Positions 1 to 64,000 of a stretch of DNA of 64,000 nt are shown here, one piece after another. Source of the stretch: Agelas oroides (lineage: Eukaryota > Porifera > Demospongiae > Agelasida > Agelasidae). The translations under genes were made by a program, and so were the position numbers. How positions within the stretch are numbered: position 1 is the first letter of the stretch; each line of letters opens with the position of its first letter. The notes under the pieces were generated by a model that worked only from the letters and a program-made list of their open reading frames with translations, ran no database searches and was not told the DNA's origin. The stretch covers positions 2,769,313-2,833,312 of the forward strand of contig OX422186.1 of the NCBI GenBank assembly GCA_949130485.1, written 5' to 3'.

Positions 1-59
1 GTTATGTTAGCGAGGACCTGTACATTCCAATGCTACCAGTAACATTACACTTAAAGCTT

Positions 60-620
60 ACTGATCTTGCTTTTCAGTATGATATACGTATCGTACGTCG
101 TACGTCCAGTGCACGCGTACGCGCGCCGCGTACGGACACTATACGTGTGCTTCAACAACACGTGCACACCTAGAAAGTTCCGTTCCGAATTCTTTGGTTG
201 CTAGTTGTAGTGAACATGAATACTCGGCCAAATACTTCTAGGAGAGCCCCAAAACCACCGCAACATAGGGAAGACATGCAAGCTATGGCGCAGGAAAGAA
301 CGAGAGAGGGCTTGACGTGCGGCAGAGACAGCCGAGCAAAGATTAACGAAGCGGAGAGAGAGCGATAGGGCGCTCTACCCACACTGCCGATGCATAATTT
401 TGTATAAACTTCAGGTTCTCTCCGTTGTGCATATAAAACATGCAGTGCATACGTAACTGCCATACTGCCAAGTGCAACACCAACGATGCACCAACAACTC
501 GCTCACGCTCGCCCCACAATGCACCGCATTTGCCTAGTATTTTATAATTTTGTGACAACTGTAGACTTACCATGTAAATACAGCAACAGCAACGCCAGCT
601 AGCGCTACTTGATCCTCGTC
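60..620. repeat. Dispersed repeat R, copy 1
   Basis: This stretch is repeated at 2605-3741. Shared landmarks are the CG-rich run at 77-137 (many CGTAC and GCGCG steps), a purine-rich middle with GAGAGAG tracts and a right part ending in CTCACGCTCGCCCCACAATG. Open frames on the minus strand in the two copies are similar but are probably by-products of the repeat, because neither shows a recognisable domain. The copy is useful as an uninterrupted reference for the insertion at 3030-3653 in copy 2. Confidence 0.7.
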
Positions 621-639
621 GCGTCATGTCTCAAGCAGT

Positions 640-880
640 CAATGCGGTTAAATCAAAGGTCGATAGCAACCGATCTGCACATACATGTGCCATATGTTTA
701 ATACAAATTTGGATGACTGAAAAATTGATTCGGGCAGAAAACGGGAGGGGATGACAAACAAGTAGTTGATTTGGAGTGGCCTTAGCGGTTTTCCGCGAGG
801 CTTTTGGGCAACTCTATGATCATAAAAGCACACAAAGAGGAAGGCTGGGTGCTTTTAGCGTATTTGTGGTCAAGCTATAT
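640..880 (+). repeat. Dispersed repeat Q, copy 1
   Basis: The segment containing GAGGCTTTTGGGCAACT, ATCATAAAAGC, GGAAGGCTGGG and TATTTGTGG recurs on the minus strand at 4800-5080 and on the plus strand at 15230-15560. The third copy is split by a tRNA-like insertion. No coding frame is shared by the copies. Confidence 0.6.
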
Positions 881-884
881 ACGG

Positions 885-1060
885 TATTTATTTAAGTATT
901 GTATCTACCCACTCTCTGGGCTATTGTAAGTAAGTAACTTCAACCGTTAAAAAAATTTCGCGGATTGAACGAACCGCGAAAATTTAACAGCACGAAAATT
1001 TTTTTACGCGAATAATTTCTAACGTGAAAATTTCCGGATCTACCGTATACATGTCATGCA
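885..1060. repeat. AT-rich hairpin repeat fragment
   Basis: A short inverted repeat (AATTTCGCGG at 954-963 against CCGCGAAAATT at 974-984) lies in AT-rich DNA with a TACCGTATAC end. It resembles the CGCGAAAATTT ends of the inverted pair at 20211-22670. It is probably a remnant of a small foldback element. Confidence 0.35.
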
Positions 1061-1225
1061 TAATCTTAAAGACCGAGTAATGATGGATGGTACAGATAAA
1101 GGAATTAAAACTATAAATGCTTGTACATTTTTCCAAACTATTATCATACAATCTTGCATTGTAGTCTCTGCACTGTATCTCTATGATCTATATATTTTAG
1201 TCTGTACATATAGCCTAGTAGGTTC

Positions 1226-2075
1226 CTATTGGCTCAGAAACTCCTCTACAAGTGCGTTGAATCCATTTGTAGGGTACATGTGCAGATGATGCTTACCATC
1301 AGCGAGAATGTGTAACTGACTTCCATCAATGTGGTTCTTCATGTACTCGGCATGAGACTGAGGGCAAAGAATATCCCTATCACCATGAACAATGAGAGTT
1401 GGACATTTAACTTTGCTCAGTTCATTAGTACATACATCTCCATCTGTTTTTAGGTTGCGAAATGCTCTAAGTGAGTTGATAAACCTCTGCCAGATTTGAC
1501 TCAGCTTTGGTAATCCATATACTGATATGCAGGCTTCAAGGATTCGGGGGGGCCCACCTTTGCAAATCTTCAAGTTCCTCACTTACTTTCAAGTCATGTT
1601 CTGTGATATATGTCCTGCTTCCCCACACAACCAGCTTTCTGATTGCAGTTGGGAACTGTGCTGCTATACAAATCGCTGAGACTCCTCCATCACACCATCC
1701 TAATATGGAAAACTCTAAAAACCCCAGTGACTTCATGAGATGATAGGCATCATTGGCGTCCCTCTTCAAATGGTGCTCTTCTTGCAAGCAAAAGTTGCAT
1801 TCTGGTGGCCGAGAGTTTCCATAGCCTCTTGGGTCATAGGCAACAATGGTGTATCCACTGTCTTCTCTTCCAAAGTGTTCCAACTGAGAGGCAAAAGCCC
1901 ATCAACATGATGCTACAGCTCCAGGGATACATAGTATTACATGGGGCCCATTGCCTTTCTGCCAGTAACACAACTGAACACCATTCACTGTAATTGTTTG
2001 CTGGGGAACAGTGTGATGATCGTCAAACTTCTCAGAGACTGCACTTTCAGAAACACTGCTGTGATGTGCAGCCAT
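1226..2075 (-). pseudogene. BPHL-like alpha/beta hydrolase, intronless and disrupted
   Basis: The minus strand encodes nearly the full length of a biphenyl hydrolase-like protein (valacyclovir hydrolase, BPHL family; a serine hydrolase of amino-acid esters). Visible landmarks are VNGVQLCYW near the N-terminus, the oxyanion-side motif AYDPRGYGNSRPP, the nucleophile elbow GWCDGG, the acid-loop motif HGDRDILCP and the histidine motif DGKHHLHM, ending with a stop at 1226. The ATG at 2073-2075 gives about 283 codons, a plausible family length. Two lesions are present: an in-frame TGA at 1902-1904 and a frameshift near a run of seven G at 1546-1552. The usual nucleophile serine is a cysteine (codon TGT at 1692-1694). 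The absence of introns suggests a retrocopy, although no poly-A tail is visible. Family assignment is firm; the pseudogene call depends on the two lesions not being assembly errors. Confidence 0.85.
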
Positions 2076-2079
2076 GTCA

Positions 2080-2604
2080 TCAGCTTTACATCCTGTTCAA
2101 AGCTTCAGACTGTTGATGAAAAAGAGAAAGAGTCTGTTTATGCTAATACTAGCTCACTAGTTCACAACCCTCCCTAGACTTTAGCTATTTGGGCTGTAGA
2201 TTATCCAGAAAATAGTGGAGTGTGACTTGTCAGTGATATTGCTCAAGTTGCAACTGAAGCACATACTTTGTCAAACAAACTAAACTTTGATGAAATTCAA
2301 TTTAGACATACAAAGAGGTTCCAAGGGGCAGCTAAGTGCTAACGGCTACCTAACAGATAACAGCTATAAGCAGTATCACTGAAACTTCCACACCAGTTTT
2401 AGAGGTACTATACATACTCACTGTCAGCTGTCCTTGCTGGACTCCCCTAGTATACAATAGCTAAGACGTTGCAGTATACAATAGCTAAGACCTTGCAAAT
2501 TTTAAATACTGGCTAAAACAAACCACAAAGTAGCCCGCATTAGGTACCTTAATTGGGGCTAGCGTGAGCGAGCCCACACTAGTGAGTTGAACGGCGGAAT
2601 TTTT
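2080..2604. other. Stretch without recognisable gene
   Basis: No coding similarity is seen. A short tandem duplication with unit GTATACAATAGCTAAGAC plus a few bases occurs at about 2450-2497. Confidence 0.5.
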
Positions 2605-3029
2605 CTGGTATTATGTATCGTACGTACGTCCATTGCACGCGTACGCGCGCCGCGTACGGACAATATGCGCGTGATCTAACAACACGTGCGGACCCAGAGA
2701 CTTTTATAGTTCAGCTATCCATGAATTCCTCGGTTTAGGGTTTAGAGTTGTTTTGCTATTTGTAGTGAACATAGTGTGAATACTTCCAGAAGAGCAACAA
2801 AACCATCGCAAGATAAGGAAGACGGGCTATGACGATGGAGAGAACGACAGAGGGCTCGACATGGGGCAGAGACAGCCGAGCATAGGCAGGAAAGATTAAC
2901 GAAGCGCAAGGAGAGAGATAGGGCTGGGCGCTCTACCCTGACTGCCGCTGCATGAATTTGTATAAACATTAGGTTCTCTTTGTTTAACATGCATATTAAC
3001 ATTGCAAACATGCAGTATATTGTGCGTAG

Positions 3030-3653
3030 TAGCCTCGTACCCAGGCCACGTGGGAGGAGGGAAAAGTGGCCTGGTATCCACTGTTTGCGCACGCGCGAAC
3101 GATTCCGGAAATTTTCCGCGAACAAGTCCGATTATGGACAAGTTACATGTGGTTGTTATGCGGAGAAATAACCAAACTAGATATACGGCTTGCGGTGTGG
3201 CAGCTGTGTTTACGCGGCGATGGCTTCCATTATCAGAAACACATGGGGTGACACGACAAGGACTACGCTACAACCACCGCCGGTTCCACCGTCACTGTGC
3301 TTGTAGTTGAAAACAAACGGCAGAGTCTTGTAGCAGATGGAATTACCAAATCCCGTGGGTAGCCACAGGAATACGTCTTTACCATTGTAGATATATTTGA
3401 TCGCATCCAGCTGCTCTGCTTTCAACGTGAAATCTCCCTTTCCAATACAACAAAGAGCGAACTTGAGCGCTTTATCAAAGTCCTCGCTTTTACCTGCCAT
3501 GTTCGCCGGATAAGCTCGAGACAGACGTGCTTCGGAGCTATACGGTAAAGATTAACGGTTCGTAAACGATGGTATACGATACCCCATGAAATCATCGGGT
3601 TTTCGCGCATGCCAGGCCACTTTTCCCTCCAACGTGGCCTGGGTACGAGGCTA
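3030..3653. mobile_element. TAGCCTCG-type inverted-repeat element carrying a RecQ fragment
   Basis: The element starts TAGCCTCGTACCCAGGCCAC and ends with the reverse complement, GTGGCCTGGGTACGAGGCTA. It is flanked by a perfect 9-bp direct repeat TGTGCGTAG (3021-3029 and 3654-3662). A 9-bp duplication is typical of Mutator-like elements, though 8-9 bp also occurs in Merlin. Most of its interior (3210-3500) is a helicase fragment on the minus strand. No transposase is encoded, so it must be mobilised in trans. Confidence 0.85.
3210..3500 (-). pseudogene. RecQ-like DEAD/DEAH helicase N-terminal fragment
   Basis: An open frame of 96 residues begins with ATG at 3500. It contains the start of a RecQ-type helicase core: a Q-motif-like stretch (LKAEQLDAIKYIYNGKDVF), motif I as LPTGFGNSICY, and a strand resembling motif Ia (LVVSPHVFLI). 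The P-loop lysine is replaced by asparagine (GNS instead of GKS), which should abolish ATP hydrolysis. The later motifs (DEAH box and helicase C-terminal domain) are absent, so this is a captured 5' fragment and not a helicase gene. It lies wholly inside the inverted-repeat element 3030-3653. A related but more broken fragment is inside the element at 7150-7917. Confidence 0.75.
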
Positions 3654-3741
3654 TGTGCGTAGCTGTTATGCTGCCTATGCAACACCAACCAACACAACTC
3701 GCTCACGCTCGCCCCACAATGCGCTGCATTTGCCTAGTTAA

Positions 3742-4015
3742 GGGTGGGCGGAACTAGGCAACATTGCTGCCAGCAACAATGTTGCCTCATGTATGGTGCG
3801 GTGTTGCGCGCACAGTTGTTGCTGACAACTGTTGCTTGCAATTAGATGGCCGATCTAATCGCTGGTAACAATTAGCTAGTTGCTCGAAACACCGACAATT
3901 AGTGACGTCCCACGTAGACACGCGGCGGACGTGGCATGCGCCGGTGTTTCATTACGTATTGGGATCGTCTTAGTTCACATAGCTCCATGAGTTACGTCAT
4001 TTTTAATGTTGTTAT
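3742..4015. other. Non-coding stretch with a short inverted repeat
   Basis: GAAACACCG near 3886 is repeated inverted as CGGTGTTTC near 3942. No gene is recognised. Confidence 0.4.
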
Positions 4016-4325
4016 TTTCTTGTTTCCATCCATTTTTATCATAATCTCAGTTACAGTTGGACCTGTTGAGCATAAGAATATTTCTTTCAAGTGTAACCAC
4101 AACTCTAGAACTTGAAACAGCAATGACAGTTTCGTAGTACCCAGTTGGAATCTGATGTAGAGCCAACCACTCTCTACGCCAGATTTTTAGCCCTTTGTGA
4201 AGCAGATTTCCTGATCACATGACAACTGTCCAGCACAGAAATTTTGTACCCACAAAGTATAAAAACTGATCATCCAGTCCCAGCGTTACTAAAGCGGTAA
4301 GTATCTTAGGGTTGGTATCAATGTA
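4016..4325 (+). repeat. Dispersed repeat S, copy 1 (partial)
   Basis: Blocks such as CTCAGTTACAGTT, AGTGTAACCACAAC, AGAACTTGAAAC and ACTAAAGC recur in the same order at 16440-16735 and inverted at 5395-5600. The copies differ by many substitutions and indels, so the repeat is old. Confidence 0.6.
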
Positions 4326-4329
4326 CTTT

Positions 4330-4765
4330 ATGTAGAAAAAGACCCCCAATACTATAAGGGTCTTTTTTACGTAAACTGATCCCCGTATACCATATGGGTC
4401 TTTCTTATGTACTACTGATTATGGGTCTTTTTATGTACGAAGTTCCCTATACTATATGGGTCTTTTTTATGTACCAAGCCTCCTATATGTTAGCCTCGTT
4501 CCCAGGCTCTCCCCTCGCCCCGACGAAAAATAGAAAAGGAGGGGGAGAGCCTGGGAACGTACACTACCTCAACCCGTTAATTATTTCTGGAAACAAGGGT
4601 AGGGTATAGGGTAGTGCAGGGATTTGTTTCCAGAAACGCCAGCAGAAACACGCGTTGGGTGTACAGGGCGAGGTACCCCTGATTAGTTGCTCGAACGAGG
4701 CTACCTATATGTATGGGTCCATCTTATGTATTGCTCCACCCATTCTACGTAAGATGGTCCCTATA
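4330..4765. repeat. Degenerate tandem array of TATGGGTCTTTTT units
   Basis: Units of roughly 25-40 bp with core ACTATATGGGTCTTTTTTA occur at about 4343, 4381, 4421, 4444 and, after the inserted element at 4491-4703, at 4707-4740. No function is evident. Confidence 0.65.
4491..4703. mobile_element. 213-bp TAGCCTCG-type inverted-repeat element
   Basis: It begins TAGCCTCGTTCCCAGG and ends CGAACGAGGCTA, and lies between perfect 9-bp direct repeats CCTATATGT (4482-4490 and 4704-4712). It is inserted inside the tandem array, so it is younger than the array. It carries no coding frame. Confidence 0.85.
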
Positions 4766-4799
4766 TCAGAAAGTTGGTAGACTCTATGTAGGGATGGCG

Positions 4800-5080
4800 C
4801 GGACCCGCAATATATGCAATACTCAGGGAAAAGCCGTATAACTAGGCCACAAATATGCTAAAAGTTTATTTAAGCGCCCAGCCTTCCTCTTTGAGCACTT
4901 TTATGATCTGCAAGACTCATACAGTTGCCCAAAAGCCTCGCGGAAGACAAAAGTGTGCGGTAGTGAAGTGCCTTTTTTCGTATTCTTTCTTCGTTACGAC
5001 TTTTGTTCAAACAACGATAACTCGAAAACGGTTCAAGTACTCACCGTAATTTTAGCACAAAACTGATGCTTACCACAGCG
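4800..5080 (-). repeat. Dispersed repeat Q, copy 2
   Basis: Reverse-strand copy of the repeat at 640-880 and 15230-15560. Its ATGAGTCTTGCAGATCATAA stretch (on the minus strand) is the uninterrupted form of the site that received the tRNA-like insertion at 15281-15467. Confidence 0.6.
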
Positions 5081-5139
5081 CGGAGCTCTACGACTACTCA
5101 GCGTCTTCATAGCTTCAAATCTACCCTGGTCAATAAAGT

Positions 5140-5910
5140 TGTTCACAGCACTTCCCGGCTACTGTTCGTTGCGTAGGACGCCATTTTCTAATCTTGTACG
5201 CATGCGCACACGCTGTCTCGTTCCCATACCAAAGACCACAGTCATTGGTCTGGGAGTGAGACTAGTGCACACAGGAAATCGCGCGTTGACGAGCAAGCAC
5301 GGTACGGCTGGCACGGTCTCCCGTAAGTGGAAAGGGCTCATGGACACCACGTGGGTAAGGCACTGCATTCAGTTGCTTACTTATATAGCTACACTAACAA
5401 AATACTCACAGCTTTAGTGAAGCTGGGATGGTCAGCTTTTATACTCTGTCGGTACAGTTTCTGTGGTGGTCAGTTGTCGTGATCAAAAACCAGGAAATCG
5501 GCTTCACCAAGGGCTCGAAATCTCGTATGGAGAGTGGTTAGCTCTTCCCAACTTGCATATTGCTTGCTTGGAACCACTTAAGCGTAGGTCTAACTACAAC
5601 TGGGATTCGCATGAAAAAAGTGAAGAAACAAGAAAATAAATTTTAAAAATTAGAAACGTAAAATGGCATGGATGGCATGCCAAAAAGTAGGCAAACAAGG
5701 TAGGGATGACATAAAAGTGAAGGCAAATATACAAAAGCCCTATCCCTACATCTTTTTCCACTACAGTTGTATGATATAAAAGTGAAGGCAAATATATGAA
5801 GTCCCACCCCTGCATCTTTTTCACACTGTCTATTGTTAGAAGCTGGATTATGCACCTAACTCGATTCCCTTTCCACTTTTGCCCTAACCTAGACTTCCAC
5901 ACTATGAGTA
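5140..5910 (-). repeat. Dispersed repeat S, copy 2
   Basis: The minus strand reads the same order as 16360-16905: a CATCCCTAC and CATCTTTTT part, an ACTAAAGCTGTGAGTA block, a TTAGTGTAGCTA block and a block with ACCGTGCCAGCC and TAGTCTCACTCCCAGACC. The 5200-5350 part is also present on the plus strand at 9320-9485. Open frames here are short and not conserved. Confidence 0.6.
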
Positions 5911-6946
5911 AGCTAGTGGGTTAGCTTAAAGCTTTACCAACCGTAGCAAATTATTGCAATATTACGTGAATGACCACACAGGAATTCCGGAAGCGGCCTA
6001 GACGACATGTTGTATACTCCGTGTTATATCTCCAGTTGCAAACCAGCTACAGACTTCTGGTCAAAAATATTGGAGAGCCTTACGCTTTGCCTAGCTTCGC
6101 TGTAGTTTTGAAGCTTATACCACTAAAGAACAAGCTTGGAGATAAACCCGAACTTTTGATACCGGAAGTTGCTACCTTCGGTCTGTTCAGGTGCCTGTAA
6201 CTTGGATGTTACAGTTCTGCTTCCTTTGAAATCTGTAGCGAAGTTAGAGCTTTCATTTAGCTATACATTGCTTTATATCGCTTCTGCGTAGCTTGTATAC
6301 TTCTCAAGATCGCTCGCGACAAACACGGCCCGGTCGACTGCGATAGCACGACACACTACGCTACGTTCAACTTCCGCCTCATCAAAGTCAATCAAAATGT
6401 GCACGACTAGCTTCCGGTATCTTCCGGGGGAAACACCCAAAGGCAGGTAAGTACTCATGACGCCGTTCGGCGTCATTGGTCGGTAAAGAGTTAATGAATT
6501 ATTTATGGCAAGACAAGCTGATCGATCTGGCCACCTGCATTCAAATCACCGTTTCTTTCCACTTGGGGTGCAGTTAGCTCCAAATAAAAAAGGGTAAAGA
6601 GACTTTCTGATAGCTAGTGTTTGTTGTTGTTCAGCACCAAAAATGCATGTGTGACTAAAACACCACTATGAGTGTTGCACATTTTTGCCACTTCCCTGTC
6701 ATACACTTTCACAGGGCTGGAAATTGATGCTTTCCTTAGATGTAAGGCGACCATGAACTGTGCAGTGTGCAGACCCAAGAGACAATCCTGGAAAAGTTAC
6801 TTCTGTCCAAGGAACACAACTGAACTTACATGATCAATGCTGTTCTGTGCCTACTAGTTATCATATCGCTAAAATGTGGCATGGGTAAAACATGAAGGAG
6901 TGCATGTACATGCATGTATGTGGGCGGGACAGCAAGTTCTGCACCT
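5911..6946. other. Stretch without recognisable gene
   Basis: Only short, unrelated open frames are present. A perfect short palindrome-like hairpin, TGACGCCGTTCGGCGTCA, occurs at 6458-6475. Confidence 0.5.
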
Positions 6947-7149
6947 TCTACAAGCAGTGGCGTAGCCAAACCCGGGCCCACCCGGGTCTGGGCCCGGGCG
7001 TCAGCGTCCGGAAAACAGTTGAACATCATACTTTCGTAGTATAGCTATTTGCAATGATGCAGTTTCCTACGCTCTCTTAACCTCACTGTTCGCACGTTTG
7101 GCGTTTAGTACTGGTGAAGACCTGTATTGCACGCACGTATGCCAAAGTC

Positions 7150-7917
7150 TAGTCTCGGAACCAGACCCTCGCACGCGGAGGAGGAGGAGGGTCTGGTAAA
7201 CTTGCATACATACAAATTTGAAGTCCGCGGAATTTCGGCGGGATGAATCTGATTGGTTGATGACTGTGTAATTACATTTCTGCCCACGAAGGCACGTGTT
7301 CGTGTAATAACAACATGGCGAATTTGATTGACGGACCAGCGATTGATACAAGAGTCGAAGCAACCATCGTTCAACAAGCTTAGATATTCTCCAGCGAATC
7401 TCGAGCAGCTGGAAAGCTGTTATGAAAGGGATAGAAGTCTTCGGTTTCACTACCCGAGCAGTGGAACTGTGAAAGTCCCTCTGCTACGGTACTCCGGTGA
7501 ATTTTGGAGCATGGAAGTCACGGAGGCAGACGTAAGTCCATCGTAGTTATTGTAAGCCCTCTGGAGGCGCTCGTGCTTGATGAAGCCGAGGCATTCACGG
7601 CAATGGACACAAGTCACGCAAATTTCGTTAGCCAACACCACAGTTCTGGGCTGCCCTGCTATTCGCTGTTTAAATTGCCTGCCAAAAGTAGCAGTGGCGC
7701 TCTCCAAGGTACTATCAAACGGTCGCTTCGTTACCAGTATCTTCACTGGCAGCGACAGTCTACAGTAGCTAATTGAGCACGTGCATATTTGTACCCAATC
7801 AACACCTTCAATTATTGCATAGGAAGCCTGTAAGGAGGCCATATCCCATAAAGAGTTTATGTATGCAAGTTTACCAGACCCTCCTTCTCCGCGTGCGAGG
7901 GTCTGGCTCCGAGACTA
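7150..7917. mobile_element. TAGTCTCGG-type inverted-repeat element nested in the hAT element
   Basis: The inverted repeats are about 65 bp, beginning TAGTCTCGGAACCAGACCCT on the left and TAGTCTCGGAGCCAGACCCT on the reverse strand at the right. The perfect 9-bp direct repeat GCCAAAGTC flanks it (7141-7149 and 7918-7926). The ends and the 9-bp duplication match the elements at 3030-3653 and 28126-28182. The interior has a broken RecQ-like fragment. The element must have inserted after the hAT-like element. Confidence 0.85.
7380..7610 (+). pseudogene. RecQ-like helicase fragment, broken by frameshifts
   Basis: Pieces of a helicase start appear in different plus-strand frames: KAVMKGIEVFGF, then KSLCYGTPVNF, then SIVVIVSPLEALVLDE. 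They align in order with YIYNGKDVF, NSICYKTLPFVF and SVVLVVSPHVFLI of the fragment at 3210-3500. A stop lies before KSLCY and the frame changes twice. This indicates an older or more decayed capture of a RecQ-type fragment. Similarity is short, so the assignment rests on the shared order and the shared element type. Confidence 0.55.
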
Positions 7918-8082
7918 GCCAAAGTCATGAGTCAGAACTACTCCCGATTCAAGACCGACGGCATTTCAAAAATAGTCTCACCCCCCCCCCCCCCCCCCCG
8001 ACCAAAAACAAACGCGTGCAGTGCCTGGGCGTCGTCTGTGCCCGGGCGTCGCCTGTGACCTGGCTACGCCACTGTCTACAAG

Positions 8083-8504
8083 AACCATTCATGCAAAGTA
8101 AGTTGTCGCTGACGATGACTCTAACAAGGGGCAATTGCGGGGCAGTTGTAGCGATTATAATTCGGACTCTTGGGCGCCGTGCCGTAGCTTCGCATGCTTG
8201 CCGAAACGTTGCGCGACGTCTGAAGCGCATAGAAACTATTCAGACGATAGAACATTGTGGTCAATGCTTACAAAAAGAGCGGCAACCGCTACTATTGATA
8301 ACAAGTTACAAAGGTGCATGTTTATCAGGAGTACAAAATTCCCATACAGAATTTCTCTATGGCGTGCAGTCGAAGTTTACCCCCAGGCCCATGCCCGGCC
8401 CAGCCCTCATACGTGACGTCATTATCAAGTCGGCGATCGCGATGTCCACCATGTGGCAACCGAGCAACGCGCTTCTGGTGAACTTTTAAGCGCGTGGGCT
8501 ATTT
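8083..8504. other. Stretch without recognisable gene
   Basis: Open frames exist but show no motif. The segment lies between the hAT-like element and repeat S copy 3. Confidence 0.4.
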
Positions 8505-9485
8505 TTTATTTAGTGTAGCTATATAAGTAAGCAACTGAATGCAACATCTTACCTACGTGGTGTCCATGAGTAGGGCTCCCAACAGAAAAAATCAAAGGTG
8601 CACCAGCAAATCTGCTGTGCTAGAACTTCGTCCGATGATCGATGGGTTGAACCTGCGCGCTTCTTCACGCGACACTTCTCTCCATTCTACAACAGAATCG
8701 CTGATAATTGGAGGTTAGGTAGAGTAAGGATGGCTGCAGCTGAAAACCAAGTTTGGTGGACAGTGCTGCCTCCCTCGCTTTATAGGACTTCGTCGTCCGT
8801 GGATCGGTAGTTTCGTCCGATGGTCGCGACCATCGGACACCGCCCTTTATTGGGGCATAGCGTCCACATTCACTGATCTATAAAGCTCAAATTTGGGGTG
8901 CACGTAGGAGTTGCATCAACCTACCTACTGGATCAGAAACAAGGGCCGTTGTTACTCCCATTCGTGCTATGCAGCCGTCCGATAATGTGGGGTGTCCGAT
9001 AATTGATTGGTTACTCTAAACATCCGAGATACGTAAAATCCGGACAAGTAAATTTAGCAAGCACCAATGTGATTAAGCTTATTTTCCATTGGTAGAGTAT
9101 AAAAATAGGTGGACCATTTGCGTGGATATCATTTAAATGTATGTTCATATCCCAATATAAAATCATAATGGCCATATTTTGGCACAATATAACCTTCGGA
9201 AGAACGGTCATAGAAACTATTGTAACTGTAGTTTACAAACAAGGTCACTTGGTTGTTGGATTTCAGCATACTTGAGTCAAGTTCATTCAATCTTCGATAT
9301 GTCCTCGGGTCCTCTACCATGAGCCTTTCCCACTACCGCTGGAAGAGACCGTGCCAGTCGTGCTTACTGGTCAACGCACGCTTTCCCGTGTGCACTAGTC
9401 TCACTCCCAGACCAATGACCATAGTCTTTGGCCAGGGAATGATCATGAGACAGTGTGTGCGCATGGCGTACGTACAAGATTACTA
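8505..9485 (+). repeat. Dispersed repeat S, copy 3, interrupted
   Basis: The left part (TTAGTGTAGCTATATAAGTA, then GGTGTCCATGAG) and the right part (CCTTTCCCAC, then ACCGTGCCAGTC and TAGTCTCACTCCCAGACC) are contiguous in the copy at 5140-5910. Here they are separated by the insertion 8571-9316. Confidence 0.6.
8571..9316. mobile_element. 746-bp insertion in repeat S
   Basis: The boundaries follow from the uninterrupted copy at 5140-5910. A 7-bp direct repeat CCATGAG flanks the insert (8564-8570 and 9317-9323). The ends, TAGGGCTCCC and (reverse) TAGAGGACCC, are weakly similar inverted repeats. No protein is recognised. The class is uncertain. Confidence 0.55.
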
Positions 9486-9496
9486 AAGGGAGGCTC

Positions 9497-9614
9497 TAAC
9501 TTGCTATTGCTAGATCTTGGACGATGGCAGTAGAAGGCAAAAACTTTGTTTGCAACGTTTCAATCGCACTTTGGCAATTTTGTATTGCAAGATCTAGCTA
9601 GCAATAGCAAGTTA
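9497..9614. mobile_element. Short foldback element
   Basis: AACTTGCTATTGCTAGATCT at the left is matched by AGATCTAGCTAGCAATAGCA and AGTT at the right with one small indel. The ends lie at TA dinucleotides, compatible with a TA-inserting mariner-type small element. No coding content. Confidence 0.6.
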
Positions 9615-9649
9615 TAGTTCAGGAGCAATAACATGACTCTCAAAGGAAG

Positions 9650-10200
9650 GCTCTTTTAACCCAATCACATGTGGTACCGCCCTAATTGGTCTTTTGACTT
9701 ATACAGTGCAACTTCCCTCAAGTCGGTCAAGTTACCGGTTAACCTAGGCTAGGATCTGGAACTATAGCTAGACATGACATAATACTTTACTAAAGTAGCC
9801 TGCAAAGAATAAGACTGTTTTACTGGTTAAGTTGTTCAGCTGAAATTCAACCACGCAAGTCAAAAAAAAATGAATGTAAAATTTGACCATCAATACCTAC
9901 ACAAAAAATAACATCGTCATACCCAGGCTTCTCATCATGTGCTAGTTCTTGCAGTATGCCTGACAGGCACTTGAGTAAGAAGGACTGAGGCTAACAAAAA
10001 TAGACGAAGTAAAAAAAATGACTACATTCAACATGACAGCATTGAGTTCTTGGCATGTAAGCATCATATATTATGTCTTTATGTGGGGGTATATGACAGG
10101 TAGATCTTGAATGAAGCCTCTGCACATCTGCAAAGAGAAATTAGTGATAGAAACGGTTCCTTATATCACTCCTGGACACTTGTGATAACAGGACAGCACC
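9650..10200. other. Stretch without recognisable gene
   Basis: AT-rich sequence; nothing recognised on either strand. Confidence 0.5.
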
Positions 10201-10209
10201 AAATTGAAA

Positions 10210-11152
10210 GGCCGTCTACAATCACTGGACTGGACTGGTGGACTGACATTAAAAATCCTTTTTATGCTTTCTAATGAGACTCACTCGCCTGTAGGGTTGC
10301 ATGATGCATAATATTACCCCCAAAACAGCTCTCTTCTTGGACAGACCTTTATGCCAAAGTAGTAAATTTTTGATGGCAATAACTACTGCATAACTTGGGC
10401 TTCATTTCAAAAATTGTCAGGGTAGGGGAGGAGCAAAAGTAAACCAGCAATTCCTTTTTTTACACATGTCTACACTGTGTTTGCTGACCTCCAGTGGGAG
10501 GTAGGTGTGTTTCTTTTCCTGTCCGACCTGCAGGCAGGGCAGGTGGGGGAAGCGCAGCTCTAGCTTGTGGTTCTCGCTGCAATCATGTGTGTCCCCAGAC
10601 TCTGGAACCTGTGAGGAACGAACGAGTAGAGGAGGAGCAAAAGTAAACTAACGGTTAAAGATTTTAGGAAGCAACATGCTATGTTGTTGGTCCTCACAGG
10701 ACAACTGACATTTGGTAGTCTAGATGATGCTTGTACAAAGGAACAAGTATTACAACGAGCATGCGATCAGATTGCTCATTGTATATATACACTTAAGTGT
10801 TACAATGTACAGTATGGTGTAATGACAACTGAAACATTTACCAAATTACCAAACCTCATCTGAAGTCCTAGGAACTGAAGTCAGGTTGCAATTGTCTACA
10901 CTACATCACTACATCACTACGTCGAGAAAGCCATTACACACTGGGTACAAAGACCATCATGAATACTGTAGGCCTAGTGAGTTATTTGCTCTGGGACCAT
11001 GTATGTAGCTAGAAACAAAGCTGCAGGGCTTCCACACAACTCCACAGGTGAGTGAGTGTCATTGGAAAGCATAAAAACGATTTTTAGTGTCAGTCCACCA
11101 GTCCAGTCCACCAGTCCAGTCCACTAGTCCAGTCCAGCGATTGTAGACGGCC
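10210..11152. mobile_element. 943-bp inverted-repeat element carrying an Argonaute exon copy
   Basis: About 105 bp at each end are inverted copies, starting GGCCGTCTACAATC and continuing through repeats of GGACT to GCATAAAAACG-like sequence. A perfect 9-bp direct repeat AAATTGAAA flanks the element (10201-10209 and 11153-11161). Inside, at 10484-10616, is a copy of one exon of the Argonaute locus found at 17386-17533. That insert is itself bordered by an 18-bp perfect direct repeat (10427-10444 and 10631-10648). The rest, including an open frame at 10681-10863, is unrecognised. The ends differ from the TAGYCTCG family, but the 9-bp duplication length is the same. Confidence 0.8.
10484..10616 (-). 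pseudogene. Argonaute PAZ exon fragment
   Basis: The minus strand is open over the fragment and contains ESGDTHDCS, then [18 protein letters not shown], then [10 protein letters not shown], nearly identical to the exon at 17386-17533. Relative to that exon, six residues (VVLYFK) are deleted without breaking the frame and the start is shortened. Similarity extends a few bases past the exon into both splice sites (CTGAC at the donor side and CCTGTGA at the acceptor side). That favours copying from genomic DNA, or a relic of a second Argonaute gene, over copying from spliced mRNA. No neighbouring Argonaute exons are seen. Confidence 0.85.
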
Positions 11153-11249
11153 AAATTGAAAGTAGTAAAGTTATGTCCATAGCTATTCCAACTGTGCAGA
11201 TGGATAATTAGCAACCAAGTAGGCTTCACATTGTCTACTGTAAACAACA

Positions 11250-12335
11250 GTAGGTAAGGTTCACAATCCAAAAATGGTTTTCTTCATGTAATGTTCCAAA
11301 AGTAACTGTCAGCACTACCCGCCAGGTGCTGAGCTCAGATTGCACAGTAACTTTTTCCAAGTCTTCTTCACTTTGCGATATTGTGCGAAAATGCCCACCG
11401 ACGCAGAAAATTGGGATTACATATTTCTTGTGATGCCCAGTACAGAATTGGGTATTTGGTGCTAATTTCTGTGTACTAAGTGAGAAGGAGGGGGTAGAGA
11501 AAGGTGATAATCCACAGTTACTCTACACACTACTTTCTAACGCTTGTCTTCACAAACTTCCACCCTCCATTGAGTGGATGATACATAATATATTAGATGT
11601 GAGTAATAACTAAATGGTTTGAGACATGAACAGTGCCTGCTTAAATATGTTGATTTAGGTATGAAAAGTAATTTGAACAGCACATTCATGATCAGGAAAG
11701 AGTGCCTGCATGCAGCAATTGAACTCCAGGCACCAGTATTCTTGCTGTAGCCACCTACAAGGTATAAGTATACACTACATAGTACTTTTTCATTTTCTAC
11801 TAGGTGTATGTGTATACACTATCTAACCAAATGGATGACCAGCCATATACAGTCCAGCTATTGAGGCATATGTTCCACTGAATCCCCCAGTCCCTTTACT
11901 GGAAACCTCTACAAGCTAGTTATATCAAGCAGACTGGAATGTCTACTGACTGGACGTCTCGTCCATCAATGTACTCAAACCACTTGAGCAATATCCAACC
12001 TTTGCTACTGGAAACATACTACAAATATCAACTAAGTGATGTACTTTTGTATGATATGCACTCCTATGACACTCATCAGTGACATGGGAGTGCATAATAA
12101 CCCATCAGTGAAGGGGATACGCATTCAGGAATCAAAATTTAGTAATAGTAGAGGTATCAAACTACCCTTGTTGTAAAGGTCCATAAGGACTAAAACTGCT
12201 GATACCACGCACAAGTGAATGTATGCAGAACTCTTGTACAAGCAGACGTCCCTGCACGAAATCGTTCACTGCAGTGTTTTCGTATTGCAAGTTGCAGTAG
12301 GTACTCACGAATAATGATTTTTTGCTGAGAGAGCA
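11250..12335. repeat. Repeat X, copy 1 (uninterrupted)
   Basis: About 1.1 kb matches 22665-22976, 25889-26585 and 27944-27982 in order, for example CACTACCCGCCAGGT, AACTTTTTCCAAGTCTTCTT, AAATTGGGATTAC, GAGTGGATGATA, GAACAGTGCCTGC and TTTGAACAGCACATTCA. It has no conserved coding frame. It provides the empty site for the pogo element at 22977-25888. Confidence 0.8.
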
Positions 12336-12346
12336 AAAGCTCACGG

Positions 12347-12419
12347 GATCCAGCTGGGATTCGAACCCAAGATTTTCTGAATACTAGTCAGATGCTCCTA
12401 CCACTAAGCCACCTGGATG
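12347..12419 (-). tRNA. tRNA-Thr(AGU)-like sequence, probably tRNA-derived repeat
   Basis: The minus strand folds as a cloverleaf. Six of seven acceptor pairs form (ATCCAG with CTGGAT), the D-arm has TGGCTTAGTGG as box A, the anticodon stem TCTGA/TCAGA is perfect with loop CTAGTAT (anticodon AGT), and the T-arm is GGGTTCGAATCCC (box B). The first acceptor pair is C:C. An inverted copy of its 3' half lies 115 bp away at 12506-12550, which suggests a tRNA-derived repeat and not a functional gene. Confidence 0.5.
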
Positions 12420-12505
12420 CCTGGCAGAGGAGCAGAAGACAAGCTACATAAGCAGCATTGCCTAGAGGCCTCAGCCATTTCCAACTGATTCTTACTCTTT
12501 CAGTG

Positions 12506-12550
12506 CTGACTAGTATTCAGAAGGTCTTGGGTTCGAATCCCAGCTGGATC
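12506..12550 (+). repeat. Inverted half copy of the tRNA-like sequence
   Basis: The anticodon arm, box B and 3' acceptor half (TGACTAGTATTCAGAAGG, then GGGTTCGAATCCC and AGCTGGATC) repeat 12347-12391 in the opposite orientation, so the two could form a hairpin. The 5' half is missing. Confidence 0.65.
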
Positions 12551-12599
12551 ATGGAATTTTTCCATGGATTTATTTCTTGCTATAAACATTAATAGCAAC

Positions 12600-13660
12600 A
12601 AAGTACTCAGTAATGTTTATGCCCAAATGAATCCATGGTGAAAGGAAAATAATCAGGTGATTTTAATTCACCATGCACAGTGCACTACAGTTTACTAATG
12701 CTGTGTTACACAATAAACATACATATAGTCACACAAAACAATCTTGAAGTATAAATATAGTTTTCTTTAACTCACATGCATAGTTTGCAGCATTGAGCGT
12801 GCACAGAATCAATATGTTCAGGGTTCACAAACAAAAATACCAGTTAGGGGGCATCTACAAACTATTCTTTCCAAAACTAACAATGTGACATTAAAGGGGA
12901 TAGACTGTGTGATGTTATAGTGAGCTTGTTACAACACAAGGTACGTATGAGTGGCAGTAAGCTACAGTCATTTACACCTCTGCAGCTAACCACAATGCAA
13001 CCACTGATGGACACTGGCACTGACTGGCAGTAGTATGCCCAGCTTCAGCTGTCAGTGGCGAAAACAAGTTGTGGACTGCGAAAAGCCTTAGTGCTATAGC
13101 TAGGTGACTGTCGTCTGCTTCCTACCCTATCCATGGCTACTGTTTGGGGAGGTTTCACTCAGAGCTTTGAATTGTGTGGCTGATATTTGAGGGCAGTGTC
13201 TGATCAACAGTCGACAGTATGGATGACGTTATGAGGTCACAAGTTGCCATCACATTGACTTTGTAGATGCTCCCTTAAAAGGGCCTTATACCAATTTAAG
13301 TTTACCTTCAATGGTTATTACTATTTTTAAAATTATGTGATGTGCACCCAGTCACAATCTATTGGTGCTATTAAATGCGTCCAGATGGTGTAAGAAGTCT
13401 GTTGTGTATTCAGGAGTAAATCCTTCTCCCCATCCAAAACATCACTATATCTATAGAATTGTCTTGCGTACCTGTCGATGAGAACACGCAGCTCCAGCCT
13501 TTTGGTGTCTAGTGAAGAGGAGGTAGAGATGGAGAATCTGGGGGTGGGAACTAGGAGCTTTCCCCGCTACCCTAGTACAGAAACCAGCCTCGTGTCATTC
13601 CAAAATTTTTAAAATTAATATCGACGGTAATCAAAGAAGCGCCAAAGTGGCATGAGAAAT
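12600..13660. other. Stretch without recognisable gene
   Basis: No conserved frame is seen upstream of the recombinase-like gene. The 17-bp string GCAGCTCCAGCCTTTTG near 13490 is also present near 14931, inside the end of that gene; its meaning is unclear. Confidence 0.4.
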
Positions 13661-13682
13661 TTCCGTTGACGTCTCAAAGTTT

Positions 13683-15019
13683 TTGAAGTTTGCTTGTGGC
13701 CAGAATCCCATCCCAAACTGGGAGCAATTACTAGACAGAGATATGATCATTGCATACATTGATAAATGCAAACGATTCAAATTAGAAGTGGATGGACAAA
13801 TATATAAACTAGATGCAATAGACGCCGGCCTTACATTCATACGGCGCAAATATTCAAAGACGATCCAGAAAGTGGTACCTTTCAGCGGGCCATGAGGATG
13901 TCAGACACGATCAAAGGCTGGAAATGCATCTTACGGAAGGTCAAGACGAAACGCCGGATGAAGCGGATGGAAGAGTTAAGTTCCTCCACACTCACTCTGG
14001 ATGACGTTGACGATGTCATCCAGAGTGAGGAATTATGGAGGGACTTTGTTGCTGTGTGTAACAAACTGGGGGACAACCTGCCAGTTTCCAAATGGGAAAT
14101 GGATGCCTGCACAGTCATGGTTGCTGCACTGCTAACTTTCAGAAGTTGGCAAAGACCTGGAGCTGTGGCAAATGCCACACTGGTTGAATACCGGAAGAGG
14201 ACAGAGATCCAGAAAAAGGGGGAGACCTTGACAATTATCAAAGTGGCAGAACACAAAACGGGGCTCTTTGGATTGGCAAAGCTGATAATCCCACCAGATG
14301 ACCTTTCAAAAGTTCATGCGTACGTCACAACAATCTGCCCCATTCAAGACCCTCAGGGATGCTGCCCGTATCTCCTGTGCCTGGCAGGAGGTAAACAGCT
14401 GACCAACTTCAACACTAGGTTCAAAACACTTGCCAAGAACTACGGCCTAAAGCCTTTGACTGCCACGGAAGTCCGCAAAAGAGCCTCAACAGAGGCTGCC
14501 CGTAACCTCTCCTCCCCGGAGGCAGCTCTGGTTACACGCCAACTCTTTCACAGCACAGAAACAGACGCACGGTTTTATCAGGCTCTCTCTGGTCCTTCTC
14601 ATGCCTCTGAGGCATTTTTAAACCTCAAAAAGATGAGGCAGAAGAGAAAAGACAGCCCTCCTGCCCCTGCTCCAGTTTCTTCCAACTGTCCCAGCCATCC
14701 TCAGCTTTCTCCTGATCAGGTAGAGGTTACTACCAGCCATCCCAATGTCTCTCCTGACTTAGATGTGACTCCCTCCAGGCAGGTTGACGTGACTCCTTCC
14801 ACCAACCTATCTCCTCTAAACAACCCAACTACAAAGAAACGTCGTCCTCTTACCCCGGAGGAGGAAGAGATGATAAAGATTTATTTTGAAGATTACCTCA
14901 CCCACAAGAACACACCTAGCTTATCTCATGCAGCTCCAGCCTTTTGTAAGCACAGTGTCAACACATTCGGCATCATAGAATTCATCAACCACCTATTGTC
15001 ATGCAGGCCTATCATATGA
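13683..15019 (+). pseudogene. Tyrosine-recombinase-like (Crypton/DIRS-type) protein, frameshifted
   Basis: Two overlapping frames encode one protein of about 445 residues: 13683-13895 supplies an N-terminal SAM-like region (FACGQNPIPNWEQLLDRD), and 13892-15019, readable from about 13850, supplies the catalytic-like part. Landmarks of the phage-integrase fold are the first arginine in FRSWQRPGAV, a lysine in AEHKTGLFG, an arginine box in TATEVRKRAS with the usual histidine not obvious, then RQLFHSTETDARFYQAL with the final His and candidate nucleophile Tyr. A Ser/Pro-rich tail follows to the stop at 15017-15019. The family is common as domesticated or mobile genes in aquatic invertebrates and fish. 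A single frame change between about 13840 and 13890 is needed. No flanking long repeats that would define a whole element were found, so it could be a mobile-element relic or a host gene with a sequencing indel. Confidence 0.6.
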
Positions 15020-15229
15020 TCAGGTAAAAAGACCGCCTCCCGATTAATAAATGGCATCCTACACAACGGACAGCAGCCAGGCAGTGCTGTGAACATCTTC
15101 ATTAACCAGGGTGAGCTATGAAGATGCTGAATACTTGAACGGTGAGTACCTGAACTGTTTTTGAGTTGTTATAGTTTGAACAAAGCTTTGAACGAAGAAA
15201 CAAAAATGGCATTTTCACTACCACACACT

Positions 15230-15560
15230 TTTGCATTTAGCTGACTTCTGCAAGGCTTTTGGGAAACTATATGAGTCTTGCTCAGAGCATCTTGTCTCAT
15301 GCTGGAAATAAAGGAATTTGAGGTGGAAATAGAACATATAGAGGTTGCCGTGTCTCAGTGGCAGAGCACTGTTGGCTCAAGCCAGGGGAGTCCTGGGTTC
15401 AACTCCCAGTGGCTGCCGGCCTATTTTCACGTTCCTCTATTTCCGCCTCATAACATCTAAATTCCTTTATATGAGTCTTGTTGATCATAAAAGCGCTCAA
15501 AGACGAAGGCTGGGCGCTAAAAAACCTTTAAGCATATTTGTGGCAAAGCTATATTTTGCT
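15230..15560 (+). repeat. Dispersed repeat Q, copy 3, interrupted
   Basis: The flanks (CAAGGCTTTTGGGAAACT to 15280 and ATCATAAAAGCGCTCAAAG, GAAGGCTGGGCGC, CATATTTGTGGCAAAGC from 15483) match copies at 640-880 and 4800-5080. The tRNA-like insertion 15281-15467 separates them. Confidence 0.65.
15281..15467 (+). mobile_element. tRNA-derived SINE-like insertion
   Basis: The 187-bp insert has a perfect 13-bp direct repeat TATATGAGTCTTG on both sides (15268-15280 and 15468-15480), and repeat Q copy 2 shows the empty site. A tRNA-like core lies at 15344-15416, with box A GTCTCAGTGGCAGAGC and box B CTGGGTTCAACTCCCAG. The duplication length fits LINE-driven target-primed insertion. Unusually for a SINE, about 60 bp precede the tRNA core and are partly the inverse of the tail (ATAAAGGAATTTGAGG against CCTCATAAC and AAATTCCTTTAT). 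A related copy is at 18836-18976 and a tail-sharing relative at 36113-36250. Confidence 0.75.
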
Positions 15561-16024
15561 AAAGTATAGATGCTTTCACAAAGTATTTGTGCAAGAATTT
15601 TGATAAGTTGTAAATGATATTCAAGGTGATAACCGGAAGTTCCAGTCACACTTCCTGGTGGGAAAAAACTGTACAGTACTCTATGGAGACAGTTGTTTCA
15701 CGCTGGTCTGGCAGCCTTGGAGAATTTCAGTCCTGGAAAAAGGTATTTTCTACAGTATGCTAAGGTGTCGTACATTACCTAGCAGAGAGAAGTTCCCAAG
15801 GCAGAAACCAGCTCCACGGTTTTTACGACAGATTTTTCTCACACCCATACAGTGCCACATTTTCTTTCATTTCTTCCGCATTCCAACCTGGTGATATCCT
15901 TACGATAATCGGAGTTATGTGATTGAAAGACAGATGGCTGATTGGGCTATTCTATTTGATGTCAAAACACCCCCCCACAGATGAGCAATTTGTTTGGGGG
16001 ATTTCTCAATTCTCTTGAGTAAAT

Positions 16025-16122
16025 GATAGGAATGGCGCTGTTTCTATGGTAATAGCCTGAGTAGAGGATAGGAATGGCATTGTTTCTATAGTAACAGCCT
16101 GAGTTCAGGATAGGAATGATGT
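16025..16122. repeat. 42-bp tandem repeat, about 2.3 copies
   Basis: GATAGGAATGG starts units at 16025, 16067 and (as GATAGGAATGA) 16109. Each unit also has a TGTTTCTAT and a CCTGAGT block. Confidence 0.75.
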
Positions 16123-16359
16123 TCCATACAAACCACCTTGCTTACAGTGCATGTAAACTATCTTGCAACAAGGACCTTTCCTTTGAGGTATAGCCATGTA
16201 GCTTACAAACCTGTTCTTGGGTTTGTCCTTGGACTTGGTGATCCTAAATCCCAAGCTACCATGCAATATTTTATACTATCACTGAATCATTGTTTCTCTA
16301 CATGTAGACAGAAAAGAAATCAAAAAACTGAAAAGCAATGAGCATCTATCCCTACCTTG

Positions 16360-16905
16360 TTTGCATACTTTTTGCCATGCCATCCCTACCCTACATCTTT
16401 TTACATTTTTAATGTTTTTAAAGTCTTGTTTCTGTACTTTTTTGATGTTAACCTCAGTTACAGTTAGACCTAAGCCTAAGAAGAATATTTTAAGTGTAAC
16501 CACAACACCAGAACTTGAAACGGCATTGACAGTTTAGTAGTAGTTCCAGACATGTAATAATAATGTGTAATATAGCCAGCTAGAACCCGATGAAGGGCCA
16601 ACCGCTCTCCCTACCAAACTTTGTGAAACCAATCTCATGATTCAGTTGTCATGACGACTGACCAGCTGCAGCACAGAAAACTATCATACTGACAACTGAC
16701 CATCCTAGCTTTACAGTTCACTAAAGCTGTGAGTAGGCTATTTTTAGTGTAGCTACAAGTAGTTAGCGCCTTACCTAGGCGTTCATAAGCTTTGCCCAAT
16801 GCCACGGGGGAAAAGACCGTGCCAGCCATGTGTACTGCCCGCTGGCCATTTCGCCTGTGTTAGTCCCTGAAACTTGAACTAAGTGCCTACCCCCAGACCA
16901 CTCAC
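16360..16905 (+). repeat. Dispersed repeat S, copy 4, next to the Argonaute exons
   Basis: It matches 5140-5910 (inverted), 8505-9485 and 4016-4325. Its recognisable part ends within about 60 bp of the splice donor of the last Argonaute exon (16906). The repeat therefore occupies the place where exons for the L2 linker, MID and PIWI should start. Confidence 0.6.
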
Positions 16906-18160
16906 CAATCCTTCTCTCTGTCGGGGGCTGTTCTGGAGGTAGCTCTGATCATCTTAGAGGTCTGCATCTCAGACAGCTTCTTGATGCAACGCTGCCCAGG
17001 TACCAGGTTGCACACCTGCGGCAGAGGCACAGAAGAGGAGTGACAGAAAACATGCAGTTGGGAAGTTATAGTCCCTAGCTCTCTCCCTTTCCACCTTCTA
17101 ATCGTCACGTGATAGGAGCTAGAGAGCCTGAAAACAAGGCTAAAAAGCTTTTGTACCTGTCACCAGCAACTTCATGATGATCCAACACACAAACCCACAG
17201 TGGAAGCTAGAGATCCTGGAAACAAGGCCAGGAAGCTTCTAACCTACACGTATTAATTGGGTCACCAGCAACTTGATTGATGGGATATGGGAACAACCAA
17301 TCGCAACACTGAGTCAAAGGAGCATACTCAAAGCAGGGGGAGCCTAGGGGAGGGTGCACTTACTACAACCCTGATCCACACTGACCTCCAGTGGGAGGTA
17401 GGTGTGTTTTTTCTCCTGTCCGACCTGCAGGCAGGGCAGGTGAGGGAAGCGCAGCTCCAGCTTGTGCTTCTCTTTGAAGTACAGCACAACACTGCAATCA
17501 TATGTGTCTCCAGACTCCATGGTCAAGGGGAACCTGTGAAGGTGAGGGAGTGGGAGGGAGAGCAACACCATATGTGCTTACTAAAGCATGGACATACATT
17601 GCATGTAGATAGCCGACACCAGGAGTTCATTATACTTACCCATACACTTGTATACACATACACGCTATCATACGTATTGTACTTGGGATAGTAATGTTGA
17701 GCATCATCTTCCACTGAGATGGCCGAATGCTCTGGTGGAACCCAAACCACACCTCCCGTCCATTGCCCAGGAGGTATGGCTCCCCATCCGGAGGGGCAAA
17801 GAACGACCGACCAACAGGAGTGTATCTGGGAGAGAGGTGCGTATGTGGCACAATGCATGTGTGTTATGCCATACAAATGTGTGTACGCAGACACATGCAC
17901 ACACATACACACAGGAAAGTATAAACAAGTACTGATTGTCCTCCCTTTTCAATGAGGTCCAGATTTTATGGTTGGGAGTACAACTACAATACAGAGTGAG
18001 GGTAGCATGTAGGGCCACACCCACCTCATGGAGGGAAGGTGTCTCATGACCACATCAAGAGTTTGGATGGACTCGAAGGGCATGCCCAGTTGCTCTCCCC
18101 TCAGGACCTGCTCCAACAGCTCCAGGTTCACCTGGGCCACATGCTTGATGCCAACCTGTT

Positions 18161-18475
18161 GGGACAGGAAGGTTGGGGGGAAAAGGGACGGTGAAAGGGA
18201 AGGAAAAGAGGGAAGGGAAGGAAAGGAGGTAAGAGAGGGGAGGGATGGGGCAGTGGGAGGGGAAGGGAGGGGAAGGGAGGGAGAGGAAGAGAGGGAGGGA
18301 GGGAGGAGGAGAGAGGGGATGGAGAAGGAAGGGAGGGATGGAGGAAGAAGTGAAGAGGGGGGAGGGGAGGGAGGGAGGAAAGGTGAGAGAGGGGAAAGGG
18401 AGGAGGAGGGCCGGGATGGAGAGGGGAGGTAGGGAGAGAGGAGCAATGGAGGGAGGGAGGAGAGAAGATGAAAGG
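18161..18475 (+). repeat. About 300-bp purine tract in an Argonaute intron
   Basis: The plus strand is almost only G and A, mainly GGGAGG, GGGAAGG and GAGAGG units. On the transcribed (minus) strand it is an extended pyrimidine tract that ends a few bases before the acceptor of the exon 18025-18155. It generates long Glu/Arg/Gly or Pro/Ser/Leu open frames that are artefacts. It could form triplex or G-quadruplex structures; this is inference. Confidence 0.8.
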
Positions 18476-18835
18476 TACATGTAAGAAATGGACTAACAAC
18501 AAAGGTGGCAGGATAGGATGAACAGTAAAGAAAAGTTTGACTATTGACCAATGTAGAAGAAGGGTACTCACCGTGAAAGTCCTCTCCTTGCCATCACCAC
18601 CAGGCAAAGTGACATTTAGTTCAACCTGAGGGGTAGACACAAGAAACACAAAGCACTCATCCAGTCCCCACCAACTGTCAGGGAACCTCCAAACGTCCAC
18701 ATACACTGGGAATGACATTTAGACTGATGGTACCCACAGTATGTGTGTAAAAGATCTCCAGTCATGCTCCCAATCCCAATGGTATTATGTATGACGAGAG
18801 ATTGTACTGTATGTACGTCATGCATATGTTTAGAA

Positions 18836-18976
18836 CTCTTGCCTCATGTTGGCATAAAGAGAATTTGGATGTTTTGAGCCAAAAATAGAGGAAAGTGAAA
18901 ACACCGGCAGTCGCCAGGAATCGAACCCTTGTTGCTTGTGCAGCTAGTGCTCTGCCACTGAGCTACAACAACTGGA
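18836..18976 (-). repeat. tRNA-derived SINE-like copy in an Argonaute intron
   Basis: Minus strand: box A GTAGCTCAGTGGCAGAGCAC, box B GGGTTCGATTCC, followed by a tail (CTGCCGG, TTTTCACTTTCCTCTATTT, AAATTCTCTTTAT) that matches the tail of the insertion at 15281-15467. No flanking duplication was recognised. Located between the first and second Argonaute exons found. Confidence 0.65.
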
Positions 18977-20210
18977 CAATCACCAGCCCTCACAATCCGT
19001 TCTATCTACTGCACAGGTGGGACTGAAATCCCTCAGTCACACACCCTGCAGCCACTCAGTATGTGCCATCAGAACTCAGTTGGCAGTCGACCGGAAAGTT
19101 CTCTCCACCAGGAGAGAACCCATGCTGAGTGGTTTTCTCAATCTAAATATTTTCGCCTGTTGCTATGTGACATACCTTGTGTTGTAAAACACATGATCAT
19201 TAGCCTTAGCTCGGTTGCTTTACTCACAGCCACCAACCCCTTGCCACTGGCTAGCATTTACATGTATATACGTGTATGTAGCACTACAGACGTGTGCTAG
19301 CGATACTATTGTGCTGGTCAGATACCCCAAAATACATGTACAACACACTCGTGTACACATGCACACATGTACACATGCAGGGCTTCACTTAGAAGGGGGG
19401 CAAACAGTGGCATTCACTTCCCCTTACAAGTCATGAGTGGCCTTACCACGTACTACTAGTAAATGTGGTAACCAGTTCCATTCATAGACAATCAAAATTT
19501 GCTTGAAAACTAATCTCAGAGGGTCTAAAATTTCCTGGGCAAGCCCCTAGCCCCCCCACCCCCCCGTATAGTTTGTGTATAAACCACAACAACACAGTTT
19601 TCCTACCCTTGTTCCCAGGCCTCTCAGAGCAGTACCACGAGCTCTTGCCAATACAAAATGTCACAGTGCAAGTTGTGTGAGGTGTGTGAATAAGACGGTG
19701 ATGCCTCCTCAAACTTTTCAACTATCAACTTTCGCCCTCTCTTGACAATTTTTCCAAATGAATTCGTGCACATGTACATGTACACACATGTACATGTACA
19801 GCTTACCTATCACGCCCAATGGGAAGTGGTCTTCTGGAGTAAAGGTTCTTTCTGCGTCAAAGACCAGCTTCTGATGAGCAAAGTACTGTGCTTGTGACAT
19901 CACCAGGGCCTCCACAATCTCCCTGTTCACTCTCCGGGGACACTTGTCTGGCACTATGGAAATATCATAATGGTAGAGGGATATTCACTTGGAAGTAGTT
20001 AGCTCAAAGGAGAATGGGACGTCTGATACGGCCAAATGAGTGTCTGAGGGGAGGGTGGAAGTTGGGTGGTGGTGGTGGTTCATGAGGTGAGTTGACATGC
20101 CTACATAATGTGTTGCCTGGCTGGTAAAGCTCAGTACACAGCCCGTCTAGAGGGCAACACACTAGAACGTGTAAAGTAGGTTCTATCATCTCTGATAGGC
20201 ATAACTGTAC

Positions 20211-22670
20211 CGTATAGTGGGAAATTTTTGCGAGGTCCAAATTTTCGCGATTTTCGCGACCCACGACCAAAATGGGGTTCACTAAGTTCACCCAACTCCA
20301 TGTGGTGACATCACAATTTGTAATGTTTATTCCTTGCGCATTGCGCGCGCGGATCGAAGATGGAACTGGATCCAGACATGTTAATTGGACCGAAGAAGCT
20401 CAGTATAAAATCCCTTGTGAGGTAAACTTTCACTTACAGCTTGCTATAGTTTTACGGGTCGTAGTTTTATACTTACAGTAACTCTGTGAACTAAATTCAG
20501 CATAATTTCTGGACCTGAAGAGCTTCAGTACTTTTCTCATGCCTTTTTTGTAGCCTGTGAGTGCAAACAGCTAGCTCAGTAACATGCTGTGTGACTTACT
20601 AGCCTAGTCTTTCATGCTCAGGTCTAGCTTCACCAGTCTATACTAGTGACCATGAGCCATGTGCAGATTTTTTATAGTAAGTTCTAGTTTGCATGTGATG
20701 TCTGAGTACAAGAACAAATTTTGTGTGAGCATCTTGGGGTACAGTTTCACTTGACCGCATTATTTAAGATACTAAAAACTTGTCCCTCAGCAAGTCATGC
20801 AAAACAGTTGCTGGAAGGCATGCAGCAAAACAAAACACCAGAAAAAATCACAGAGTCTGTATTGTGTCCAAAGATGTGCAACATTTTACTGAACTCTAGC
20901 GTACATACACTATTTTCAGAGAAAACTGCTCTTGCAAACTGAATCATGCACAGTGCAATCTGTTGAAGTGTACTCCCAAAGTAGTCTCATTGCCATACTC
21001 TCACAAATGTCTCATGTTCTGAGGGACATGTCTTGTCAAATGTAATGGTTGCTTACTACACAAAAAATGTCATAATTGCATTTAAAATCTCGATCTCAAA
21101 ATGCCGACAGTTTAGTGCTGAAGAACATTTACATCTTCTTTAATTTTACCTTGCTGCTCCCTATCACAAAAGCCTCTCTGCCCCCAGTTTCCATGACAAT
21201 GTTCTTGTTTGGGGTACAGTGTGTGTCAAATTGCTCCACAGACGTTTAAACTAGCATAAGCCTTAGCCTCATTCCCAGCCTCCCCCGTTTTTACCTTCCG
21301 TTTGCATTCACAATAATACACGGTAGCGGAAGACCAGCGTTCACAATAATACACGGGAGCGGAAGACCAGCTGGTCTTCCGCTCCCGTGTATTATTGTGA
21401 ACACAAACGGAAGGTAAAAACACTGGTCTTCCGCTCCCATGTATTATTGTGAATGCAAATGGAAGGTAAAAATGGGGAAGGCCTGGGAACGAGGCTACAT
21501 AAGCCTGATGCTAAGACACTTATCCTGGTTTCTATCCAACTTTAATATGCTGCTTGCAGTTTCTGCTCTGGAAACAGCAAGCAACCAACGATGGGTACAT
21601 GACTACATGGCCTAACTCATTTCCGGGCTCCACTAATAAGCTTGCAATAAATCAAGTGAGGATACACTGAGAGTCTGGGAAGGAAGCTAACACTTTGTCA
21701 TAGCAACCCGCAAAAACATGAGGAATCCTGTCTAACTGGGACCTTAGTCTCACAAGGGGTTGTCACTTATATTCCCATGTAGAAGCATTTGCGACCAGGA
21801 TCAAAATTTAATCAAGTGATCAAAGCCCTTTTTGGGGGCTGATCAAGGTGACCTCTGAACTGCTCAAATCAATGGATCAAGAACACAGAACGGCCCAAGC
21901 AATTAAGCACACATTTTGTGAATCAAAAACCTTGATCCCAGTCGCAAACGCTTGAACACACGGTATGTGACTACCCCTTGGTCTTAGTAGGAAAGTCTTA
22001 GTCTTAGTAGGTAACAGGTTAGCTCACAAGCTAGGGACGAACATGATCACAGTATTCAATATTAAAATACTGACTGAACCTGTTGGGGGTTTTTACACGA
22101 GTCCAGTATTAGCTACATAATTTTCTTGCTATAAAATTAAGTTGCACAGTCTCTTTGAATACAATACAGACTACCTGATGTCTTGTTCAACTGGTGTTTT
22201 GTTGCTGCATGCCCTCCAGCAACTCAAACTCGACTCGAGGATCTAGGAGCTAGCAGAGAGGTGTGGCTTGCGAGACTAATGTGCTACATGTCTGGATCCA
22301 GTTCCATGGCGCTCTGCGCGCGCAATGCGCACATTACAGTTTATGACGTCACCACATGGAGTTGGGTGAACTTAGTGAACCCCCGACCAAAATAAGGACC
22401 GCGAAAGTGTGAACACGAAATAATTTTTCACACGTGCGTTTTGTGCGCTAGTCTCGCTCGATCTGACGATGGCACTGTATCGCTATTTCAAACTGGCAGA
22501 CTATGTCCTACCCTCTCCCACGGGACATCTTTCGTCCTCCGTTAGCCCAGCGACGAAAAGGGGGCGTGATCAATAGCTCGCGCGCGCTAAACGCGACAAT
22601 TAAAACCGGCGAAAATTTCTTCTGGAGGGGAAACGGGATTTTCGCGAAAATTTCCCGCTATACAGTAAGC
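20211..22670. repeat. Pair of inverted GC-rich repeats with CGCGAAAATTT ends
   Basis: The sequence 20212-20375 recurs inverted at 22288-22400, sharing CACCACATGGAGTTGGGTGA and GGATCCAGTTCCAT. The outer ends TACCGTATAGTGGGAAATTT (20210 region) and AAATTTCCCGCTATACAGTA (22646-22665) also form an inverted pair. Whether this is one 2.4-kb element or two small ones in opposite orientation is not settled; no flanking target duplication was identified. The interior has no recognised gene but contains the element 21264-21497. Confidence 0.55.
21264..21497. mobile_element. 234-bp TAGCCTCG-type foldback element
   Basis: It starts TAGCCTCATTCCCAGCCTCC and ends GGCCTGGGAACGAGGCTA with perfect 9-bp direct repeats CATAAGCCT (21255-21263 and 21498-21506). 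The interior is a nested palindrome made of four alternating copies of ATTCACAATAATACACGG and GCGGAAGACCAG-type blocks, so the whole element can fold into a long hairpin. Confidence 0.85.
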
Positions 22671-23122
22671 CTACACCAGACAGTAGGGTTCACAATCGAA
22701 AAAAGGCACTACCCGCCAGGTACTGAATTCAGATCGTATAGTAACTTTTTCCAAGTCTTCTTCACTTCGCAGTAAACGCGCGTGCAAATGTTTGTGAAAA
22801 TGCCCACCTACGCAGAAAATTGGGATTACGTGTTTCCTTTGATGCGCAGTACCGAAATGAGTATTTAGTGTTAATTTTTGTGTACTAAGTGAGAAGGAGG
22901 GGGACGAGAAAGGTGATAATCCACGGTTACTCTATATTGTCTTCACAAACTTCCACCCTCCATCGAGTGGATGATAGAGTAGATGCTGGTAATATGAGAC
23001 GGTGGGTATTATGAGACACTTCAACAAAAGTTGATTATTACCTGTTCTGAGGATAGCACCAGGGACTAACTTACTGCACATAGAATAGTTTGCTTTCTAC
23101 TGTTGGGAGGAGCTGCCTACAA

Positions 23123-23402
23123 GGGGGGGGGGGGGGGGGGGGGTCACTCCCGTAGGCGCCGTGTCCAGAACTGCGACCGGGGTCAAGATGCAGTCAAACG
23201 GTCAAGGCACTTTCAGGGGTTGGTCAAACGGTCAAGCAGTGTATGCGACAAAGAGGCGTGGCCGATCCTTTGCGCATGCGCAGATAATCCACGGTCAAGG
23301 GCAAAAATCTGGCGTGGCAAGGCCATTTTTCGACGGTCAAAATCTTGACCCCGGTCGCAGCTCAGGACACGGCGCCTATGGGAGTGACCCCCCCCCCCCC
23401 CC
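23123..23402. mobile_element. Foldback insertion with poly-G and poly-C ends inside the pogo element
   Basis: A run of about 21 G at 23123-23143 precedes TCACTCCCGTAGGCGCCGTG, and the right end is the inverse followed by about 15 C (23388-23402). The inverted repeats are over 45 bp and include CTGCGACCGGGGTCAAGAT. The interior repeats GGTCAA several times. The target duplication is not clear. Sequencing through the homopolymers may be unreliable. Confidence 0.65.
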
Positions 23403-23626
23403 TTGCCTAGCCTACTAATGAACTTTGAACCTTCCATGAATGACCACGTGGTAGAAGTTGCTGCAAGAGTGTGGTAAGCAGTCTCTGAGACTCGATAGGC
23501 TTGCTAAATAGCCCATAGATGATGTAGTAATCTCTCTATGAACTAGAATAACTAACATTTATTTTATATACCTGTATGCTCTATGTAGACTAGATCTTTT
23601 TTGACATGATTCATTTCTATACATAG

Positions 23627-25652
23627 ATGGCTGCTAAACGTAAGCAGTGGAGTTATGAGAGCATGAAAGCTGCTGTTGATCATGTGCAAAGTCAAGGAGC
23701 GTCACTAAGAGAGTCCTCAAGATTGTATAACGTTCCTTTGGAGACACTTAGAAGAAGAGTTAATGGAACTGTAGCAATTGATTGTCGACCTGGGCCAAAT
23801 ACAGTGTTAACCGAAGAAGAAGAGACAAAGCTTGCTGACTACCTCCTTCAAATGAGTGAAATGGGGTACGGATTGACCCGAGAAGGCGTGATGGGTTTGG
23901 CATATTCGATTGTCGAGAAAAGCAAACATCCTCATCCATTTCAGAACGGAAGTGCTGAAGGGCCTGGTTCGAAGGGTTCATGAAGAGAAGGCCAAACCTA
24001 ACCATTAGGTCCCCTCAGTCATTGTCCTATTGCCGAGCTATCTCTGCTAATAAAGAAACCATTACCGACTTCTTTGGAAAGCTAGGTTCTCTTTACGGGA
24101 AGCTTAACCTTGTAACAAAACCGATGCAAATATTCAGTTGTGACGAGACGGGAGTGACGGTTGTTTTCAAGCCGAATAAAGTCATTGCCGAATTGGGAAA
24201 GAGAAATGTGTATGCCCTTTCTGCTGCTGAGAGGGGGAAAACACACACCATATTGTCCTGTGTATCAGCAACTGGATTTATTGTTCCCCCAATGATGATC
24301 TACCCCCGCAAAACCTGTGTCCCAGACAAGTTAAAGGAAGGTGCATTCCCAAACACCCTGTTCAAAAGCAGTGAGAGTGGCTGGAGTAATTCTGATTTGT
24401 TTGTGGACTGGTTTGCATTTTTTCTGAAAAGCATTCCTCCAACTCGTCCTGTTTTGCTAGTGCAAGATGGTCATACCTCTCATGTTTCGATCGAATTGAT
24501 TGAGATGGCTCGTGAAAATGGAGTGTGCCTGCTATGTTTGCCAGCTCACACATCGCACATTCTTCAACCTTTAGACGTCGGAGTTTTTAAATCCTTCAAA
24601 TCAAGTTTCAACAAAGCCTGCGGCAATTATATGAAGCAGAACCCTGGAAGGGTCATCACTACCGATATTCTGGCCTCAATGGTGGGACAAGCTTTTCCGA
24701 ATGCTTTCACTCCTGTTAACGTTTTGAGTGGGTTTAAGAAGACAGGAATTTACCCCTTCAATCCAAGCACTGTTGACGATAGGCAACTGGCACCATCGAA
24801 TGCAGTCTCGAAAAAGAGTACTTTGCCACCACAAGCTGTTTCAGAAGATGACCCAGTCACATCCACTGAGCCGCCAATGCTTTTTTCACCAGAGAAGGAA
24901 AAGCTGTTTGCAACGAGGTTCGAAGAAGACTATGACATCCAAGATCCCGAGTATACTGCATGGGTCAAAATTAATCACCCTGAATGCTGCTTAAGCGCTG
25001 CAAGTAACTCAAGTATGTCAGCTTCTTCAGATGTGAATCATAAATCACCTACTTCTAAGACGGATGCAACTACCCCACCCAAGTCTGGAGCCATGGTGTC
25101 TGGCACTGAAGCAACTACCAGTTCTGAACCACTCAAATCTACGGCATCTGAAAGTGACTTGAGTGACATTCTTGCCCTACCTAAGCTGAAAGAAAAGTCT
25201 GGACGAAAAAGAAAGCCTGGTATCAATCAGAAAACTGTTTGTCTTACAGATGATGCTGTGTTTGATAGATTTAAAGCTGAAGACCAAGAAAAGGATAAAG
25301 AACTGGGAAAACGTGAAAGAAAAAGAGTTTGTGAGGAGAAAAAAGCCGAGAAGGAGAGATTAAAAAAAGGAAAAAGAACAAAAAAAAGAAACAGAAAGCT
25401 AAAGCGAAGAAGGCAAAACAACCAGTTGAAGATCTAGAAACCGTGCTTGAAGGACTCACTCTCGATGATGGCACAGCTGGAGATGATGCAACTGAAGATG
25501 AAGCAATTTGCCCCAAATGTGGCACTTCAGACACAGAAAACGAGTTATGGGTCTGCTGTGACAAGTGTTACCAGTGGTATGATTTCAAATGCACCAAGTT
25601 GAGAAGTAAGAAACGGCTCCCTGATACTTACATTTGTGATTTATGTAAATAG
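23627..25652 (+). CDS. Pogo/Tigger-family transposase with C-terminal PHD-like finger (frameshifted)
   Basis: Acts as DDE-type transposase on the element ends. Frame 1 (23627 to about 23960) holds the psq-type helix-turn-helix (MAAKRKQWSYESMKAAVDHV, LRESSRLYNVPLETLRRRV). Frame 2 (to 25437) holds the DDE_1 core with the aspartates in FSCDETGV, VLLVQDGHTSH and HILQPLDVGVF (residues about 55, 163 and 199 counted from the ATG at 23980). A long Ser/Thr-rich then Lys-rich linker follows. A third frame, entered near the A-rich run 25361-25390, ends in a PHD-like finger (CPKCGTSDTENELWVCCDKC, then WYDFKC, YICDLC). The frame changes lie near 23955 (between PFQNGSA and AWFEGFMKRR) and in the A-run. The PHD histidine ligand is replaced by aspartate (WYDFKC in place of WYHxxC). 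DDD residues are intact, so the copy may be only recently inactivated or may contain sequencing indels. Confidence 0.9.
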
Positions 25653-26604
25653 TTCAAGTTTGTTGTGTATCCCTTAATTGGAACACTTGTCCCATAATAC
25701 CAACTGATGCCAGTGTTCATACAATCATGATTTCTGTCTCTTTAGAATATAGTTAATGTATTGTTTTTATGATTTTAGATACATGTATTTGTGAATGTGA
25801 TGTGCAAAAATTTTGAAGTGAATACATGAAAATCTAGCTGAGTTTTGCCAATTTGTAATTTCCTGTCTCATAATCGCCGCAGTTACTCTACATATATTAG
25901 ATGCGTGTAACAACTGAGACATGAACAGTGCCTGCATAAATACAATATGTTGATTTAGGCATGAAAAGTAATTTGAACAGCACATTCAAGATCAGGAAAG
26001 AGTGCCTGCTGCAACAAAACTCCAGAAACCAGAATTCTTTCCGTAGCCACCTACAAGACAAGGTATAAATAAGATAGTAAGTCTTATGGACTACATATTA
26101 CTCTTTATTTTCTACTACCTGCATATATATACAGTCTAACCAGATGCATGACCAGCCATATACAGTCAGCTTTCTACTGAATCCCCCTGTCGTGTCGTGC
26201 ACTTTACTAGAAACTTGTACAAGCTAGTCATATCAAACCGGCTGGAATGTCTACATCTCGCCCATTCATGTACTCAAAGCTCTTGAGCAATATCCAACCT
26301 TTGGCTACTGGAAACATGCTACAAACATCAAAAGTACATCATTTAGTACTAAAATACTTTTTGTACCGTTGAGCATCACAGGAGTGCATATCATACAAAA
26401 TAACCCTTCACTGACTTCAGTGAAGGGCATACGCATTCAGGAATCAAAGGTATGACAATTTAGGTGACTTTTGTAATAGTAGAGGCATCAAACTACCCTT
26501 GTTATAAAGATCCCTACGGACTGAAATTGCTGATACCGCGCGCAAGTGAATCTATGCAGAACTAGTGTACAAGCGGCGTCCCCGCCCCTTTTCCCATGCA
26601 TTAA

Positions 26605-27525
26605 GTAAGGTAAGGGGCCCTAATTTGGGACACTTTTTTCAGCTTTTGCTTACCAATTAACGGCACGTCGCTAGGTAAGTAGCACAATGGACCTGTACGT
26701 ATACTTCAGGCATCGTACTTTTTGCATTCCAAGTTTGAAGTCCAAAGTCCGCACGATACCCGAGAACGGAGCGACTTTGTTCACGTGGTTCACATAGCAA
26801 AATTTGGGGGGGTGGTGCCTAATTCGGGACACTTCCATAAATTGACTGATTCCTCACTGGACTGCCTGTTCTGAGGTCTAGAGGGGTTTAAAAACATTTT
26901 CTAGCACTCATGGAAGGTTTTGAAGAAGCATTAAAGTATATAAATGTGTATAAAATAAATTCTACTGGAATCCAGTAAGAATGGTTAAAACTATGCATAA
27001 GTATGCATGTTGAAGCCCCAAAGCCTGCTGAGGAAGCAACTGACATTATCATACAATGATTTTCTGCACTCCTTCACCAAGCACTGCACCGACAGCAAGT
27101 CTACCTGCTCCAAATTTAGCATATTTCTTTGCTACATGCAGATAGACAGTAGTATTGGGTACGCCAAACCACTCTCCTGCCAACCTAGGGCTCAACTGCT
27201 TGGTTTCCACAGCTTTCTGGGACACTGCTGCTCTTTGCTGTTTTGCCTGTACTGACTCGATAGCCTTGGTTGCTATTTCACCGGCTAGATATGCGATATT
27301 TGCGCGAAAAGCCCTCCAAATTGTTTAACACAGCTAATTATTACGTAATTTTTATGTAATAGGTGGAGCCAGCGTTCCGAAAATCGATGCGAAGCTGCTG
27401 TAGGAGATACTCTACACTTGTACTAAACATTGTTCAACTACAGCTGAGAGCCGCCTGGAAAAACGGTGAGAAATTGGAAGTGTCCCGAATTAGGACCCGT
27501 CCCAAATTAGGGCCCCTTACCTTAC
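26605..27525. mobile_element. 921-bp inverted-repeat element with a pogo-like helix-turn-helix fragment
   Basis: Both ends are GTAAGGTAAGGGGCCCTAAT in inverted orientation, followed by TTGGGAC. It is inserted in the interrupted region of repeat X copy 2. The inside carries a minus-strand helix-turn-helix coding fragment (27030-27275). Target duplication is not clear. Confidence 0.7.
27030..27275 (-). pseudogene. Pogo-like helix-turn-helix N-terminal fragment
   Basis: About 75 open codons on the minus strand read AVSQKAVETKQLSPRLAGEW, FGVPNTTVYLHVAKKYAKFG and then GAVLGEGVQKI before a stop. The pattern LSxRxAxxxFGVPxxTxxxHV followed by KFGAG matches the DNA-binding start of pogo/jerky-type transposases, as in 23627 onward. 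The catalytic core is missing. This would be a deletion derivative keeping the DNA-binding part. Confidence 0.55.
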
Positions 27526-28125
27526 AGAAAATATAGGGCATCCGGTTGAGGTGACTTTTCAAGTGACACACAAAATCAACTACGCTCAAAAGTAAGCTTA
27601 GGTTGGCTACAGTTTATATCAAAGTAGCGCAGGATCAAACTCACTTGGACTTGGAATCCCGTAGGAACCACCACAGCTCCGGAAATTGACGCAGTAGGTC
27701 GGCAGTCACTTTCACTCTTGAAATATCATCACAAATGTTCTCTAAAGTTGACTAAACAACAGCAACTTTCTACGCTTTGACTAGCTACAGCTTAGAGAAA
27801 CGTGTGAGCCTTGAAAAGTTTCGTGACTAAAATTTGACCGGAAACGAAAATTTTTCATTACGTCACTGTCGGAAAACTTTCAGCTCCAGTGAACGCAATG
27901 TGCGCCCACGATTAGGACTTGACTACAGTGTTTCACCGAGCGCATGAAATCGTCCATTGCAGTGCTTTCGTATTCCAAGTTACGAACCCTACACAGTCAG
28001 CTTACACGGCACCACTGGGAGTTGATGAGGCAGATACGGCTCCGACATTCTTTTGAGAACTTCTCGAGGATTGGATCGGACTGTTGCCAGCGCTCAGTTC
28101 ACTTCTTTGTCAGGCCTACCGTCTC

Positions 28126-28182
28126 TAGTCTCGCGGAGCCAGACGCTCCCTTTCCGTGTGAGAGTCTGGCTCCGCGAGACTA
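28126..28182. mobile_element. 57-bp minimal TAGTCTCG-type palindrome
   Basis: TAGTCTCGCGGAGCCAGAC and its inverse GTCTGGCTCCGCGAGACTA, separated by about 19 bp, are flanked by the perfect 9-bp direct repeat TACCGTCTC (28117-28125 and 28183-28191). The ends are related to those of 7150-7917. Confidence 0.85.
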
Positions 28183-28191
28183 TACCGTCTC

Positions 28192-28929
28192 TGTCATAAT
28201 TTGTCCTTCTGATAATTACTATGACGTCATGCACTAATAAGGAACTAGGGGAAGTACCTCCCCTGCATTGGAACGTTAATGACGTGTTTAGTCATGAATA
28301 TCGTGCTCATGCAGACAAATCGAGAGCTGTGTAAGGCATTACCTAAGTGTGGCCGGTCACTAACAGCACAGCTAGTTGCTTTGGTACAGTACGGCTGCCA
28401 AGAAGTGTTTTCTTTTTACGCAATTCACACTTTGCTTATCTGAGGCAAGAGAATTCCAGCCCTTCAAGACTATATCACCCTTGGTGCTTCAATACAACAA
28501 GTGCTGATTGTTGCCATGCACCAGTATACTAAAGTATTTGTACAATGAACATAGCATTGTGTTGAAACTTGCTAGTAAAATAAATGAAGCATGGCTACTT
28601 ATAGCTACATTTCTAGCAGCATAATCACATTATCGTTTGAGCACAAAAGCATAAATAGCTAGCTAGCTATAGCTAGAATCATTTTATGAGCACAATATTC
28701 TTATATGCCAAACACTGACCCAGGCCAACTGGCTGTCTCATGCATGTAATTTGTGAGCTATGTTTCCCAGACATGATAGCAAATGAAAACAACATGTAGG
28801 CAGGAGTGATAAAACTAAGGACAACCTATGAAAAGAAAAAACAGTACGTGATGAAGTCCCTGCAGCTTCCATGTTTGGAACACAATCAGGTCAATATATA
28901 TAATTATATAGTCAGTGGCAAAGTCTAAC
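28192..28929. other. Stretch without recognisable gene
   Basis: Nothing recognised. AT-rich with a TAGCTAGCTAGC-type run near 28655-28672. Confidence 0.45.
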
Positions 28930-29014
28930 TTAGAATGTTGGTTGTATACTCTGCTCCTTCTCTGAAGCAACTCATGGGCCTTATAATTAGCTAATTGGCA
29001 AATTAGGAAAATTT

Positions 29015-29317
29015 TTACATCACTCTGGAACTGCACAATGTACCCTGTTGTGGCATGCCTGACACATATTTGTCATCATACGTATGCACTGTTTCTGGTA
29101 TAGGTGGTGTTGATTTATATGTGGAACATGCATAGACTTTCCTCAGGGAGAACCATGTGTAATGAACCAATATCTCATTACAGTCAATCCTGACTATAGA
29201 GCCATGCACCTCTTCTCTAAAACTTTGGCTCAACATCCCATTTAAAGTTTCTGACCTTGGTGTCTGTCCTCCACCAGGAATAGCGGAGGGCAAACATGAA
29301 GTTATGTAGCCCAACAC
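29015..29317 (-). pseudogene. Unidentified frame shared by both duplication copies
   Basis: The minus-strand frame (GGGQTPRSETLNGMLSQSFR, then LVHYTWFSLRKVY) is also present at 37795-38103 (GRGQTPRSQTLNGMFSQSFR and the same LVHYTWFSLRKVY). The match holds in frame for about 62 residues and is then lost by an indel. No domain is recognised. It may be a coding exon remnant or chance conservation in a repeat. Confidence 0.3.
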
Positions 29318-30132
29318 TCAGATCCAATATGCATGCAGCTTTCATAGTTACAACACTCAGAGCACATAGCCCATGATGACAGTGGATGTGGGAGATATAT
29401 ATAATTACTGACATATAAATAGAATGCTGAAACCACAATAACTACTACCATAAAAGAGTTATCTATACAATACACCAAGATAAAGTGCAACAAAGTCAGG
29501 GTAGGTCTTCCTTTCTTCTGCTGCCTGGTGTAGTTGCTGTTTCCCCTCTGCAGTGAAGCTGTTATTCCAAAGCCTGGAGATCAAGAAGTCACTTTTCATA
29601 TTATTCTGGAATAATATTATAATGGAATACTATTATAAGTATAATGATACATGTATATGTGTGAAGCCCTCCTTATGCAACTGGGCTCTAAATAATTTGG
29701 TGATAAGTTTCTTTTAGAGTGTTTGCATCACCTCCTAAATATATACACAACTTTGGGTTGAGTTATGAACTTCTTCAGTATTATGTTTTAATCCACACAT
29801 TGACAACCCAGATAAGATAGAACTAGAGGTCTCCAGAGAAGACACACCTATGCTGCTTTACTATGATGGGAGTATTGAGCATCACAACTAGCATTCAATA
29901 TTAGGCCATTTCAATTTGACTAGCTGTTTAACACATTTCTGACAGTAAAATGCTCTCAATGGATTTGGGTGTTTCCATAATTATACTACACTGCATTCTG
30001 TGGATTACTCTGAATACTATAAACAGCCACATTCACAAGTGCAAAATGAACGTGTGCCTTCCCACTGTGGCTACGTTCACAAGCCACATGCTGGGGGGCT
30101 AGTCAGGCACTAAGGCTCACTATCTCTTGTAT

Positions 30133-30170
30133 TAGCCTTGTACACAGGCCGCGTCCTGGGTACAAGGCTA
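30133..30170. mobile_element. 38-bp TAGCCTTG palindrome, smallest member of the family
   Basis: TAGCCTTGTACACAGGC and GTCCTGGGTACAAGGCTA are flanked by the perfect 9-bp direct repeat CTCTTGTAT (30124-30132 and 30171-30179). Duplication copy B has a single CTCTTGTAT at 38909-38917 and no insert, a true empty site. Confidence 0.9.
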
Positions 30171-31339
30171 CTCTTGTATGGTAGTTGGAGACATGGGACA
30201 ACTTCCACAGGCAAGACAGGCCTGCCATCAAAGTACGCATGTGTAAAATGCTTTGACCTTTGAATGTTGACTTTCATGAACTGTGAAGATGGTACCGGGG
30301 CAAAAATTATATTTATCAATCAGGAAATCCATTAAACAGCTAATAAAATTGGAATGCCTTATTTAATGGTAGGTCCAGGAACCAAACTCTGGAGAAGGCA
30401 TGGATACTGAGTGTATGAATGGATGGTAGATGATCTCTCTCACAATGCAACAGTACACTGGTATCCACAGTAGTTCTGTGCACATGGGCAAGTTGTATCA
30501 AGCTAATTGTAGCTAGCTAACTACTATGCAGTTGGTAAATTCTGTACTCCTCCTCCAACAGAATCAGTTGTGCTGCTACCACTTGTGCGGATATCTTTCC
30601 TCATTTGCCACCTGTGACTTAGCTAGACTAAAATTTCCACAGACCATGCATACATGGACACTTCTCCAAGTGAACAAGTGTACTAAAGTGTACTCTGTGA
30701 TAAACACATGTCAAGAGTCTGTGTATGCCCAGTTACCACCATATCTAAAACCCTATCTTGGTCTTGATATGGTACACTGACGTTATTTATTGATTCTCAT
30801 CAACTGCTTAATCACTACAGTTTATGGACTTTGGTACAAGTTGGTTATACAACTCAGGTTTCAGTCTCTACAGTATACACAACCTCACTCGGTAGTGTAT
30901 ATCCCGTGGAGACCTCCACCTCGTTGTATAATCTATACTAAGTACCCAATTTTGTGGAGTTTGGCTATAAGATGAACTGCTTTACAGGTTCACTACTATT
31001 AGTAGAAAGTGCACAGTTTAAATTGGGAACCTACGCTTTAGCACACCAAGCCTGTTTTCATGCATTTAGCAGCTCAAGAATACTGAAAGTATCTGTGCAT
31101 GTGGTTTTGAGTACTGATTAGCCCACCGGAAACCAACTTCTCTAAATGCTTAGATGATAGTAGCTAATAACTATCTTTGCTACACACCAAAGAACTCTAC
31201 TTAAGTTTGCGAAATGTTTGAAAACTGATAGGTCCTGCATGTATGATGAGAATTTTCCATTAGCTGAAGAACTTTGAGAAATGTTTGAAAACTGATAGGT
31301 CCTGCATGTACAATGAGAGTGTTCCATTGCAGCAATATA

Positions 31340-31915
31340 TTATCTACTGAAGACCAAAATGAAATATGTCAGTACAAAACTGTTATCAGCGCCCAAAACA
31401 CCAAATGATGTTCATGTTGACAACTGGGGAAATGGTTGGGTATTCACAGGGTATAAGCTAGACTCACAGGAAGCAGAGCCATTTTATGAGTTACATACTT
31501 GCACTGTACTTCTTCAAGGTAATTGAACTCTCTGGCAAATTACACTTATGTAACCTATAAATATGGATATGGAAAAATATCTCGTACATATTTACAGGGA
31601 TTACATAAGTGTAATTTGCCAGAGACCCAGGTTTTTTCGGGAAACTTGGAAACTACTGTAAAGATGCCTGTGTTGTACAATCATAGATTAATAGAGTCAT
31701 TACACGTAATGGTGGTGAGCTCTGGGAAAGCTGTGGTCAACCAAGCCAGTGTCAGAAAGCCAGTAACGGTGCTGAAGGATAATGTCTTTGCTACAAGGTC
31801 TTACAGTTTGTATTTGAACATAAACAAGGGAAAAATGAAGGTTGGTTTGTGAGCAGTGTTGCCATTATGATCTCTCCTTTGGTATCCCTGATGATAAATC
31901 AAGTTAGCAGCCTCC
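31340..31915 (+). pseudogene. Remnant of an unidentified gene, copy A
   Basis: Two exon-like pieces occur. The first has TPNDVHVDNWGNGWVFTGYK, LDSQEAEPFYELHTC and ends before GTAATT at about 31518. The second has PVLYNHRLIESLHVMVVSSG, then SVRKPVTVLK and FATRSYSLYLNINKG. Compared with copy B (40556-41156), the second piece loses its frame by an extra base near 31836, so the end CEQCCHYDLSFG is out of frame. A 95-bp hairpin (31530-31624) lies between the pieces. No family recognised. Confidence 0.5.
31530..31624. repeat. Near-perfect 95-bp hairpin
   Basis: CTCTGGCAAATTACACTTAT at the left is exactly inverted at the right (ATAAGTGTAATTTGCCAGAG), with about 47 bp between. Copy B has a less perfect form near 40753-40850, so the hairpin predates the duplication or has been corrected in A. 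Confidence 0.75.
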
Positions 31916-33028
31916 ATGAGCGAGGAGTTACTGCAGCAATAGTGAGTGGCAGTGATTAGGTAGTTTTGTGACCTAAACCATAAGTTTGAACTCTGAACTT
32001 AGGAATGTACTACTTCTGTACAACTTTGAAACAATTTTGTTGAAGGCAGTTTATGTACATTATATGCATACAAAATGTCAATGATCTATTCAAAGTCTAC
32101 TCTGGATGTAGTAAATGGCCTTTATGAGCCACACCAGTCAATCCTGAGTGTTGCAATGAGAAACAGCACTGTTAATGTTGCTGGAGAGCATCACTAACGT
32201 ATCACACTGGAAGCCAGGCTAAGCAATAATGGCGATTCAAATGTGAAGCAGTGCTTAGTACAGGTAATGCAGTCACCACAAGGCATTTTCAAAGAATTCA
32301 AACCGTTTCAGTGATTCTTAAGCACTTCCAGTATCATGTATGCTGCTACATGCCATTCTTTCTGAATTTCGTCACTGGAGAATTAGGTTAGTTTGTATAG
32401 CACTGACCTTGATAAGAAAAAGGTAGCAGCTGGCATGAGTTTGTAGACTAGCCTCATTCTCAGGCTCTCCATGCATGTGGGAAAGTCTGGGAATGAGGTT
32501 ATGTGCAAAATGCAAGAATCGTGGTGGGCTGGTATACATACAGAGGGGTGTAACGAATTGCTAAGCTTGCTGTAAAAGAACTGTATGCAGGGATAGGGTT
32601 GCCTATGCTTGTGAGCAAAGCTATCTGTACAATAGCAGCCTGTGCAACAAAACCTTACAGCTGTACAATAAGCATGTGGCCATGGGTGTTTTGGTACAAA
32701 CAAACCACAGCGAGGGACGTGTGCTTCCAGGACTTAGCATTCATCGGCAGAGACTAAGTTTCTTGTATAAGAACCAGGGTGATAATGGGGCTAGAGTTAA
32801 TCTAATGAAAGCTTCAGGATGCACTGCACACTAGCAGCTTGTGCTTTATTTAAGGCCACAGTGTGGCTACAGCATGCATACAGTGTGCAGGTACATGTAT
32901 GGAAGTGCTGGGCTTCAAACTTTGTATGTAGTTTGCCTAGTGTATACCTATGTAGTGTGTATATATGTTACCAGTGCTTGGTAACAGCACAGATTGCTTT
33001 CAGTATACACATGAGGAATGGTCTGGTG

Positions 33029-33521
33029 CAGTGGCGCAGCCAGGACACAGTCGATGTCAGGGCACAATGTGGCCACACCACGTTTGTGAGAACTTCTATG
33101 TAAAATGCAGAAGAAAGTAGGGGGGTGTGGGGCCATGCTCCCCTAGAAAATTGTTGATATTTCGAGCTTCCCAGGTCGGTTCTGAGACTATTTAGGTCAT
33201 ACCCTCGCCTTGAATTGGGTGCACTTCCCACCATGCCTTTGGTGCGGATGTGTGTGCAGTGTAAAGTCACTTTATTACTTGCGGCAAAATCACATGCAAT
33301 GAGACTAGGGGAGCATACGAGACCTCGTTATTCTGACGATACAAATAGCTATATTGCGCTGCTCGATTTCAAGACCTTTATGCATTTGTAGCGCCTGATT
33401 TGCGGTCCGCAACAGTACTTTCGGCGCCGATAATTTTTTCAGGCGCGCCTCCAAATGGTGGGCACAGCCTCTGATTGCTATGGCATGTGCCCCAGTGTGC
33501 CCCAGCTTGGCTATGCCACTG
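33029..33521. mobile_element. hAT-like non-autonomous element in duplication copy A
   Basis: Ends CAGTGGCGCAGCCAGG and TTGGCTATGCCACTG, with a perfect 8-bp direct repeat GTCTGGTG (33021-33028 and 33522-33529). The orthologous element in copy B has the same flanks, so insertion preceded the duplication. No transposase. Confidence 0.88.
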
Positions 33522-33893
33522 GTCTGGTGTCTCTTGAGGGGTTCATGTGCGAGCCAAGAATTGGACTGTGCAACAAGGTTGTAGTAATTAAAAAAACACA
33601 TGACTACGTAATGATTACAGTTTTATTTCACTTCAAAAAAACTGCTGTAATTTGTAATGCTGAAACAAAAAGCATGTAATTTTTTGGAGTGGATAGCAAT
33701 ACCAATTACAGGTTCAATTACAATACTGGCAGACTCAGCACACCCAGCTGACCATGTGCTGTTCAAGCAAGTTTTGACATGGCTTTGTCAGGATATACAC
33801 ATTAAACCAATTCACGTCTACTTTGACCTGTAATTACAATGTAATTTGTAACTCTGTTATTTTTCCGTAATTTTAATGATTACTTGGAAGTAA

Positions 33894-35500
33894 CCTCTTG
33901 AATGCATTCATTTGAAATATACAGTAAGTGGTCTGTCTAAACAAACAAGCACACACACACATATACGCAATGCAGTTCCGCTAGTGTGAGATTCACCCCA
34001 ATATAAACAGTGTACAATACAAACCAAGGCAGGGATGATATACTCTGCAATACTTTACATCCTATTTTAACCAACAAGACTCAAGCTGCCCAACACAATA
34101 AGAAGTACAACTTCAAATTCTCAATGTTTTCACCTTCTTCAGACAGTCTAAACCAAAATACTTGTCACCTGATCACGGTATCTTCCCCACAGCCCCCTTC
34201 TCTTCTGTGTCCAACCTACACCCCACTTTCCATTAACCCTTGTCCAACCTATAGCCTAAAACAGCCCTAACCAAGCTTTCGTCTTCCTATCACAGCCCCA
34301 ATGTGCTGATCATGCCCTAAGCATGTTGTTACTGTGATAATGCACTATTGCCAGGTTAAGAACACTGTTAATAGGGTAAGAATGCCTCTGTCATTATTAA
34401 GTGCACAAAAGCCCATAAAAGCCTAGTGTCTTCACAACTTGAAACAATTGCACAACAGCAATTCCCATAAACATGCTTTCACATCCCACCAAATGAATAG
34501 CGAAAACCAAGAGAAGATCTAGCAGACTTTGTTCCTGCTGATTTTATATGAAGTCATACACAGTGAAGGCAGATTCAAGTAAGACATGTCAAGCTAGACA
34601 GTCCCATGAACACCTCCCATATGGAATTATTCCCGTTTAGTATGTGACTAGAAAAACAAATAGTACACACATCTAAATTACGTAGCTGCAATCTTGGTAA
34701 GCATACAGGTGAGCTCATGATGGTGGAGCCATGCATCTTCCACGATTATATGTCTAGTAATGAAGTTGAAGGTGGAACAAAAGTTTACACACTGTAAAAT
34801 ATTTCATTATGTTCTTCTATTACCCAAGTGTGCACAAAAGGATGACAGGTGCAAATAATAAGTATCATGTCAGTGAATGCAGTAGGCATGCACAATCCTA
34901 TGGTGAAGCAGTCTGTGCCTGAGGGACTGTAAAGCTACTCCTCGCTCCAGGCTCTACACCATCGAGGTTAGGGTGGAAAAAGCAGGTGTGCACAAAAGAA
35001 CTTGAAAATTACCTACACTGTTAAATTTTAGGTATTGGGATAACACTTTTTGGGGTGTCAATACACTTCTTGAAATATTACACCACACCCAGGTTGCAGG
35101 ACAACACTCCTTAAGGGTGATACCCAGTAAGTCCATGGTTAGAATAAGAGGATTGAGAGGGCTGGTGGTTGCCCAAGTATTAGTTATTGTCTGGTTGCGA
35201 GTGCCACATGGCAAATATTGGCACTGTGTGACGTCAAAGCACGAGGGCCGTAATATTTGCTGTGAGGCATGAGCAGCCATACAATAACTAATTTGTGCCA
35301 TAGTATATGGAAGGAGCACAATAATGTACGTATGAGTGCTAACAGTGCACGGTGTAATATGAATGTGAACCAATTGGCGCCATAATTTGCAAGAATCAAC
35401 CAAGAAAGAGTTGCTGTGAAGGAGTTTCTCCGTTGACTTTTTCTTTGAAGGTGACTGGTATGCTGATCTTTGTGTGCTATCCCCCGTGTTGATGGAGTGA
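33894..35500. other. Unique spacer without recognisable gene
   Basis: AT-rich; no conserved frame seen. A G-poor stretch of CCC-rich sequence is at 34180-34300. Confidence 0.4.
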
Positions 35501-35523
35501 TCTGGGAGTAATGCTGAAAATTT

Positions 35524-35877
35524 GTGTTAAATCTCGAAAGAGCAGATCGAAAGAAACTGCAACTTACTACTACAGCTCGGAGGCGCTGTGAAAACAAGCG
35601 TAGCTACACTGCGGCGACTGCGGAAGACACACGGTTTGGCACTAACAAGAAAGAGTTGGAGTTGGAGGTGTACAGCGAAGGATTCCTATTCGTTGCAGAG
35701 AATCACTGCTATAGCAAATATATAAATGATACTACGATGGCTGTGTGGACTGTCTATGGCACACAGGGGATAGCCACGAGGCTGGGTGAACTTACAGAGC
35801 TGTGTGAGGGTTGTGTAAATGTACGGGGCTGTGTGGAATGTACCGAGTTGCTGAAGCGAATGATTGCGTCTTGTTGA
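35524..35877 (+). CDS. Unidentified 117-residue open frame
   Basis: The frame has no stop for 117 codons and reads a basic N-terminal part (RADRKKLQLTTTARRRCENK) followed by NKKELELEVYSEGFLFVAEN and a Cys-containing end (CEGCVNVRGCVECTELL). No domain, signal peptide or membrane segment is evident. It might be an exon or only a chance frame. Included because it is the longest open frame in the spacer and its composition is protein-like. Confidence 0.2.
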   Translation: MLNLERADRKKLQLTTTARRRCENKRSYTAATAEDTRFGTNKKELELEVYSEGFLFVAENHCYSKYINDTTMAVWTVYGTQGIATRLGELTELCEGCVNVRGCVECTELLKRMIASC

Positions 35878-35989
35878 CCCTTGGAACGTTTTTTCTGTAC
35901 TTTGACTGTATTTCTTTTCCAAGAATGCAGAAAAAAGCTGTTGCTACTAATTGACCATAGGTATACCTAGGGATTCCCAGTCATTAAGT

Positions 35990-36112
35990 GTGTGGGAGAT
36001 CAAAGACGTCGGGGTGCCACTATTCTCATATGGCACTGGGAAGCCCTAGCATGCAGTGCCATATGGCATATACGTATTGGCACACTGGCGCCTTTGATCT
36101 TCCCACGCACTA
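35990..36112. repeat. Short inverted-repeat element
   Basis: GTGTGGGAGATCAAAGACGT at the left and GATCTTCCCACGCAC, preceded by CACTGGCGCCTTT, at the right form inverted arms of about 32 bp. The centre also contains CATATGGCACTG and its inverse CAGTGCCATATG. Confidence 0.6.
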
Positions 36113-36250
36113 TGGCCCAAGAGTCATTACGCAGTGGTCAGAGCACATGGCAGTTGGTGCTGGGGACACTGGGTTTGATTCCCGTGATTGCCACCTTTTC
36201 ACTTTCCTCAAATTTCTATTTAGCATTCAGTGAAACTACTCAGCATCACC
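36113..36250 (+). repeat. tRNA-derived SINE-like sequence
   Basis: Box A-like GCAGTGGTCAGAGCAC and box B-like GGGTTTGATTCCCG are followed by CCTTTTCACTTTCCTC, the tail shared with 15281-15467 and 18836-18976. It directly follows the inverted-repeat element 35990-36112. Confidence 0.6.
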
Positions 36251-37063
36251 TTAAAAAGAAACTTTCTCATTTGACACCTAATGGAATTTTGACACCACGT
36301 ACTAGGTAGCCGCAAAGTGTTGAGACCTGACCATTGAGTAACACATGTGCAGTGTATACAGAGGGTTGTGAGGGCTGGTGCTTCCTGGTGGTCATAACTA
36401 AGTGCTGTGAGCAGTGCATGGAAGCTCAAGCTGGGGATCCTCGCTTTGTTTCTGGCAGGTGTTGACTTTTTACCATTTTTCTATTTCACCTCATTCCATG
36501 CATTTAGTAACAGCCTAACGCAAGATGTTCTATATTTCGTATGTTGTTTGAGTGTACATACCAAGAAGCATCAACATATGGACGACTACAAGGGCAACAT
36601 ATGACATGCCACTCACTTTATTCAAGCCTGCATGGTCATGTAAAACTAGTATTGTGCACACCTACACACTCTGAGCACCTGAGCAACTTCAATGTGAAAG
36701 TGTAGAGTTGAAGAGTTTCAAGGTGATGCAAGAACGTTTCAGGCTATCTATTGCAGGTACAAAATTTTACCCACTACAAATGTTACATGTACAAACAAAT
36801 GTTCAGTAACAAATTGCAAAAATCATCCCATGCTCAAATAAGTTTGAAGAGTTTACATTATCCCACTATGTGTTGTGTACAGTAGGCCAGCTCCAACACT
36901 GACACATCACTGTTCCTATATTTTCTACACACTCTAAATTGGGAGGGGCATTTGTAGGTAAATGGGTGGGGCAAATGGGGTAGGGCATTTGTAGCTAAAT
37001 GGGTGGAGTAGTTATGACTACAAATCCCCCATTAGTCGTAACTACCACACCTCTTTAGCTACG

Positions 37064-37175
37064 AATTCTCCACCCCATTCAGGCCCTAACTACCCCATGC
37101 ATGTTACCACAAATTCTCCACCCCATTCAGGCCCTAACTACCCCATGCATGTTGCTACAAATTCCCCAGCTAGAT
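37064..37175. repeat. 48-bp tandem repeat, about 2.3 copies
   Basis: AATTCTCCACCCCATTCAGG followed by CCCTAACTACCCCATGCATG is repeated with period 48 (starts at about 37064, 37112 and, partially, 37159). The preceding 36940-37060 contains inverse-sense relatives (GGTAAATGGGTGGGGC). Confidence 0.75.
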
Positions 37176-37794
37176 GGGTGAGGTATTACAGCTAAATGGG
37201 TTGCGGCATTAGAATACGCTCAAAAGTACTGGTCTTCAGGGGAGTGCCAATTCCAATCATCACATGACTATGAGTTTCAGTTCCTTTCTTCGGTGCTTTT
37301 TACGAGAGCATAGCACTACAACCATATCTGTGTGTATGTAGGTGGAGGATTCAGAAAACTGGGGATTGCTCTGCTGCAATAAATCACGCTGATAGAGAGG
37401 AATATTTTCTTTACTAGATAAAGTACTGTATTGTCCCGGGCAATTTATCTGGAAAATTTGACAGGGAATTAAATTTGGCAGTTGGGGTTGAAACTGCCAA
37501 ATTAAAATCAGCCAATAATAGTTTGCTCACAACACGTAATGACATAATGCAGGCAGTAACACTTTGGCCCCGTCCGGCACCCCTCTACACAAGCTGTACA
37601 TGCAGCTAGCTCGGCCCTGGCACGCTGCCAGTTTCATTTCTTGTAAAGGCGCCACAGCCAAATTTAAATTCCGACAATATTTTTTAAGGTCGGTTGGGGG
37701 CCAAACGGCCAAATTTAACTTATTTTAGAATGCTGCATACTCTGCTAGCAACTCATGGGCCTTAGCTAATTGGCAAATTAGGAAAGTTCATACA

Positions 37795-38103
37795 TCACTC
37801 AGGAACTGCACATATTAATGTACCGGCCCTGTTGTGGCATGCCCAACAAATATTTGTCATCATGTAAACACACTGTTTCTGGTATAGGTGGTGTTGATTT
37901 ATATGTGGAACGTGCGTATAGACTTTCCTCAGGGAGAACCACGTGTAATGAACCAATAACTTGTTACAGTCAATCCAGACTATAGAGCCATCCACCTCTT
38001 CTCTAAAACTTTGGCTGAACATCCCATTTAAAGTTTGAGACCTTGGTGTCTGTCCTCTACCGGGGACAGTGGAGAGCAAACATGAAGTTACGTAGCTCAA
38101 CAC
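37795..38103 (-). pseudogene. Unidentified frame shared by both duplication copies (copy B)
   Basis: Counterpart of 29015-29317, in frame with it for about 62 residues (RGQTPRSQTLNGMFSQSFRE). No domain recognised. Confidence 0.3.
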
Positions 38104-40555
38104 TCAGAGCCAATAGGTGCATATAGCCCATAAACACTATGATGGATGTGGGGGATATAATATATTACTGACATATAAATAGAATACTAAAACCACAATA
38201 GCAACACTAACTACTACTATAAAAGAGTTATCTATACTATAAATAAAGACACTATACACCAAGACTAAGTGCAACAAAGTCAGGGTAGCTCTTCCTTTCT
38301 TCTGCTGCCTGTTGTAGCTGCTTTTCCCCCACTGCAGTGAAGTTGTTACCGTAAAGCCTGGAGATGAAGAAGTTACTTTTCATTTTATTCGGGAATAACA
38401 GAATAGTATAATGATACATGTATATGTGTGAAGCCCTACTTATGCAGCTGGGCTCTAAATAATTTGGTGATAAGTTTCTTTCAGAGTGTTTGCATCACCT
38501 CCTAAACGTATAACTCAACCTAAACATACAACTTTAGGTTGAGTTATGAACTTCTTCAGTATTATGTTTTAATCCACACATTGACAACCCAGATAAGACA
38601 GAACTAGAGGTCTCCAGAGAAGACACACCTATGCTGCTTTACTATGATGGGAGTATTGAGCTACCATTCAATATTTATAATAGTGTCTTCATTAGGCCAT
38701 TTCAATTTGATTAGCTGTTTAACACGTTTCTGAACAGATTTGTTTAATTTGGGCGTTTCCATAATTATACTACACTGCATTCTGTGGATTACTCCGAATA
38801 CTATAAACAGCCACATTCACAAGCGCAAAATGAACGTGTGCCTTCCCACTGTGGCTACGTTCACAAGCCACATGCTGGGGGACTAGTCAGACGCTAAGGC
38901 TCCCTATCTCTTGTATGGTAGTTGGAGACATGGGACAACTTCCACAGGCAAGACCATCAAAGTAATGCATGTACTACGCATGTGTAAAATGGTTTGACCT
39001 TTGAATGTTGACTTTCATGAACTGTGAAGATGGTACCGGAGCAAAAATTACATTTATTTCTGATACAGAAAAAAATAAAATCAATCGGGAAATCCATTAA
39101 ACAGCTAATAAAATTGGAATGCCTTATTTAATGGTAGGTCCAGGAACCAAACTTTGGAGAAGGCATGGATACTGAGTGTATGAATCGATACTAGATGATC
39201 TCTTTCACATGCAACAGCACACTGGTATCCACAGTAGTTCTGTGCACATGGGCAAGTTGTATGAAGCTAATGGTAGCTAGCTAGCTACTGTGCAGTTAGT
39301 ATGTTCTGTACTCCTCCTCCTCCAACAGAATCAGTTGTGCTGCTACCACCTGCGTGGATATCTTGCCTCATTTGCCACCTGCGACTTACATGTAGCTAGA
39401 CTAAAACTTCCACAGACCATACATAAAAGTAATTACATGGACACTTCTCCAAGTGTACTAAAGTATACTCTGTGATAAACACATGTCAAGAGTCTGTGTA
39501 TGCCCAGTTACCACCACATCTAAAACACTACCTTGGTCTTGATCAGGTACACTGACGTTATTTATTGATTCTCGTCAACTGCTTAATCACTACAGTTTAT
39601 GGACTTTGGTACAAGTCGGTTATACAACTCAGTTTCGGTCTCTACGGTGTACACAACCTCACTCGGTAGTGTAGATCCCGTAGAGACCTCCACCTCGTTG
39701 TATAACCTATACTAAGTACCCAATTTTGTGGAGTTTGGCTATACGATGAACTGCTTTACAGGTTCACTACTATTAGTAGAAAGTGCACAGTTTAAATGGG
39801 GAACCCATGCTTTAGCACACCAAGCCTGTTTTCACGCATCTAGCAACTCAAGAATACTGAAAGTATCTGTGTGGTTTTGAGTACTGATGAGCCCACCGGA
39901 AACCAACTTCTCTAAATGCTTACGTAATAGTAGCTAATAATTATCTTTGCCACATACCAAAGAACTCGACTTAAGTTTGAGAAATGTTTGAAAACTGATA
40001 GGTCCTGCATGTACGATGAGAGTTTTCCATTAGCTGAAGAGGTTTGAGAAATATATAGGTCCTGCATGTACAATGAGAGTTTTCCATTAGCTGAAGAAAT
40101 GTAATGTCTTATGAACACACTGTCAGTACCGCAAATTGGTAGAAACCTAGCAACGGTTTCTGGTACTCCACCATATTAGTTGGGATGAAATAAGCTTGCT
40201 AAAATCTGTGTGCAAGGACTGTTGAAATCTAGAAGAAAGTACTCCCTACATGGCATAACAGCAACCCACCTATTTGCCATTTATAGCTTGTTTTTGCTGT
40301 TGCTAAAAATATCAAGCACAAATTATGTTGCTCGCTGGATGTCTGGGTGGTTCCCTGTGTGCTTAGTGGGGATGTCTCCATTTCTGAGCCTAAACTACCG
40401 ACATTACTGAAGCAGTGATGTAAAAAACAAAACTAAAGCTGGGCAAGGTTATTTGGCCACAGAATACCCATTACAAATATATAGGTCAGTTCAGTATAGC
40501 CCATTCCACTGTTTACATTTACTAATTGTAGCTATGCATGATTGTTGCAGCATAT

Positions 40556-41156
40556 GTACATATTGCAGCAATATATTATCTACTGAACACCAAAATGAAA
40601 TATGTCAGTACAAAAGTGCCAAAACACCAAATGATGTTCATGTTGACAACTGGGGAAACAGTTGGGTATTCACAGGGTATAAGCTAGACTCACAGGAAGC
40701 AGAGCTATTTTATGAGTTACATACTTGCACTGAACTTCTTCAAGGTAATTGAGGTCTCTGGAAAATTGCACTTATGTAACGGCTATAAATATGTATAATT
40801 ATGGAAAAATATCTCGTACATATTTACAGGGTGTAATTTTCCAGACACCCAGGTTTTTCGGGAAACTTGGAAACTACTGTAAAGATGCCTGTGTTGCACA
40901 ATCATAGATTATTGGATCACTAGAGTCATTACACGTAATGGTAGTGAGCTCTGGGAAAGAAGCTGTGTCCAACCAAGCCATGTTGTACAGTGTCAGAAAG
41001 CCAGTAATGGTGCTGAAGGATGATGGTAAAAATGTCTTTGCTACAAGGTCTTACAGTTTGTATTTGAACATAAATGAGGGAAAACGAAGGTTGGTTTGTG
41101 AACAGTGTTGCCACTATGATCTCTCCTTTGGTGTCCCTGATGATAAATCAAGTTAG
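40556..41156 (+). pseudogene. Remnant of an unidentified gene, copy B
   Basis: The first piece (CSNILSTEHQNEICQYKSAK, then TPNDVHVDNWGNSWVFTGYK and ELFYELHTCTELLQ) ends at a GTAATT donor-like site near 40745. The second (MVVSSGKEAVSNQAMLYSVR, KPVMVLKDDG, NVFATRSYSLYLNINEG, CEQCCHYDLSFGVPDDKSS) runs to a stop at 41154-41156. Unlike copy A, its C-terminal part is intact, but an 8-bp insertion near 40912 creates a stop (LLDH*) upstream of MVVSSGK. The conserved C-rich end and the charged, protein-like composition indicate a real ancestral protein; its family is not recognised. Confidence 0.55.
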
Positions 41157-41683
41157 CAGCCTCCATGAACGAGGAGTTACTGCAGCATTAGTCAGTGGCA
41201 GTAATTAGGTAGTTTTGTGACCTAAACAATAAGCTTGAACTCTGAACTTAGGAATGCACTCCAACAACATTAACAGTGCTGTTTCTCATTGCAACACTCA
41301 AGATGGACTGGTGTGGCTCATAAAGGCCATTGACTATACATCCAGTGCAGACTATGAATAGATCATTGACATTTTCTACGCACATAAACTGCCTTCAACA
41401 AAATTGTTTCAAAGTAGTACAGAAGTAGTGCATCACTAAAGTATCACACTGGAAGCCAGGCTAAGCAATAAGAGTGATTCAAATGTGAAGCAGTGTTTGG
41501 TACAGGTAATGCAGTCACCACAAGGCATTTTCAAAGAATTCAAACTGTTTCAGTGATTCTCAAGCACTTCCAGTATCATGGATGCTGCTACATGCCATTC
41601 TTTCTGTAGTAGTGGGTACTATTTACCTTGTAGGGACATAGCTAGCATGTGCATACTATTGTCTATTGTACTGCTTGAGTATT

Positions 41684-42079
41684 TAACACATTATGTTTTT
41701 TATCGTCCCATTCTCTTTTGCAGGAATTTGATCTTATTTCTCTAAATGTTTAGGATTTTTCTCCATAAATGGCTTGATTTGTTCAAATCTTTAGTGAAGC
41801 TGCCTAAATTTAGGCACTTTGGTCAAATTTGAAGTACATAAGGATGCCTAAATTTAGGCAGCCATAATTTATAAGGTCTTCAGTTTCAGCTAATCTTTAG
41901 CAGTGCCTGCCTAAATTTAGGCAGCCATGCTAGGCATTTATTGATAAAAGTTTGGATGATGAGCTGCCTCTAAATATTTACAAGATTTTTACTCAACTTT
42001 TTGCACTTTGCAAAGATTTTGCACAAAATATCAAAAATTGAGCAAAAGAGAATGGGACAGTACAAAAAATAATGTGTTA
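41684..42079. mobile_element. 396-bp inverted-repeat element with three palindromic CCTAAATTTAGG motifs
   Basis: Ends TAACACATTATG and CATTATTTTTTG-type inverse arms share TCCCATTCTCTTTTGC. Inside, TGCCTAAATTTAGGCA occurs at 41801-41816, 41845-41860 and 41908-41923. The block is absent from duplication copy A. No protein. Confidence 0.65.
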
Positions 42080-42344
42080 TTTATACTGTGTGCACTGGGC
42101 TTTTGTGCATTGTGTTGTATCGTAACAATTGAAGTTGAGCTATAGTTCAGTTCTTGACAAAGACTAGAACATGACACTTTCTATGCATAGAATTTAAGCT
42201 AGTTTGTATAGTACTGGCCTTGATAAGAAAAAGGTAGCAGCTGGCATGAGTTTGTAGACTAGCCTCGTTCTCAGGCTCTCCATGCATGTGGGGAAGCCTG
42301 GGAATGAGGTTATGTGCAAACTGCAAACTGCAAGAATCTTGGTG

Positions 42345-43025
42345 GGCTGGCAGGCCTGTAGGCAGGGGGGGTTCGAGGGAGTTCACTTGAACCCCCCTCC
42401 AAATAATTTTATACACCCCCTAGCTATACATTTTAAATGCCCTAAGTGGTCCACTAGACTCGCTGCTAATGAGAATCATCGCTTCCCAAACGAGTTTTGT
42501 TTGCAGCTATGCACCCCATTTGTTCATGGAGGACCAGTGAATGAATGCAGAATGCACACATTAGCTGTTTACGCCGCTGAGATGAAAGGATGCGTGTAAA
42601 ATACATGCATAAATAAATCTCTATTTTAGGTGCTCGAGAGTTCTAGTGAGTCACGACCAACAATGAAGCAGCACCTGAACAGCCTGGAGTCATACCATCT
42701 TTATGAAAATGCATAAAAACGTCTATAGACATCTTGCTGTTTCACCATCTGTCACCCCACCTGCTGCTCTGCTAACCGTAGTACCTTCTGTCGTAAAAAT
42801 TTGATGTCATAATTATATGGATGGCCCAAAATTGGATGCAATACTCTGTGAGCCATGTAGCTACTATAGTACTACAGCTTTGTTTTTGTCTCAAAATGGC
42901 CTCTCAGAGCCTCCAATTTAATAAAACTTCCTGGGGGAGCATGCCCCCAGACCCCCCCTAGTCTTGCATGCATACATACATACACATAGGACACACATGT
43001 AACTCCCCTTCTCAAAATCCTGCCT
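42345..43025. mobile_element. Insertion unique to duplication copy B
   Basis: Copy A is continuous across GGGCTGG/TATACAT, while copy B has about 680 bp here with ends CAGGCCTGTAGGCAGG and CCTGCCTG, the latter preceded by AACTCCCCTTCTCAAAAT as an inverse of GGGGGGTTCGAGGGAGTT. It resembles a hAT-like non-autonomous element, but no clear 8-bp duplication was found. Confidence 0.55.
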
Positions 43026-43509
43026 GGTATACATAAAGAGGGGTGTAACGAATTGCTAAGGTTGCTGTAAAAGAACTGTATGCAGGTGGTAATGGGGCTA
43101 GGGTTGCCTGTGCTTGTGAGTAAATCTATCTGTACAAAGCAGCCTGTGTAACAAAACCTTACAGCTGCACAATGAGGATGTGGCCATGGGTGTTTTGGTA
43201 CAAACAAACCACAGCGAGGAACGTGTGCTTCCAGGACTAGGCATTTATTGGCAGAGACCAAAGAGAGAAAAGAACCAGGGTGATAATGGGGCTAGAGTAT
43301 GAAAGCTTCAGGATGCACTGCACACTAGCAGCTTTTGCTTTATTTAAGGCCACAGTGTGGCTACAGCATGCATACAGTGTGTAGGTCTGTAAGTGCTGGG
43401 GTTCAAACTTTGTACACAGTTTGCCTAGTGTATACCTATGTAGCATGTATATATGTTACCAGTGCTTGGTAACAGCACAGATTGCTTTCAGTCTACACAT
43501 GGTCTGGTG

Positions 43510-44008
43510 CAGTAGCGTAGCCAGGACACAGTTGATGCCAGGGCACAACGAGGGCACACCACGATTGTGAGAACTTCTATGTAAAATGCAAAAGAAAGTA
43601 GGAGGGTGTGGGGGCATGCTGCCTTAGAAAAGTTTTGATATTTCGAGCTTCCCAGGTCTGTTCTTAGGCTATTTTAGGTCATACCCTCGCCTTGAATCAG
43701 GTGCGCTTCCCACCATGCCTTCGGTGTGGATGTGTGTGCAGTGTAAAGTCACTTTATAATAATACTTGTGGCAAATTCATGTGCAGTGAGAGCAGGGGAG
43801 CATATGAGACCTTGTTATTCTGAGGATACAAATAGCTATATTGCACTGCTCAATTTCAAGACCTTTATGCATTTTTAGCGCCGGGTTCGTGGTCCACAAC
43901 AGTACTTTCGGCACCAATAATTTTTTAAGGCGCACCTCCAAATGGTGGGCACGGCCTTTGATTGCTAGGGCACATGCCCCAGTGTGCCCCAGCTTGGCTA
44001 TGCCACTG
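43510..44008. mobile_element. hAT-like non-autonomous element in duplication copy B
   Basis: Same element as 33029-33521. Ends CAGTAGCGTAGCCAGG and TTGGCTATGCCACTG; perfect 8-bp direct repeat GTCTGGTG at 43502-43509 and 44009-44016. Confidence 0.88.
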
Positions 44009-44417
44009 GTCTGGTGACTCTTGAGGGGTTCATGTGGGATGCAGGAATTGGACTGTGCAACAATGTTGTAGTAATTGAAAAACATATGTAATGACTATGT
44101 AATGATTACAGTTTCCAAACACAGTAATTTGTAGTTGATAATTATACTTCCAAAAAACTGCTGTAATTTCTAATGCTGAAACAAAAGGCATGTAATTTTT
44201 TGCAGTGGATAATTACAAGTTCAATTACAATACTGGCAGACTCAGCACACTCAGCTGACCATGCATGTGCTGTTGAAGCAAGTTTTAACATGGCAAGAGC
44301 ATGTTTGCCAGGATATACACATTAAACCAATTCACGTCTACTTTGACCTGCAATTACAATGTAATTTGTAACACTGTCATTTTTCTGTAATTTTAATGAT
44401 TACTTTGAAGTAACATT

Positions 44418-45429
44418 GGTAATTGTAATGAGTAGTAATTGACGATTCAGGCTCAATTAATTGTAATCAATATAACAGTACCAGAATTCAATTACTACAA
44501 CCCTGTTGTGCACTTGAATTGCAGTACTGATATAATTTCAATGAAATACACTCTACTGCCCAAAATTACTCAGTTACCTATTCAGCTGTCTACTACCAAC
44601 CTTCTACTCTGTGCTGTGTCTATGTTTGAGTTAAAAGGTCATGCTCCTCATTCTGCACATCTCTTAGTCAACTTCTGTTTAAACTGTTATACTACTGAAA
44701 AGTATGTTCCACTGATTGGAACTTACTGTAGTGGCACTATGAACCGATCTCACAATAATTAATGTTACTGTTTAGTTCTCTTTCAACACTGAAGGTACAC
44801 AGTTAGCATTTCATTGACTTCTGTAAGTGGTATCGATACAGACAGGTTTGTGGCTGATAAGTCTTGTAGTTGATTCAATTATCCCCACTTGTTGGTGACC
44901 TAATGCAAGTCACTACGAGATTTTAGAAACCCGAGTACAAGGGGCGAGAGTTGCATAATGGCTTAGACCGAGTTGTAATGCACCTATCAATGTTATACCC
45001 CACTACCCCCCTATATAAGGGACAGATGGTGGGGATTATATGGGGATTTGACTGAAGAGGGTGCCCCTATAGTTGGGAATTTGATAACCTCTGAGGCCAG
45101 TAATCTCCCACCTTCTTTGAGGAGATTTGATCCCAGGGTCTGCCCCGCTGTAGGGGCAATTGACATTTTAATTAGTCAAATCCTCACCTTGCCATACTAT
45201 GGCCTGGTAGGTGGTGGGACGTAACACTGAAAGATGCATAAAGAGATAGCGAGAGGATGGACATATGGAAGGATGTGATATCTCCAAGTATTTTGGGTAC
45301 TTAGTGAAAACCGACACCCGAGTGGCTTTGTCTGCCTCAATTTTGTGGGTCCATTTGCTCCAGAACGCTTCAAAGTAACACCCAGAAACAGATGAACTCT
45401 TTTTACACGCATCCGATAGAAGTTGCGAT
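44418..45429. other. Stretch without recognisable gene
   Basis: Open frames are present, including 44439-44762 (plus), without recognisable motif. Repeated TAATTGTAAT-type AT-rich motifs occur near 44380-44470. Confidence 0.35.
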
Positions 45430-45447
45430 CCCAGGTTTTGCAGCAGT

Positions 45448-45640
45448 ATGAGTGAGCGGACATCTGAAAGTCGCGAAGAATTGGACGAGACTGCTACAGG
45501 CTTCGCAGCAGTACACAGGCTAAAAATCTCTCAACTTTGGTGCCCGAGAAAGAGAACATTTGTGAAGATGCTATGAAAGAAGTGAGTAAAATGGCCCGTG
45601 GTATGTCTGTTCAAGGAGCATCACACTTCACTGTAAACTT
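45448..45640 (+). pseudogene. Possible 5' exon of an unidentified gene
   Basis: An ATG at 45448 opens MSERTSESREELDETATGFA and AVHRLKISQL; after a single frame change near 45540 the reading continues VPEKENICEDAMKEVSKMAR. The two parts look like one acidic, helical protein start, but no family is recognised. Confidence 0.25.
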
Positions 45641-45720
45641 AACATCAAGAGTTATAACTTTCATAATGTTTTTGTATATGTTCAACTGTCAACACTGTAT
45701 GTACACACATTGCTTTTTAC

Positions 45721-46185
45721 TAGCCTTGTTCCCAGGCCCTCCCCCCTCGTTTTTTGTTAATTGCTTTGCATTCAGTATAATACGTACATGGAAGTGGAAG
45801 AGCGGCGAAAAACGGGGAAGGGCTGAGAACACTTATCACGTGAATGACATCTGGTGGACGCGAGGTGGACGTAGGGGGGAGGGGCCCACGTTCAAATAAT
45901 TTACTAGACTTCACCATCAAGTGCTCCAACGATAGCCAGGACCCCAGACGTTCATGAGATCGACAGTACTCGACTCCACCAGTAAGAAACTCGCTCTATG
46001 GTTTATTGCACACGAATTTGTAGATGGGCACGGCCCCCCCTACGTCCACCTCACGTCCACCAGACGTCATTGACGTGATAGGTGTTCCCAGACCTTCCCC
46101 GTTTTTCACCGTTCTTCCGCTTCCATGTATTATACTGAACGCAAACTGCAGAACAAAAAACAGGGGAGGCCTGGGAACGAGGCTA
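45721..46185. mobile_element. 465-bp TAGCCTTG-type inverted-repeat element
   Basis: It starts TAGCCTTGTTCCCAGGCCCT and ends GGCCTGGGAACGAGGCTA; the flanks GCTTTTTAC and GCTTTTAC(T) are a 9-bp duplication with one T lost. The arms contain TTCAGTATAATACGTACATG-type sequence and inner inverted GGTGGACGTAGGGGGG blocks. No coding frame. Confidence 0.8.
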
Positions 46186-46582
46186 GCTTTTACTTGGTCT
46201 CCTTGTAAATTTCTAAAAGAAACCACACAGTAAGAAGGAAACACTAGGTATGCAATTAGCGGTAAAGGAAATATGTACAGTTACAATTGTTTTCTTGCTA
46301 ATTAAAGTAGTAGGTGTCGAAGTTTATGATTAGTAACCTGGCACGTTAGACACCTGCTACTGGGAATTATGGGATTTAGTTACCTCATCACATCAAATGG
46401 CATACCTGGTCTAAGTGGTACATATTGAACTATGACCAACGAACTAGTCTTGTGTTCAAAGTAAGTTGAGTATCATCTTCAAAGTTGTTCATGTGTCAAA
46501 CTTAGTAACTGCTACTTTTTTTTACTCTCAGATTAGATAATAGCAAGTGCTACAATGTTGAGAGTCTCTGTGTATATATAAG

Positions 46583-46716
46583 TATCACCATAGTACAAAG
46601 CTATACTGGAAAATATCATGAGTTTGTTTCCGTCTGTATTGTTACGAGTGCGTAACAATGCCAATGGCAACAAACAAGTGATATTTTTTCCGGTATAGCT
46701 TTGTACTATGGTGATA
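46583..46716. mobile_element. 134-bp mariner-like foldback element
   Basis: TATCACCATAGTACAAAGCT and its inverse AGCTTTGTACTATGGTGATA lie at the ends, with flanking TA dinucleotides. The inner arms include CTGGAAAATATCA and TGATATTTTTTCCGG. Confidence 0.75.
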
Positions 46717-46989
46717 ATGATTTTATCATATGAACGGTTTCATTGCACTTCAGACGCAGCGCACGTGCCTTGCAGTACCTGATACAGATTCTCGCTTGAA
46801 TGGTAGTACCGATACGGATTCTCGGGTGACTTGTAGTAAAAGTACGGCTTATTATAAACTGCATGTAGCTGCAAGGCTTTCCCATTGACTCCCATACATC
46901 CGCATGAGTTAGACGTATGATAAGATTGGGTTTACATTCATTAATATGGGCAATATTAGTAAACTCATGAACATCAAGCTGTATTGTCA

Positions 46990-49900
46990 ATCAGTTGAAT
47001 GTGAAGGCTGATTACTCTTGATAATGCACACCCACTGCAAGACAGCTAGTGTAAAGTGCAGTTATGCCACAGTTTTTTGTTCATGGTAAAGAGTAGAGAC
47101 CTTATCATCTTGTTGGTGATTTAGATACAGAGCCTTTAAGTGGATAACAAATGATAACAGTATGCTACCAAGAGGCCCAAACAGAGCCATGTCAGCAAAT
47201 GCATGAGAACACCTATATTTTCAGCATACATGGTGACACATTTTTGAGTTCTGTTTAGTAAGGGCTGTGCTAGGCAGACAAGTCAGGCTGATCAGGTTGT
47301 TCTTGCGGCATGTTTCCTTCAAATGTACCAGTACCATAATATGCAAAAAGTACCGTACACTGCCCAGTCACAAGAGACTCATGAGAATTGAACATGACTT
47401 ACTGTAGTGTCCTGAGAGACTTTGATGTCTTGATCAGTTTGGTAAGGGGCTCAATGCTGGCATCAGTATAATGGTTACAATTGAGGCTGAATGGAAGAGG
47501 ATATGAACATGGTTACAGTCCCATTGCTAAAGCATGTCACTGTGCTACATATATACAGCAAAACTGCACACAAAAATGCAACAGGATTCTATGCAGGTAT
47601 GCTTCTTGTTATTGTCATGTAATATATTGTATAGCAGTTTGTGGGAAGCAGCTGCTCCAAACCAAAATGATTAGTTCCTGAAATTAAACTACATTCATGT
47701 TTCACACACACTTACATGGGCATGTGAAACGTGCAAATACAGGTGCTACAGTGTTTTGTGTACCAGTTTTACTTGTATGGCACACAGGAAAGATGAACAC
47801 ATGGTTGCCTCAATGACAGATGGTAGGCTTAGTAAATGGATACTTCTAGCCTTCTTATATGTTGAGTATCCAAAAGCTGCACTGTACACTCGTACTGCAC
47901 AGACCATCATGTACTGCCAGACTTGGCTCCAGAACCAGACCACAAAGAGCACTATAGTCTAACTGGTGACATAAAAGTAGATATTGAAACTTTCACGAAC
48001 TTTATATTGGCCGCTAGATGTGTTAACTACTGATTCCTACCATTTGGTTTGTAGAGGTAGTACTCTGCCATTACTCTGTATTGCTTATTGGAATGAGACT
48101 GACTCAGTCTCCCATTAGTGTGGAGTTATGCAAATTCAGTGATGGTGCAGACAATGTAGTTCAAGTATTTTATCTATTTGAAACATATGATTTACTCTGA
48201 TCAACTGCATCACTGTCTTCGAACCGGGATACTGGCTGTTGAGGGTTTTGGACTATGAAATGCTGACTCATGACTTCCACACTGATTCCTGAGATGTAGC
48301 CTTTCCCAACCACTATTACATCCGACCACATGCAAGCCAAGAACACCGATGCACAAAGAGGCAATCAAGCTTCTTAATGGTGGACCAAGCCACACCCACT
48401 CACCCTATAAGATCAACAGACAGTTCGACACCATGCAAGTCAATGTCCAGCCCAACCATGGTGCACATAAAGGGACCGAATGGAGGATGGAGACTGGAGA
48501 GAGCTATCGAGACTCACCATTACCAACTCTGCCACTGAACTGTACACTTAGCGTATATGTAGCGCCTGTATAGTGTACGTATGCTTGACATCACATGCTT
48601 TGTTGTACCAGTATATTATATAGCACCAGATGAGGCCCAATCAGGCCAAAACCTCGGTCATGCATTAGTGAAATGAAGAATTTGTGTTTTGAATCTTTGC
48701 TACAAGTTGTACACACCTGCAGTGGGCTTGATAAAGTGTGCGTGGAGCAAGATGATGTACAAATCAAAAGCACAACAAAGCTAGCTGATGCTGAGTGGCC
48801 AATGATGTTGAATGGTCTCACAGACTGTGGCAGAGCTTCCTCTCAACTGCCTCCAGTAACAGCTACACATGGCAGACAGCAAAAGCAGTCATACCTTGGA
48901 GGTGATTAGGCAAGGGTACTGTCCGAGCATGGCACTCATTCAAGCTCATCCCCACACTGGCATGTATCAATTTTAATTAGCACTGGCATGTATCAATTTA
49001 GCAAAAGCTGTTGTAATGTTGGTGTGGAGAAACAACAATGTAACTAAACCCATGAAACAGTACATGATGGTAGGAATTAATGCACTTTATGCCTTGGACA
49101 TTGTTACAAATTGCTGTGTTATGCCGCGGATTGCATATTCATTGCCCATACTTATTTTGTGAGAAAATTTCGGTAAGAGCTTAGGCACAAGTGTAAATGT
49201 AGGTAATACTGTTCCTCGTGGGCAAGTACACATACGTATAAGCTTACTGCCCTCACTGGCACCATACTGTGAACGTATCTGGAATTTAGGTGTGGCCTCA
49301 TGTTATAGTCCATGTGTAGTGCTGTGAGTGCTTGTATTGGCATCCATATAACAGGTGTACAAACAAGGATGTGGGATCAAAGTGCATATATGTACATGCA
49401 TCAAATTTCTGAGCTTGACCGAACTATGTACTGCCATAAATTTTATATATGGAACAATGCCCTCCAAGATGCCTACATAGCAAGATTAGCAGCCTCACAC
49501 TAAGATGCCTGGCAATAACCAGATGCCACATGTAATTCACCCTGCAATTGTGACCACCATTCATTAGAATCTCTGTAGAGTCGTTTCCATGTGAGTATGC
49601 AGGCTGCTTTACCATTACAAGTACATGTACATATGCAGCAAATTGTTCTAATGTTAATCCAGGATAACCTGGTGATGGCAGCTTTTCATATATGAACAAA
49701 GTGAATATGAAACTGTTGCCAGTAGCAAGAAGTCACATGATGTTCAAGCAGACCATGAGAAGGACCAGTTGCTAGGTACAGACAATGACTGGCTGAAGTT
49801 TGTCATAACATGACATTGGCACATACATGTGTAACACGGTGGCACATTTGAATTGCCACACGGTGTAGCAACATGTCACAAGTGAGGTCCTAGAATTCTT

Positions 49901-50374
49901 GACAACACGTACCATCAATTAATTTATTAATGCAAAAATAATCTGTATCAGCTACTGAAGACCTATATGTTGTATTTACATTAGCAAGAACAAGTAAACT
50001 ACATGTAAACATTGATCACTCTAAATGTGGAAGGGAACAAATGTCGCCAAATATTGGCCATGGTTTGGTGAGGATGCAATGCAGGAGACAAGATCAACAG
50101 AAAAGCACACATTTGCAAGCTTTTCTACCAGGTCTGCTTCCTTCTAGTATCCTGCATACCAACTGTATACACTTGGGGCAACAATTGATAGTGAGCAGGG
50201 TGGAAAATCCCGTTTTGCCAAAGAACTAGAATTTGGTAGTGTAAAGTGTGGGAGTACCAACACCAGCTAGCACATCTTTGTTCCTATGGGTGTGGGAGTT
50301 TCTGCTCATGAATTTAGGTGTGGAGCTGAAAACTGTTTCACTTGTGTCTTTGTTACTGTACCTGACAAGTCTCC
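46990..50374. other. Stretch without recognisable gene
   Basis: Many short open frames, none with a domain; AT-rich. TGGCATGTATCAATTT is duplicated near 48960-49000. No RNA gene was recognised. Confidence 0.4.
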
Positions 50375-51385
50375 ATGCTATTATAGCTATGCTAAGTGGG
50401 GGTGGGATTTACAGAAGTTTCTGGTTTGGTTGCTTTACATGGGCTGTATTCCTGTTTCCTGAAACACAGCTTTAGATTTCAGTGGTAGTGTTTCCATAAG
50501 TCAAGGATATAATTCACAACTAGCAAAAGCACAAAGTTAAATTATATCGACAAACTGCAAGAGTGGCAACAGCAAACTTGTACACAACAGCCTTTGTTTA
50601 CTGTAAAGTACAGTGAACAATAGTAACAAGTATCTCTGCATACTTCTGTATCAGTAATTTATTCGAGGCTGCCTTTAATCCCCTCATTCCTACTGACACA
50701 ACTGGTGAGCATGTCTCAAGTAATCTCCCAATAATTCGCCAACCTTCAAAATAAGCCCACCGCCCTTGTTGGAGAAAAGTTAGTGTATGGGGCCATTATT
50801 GTTGTTGAACGTAACAGCTAACTTTCACTGGTATTTATGTATTTGCATTTACCAGTAAGCTATCAGCACAAGACATGAAGACCAACATGGTCTAGCTGGT
50901 GGCCTAGTAGTTAAGTACGGTGGGTGCGATTATGTGGTACGAAATACCTAAACATTCAAAATAAGGCCATAATGACAAAATTCATAGTTTCTGGTCACAT
51001 ATTAATCTATGTGGGCGAGCAGTATTTTTGCATTTAATCTTCATTATTCAGCTAGCAGGGACACCCCTGAAAACAGGTAACTACTTTGAGAGTGTATATG
51101 TGTTGTTTTCAGTGCCATGTTGCAATTCTGAACTGTTCCATCACAAAGTTCAGTAAGTGCCAAATGCAGCAACATTCTCTAATGTTCCCACTAGCTTGCA
51201 TGGCTTAAAATGAGCTCGATTGTTTACTTGCCACAATCATGTAATGGCTACTCTCTGAAGGTCATGATAAACTCAAAAGGGCAGCTGCTAGTGGATGGAA
51301 CTTCAACACTACAATCACGAACTCTGGTATATAAATCTACACGAGAGCAAGATTCTTCTACCATCATGATTAATGAAATAATGCA
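50375..51385 (+). repeat. Repeat pair, copy C
   Basis: About 1 kb matches 56972-57849 plus 60740-60826 (for example TTTCTGGTTTGGTTGC, AGTGTTTCCA.AAGTCAAGG, CAACTGGTGAGCATGTCTCA with variants, GGATGGAACTTCAACACTAC). Copy C is uninterrupted across GCTGCTAGTGGATGG and thus marks the insertion site of 57850-60739. Confidence 0.85.
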
Positions 51386-51518
51386 CAAACCAGTATCCAT
51401 GCTTGATGATACTGCAAGGTTTCTGGCTGCAGAGGGCATGCACAATGACCTTTGCACTCTATTAAGAAAGTTGGAAGTGGCAGGCTATTTAGACGCAGGC
51501 AGTGATCAGAAACTATGA
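51210..51518 (+). CDS. Unidentified 102-residue open frame
   Basis: The frame reads MSSIVYLPQSCNGYSLKVMI, then TSTLQSRTLVYKSTREQDSS and DDTARFLAAEGMHNDLCTLL to a stop at 51518. Part of it lies in the repeat pair C/D, and the frame is not kept in copy D. No domain or signal sequence is recognised. Confidence 0.2.
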   Translation: MSSIVYLPQSCNGYSLKVMINSKGQLLVDGTSTLQSRTLVYKSTREQDSSTIMINEIMHKPVSMLDDTARFLAAEGMHNDLCTLLRKLEVAGYLDAGSDQKL

Positions 51519-51665
51519 ATTTTGTTACTATGGCCTAAGCCCACCCCAACTGGCTTCTCACACAAGTGTATTATTTATTGTACTACAAAGGTTGTCCCAA
51601 TATTACACCATGTACGTCATATTGAGAAAACAGTCTAACATTGCATGTGCATTATATGTGGCAGT

Positions 51666-51909
51666 CCCGGATAGAAATCAAATATTATTCCGTCGCGTAT
51701 TTCGAGCGCATCACCAAGTTTGACGCGCTATAGCGCTGAGCTTCCGCTAAGGGCGGGGCTCATACGCGCTATGTAAATGCATGAATATCTGATTTGTCTA
51801 CGAAGCACGTATGAGCTCCGCCCTTAGCGGAAGCTCAGCACTACAGCGCGTCAAACTTGGTGATGCGCTCGAAATACGCGACGGAATAATATTCGATTTC
51901 TATTCGGGA
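51666..51909. mobile_element. 244-bp foldback element
   Basis: Arms of about 105 bp, starting TCCCGGATAGAAATCAAATA and TCCCGAATAGAAATCGAATA on the reverse strand, are nearly perfect inverted repeats separated by about 40 bp. They contain GCGCATCACCAAGTTTGACG. No clear target duplication. Confidence 0.8.
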
Positions 51910-52784
51910 CTGCAACATATAGGGTCAGTTTACACAAAAGATGTACCATGGTGTCACCAAAGAACACCAATGGGTAGAGCACCTTACAAGTAGGCTAAAG
52001 AGGGGGGTGGGCACTATTCATGTTTTTCCTCATTTGGCCATGAAAGAGCATCCATGTATGTTCACAGCCACTCAATTTCCTTAAATCCATCACTCTGCTG
52101 GAGTCAACAGCAGAATCATTGGTAACATACAACAGAGCTGCCAGCCTTCGAAGCTCAAGTCCTGATGGCACACAAGACTTGACTGGCTGAATGGCAACAT
52201 GTCATGAGCCACTGTAAGCATGGTAGCCTGGCTGCATTATGTAGCTACTTCTGTCTATGCAAAGCCACCTTGTAACAACGATCGAAACAGAGGTTTTTCT
52301 ACCTCAGATATACACAGCGCTTGAACCTGTGATTCTCAAAACTTCACTGGTGAGTGTACTCCAATAGCCATGTGCAGCTCGCTCAGTGGGGCTTCTTTAG
52401 GTAAACATTTACCCTATGCATAAAATTTGGTCAAACGTAAGGGGTGGGCCCTCTTTCAAGGGAAGGTGTACTTTTACGAGACTAATACCTCATTAGTATA
52501 GAAATGATTTGCAAATAGTTATGGAGGTATGATCACAGTGGATCACTTCAGTATTTGAATATCTTTGCACTCCTGCAGGGCTGCACTGAGAGTAGCATAG
52601 CCTAAATCTCCTATGTTATTGCGATAAAGGCTGTGGAAAGAAGCATAATCATACTCAGTGACTATTACATTCTCAGTATAATGTACTGAATGGGGAAAGA
52701 AACCACACATATTGTTGTTTCTATTCTACTCCATTCCTGAGCTTCCACCTATCATTACTGATGTATGATGAGCAATACTGGCAT

Positions 52785-53655
52785 TGCAGAGGAGGTTGGA
52801 AGTTAGCAATTAGTGATGCATGTGAATAGCAATTAGTGCTACATGTGAATAGCAATTAGTGCTACATGAATGACAATATCATATGGGCTGCCATAGAGGC
52901 CCACAGTAGGCCTCCGCACATTATTCGGGAATTTCTTTGGGAATAATAGGTGCGCTTATAAAATAAGAATAATTCGGGAATAATGGGGTTAAATTTGCCC
53001 AATCAAGGTTCAAAGTTTGAACTAACGGCCACGTGCAGACAAACCTGGCTGAGCTGAGCATAGTGAGCAATGGAAGGGCACGAATCGCACGATAGCATGG
53101 ACGCCAGATGGTTCAATATAACAAATGTGGACTTCAATATTTGCATACTTTGTGTACTATTAATTGTGTTCTTGTATGAAAAAGTTTCAGAAAGAAAAGA
53201 ATAATAATAGGGGATTATTTGGGGAATTAGAGAATAGAATAATGGGAAGAAAAAAAGGAATAATGTGCTGAGGCCTAGTGCTACATGATTGACAATATCA
53301 TATGGGCTGCCATAGAGGCCCACAGTAAATGGTGAAATCAGCCCCTGTTGGAAACACTCAGTGGATACTATCAGGTGAGCCACTATGACATTTTATCATA
53401 TGCAGAATTGTCCGTTGGGAATTTCCAACGAACCACTCAAATGCTTAACATAAAAGGAAGAACTATAGCACACAATCCAGAGCTCACCTGGCAATATCAT
53501 GCACTGAGTGTCTTTCATTCGGAACAAGGGCTGTTTGTGTAAGGTGATTTCACTGTTCACTGTGGGCAGCCTGTATGATTATGTCATTCATGTAGCACTA
53601 ATTGCTACCCACTGTATCACTAATTACTAGCTTCCAACCTCCTGACTGGCATTTG
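52785..53655. repeat. Outer inverted repeat with 23-bp tandem units
   Basis: GAGGTTGGAAGTTAGCAATT at about 52790 is inverted as AATTACTAGCTTCCAACCTC near 53624. The left arm contains three 23-bp units AGCAATTAGTGCTACATG plus five bases. The interior holds the element 52909-53275 and a duplicated 50-bp unit. Confidence 0.6.
52909..53275. mobile_element. Small inverted-repeat element at a TA between two 50-bp direct repeats
   Basis: Ends GGCCTCCGCACATTATTC and GAATAATGTGCTGAGGCC (inverse, one mismatch and a small indel) are each bordered by TA. Outside lie near-identical copies of a unit beginning GTGCTACATGAATGACAATA and ending AGAGGCCCACAG (52859-52906 and 53278-53325). Confidence 0.65.
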
Positions 53656-55665
53656 GTATCAAGTTATTTGGTCTTGACATTGCTCATACACAGCCGTGTG
53701 TTGTGAACATCAACTTCAACTGTTGTAAGTAAATATGTCATCTTCTCTATGCGTAAACTTATATAGTGATCACTGAATAGCAGAAATGCATTCTTGATGT
53801 GCTGGAAGTTGACATCAAACTTTTATAAACACTTAACCCTAACTATCCCTGTAATGTAGTAACTAACCATGATATTGCTGTCATGGCAGCTACTAAGAAA
53901 CCACACCAGCAGATTTTGTTCATGTAGGCCATGAAAGGGATTAGTTACCTATTAGCGCTAATTAGTACAGGGTTCTCGCTAAAAATTTACTTTGCACGAT
54001 TCAATAAGTAGATCTGATACTGTTTACACACCACTAAACTGTAAAGTGGAAAGCCAGGTCAGCAACAACTGTGGGCAGGGTTTAAGGTGAACCAAATGGT
54101 GCTATTATTATTACCATATCTAACTGGTACTGTAATTGGTGCAAAACCATCTGCTAAAAGCTCAGTGAGATGTCTGTGTCAGTAGACTAACCACTGATTG
54201 CAGTTATGTGGCTGAAGTTTATAGCTACCAGAGCTTACAAACCAACTACTACATAACACTATGTTGTTGTAACATGTCACCTTTGAGGGCTAGCCTAGCA
54301 TTCTTGACTATATGTTGACCTTGCAAAATGTGAACCAAAAAGCTGTGCACATGAATATAATTATGCGGTAAACTTCTTTACAGGATGATGGGAAGCCTAG
54401 TATTCCTGACTACACAAGCCATAACAGTAGAGGAATGTAACCCGACAAAACACCCAACACTAAAACACACAATTGATGGCTACGAATGTGAAAGAAAAAT
54501 ATCCACAATTGCGACCCATTACCTAGAAGACAAGTTATACTGGGCACCAAGTACATTAAAACTAGTTACATAAGCCCCCTGTATGGAGGTATGAATACCA
54601 TTAGCTCCTTAATGAGCATTGTACACAACACAAGCACACCAAATACTATATTTCCAAATACATAGACAATACAAATCGAACAAGTAATCTCGCTTGCTAG
54701 CTACAGTCAGGGCTACAGCTACAGGTTGCTGACCCAAGACCTGCCAGGGAACAAGCAGAGTTTACATTGATGATTGACTATGATCAGTAGAATCCAAATG
54801 GAACAATGGCACCGTTGTGTCTACTCCCAAAACCAGCTAGCTAGCTAGCTATAGCTAATCATCCTCATCCCAATGACATCCGTGCTTGACCATCAGTAAA
54901 CAGGCAGTGATTCAGGTTGGTTGGTGTCTGTGTTCGGTCAGTAGCAGTGCCAAACCTTGACAGTGGATGACGGTGGGTTCATCTGTAAGCAGAAGTCAAT
55001 GCTAGTGTGGCTTGTCTTGTCAGTGCCATGGCATGATGGTGTCAAGGCACTTTGCTCGCTGGCTGTGGCCTGTGGCCACAATCAGTACATTCCCAATGAT
55101 GCTTCAATTTTTATAGTTGTAGTTGCTGCACACTTGATGGCTATGTAGCTTGTGGTAGCTAGCTCACTTGCTCAATCAATTTGCCAGCTTTATGTAGCTG
55201 TGCACATAGCTACAACTCTTTGGTATATGCGTACTTACTTCAACAGTAAAACATTACTAAAGAAGACTGTTTACTGTGTGTATGAAATGTATTTATAGCT
55301 AAATTACATGGCTAAGAGTGCAATTAGCTCCATCTTGCTCAATTCCAAACCAATTAGTGGACAGGTAGCTAAGTCACAAGTTAGTTGTAACTCGGTGAGC
55401 GGAGTATATTTTGACTATCTCACACCTCTACCCTACTCACTGAATTACAACTAACCTGGCCATAATGTATCGCAATGTAGGCAATAGCACATTATGCTCG
55501 AATAGTAGCATCAGAAATAAGCCTATTCCCATTGTTCAAGAAAAGGCATTGAATAGGTCATATTGTTGTAATGGGTGCCTTTAACAAGGACACACTAGGC
55601 CTAGAACATATCATACCTTGAGCATGTAGGAATTGCTCAGAAATAAAATGATGGCCAAATTATAA
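53656..55665. other. Stretch without recognisable gene
   Basis: AT-rich; nothing recognised on either strand apart from a CTAGCTAGCTAGC run near 54835-54850. Confidence 0.45.
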
Positions 55666-56515
55666 GGGGATGCTGTAAAACGCGGAATACAGAATAACGG
55701 AATAGTGGAATAACGGAATAACTTTGATTGACCGGAAATGAAATTGCTTTGTAATTACCGACATCGCACGTGTTGAACTGCCATCTGGTGAGATAGCCCT
55801 GCCAATGCTAGCACTACTGTCTGTATTCTGGAGTTGTAAAGGGACTACAAATGCTAAAAACTTTGGTGAAAACCTCGACTGTTGCCCTAAAGCTAGGCCT
55901 GCCGCTAAAATTAGTGCCGTGCTATCCAGTAAGAAAAGGGGACGAGCAGAAGTGGATCATAGTTGTTGATATGAAAACTAGGCACTGATGGGAAGGACAA
56001 TAGGATTGCAAGAGGGCTAAAGCCAGTAAACGCGCAGCCTGAGAAACCGCTGCATGTATCCCACGCTCAGATCGCCGTCGGGCCAGCCACGGTGGCAAAG
56101 CTCTCTTCCACTCACTTGCAGCCCATGCATGCTAGATGCACGAATATTGAGAGTGACAAAACGACTTCCATTCATAAAGTGAGGCTCACGGAGGCAGTTT
56201 CAAGCCTTGGGAACGGACCCAGCTTTGTAAGTCAAACTACAATATTAATATGCGAAATCTTTTTAGTGTAGTCTGCCTACAGCCCTTCTTAGCTCATACA
56301 AGGCTTTGTAACCATCGAGGTCTCCCACAAGGCTTACCCGGTGTTTGTAGCTCCTCTGCAACTTCAGATACAAAGAGCGGTAGCAGAGCTACCTCGCTGG
56401 ATGGCAGTTCCACGTGCAATGTCGGCAATTTTCATTTCCGGTCAATCAAAGTTATTCCGTTATTCCGCTATTCTGCTATTCCGTTATTCCATATTCCGCG
56501 TTTTACAGTGTCCCC
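55666..56515. mobile_element. 850-bp element with long terminal inverted repeats
   Basis: Ends GGGGATGCTGTAAAACGCGG and CCGCGTTTTACAGTGTCCCC. Inverted similarity extends about 150 bp and includes AGTTATTCCGTTATTCC-type runs, TTTGATTGACCGGAAATGAA and a segment near GAACTGCCATC. Flanks ATTATAA and ATTAAAA may be a diverged target duplication. The inside (55900-56300) has no recognised domain. Confidence 0.7.
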
Positions 56516-57849
56516 ATTAAAAGTGCACAAATGACACACTCGAAATGTCTGCATTAGATAAGTCAAAAGCTTCTATGAGCCATATCAATCGTTATCAAGT
56601 GCTTTCATAAGCAACAGCACTGTTACCTCCCTGCAGAGCATTGCTAACCTACCAGACCAGCAAGTCGCTAACGTTGGCAAATCGTTCATCTTCTGACTTC
56701 CTTTGGCCCGGCTAGCACAATAACGGGTAAAGCTATCACAGTACTTCAAATGCGAAGAAGCACCATGTATTACTGGTATTGCACTTGCCACTTATTGTTC
56801 TCAGAGAACTCAAACTGTTTCTCAAGCACCTCCCTGCTAATACTTGCTGCTATACACCATTTTTTCCCACGATATTCATAGTCACCGGAAGTTCACCTGA
56901 GCACGTGTAGCTCTTGAGATCATTTTGAAATGACGAGGACTGTTCGTTGTCTGTGAACAACCTTTATGCAGAGGTTTACAGAGGTTTCTGGTTTGGTTGC
57001 ATTACTTGGGCTGTATTCATGTTTCCTGGAACACAGCTTTCGATTTCAGTGGTAGTGTTTCCAGAAGTCAAGGATATAATTCACAACTAGCAAAAGCACA
57101 AAGTTAAATTATATCGACAAACTGCAAGAGTGGCAACAGCAAACTTGTACACAGCAGTCTTTGCTTACTGTAAAGTACAGTGAACAACAGTAATATGTAT
57201 CTCTGCATACTTCTGTATCATTAGTAATTTATTTGAGGCTGCGTTTAATCCACCCATTCCTACTGACTAAACTGGTGAGCATGTCTCACGTAATCTCCCA
57301 ATAATTAGCCAACATTCAAAAGAAGCACACTGTCCTTGTTGGAGAAAAGTTAGTGTATGGGGCCATTATTGTCTTGCCAACTTAACAGCTAACTTTCACC
57401 AGCATTTATGTATTTGCGTTTACCAGTAAGCTATCAACACAAGACATAAAGACCAACATCGTCTAGCAAGTGGCCTAATGGTTAAGTATGGTGGGCGGCT
57501 TATGTGGTACGAAATATCTAAATAAGGCCCTAGGAACAAAAATTTATAGCTTCTGGTCATATATTAATCTATGTGGGCGGAAGTATTTTTGAATTTAATT
57601 AGTTAATAGGAACACCCCCATTACATTGAAAACAGGCAACTACTTTGAGAGTGTATATGTGTCGTTTTCAGTGGCATATTGCAATTCTGAACTGCTAGAT
57701 CATGAAATTCAAATAAGTTAAAGTGCCAAATGTAGCAACATTCCCTAATGTTTCCACTAGCTTGCATGGAGTCCGATTGCTTACTTGCCACAATCATGTA
57801 ATGGCTACTCTCTGAAGGTCATGACAAACTCAAAATGGCAGCTGCTAGT

Positions 57850-60739
57850 CACGGCTGTTTTTCATGCAACACAAACGTTGACATTTAGTTACATGATCAA
57901 ACATCATCAGTAAGTTACGCAATCGCGTCTTGAGCTTCAAGCTTCTGTAACTTTGGTATCTATTGGCGAACTTCACTTTTTATAACTAATCAGAAAATTA
58001 CTTCTGGGTTACTTTAATGCCCATAAGCCACGTGAGTGCTACGGTGTGTTGGACTGTCTGGTTTGAGCAGTGTTTGTAGTGAACTGTGGAGTTTAGGAGG
58101 AAATCCCGTTATCTGCAGAAGTGAAATCACTCCCTGTAGAACTGAGGTCTACTAATTTTATGTCGTAACTTTTTTTTGCACCTGAGCAACTGATTGGCAA
58201 AACCAGCTATATCGTGGCTTCACATAAGTTTTGTGTACACTGGTTGGTTGTGTATACTAGCTATGTATCAGCCGTCAAACTGCTATTTAAATGGTGTAGT
58301 TAGTATGTTCCATAAGAGTTTAGGGATACAAGGCAATAGTCTTGTTCCTAGAGCCTCCCGAGAAATGTAAAGTTTAATAATAAACAGGTTGGAATGGAAG
58401 TGCACACTGTGGAATGTCAGGAATTTAAATAATTGATGACACTTCTGGCACCAGTAGAGCCTTCTGCTAACTGTACAGTCACAGAAGTGTTCTAATCCTT
58501 TTCATGACTTTTTACAGCAAAGCGAAACACAACTACTAGAAAAGATGATTCTCATGTGGTTAGCGTTTCCAAAGAACGCTCATCAGAATGCTGATCAAAA
58601 GCCCATCAGAAATGCACCTGCATATCAGGCGCAGTGAATATTCCACCCAGCCAATTTCTTTTTTTTCTTTGATTTTTCAAGGGTTTGCACTAACAAGACA
58701 GCTATAAAACTCTCTTTATATTTCCAAACACCACCCTGCAGGCATCAGGGCACACTTATTCTTGTACTTTTCACAAAGCAGGAAAATAGTCAGGTAAACT
58801 GCCTATATCACTTCGGTTCCAATATTTCGAGTCACTGTTACGCCATATAAACTGGATTTTCCTTGCAAACAGTGAACTCTTGGACACCCTACTCTTGTTT
58901 TTTCAAAAGACAGAATATTCTAGTCTACACGAGGTAGCATTTTCTGATTAACATCCGAGTTGCTAGAAGATCATTGTCACACATTGTGGAATGTAATCTT
59001 CAATGATGTCAAGCATTAAATTAGAAGAGAACAACACCTCAGCATTCTGGTGCACATGAGTAAAAACGGAAGGCAATTGACCAGACACATTTTCCCTGCA
59101 GGTACAACAGTGTGGTCTGGGAACGAGACTAAGGCACACATGCATATGATGAACCTAGCCTCATTCCCAGGCCTTCTCCGGCTCCAGTTTTCGATTGCTT
59201 GCAGTATGCAGAAATGGACAGGGAAGGCCTGGGAGATTCAGTCATGTGCTATGACATCCGGTATAGACAGATGGCAGAAGAGAGGCGGTGACCGATCGTT
59301 GTAACTCACAAAGTTTGCAATAATCAGCCTCGACTCTACCCAAACAATGAGCTGTATTGATGGTCTTCCGAATGCTACAGTCTTGAGTCCTTGGACAATA
59401 TATTACTGGAAAGGTTTTGAGATTCCTCGTCTGGCATCACCCCCCGTCTGTCTATACCTATTGTTATGTCACATCATTGTGTACATGACAAAATCTCCCA
59501 GGCCTTCCTTCCCTTTATGCATACTGCAAGTGATCAAAAACTGGAGCCAGGGAAGGCCTGGGAACGAGGCTATGATAAGCCTCCATCACGTGATTGGAGC
59601 AATTGTGCTAGTACATTTGGTGACAGTCTGACCATAGCCCCATAACTTTCTCCACAGATTGGTTGTGCAGTAGCTATATGGGATGGACAAATTTCTGTGC
59701 AAGGTACTGTGCAAAAGGTGTGGAGATATTACTAGTAAGCAGAGCCCTCACACCTGATGTACAGTCCAAGCTTTACCATCACCTCAGAAGGCATTATCAA
59801 CACCAAATTCAGGGAGTACAGCGGCGGCACACATCACTATCACCATGCGTACTACAAAGCAATTTTCCTGGATCTTCTTACTGGACAAGGACAGCTGGAT
59901 TGGACGATTGAGAGTGTTGGTGCAGAATGGACGATGGAAGTCAGCCAGGAAAATGTTGTACCTAACTGTGATGGAATTAGTGGCTGTACTGCCAGGTACG
60001 ATGGGAAAATTCCAGTGTGTTCACATGCTATTATTCTCTGAGTGACCATGGTTTATCCTCTCCTTTCAGGACCTTCCACCCACATACTGCTGGTTAAAAA
60101 TCGTTAAAGATTGCACACATTGTACAGCCGCTTTCAGCATGGCTTGTCAAAACAAAAGGACTGACTGAATTTCATACAATGCTTTTGTGTACGACCTGCC
60201 CTCTGGAACATGGTGGAAAATATTGACTGGACCATACATTCAACTATGCATGTCTACCTGGTAGATCTGTGCATTTTCTTTTGAATTTACACTTATGCAG
60301 TGGTTTTGCACAGACTCTGTTATGTTGTCCAGCCCTTTTCTTTATATGCTTGTAAATTATTGGGTAATAATCATCTGTATAGAACCTTATTAAAAAGCCC
60401 CGTTACAACTCAACTTCAGTTTTTATGTAAAGCACTTGCTATAATCTGCTTATCAGATAGTCCTTTGCTGTGAACTAAACTCTAGATGAGTGAGTGGAAG
60501 CTGGTGAAGTACACCCATTCAGCAAGGTTCCCTTGCACGCTGTTCAAAATATGCCTACTCAGTACAGCAACGAGCGAGCAGCTGCTGTGCGGTGGTCTCC
60601 AAGGGGTATTTCATATGACTTCCATGCATATTTTACTTGTCATAACTATTCTAAGCATTATTCATAATCTGCTATAACAAAAATTGTCCAATGACATTGA
60701 GTAAAACAGATTTACAGTACTATTCTAATTATACCCGTG
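57850..60739. mobile_element. 2.9-kb insertion with CACGG ends and TAGT target duplication
   Basis: Boundaries are defined by copy C. Left end TAGT|CACGGCTG, right end TACCCGTG|TAGT. A 4-bp duplication with ends beginning CAC is compatible with the CACTA/Mirage/Chapaev group, but the inverted match is only about 5 bp and no transposase is recognised. It contains the TAGCCTCG element 59156-59572. Open frames such as 59757-60041 (plus, YSGGTHHYHHAYYKAIFLDL) are unassigned. Confidence 0.6.
59156..59572. mobile_element. 417-bp TAGCCTCA/TAGCCTCG-type element
   Basis: It starts TAGCCTCATTCCCAGGCCTT and ends AAGGCCTGGGAACGAGGCTA; arms contain CTCCAGTTTTCGATTGCTTG against the inverse near 59526-59555. 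Flanks TGATGAACC and TGATAAGCC are a 9-bp duplication with two changes, so it is an older insertion. Confidence 0.75.
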
Positions 60740-60829
60740 TAGTGGATGGAACTTCAACACTACCATCGTGAACTCTGGTATATAAATCTACAAGAGAGCA
60801 AGATCCTTCTATCACCATGATTTATAAAT

Positions 60830-63515
60830 AACATTGAAATGCCCCTTTCTCAATGTACCCACCTTGCACACAAGGGGTAAGCCACGGAGAGCCATTTCTA
60901 GTGTCCACAAATCCTCTTGTGAGCCTTGTGAAGATTCCACTGACCTCATAGAAACTCTGAAAAAAGTTCGTAAGGTGGTGGTTGTGATGATTTGAGCCTA
61001 GATGAAATCCTTGCTAAAGCTAAGGTGAACAGCGATGACTATCAAAATGCCCTGTCAGTGTCTAACAATGGTAGTGTTGTTGTACTCAAGTGTAAACCAA
61101 ATGAATGCAACATTAACAACTACAATCTCCCTGTACTCTTAGTGTGGCAGGCAAACATGGATTTGCAATATGTCCTGAATGCCTATGCATGTGTCATGTA
61201 TGTGGCCTCGTACATTATGAAAACTGATCGTGCCATGGGTGAGCTATTGAAATGTGTCGCCTCTGAAACTAGAACTGAAGAGCTTAAGGTGCAAATGAAG
61301 AAAGTTGGTTCAGCCTTTCTAACCCATAGAGAAGTTAGTGCCCAAGAAGCTGTGTATAGACTACTCTCACTCCCAAAGAAACAGTTGAGCAGGTCGGTTG
61401 TGTTTATCGATACCAACCCAAAGAAAGAAAGAATAAGTGTGTTGAAAGACAACATAAAAGACCTTGATGACGATGATCCCAATGTGTTCTTAAAGAACCT
61501 ACTCGATAGGTACCAGCATAGACCACAGGAAGTACAAGCCATGTGTCTAGCTGAGTTTGCAGCTACTTTGGCCACTGATTATAAACCAAAAGACAATGAT
61601 GAAAGTCAGAGTGATGTCCTCCCTACAACTACGTAGCAGTAGTGAAGCCAAGTCCTCTCAAATCACACTGACCGATGGTTATGGTAAAATGAACAGACGT
61701 GAACGTGAAGCTGTCATTAGATTCCGAAAATACAAGGAGGCTGAGCCTAGTAACTAGTATAGATCCAAACTCATGCTGTATTTCCCATGGTACAATGAGG
61801 AAACTGACTTGCTAGGTGGTTATTCAACGTATGAAGAGCATTACCATCAAGTTTGTTCTATTGTTGTGTCCAATGAGAAAAAATACAACAAATGTGGTAT
61901 TGACGGTACCCAGTTAGATGAGAACAGTCCACCAGAGCATGCATGGAACCAAATAGCCCGACAGTGAAGCAAGTAGAGCTCAATCACTTGCAGAAGGTTC
62001 TGAAACCCTAACTGCATTGTCTGAGCAAGATACTACAGACAGTGCCAACCTGTTCACTTCAACTACTACCAGTACCTTACATGCCCGTTTTGAAAGTGCA
62101 GCCAACCGGGGAGAACTCCCACCAGATGAGTACAGAAAACTGTTGAGAGGTTTGAACACCAAACAAAGACAGATAGTCATGTTCCATAGAAACTGGTACA
62201 AGAAAGCTGTTATTGCCTTGAAACAGAATAAGCCCATTGAACCCTATCGTGTGTTTGTGAGTGGCCCTGGTGGCATTGGTAAATCCCATGTCATTAAGCT
62301 AACTCACTCTGATACCATTAAGATCCTCAGACTCTCTGGTACCATAGAACCTGATGATGTAGTAGTGTTACTCACAGCCCCCACTGGTGCTGCAGCATTC
62401 ATTATATCTGGTATGACCCTCCATTCAGTACTCCTCCTTGGTAGTGGCAAGTACAGTGGTTTCCAGCCCCTTAATCATGACCGTTTGAACTCATTAAGAA
62501 GCAAACTGTCTCATTTGACCCTGTTGATCATTGATGAAATCAGCATGGTTGGTGCAAACATGTTGCTGGAAATCCATAAGAGACTACAACAGATCAAAGC
62601 TGTTACGCCTGGTATTACCTTTGGTGGTGTTAGCATACTAGCTGTTGGAGACCTTTACCAACAACCTCCCGTATGTCAGTCCCCTGTGTTCAGTACTGTC
62701 AGTGACAGCTATGCCAAACTGTACCACTCGGGCTCATTGTGGGTTGATGAAATCCAAATGATGAAATCATGAGACAGCGTGGTGACTCTGAATTCTGTGA
62801 GCTCTTGTGTAGAATAAGAACTGCTGATCATACTGATGATGACCTTGCTACCCTGAAGTCTAGAGAAGTTACCTCAGACATGCCAAATTACCCTAATCAC
62901 GCCCTCCATGTGTATAGACTCAATACTGATGTTGATGACCGTAATAGCCACATGTTGAATGCTCTAGCTCCTAAGAGTCAACAGTACTCGACCAAAGCCT
63001 GTGATTCTATGGCTGGTCAGACTGACCATATTGACCTCTCAAACTTGTCTGACAAACGATCAGAAACTGGTGGCCTTCACAGTGTCCTTAAGTAGCAATT
63101 GGGGCCAGAGTAATGTTGACAACAAATGTACATGTGTCCGTTGGCCTCGTCAATGCTGCTAGAGGTGAAGTAGTTCGTGTTGTAACCTCTAATGACCACA
63201 AAGTCACTCATATCCTAGTTAAGTTTGACAATCCAGATGTTGGTGCTAAAGCCAAACAGTCTAGTCAGTACCGTCACCGATATTCTGATGCTGTTTTCCT
63301 GAAAAAGCACAAGGCTGTGTTTCTAGCCAAACGGAGGCGGGGTTCAGAAGTTACCCGTTTACAATTCCCATTGACCCTTGCATGGGCTATAACTATCCAT
63401 AAAGTCCAAGGTCTCACACTAGACGAAATTGTGGTTGATATGAAAGGTAGCCGTTTCAACCCTGGACAAGCATATGTAGCACTCAGTCGTGTTAAGAAAT
63501 TTGAAGCTTAGCATA
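60830..63515 (+). pseudogene. Helitron (Helentron-type) Rep/helicase, 5'-truncated and frameshifted
   Basis: Rolling-circle transposon protein. Pieces in order on the plus strand: 60992-61636, the region after the HUH nuclease (ANMDLQYVLNAYACVMYVAS, FLTHREVSAQEAVYRLLSLP); 61640-61757 and 61758-61967 in other frames (LTDGYGKMNRREREAVIRFR, LMLYFPWYNEETDLLGGYST), with TAG in place of the usual Trp codon between them; 62017-62772, the PIF1-like helicase with Walker A GPGGIGKS, Walker B LLIIDEISMVG and GDLYQQPPV; 62769-63095 after a deletion; 63113-63511 with [15 protein letters not shown] and AYVALSRVK (motif VI). The HUH nuclease motif expected upstream is not found; only a degraded stretch (about 60860-60990) precedes it, and repeat copy D ends at 60826. 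At least five disruptions make this copy non-functional, though helicase motifs are intact. Confidence 0.88.
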
Positions 63516-63610
63516 TAATGCAAAAGCCATCAAAGCTAGCCAGAATGTAAAGGATGAAATGGAAAGATTGAATAAGAACCTGTTAAGCCCTACTCAATGT
63601 GAGGTCACTA

Positions 63611-64000
63611 GTGGCTAAGCTACCCTGATATTGAATGTGATCACTCCCTTACATCTGCTAGTATCTTTTGTTTCACTGAAACATGGTTGACACCCCAACT
63701 TTCATCCCTTGGTAATCACCAAGTAATCCGATCTGACCGTACATCTAGTGATAACAAAGGAGGAGTTCTCATCAGTATACCAGCAAACATGCAAGCATCT
63801 AATGAAACTGAGTTCTCACCCAGTGGTGTCCTAATTGAAGCCCTTTCAACCACCCTTTTATTGCCCAATGGATGTTCCATCCGGCTCACTGTAGTGTACA
63901 GGTCCCCCAGTGTGTCCACTGATAACCTGCTATGTATGATGTCTGGATTATTACGCCATTTGGAAAGCTATGATATGCCATGCATTGTGTTGGGTGATTT
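63611..64000 (+). pseudogene. Endonuclease/exonuclease/phosphatase domain, runs off the window
   Basis: An open plus-strand frame from about 63617 reads IFCFTETWLT, HQVIRSDRTSSDNKGGVLIS, LTVVYRSPS and CIVLGDF, the pattern of an APE-type endonuclease (EEP superfamily: ETWL for the metal-binding Glu, GDF for the catalytic Asp). It follows the helicase in the same orientation after about 100 bp. In Helentrons this domain is fused C-terminal to the helicase; a non-LTR retrotransposon fragment is the alternative. The 3' part lies beyond the window. Confidence 0.75.

Follow-up and report, generated by a model that had tools for sequence, protein, structure and literature searches.

Tan et al. (2021) described 370 Pack-TIRs in 100 animal genomes (PMC8277862). 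Single-copy Pack-TIRs are argued there to be mostly products of transposition-independent gap filling, and the gap-filling model predicts a bias in cis, microhomology, post-insertion timing, and internal breakpoints (PMC8277862). The same paper describes FB4, which has a repetitive TIR and captured the gene Ssk (PMC8277862). Mutator-like elements (MULEs) are defined by a target-site duplication (TSD) of 8 to 11 bp together with long TIRs, and Rehavkus elements have a 9-bp TSD and TIRs of 26 to 400 bp, according to PMC6446971. A word search of PMC8277862, over the text available, returned neither “sponge” nor “gene conversion.” In literature searches on gene capture by animal Pack-MULEs and on Argonaute (AGO) together with Pack-MULEs or MITEs, no title or abstract opening dealt with an AGO fragment of this kind, which is not proof of absence.

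Here, we analyzed a stretch of 64,000 nucleotides from Agelas oroides (the window; C4:2769313-2833312), in which a TIR element contains a copy of an AGO PAZ exon, and we searched the whole assembly (259 Mb in 141 contigs) for related sequences. Like the single-copy animal Pack-TIRs, this is a TIR element with a duplicated non-TE fragment and a same-chromosome filler; the filler most likely came after the element, the breakpoint is mid-element, and little or none of the element was lost (PMC8277862). Both TIR ends surround more than 100 bp of non-TE sequence (a 181-bp insert). The filler-free element at the orthologous site that a Pack-TIR calls for is represented here by two paralogous loci, L031 and L051, in the same genome and not in an outgroup. 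A parental copy should have at least 90% identity at a length ratio of 80 to 120% and should be free of TEs in its flanking 100 bp. Tan et al. dropped parents with TEs in that flank (PMC8277862), whereas the donor proposed here, locus B, adjoins the right half of a copy of this transposon. The locus also differs in that 23 nt of the element are duplicated around the filler and in that the filler has deletions relative to the gene. With the caveat that it would fail the TE-free-parent filter, the case acts like a single-copy Pack-TIR in the broad sense.

Plant Pack-MULEs share with this locus the Mutator-like hallmarks (a 9-bp TSD and long TIRs) and the presence of part of an exon together with its intron edges, but we saw no sign here of transposition with the cargo. 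Foldback/Rehavkus-type elements share the 9-bp TSD and the tandem repeats in the inverted ends. Ssk-FB4, in contrast, is multicopy and transcribed (PMC8277862).

Anatomy of the element and its insert

The element is 943 bp long (10210 to 11152), has inverted ends, and is flanked by a perfect 9-bp direct repeat, AAATTGAAA, at 10201 to 10209 and 11153 to 11161. The inverted arms are 91% identical between 10226 to 10299 and 11037 to 11110 and 94% identical between 10210 to 10245 and 11117 to 11152, with 13-bp tandem repeats inside these ends. An earlier note on this DNA, made from the letters alone, had described an element of this length with inverted ends and a perfect 9-bp duplication, and the arms and the AAATTGAAA repeats bear that description out. 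Absent from the earlier note was a 23-nt direct repeat with one mismatch, at 10422 to 10444 and 10626 to 10648, on either side of the AGO insert. The longest stop-to-stop frame in the element is 77 aa. The features, by position in the window, are as follows.

10201 to 10209, no strand: left target-site duplication AAATTGAAA; the same 9-mer flanks L031 (C4:2.38 Mb) and L051 (C4:2.54 Mb)
10210 to 11152, no strand: non-autonomous TIR transposon, MITE-like, with ends GGCCGTCTACAATC; most other paired copies are 738 to 773 bp
10210 to 10299, plus strand: left inverted end, containing part of a 13-bp tandem repeat (repeat analysis)
10422 to 10444, plus strand: 23-nt repeat copy 1, GTAGGGGAGGAGCAAAAGTAAAC, the end of the resident transposon's left half; single in other members where found
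10445 to 10625, minus strand: insert of AGO intron remnant, PAZ exon copy, and short junction sequence
10445 to 10488, minus strand: what is probably left of the AGO intron that follows the PAZ exon, donor edge included; collinear with AGO introns via locus B, the short spacer alone being weakly significant
10489 to 10608, minus strand: AGO PAZ exon copy, 120 nt, with an 18-nt and a 10-nt deletion (PAZ and AGO matches)
10626 to 10648, plus strand: 23-nt repeat copy 2 with the GTAGAGG variant as in locus B, the start of the right half as it would have been copied from the proposed donor; the variant is also in L047
11037 to 11152, minus strand: right inverted end, three repeat units at 13-bp spacing (repeat analysis)
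11153 to 11161, no strand: right target-site duplication AAATTGAAA

The insert (181 bp, 10445 to 10625) sits in the middle of the element. Read on the minus strand, it holds a 120-nt copy of an AGO PAZ exon (10489 to 10608), flanked on each side by a few bases of the intron edge. The exon copy is identical to the AGO exon of the window at 113 of 120 aligned bases. An ORF at 10417 to 10647 on the minus strand matched Pfam PAZ at an E value of 1.5e-6 (28.6 bits, just below the cut-off of 28.8) and matched AGO2 chains of the PDB with E values down to 1.5e-13. Judged from these alignments, the AGO similarity of the exon copy is far beyond chance. The central claim of the earlier note, a copy of an Argonaute PAZ exon inside the element, is confirmed by the 113/120 identity and by the PAZ and AGO2 matches. 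Its view that the exon carries both splice-site edges and was copied from genomic DNA agrees with the intron edges present on both sides.

The state of the reading frame is another matter, as the note had the frame kept across one six-codon deletion. The exon is 148 nt long in all seven AGO copies of the genome and 120 nt in the transposon, with 18 nt and 10 nt missing. The two deletions sum to 28 nt, and the frame is therefore lost relative to the splice acceptor. Read in the phase that the acceptor dictates, the copy has 15 codons (FQSLGTHMIAARTTS) and then a stop; only between the 10-nt deletion and the donor is the AGO frame retained.

A search with the insert returned nine places in the genome, all on C4, namely, the window copy, locus B, and the seven AGO exons. 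The exon copy is 93 to 97% identical to the seven exons over 120 aligned bases, with 28 nt missing, and only the exon and its edges align well. Closest among them is the exon of the C4:2.20-Mb AGO, with 4 of 120 bases different, compared to 7 of 120 for the window AGO (17386). This modest difference, taken from the alignments, does not favor the neighboring AGO as the source. The exon at 17386 to 17533, from which the insert had been said to be copied, is thus a related AGO exon but not the nearest relative.

The earlier note had also allowed for the exon copy being part of a second split Argonaute gene with its neighboring exons nearby. In a tblastn search whose queries were the ORFs of 30 aa or longer in two 10-kb stretches of the AGO at C4:2.19-2.21 Mb (the 1.5 kb between the two was left out), we found no other AGO exons around 10210 to 11152. 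Nearby tblastn matches (e.g., 9323 to 9480) were short and repeat-like, and a second split AGO gene at 10 to 11 kb was rejected.

The transposon family and the duplicates of this insertion

Relatives of the element comprised at least 183 matching pieces in the genome (with the best 40 of 619 candidates scored). The exact 14-nt end has 155 genome copies, compared to 1 for a reversed control. From 41 loci, we obtained 34 left/right end pairs, some of them spurious pairs in nested loci; the 9-bp flanks matched perfectly in 22 of the 34 and with one mismatch in 2 more. Target 9-mers vary between family sites, the exceptions being that the window shares its 9-mer with L051 and L069 shares its own with L070. 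L031 has AAATTGAAA on both sides as well, and an extra base in its left end kept it out of the automatic pairing. Because perfect 9-bp flanks are this frequent and the targets differ between sites, the family is a true TIR transposon with fixed ends and a 9-bp target duplication. Ends lacking any fixed boundary, against which the earlier note had wanted the element checked, are not what these pairs show.

The 9-bp TSD and long TIRs of the family fit the MULE definition of an 8- to 11-bp TSD and long TIRs. MULE domains were found at no fewer than 119 genome places (at least; best 150 of 194 candidates scored), and none was seen by eye within 10 kb of the family ends (100 of the 155 exact ends compared). 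On anatomy, we tentatively call the superfamily Mutator/Foldback-like; in the above comparison, no autonomous partner was found. Systematic gene capture by the family was considered and rejected. In the longer copies L050, L051, L060, and L064, the extra DNA resembles nested inverted-repeat insertions by eye and not gene pieces; L054 was measured for length only.

A search with the left flank of the element revealed long similarity at C4:2.54 Mb (95 to 96%) and C4:2.38 Mb (85%). The other left-flank matches listed resemble one repeat in the flank (best 40 of 1,362 candidates scored). In both places, L051 (C4:2.54 Mb) and L031 (C4:2.38 Mb), the transposon sits between two copies of AAATTGAAA, as in the window, with similar flanks but without the AGO insert.

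We classified 43 family loci, including the window, by the 23-nt motif and by BLAST searches with the exon and with the sequence on either side of the site. The exon was present in two, the window and locus B. Among the other 41, 34 were contiguous across the site without the insert, and 7 were not readable on both sides (L049, L055, L057, L058, L062, L068, and L071). The raw contiguity tally was 36, as the second 23-nt repeat lets the window and B pass the gap test; the exon result separates both. The 23-nt motif has a single occurrence in the other family loci where it was found, and L053 additionally has an unrelated look-alike. The genome-wide search proposed in the earlier note, for further copies with the same ends and the AGO insert, thus recovered the family, while the insert turned up only in B among the 42 other loci.

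Among the three duplicates of this insertion, the window alone carries the AGO piece, and that piece is near-identical to locus B. Because the duplicates sharing AAATTGAAA lack the AGO piece and 34 family loci are contiguous across the site without it, it most likely arrived after the element had landed. Independent loss of the insert in L031 and L051 via the 23-nt repeats is possible but would take more events.

Locus B

The only other copy of the insert lies in L053 (C4:3371000-3380999), about 0.6 Mb from the window, at C4:3375.7-3376.5 kb and in reversed orientation. Locus B consists, in order, of a flank not found beside the sister copies, about 185 bp that can be aligned with AGO intron, the exon copy, a short junction, and the right half only of the transposon with its right flank. 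The left half and left end of the transposon are lacking. The exon copy in B has the same two deletions and the same short junction as the window, and over 10445 to 10654, 207 of 210 bases are identical between the two (length ratio of 1). The window insert ends inside the AGO intron of B.

Intron and exon of B together aligned with the 2.20-Mb AGO at 75% over 245 columns, and a 35-nt intron block reached 91% in another AGO. When collinearity with AGO introns was scored for the whole piece, six of the seven AGO genes gave scores of 78 to 97, compared to 31 to 41 for the best of 300 shuffles. The seventh, L023, which is the AGO nearest to B, was left out of this test, and its intron aligned poorly there. 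The last 48 to 60 nt next to the exon alone showed weak AGO-intron similarity, with 0 to 222 of 300 shuffles as good depending on the gene and the piece. At the point where AGO intron and transposon are fused, there is a shared G-rich stretch, for which 9 to 34 of 1,000 shuffles were as good in the four AGO genes tested. These comparisons indicate that in B an AGO relic is fused to half a transposon.

The right flank of B, with the duplication ATAATGTGT, is found again at C5:0.50 Mb and C4:4.01 Mb, each time beside a complete element without AGO sequence. It is also present at C112, where the contig end cuts it just inside the element, and at L071 (C5:1.02 Mb), where no element was detected beside it and which is possibly an empty site. 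ATAATGTGT occurs on the left of B (in L053) as well, about 240 bp from the exon copy, though the left flank is not homologous to that of the sister copies; this occurrence may be chance or a relic.

The right halves of the two AGO-bearing loci were compared with those of other family members. In the right half, B and L069/L070 have in common a deletion of about 130 bp, absent in the window, L031, and L051. Over 155 columns of the distal right half, B is 1 to 2 changes from L070/L069, and the window is 3 to 4 changes from L031/L051 and 5 changes plus a gap from B, a small margin. By this comparison, the right halves of the window and B are of different lineages, and the short near-identical tract that they share has the pattern expected from short ectopic copying.

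Proposed origin of the insert

We believe that the AGO piece was probably acquired through post-insertion repair, that is, one-sided gap filling from a B-like donor and not capture during transposition, with a product that is most likely inert. All inferences were drawn from one genome assembly. According to this model, an ordinary non-autonomous TIR element would have landed once, and its locus would later have been duplicated along C4. The window copy would have been broken in the middle, near the point between GTAAAC and TAACGG, and later patched. Since B includes more of the AGO intron and the 23-nt duplication lies in the window copy, locus B (or a lost sister), about 0.6 Mb away, is the likely template for repair of the right end. 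The resident right end may have invaded the homologous right half at B, and synthesis would have started in the common transposon sequence, crossed the exon, and entered the AGO intron. Joining of the new end to the left half, perhaps with 2-bp microhomology, would leave the 23-nt transposon duplication around the insert. A 2-bp microhomology at the left junction is visible by eye, and it proves nothing.

If this is correct, the locus is a clean example of a gene fragment entering a DNA transposon without transposition, with duplicates that keep the “before” state and a second locus as the likely template. An exon inside a TIR element alone is not evidence of a gene-carrying transposon.

Two candidate marks of the repair were dropped. 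The GTAGAGG variant is not private to the window and B, since L047 has it, and the 4-nt loss to the right of the insert, considered as a repair scar, is shared by the AGO-free locus L027.

The direction of copying, from B to the window, is our inference, with window to B or a common third, lost locus as alternatives. In the reverse order, the window would be the original AGO/transposon fusion, and B would have gained its junction by ectopic recombination. The 207/210 identity is symmetric and in keeping with this order. However, B holds more contiguous AGO intron than the window copy, and the duplicated 23 nt, which a recipient would be expected to have, are in the window copy. We therefore regard the reverse order as unlikely.

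True capture would mean that a family member gained the AGO exon and then transposed with its cargo to the window site, as a Pack-MULE-like, multicopy element. The complete ends and perfect TSD around the AGO-bearing element speak for it, as does the existence of a second locus with the same insert. Yet the same insertion is found without AGO at two duplicates that share the TSD, and to rescue capture, the insert would have to have been lost in both L031 and L051. The second locus is a chimeric junction without the left half and left end, and its right flank also lies beside complete AGO-free copies on C4 and C5. We found no complete AGO-bearing elements at different sites with different TSDs in the genome; B, the sole other place with the insert, is half an element. 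Capture is accordingly quite improbable. The earlier statement that the exon was captured and is carried by the transposon is not supported, as duplicates with the same TSD lack the exon and no copy shows movement with it.

Marginally less probable again is a LINE-type or otherwise retroposed AGO fragment, for which the 23-nt repeat would be its own TSD within the element. Duplications of 23 nt are within the known size range for LINE-mediated insertion. The direct repeat, with its one mismatch, does bracket the insert, and seven A's stand in a run on the exon-sense strand. Against this, the exon is bordered on either side by intron bases, which makes an mRNA source unlikely; the A run is 10 bases off the repeat; and the same right junction occurs at B without the left repeat. 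Gap filling from a B-like donor remains our preferred explanation.

AGO genes on C4 and the silencing question

Seven AGO PAZ exons are present within 1.2 Mb of C4 (2.20 to 3.39 Mb), and the six others are 95 to 97% like that of the window. The part of this AGO region in the window spans 16908 to 20100, with a long purine-rich low-complexity stretch (GGGA/GGAA) at 18160 to 18470, within the AGO gene region. Two further features belong here.

17386 to 17533, minus strand: PAZ exon of the window AGO paralog, related to the exon copy, not its nearest relative
16908 to 17057, minus strand: last AGO-like stretch in the window toward the 3' side of the gene; no MID/PIWI exon beyond

ORFs of the window AGO matched ArgoL1 and PAZ above the Pfam cut-offs and ArgoN just below (29.6 versus 30.9 bits). 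The AGO exon scored 81 to 84 bits with the best AGO2 chains, which are human, versus 32 bits with a chain named argonaute 10, a plant protein; this difference points to an animal. With the ORFs used, no MID/PIWI exon was found 3' of the window AGO within the window. At an E value of 0.001, there were no PIWI-domain matches on C4 between 2.197 and 3.04 Mb. Only the AGO at 2.19 to 2.21 Mb reaches the PIWI end; the matches near 3.04 and 3.38 Mb are only partial. Beyond those at 2.20, 3.04, and 3.38 Mb, C4 has no others among the PIWI matches listed. Because C4 has no PIWI match between 2.197 and 3.04 Mb, the window AGO does not, from its sequence, look like an intact target gene. Outside C4, a PIWI-domain match at C6:7059079-7059981 lies in a single open frame of 1,029 aa and looks like an intronless PIWI gene; the other matches are shorter and exon-like.

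That the element is a functional silencer yielding AGO-directed small RNA is very hard to credit, as the AGO piece lies outside the predicted terminal stem and the window copy and the window AGO share one orientation, although the whole-element transcript is predicted to fold strongly (z of -11) and the exon copy in B lies in the opposite orientation to an AGO exon about 10 kb from it. In the predicted fold, 123 of the 181 bases of the insert are paired, 66 of them within the insert, 57 with the element interior, and none with the terminal repeats. The model gives no sign of an AGO hairpin. Given its orientation, the inverted exon in B is a possible candidate source of antisense RNA. At the speculative extreme, the AGO cluster could be seeded with transposon-held exon scraps, with B and the window copy giving sense and antisense PAZ RNA that tunes the AGO paralogs. 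We give this idea hardly any credence; if true, the RNAi machinery would itself come to be regulated by repair accidents in a transposon. The presence of AGO sequence is probably incidental, the element happening to sit among duplicated AGO copies.

Two other regions with long ORFs were seen in the window. A 403-aa ORF at 13808 to 15019 had no Pfam match at an E value of 0.001 and is tyrosine recombinase-like by eye. The region from 23627 to 25652 contains a DDE_1 transposase ORF of 492 aa (23959 to 25437), next to an ORF that is PHD finger-like by eye.
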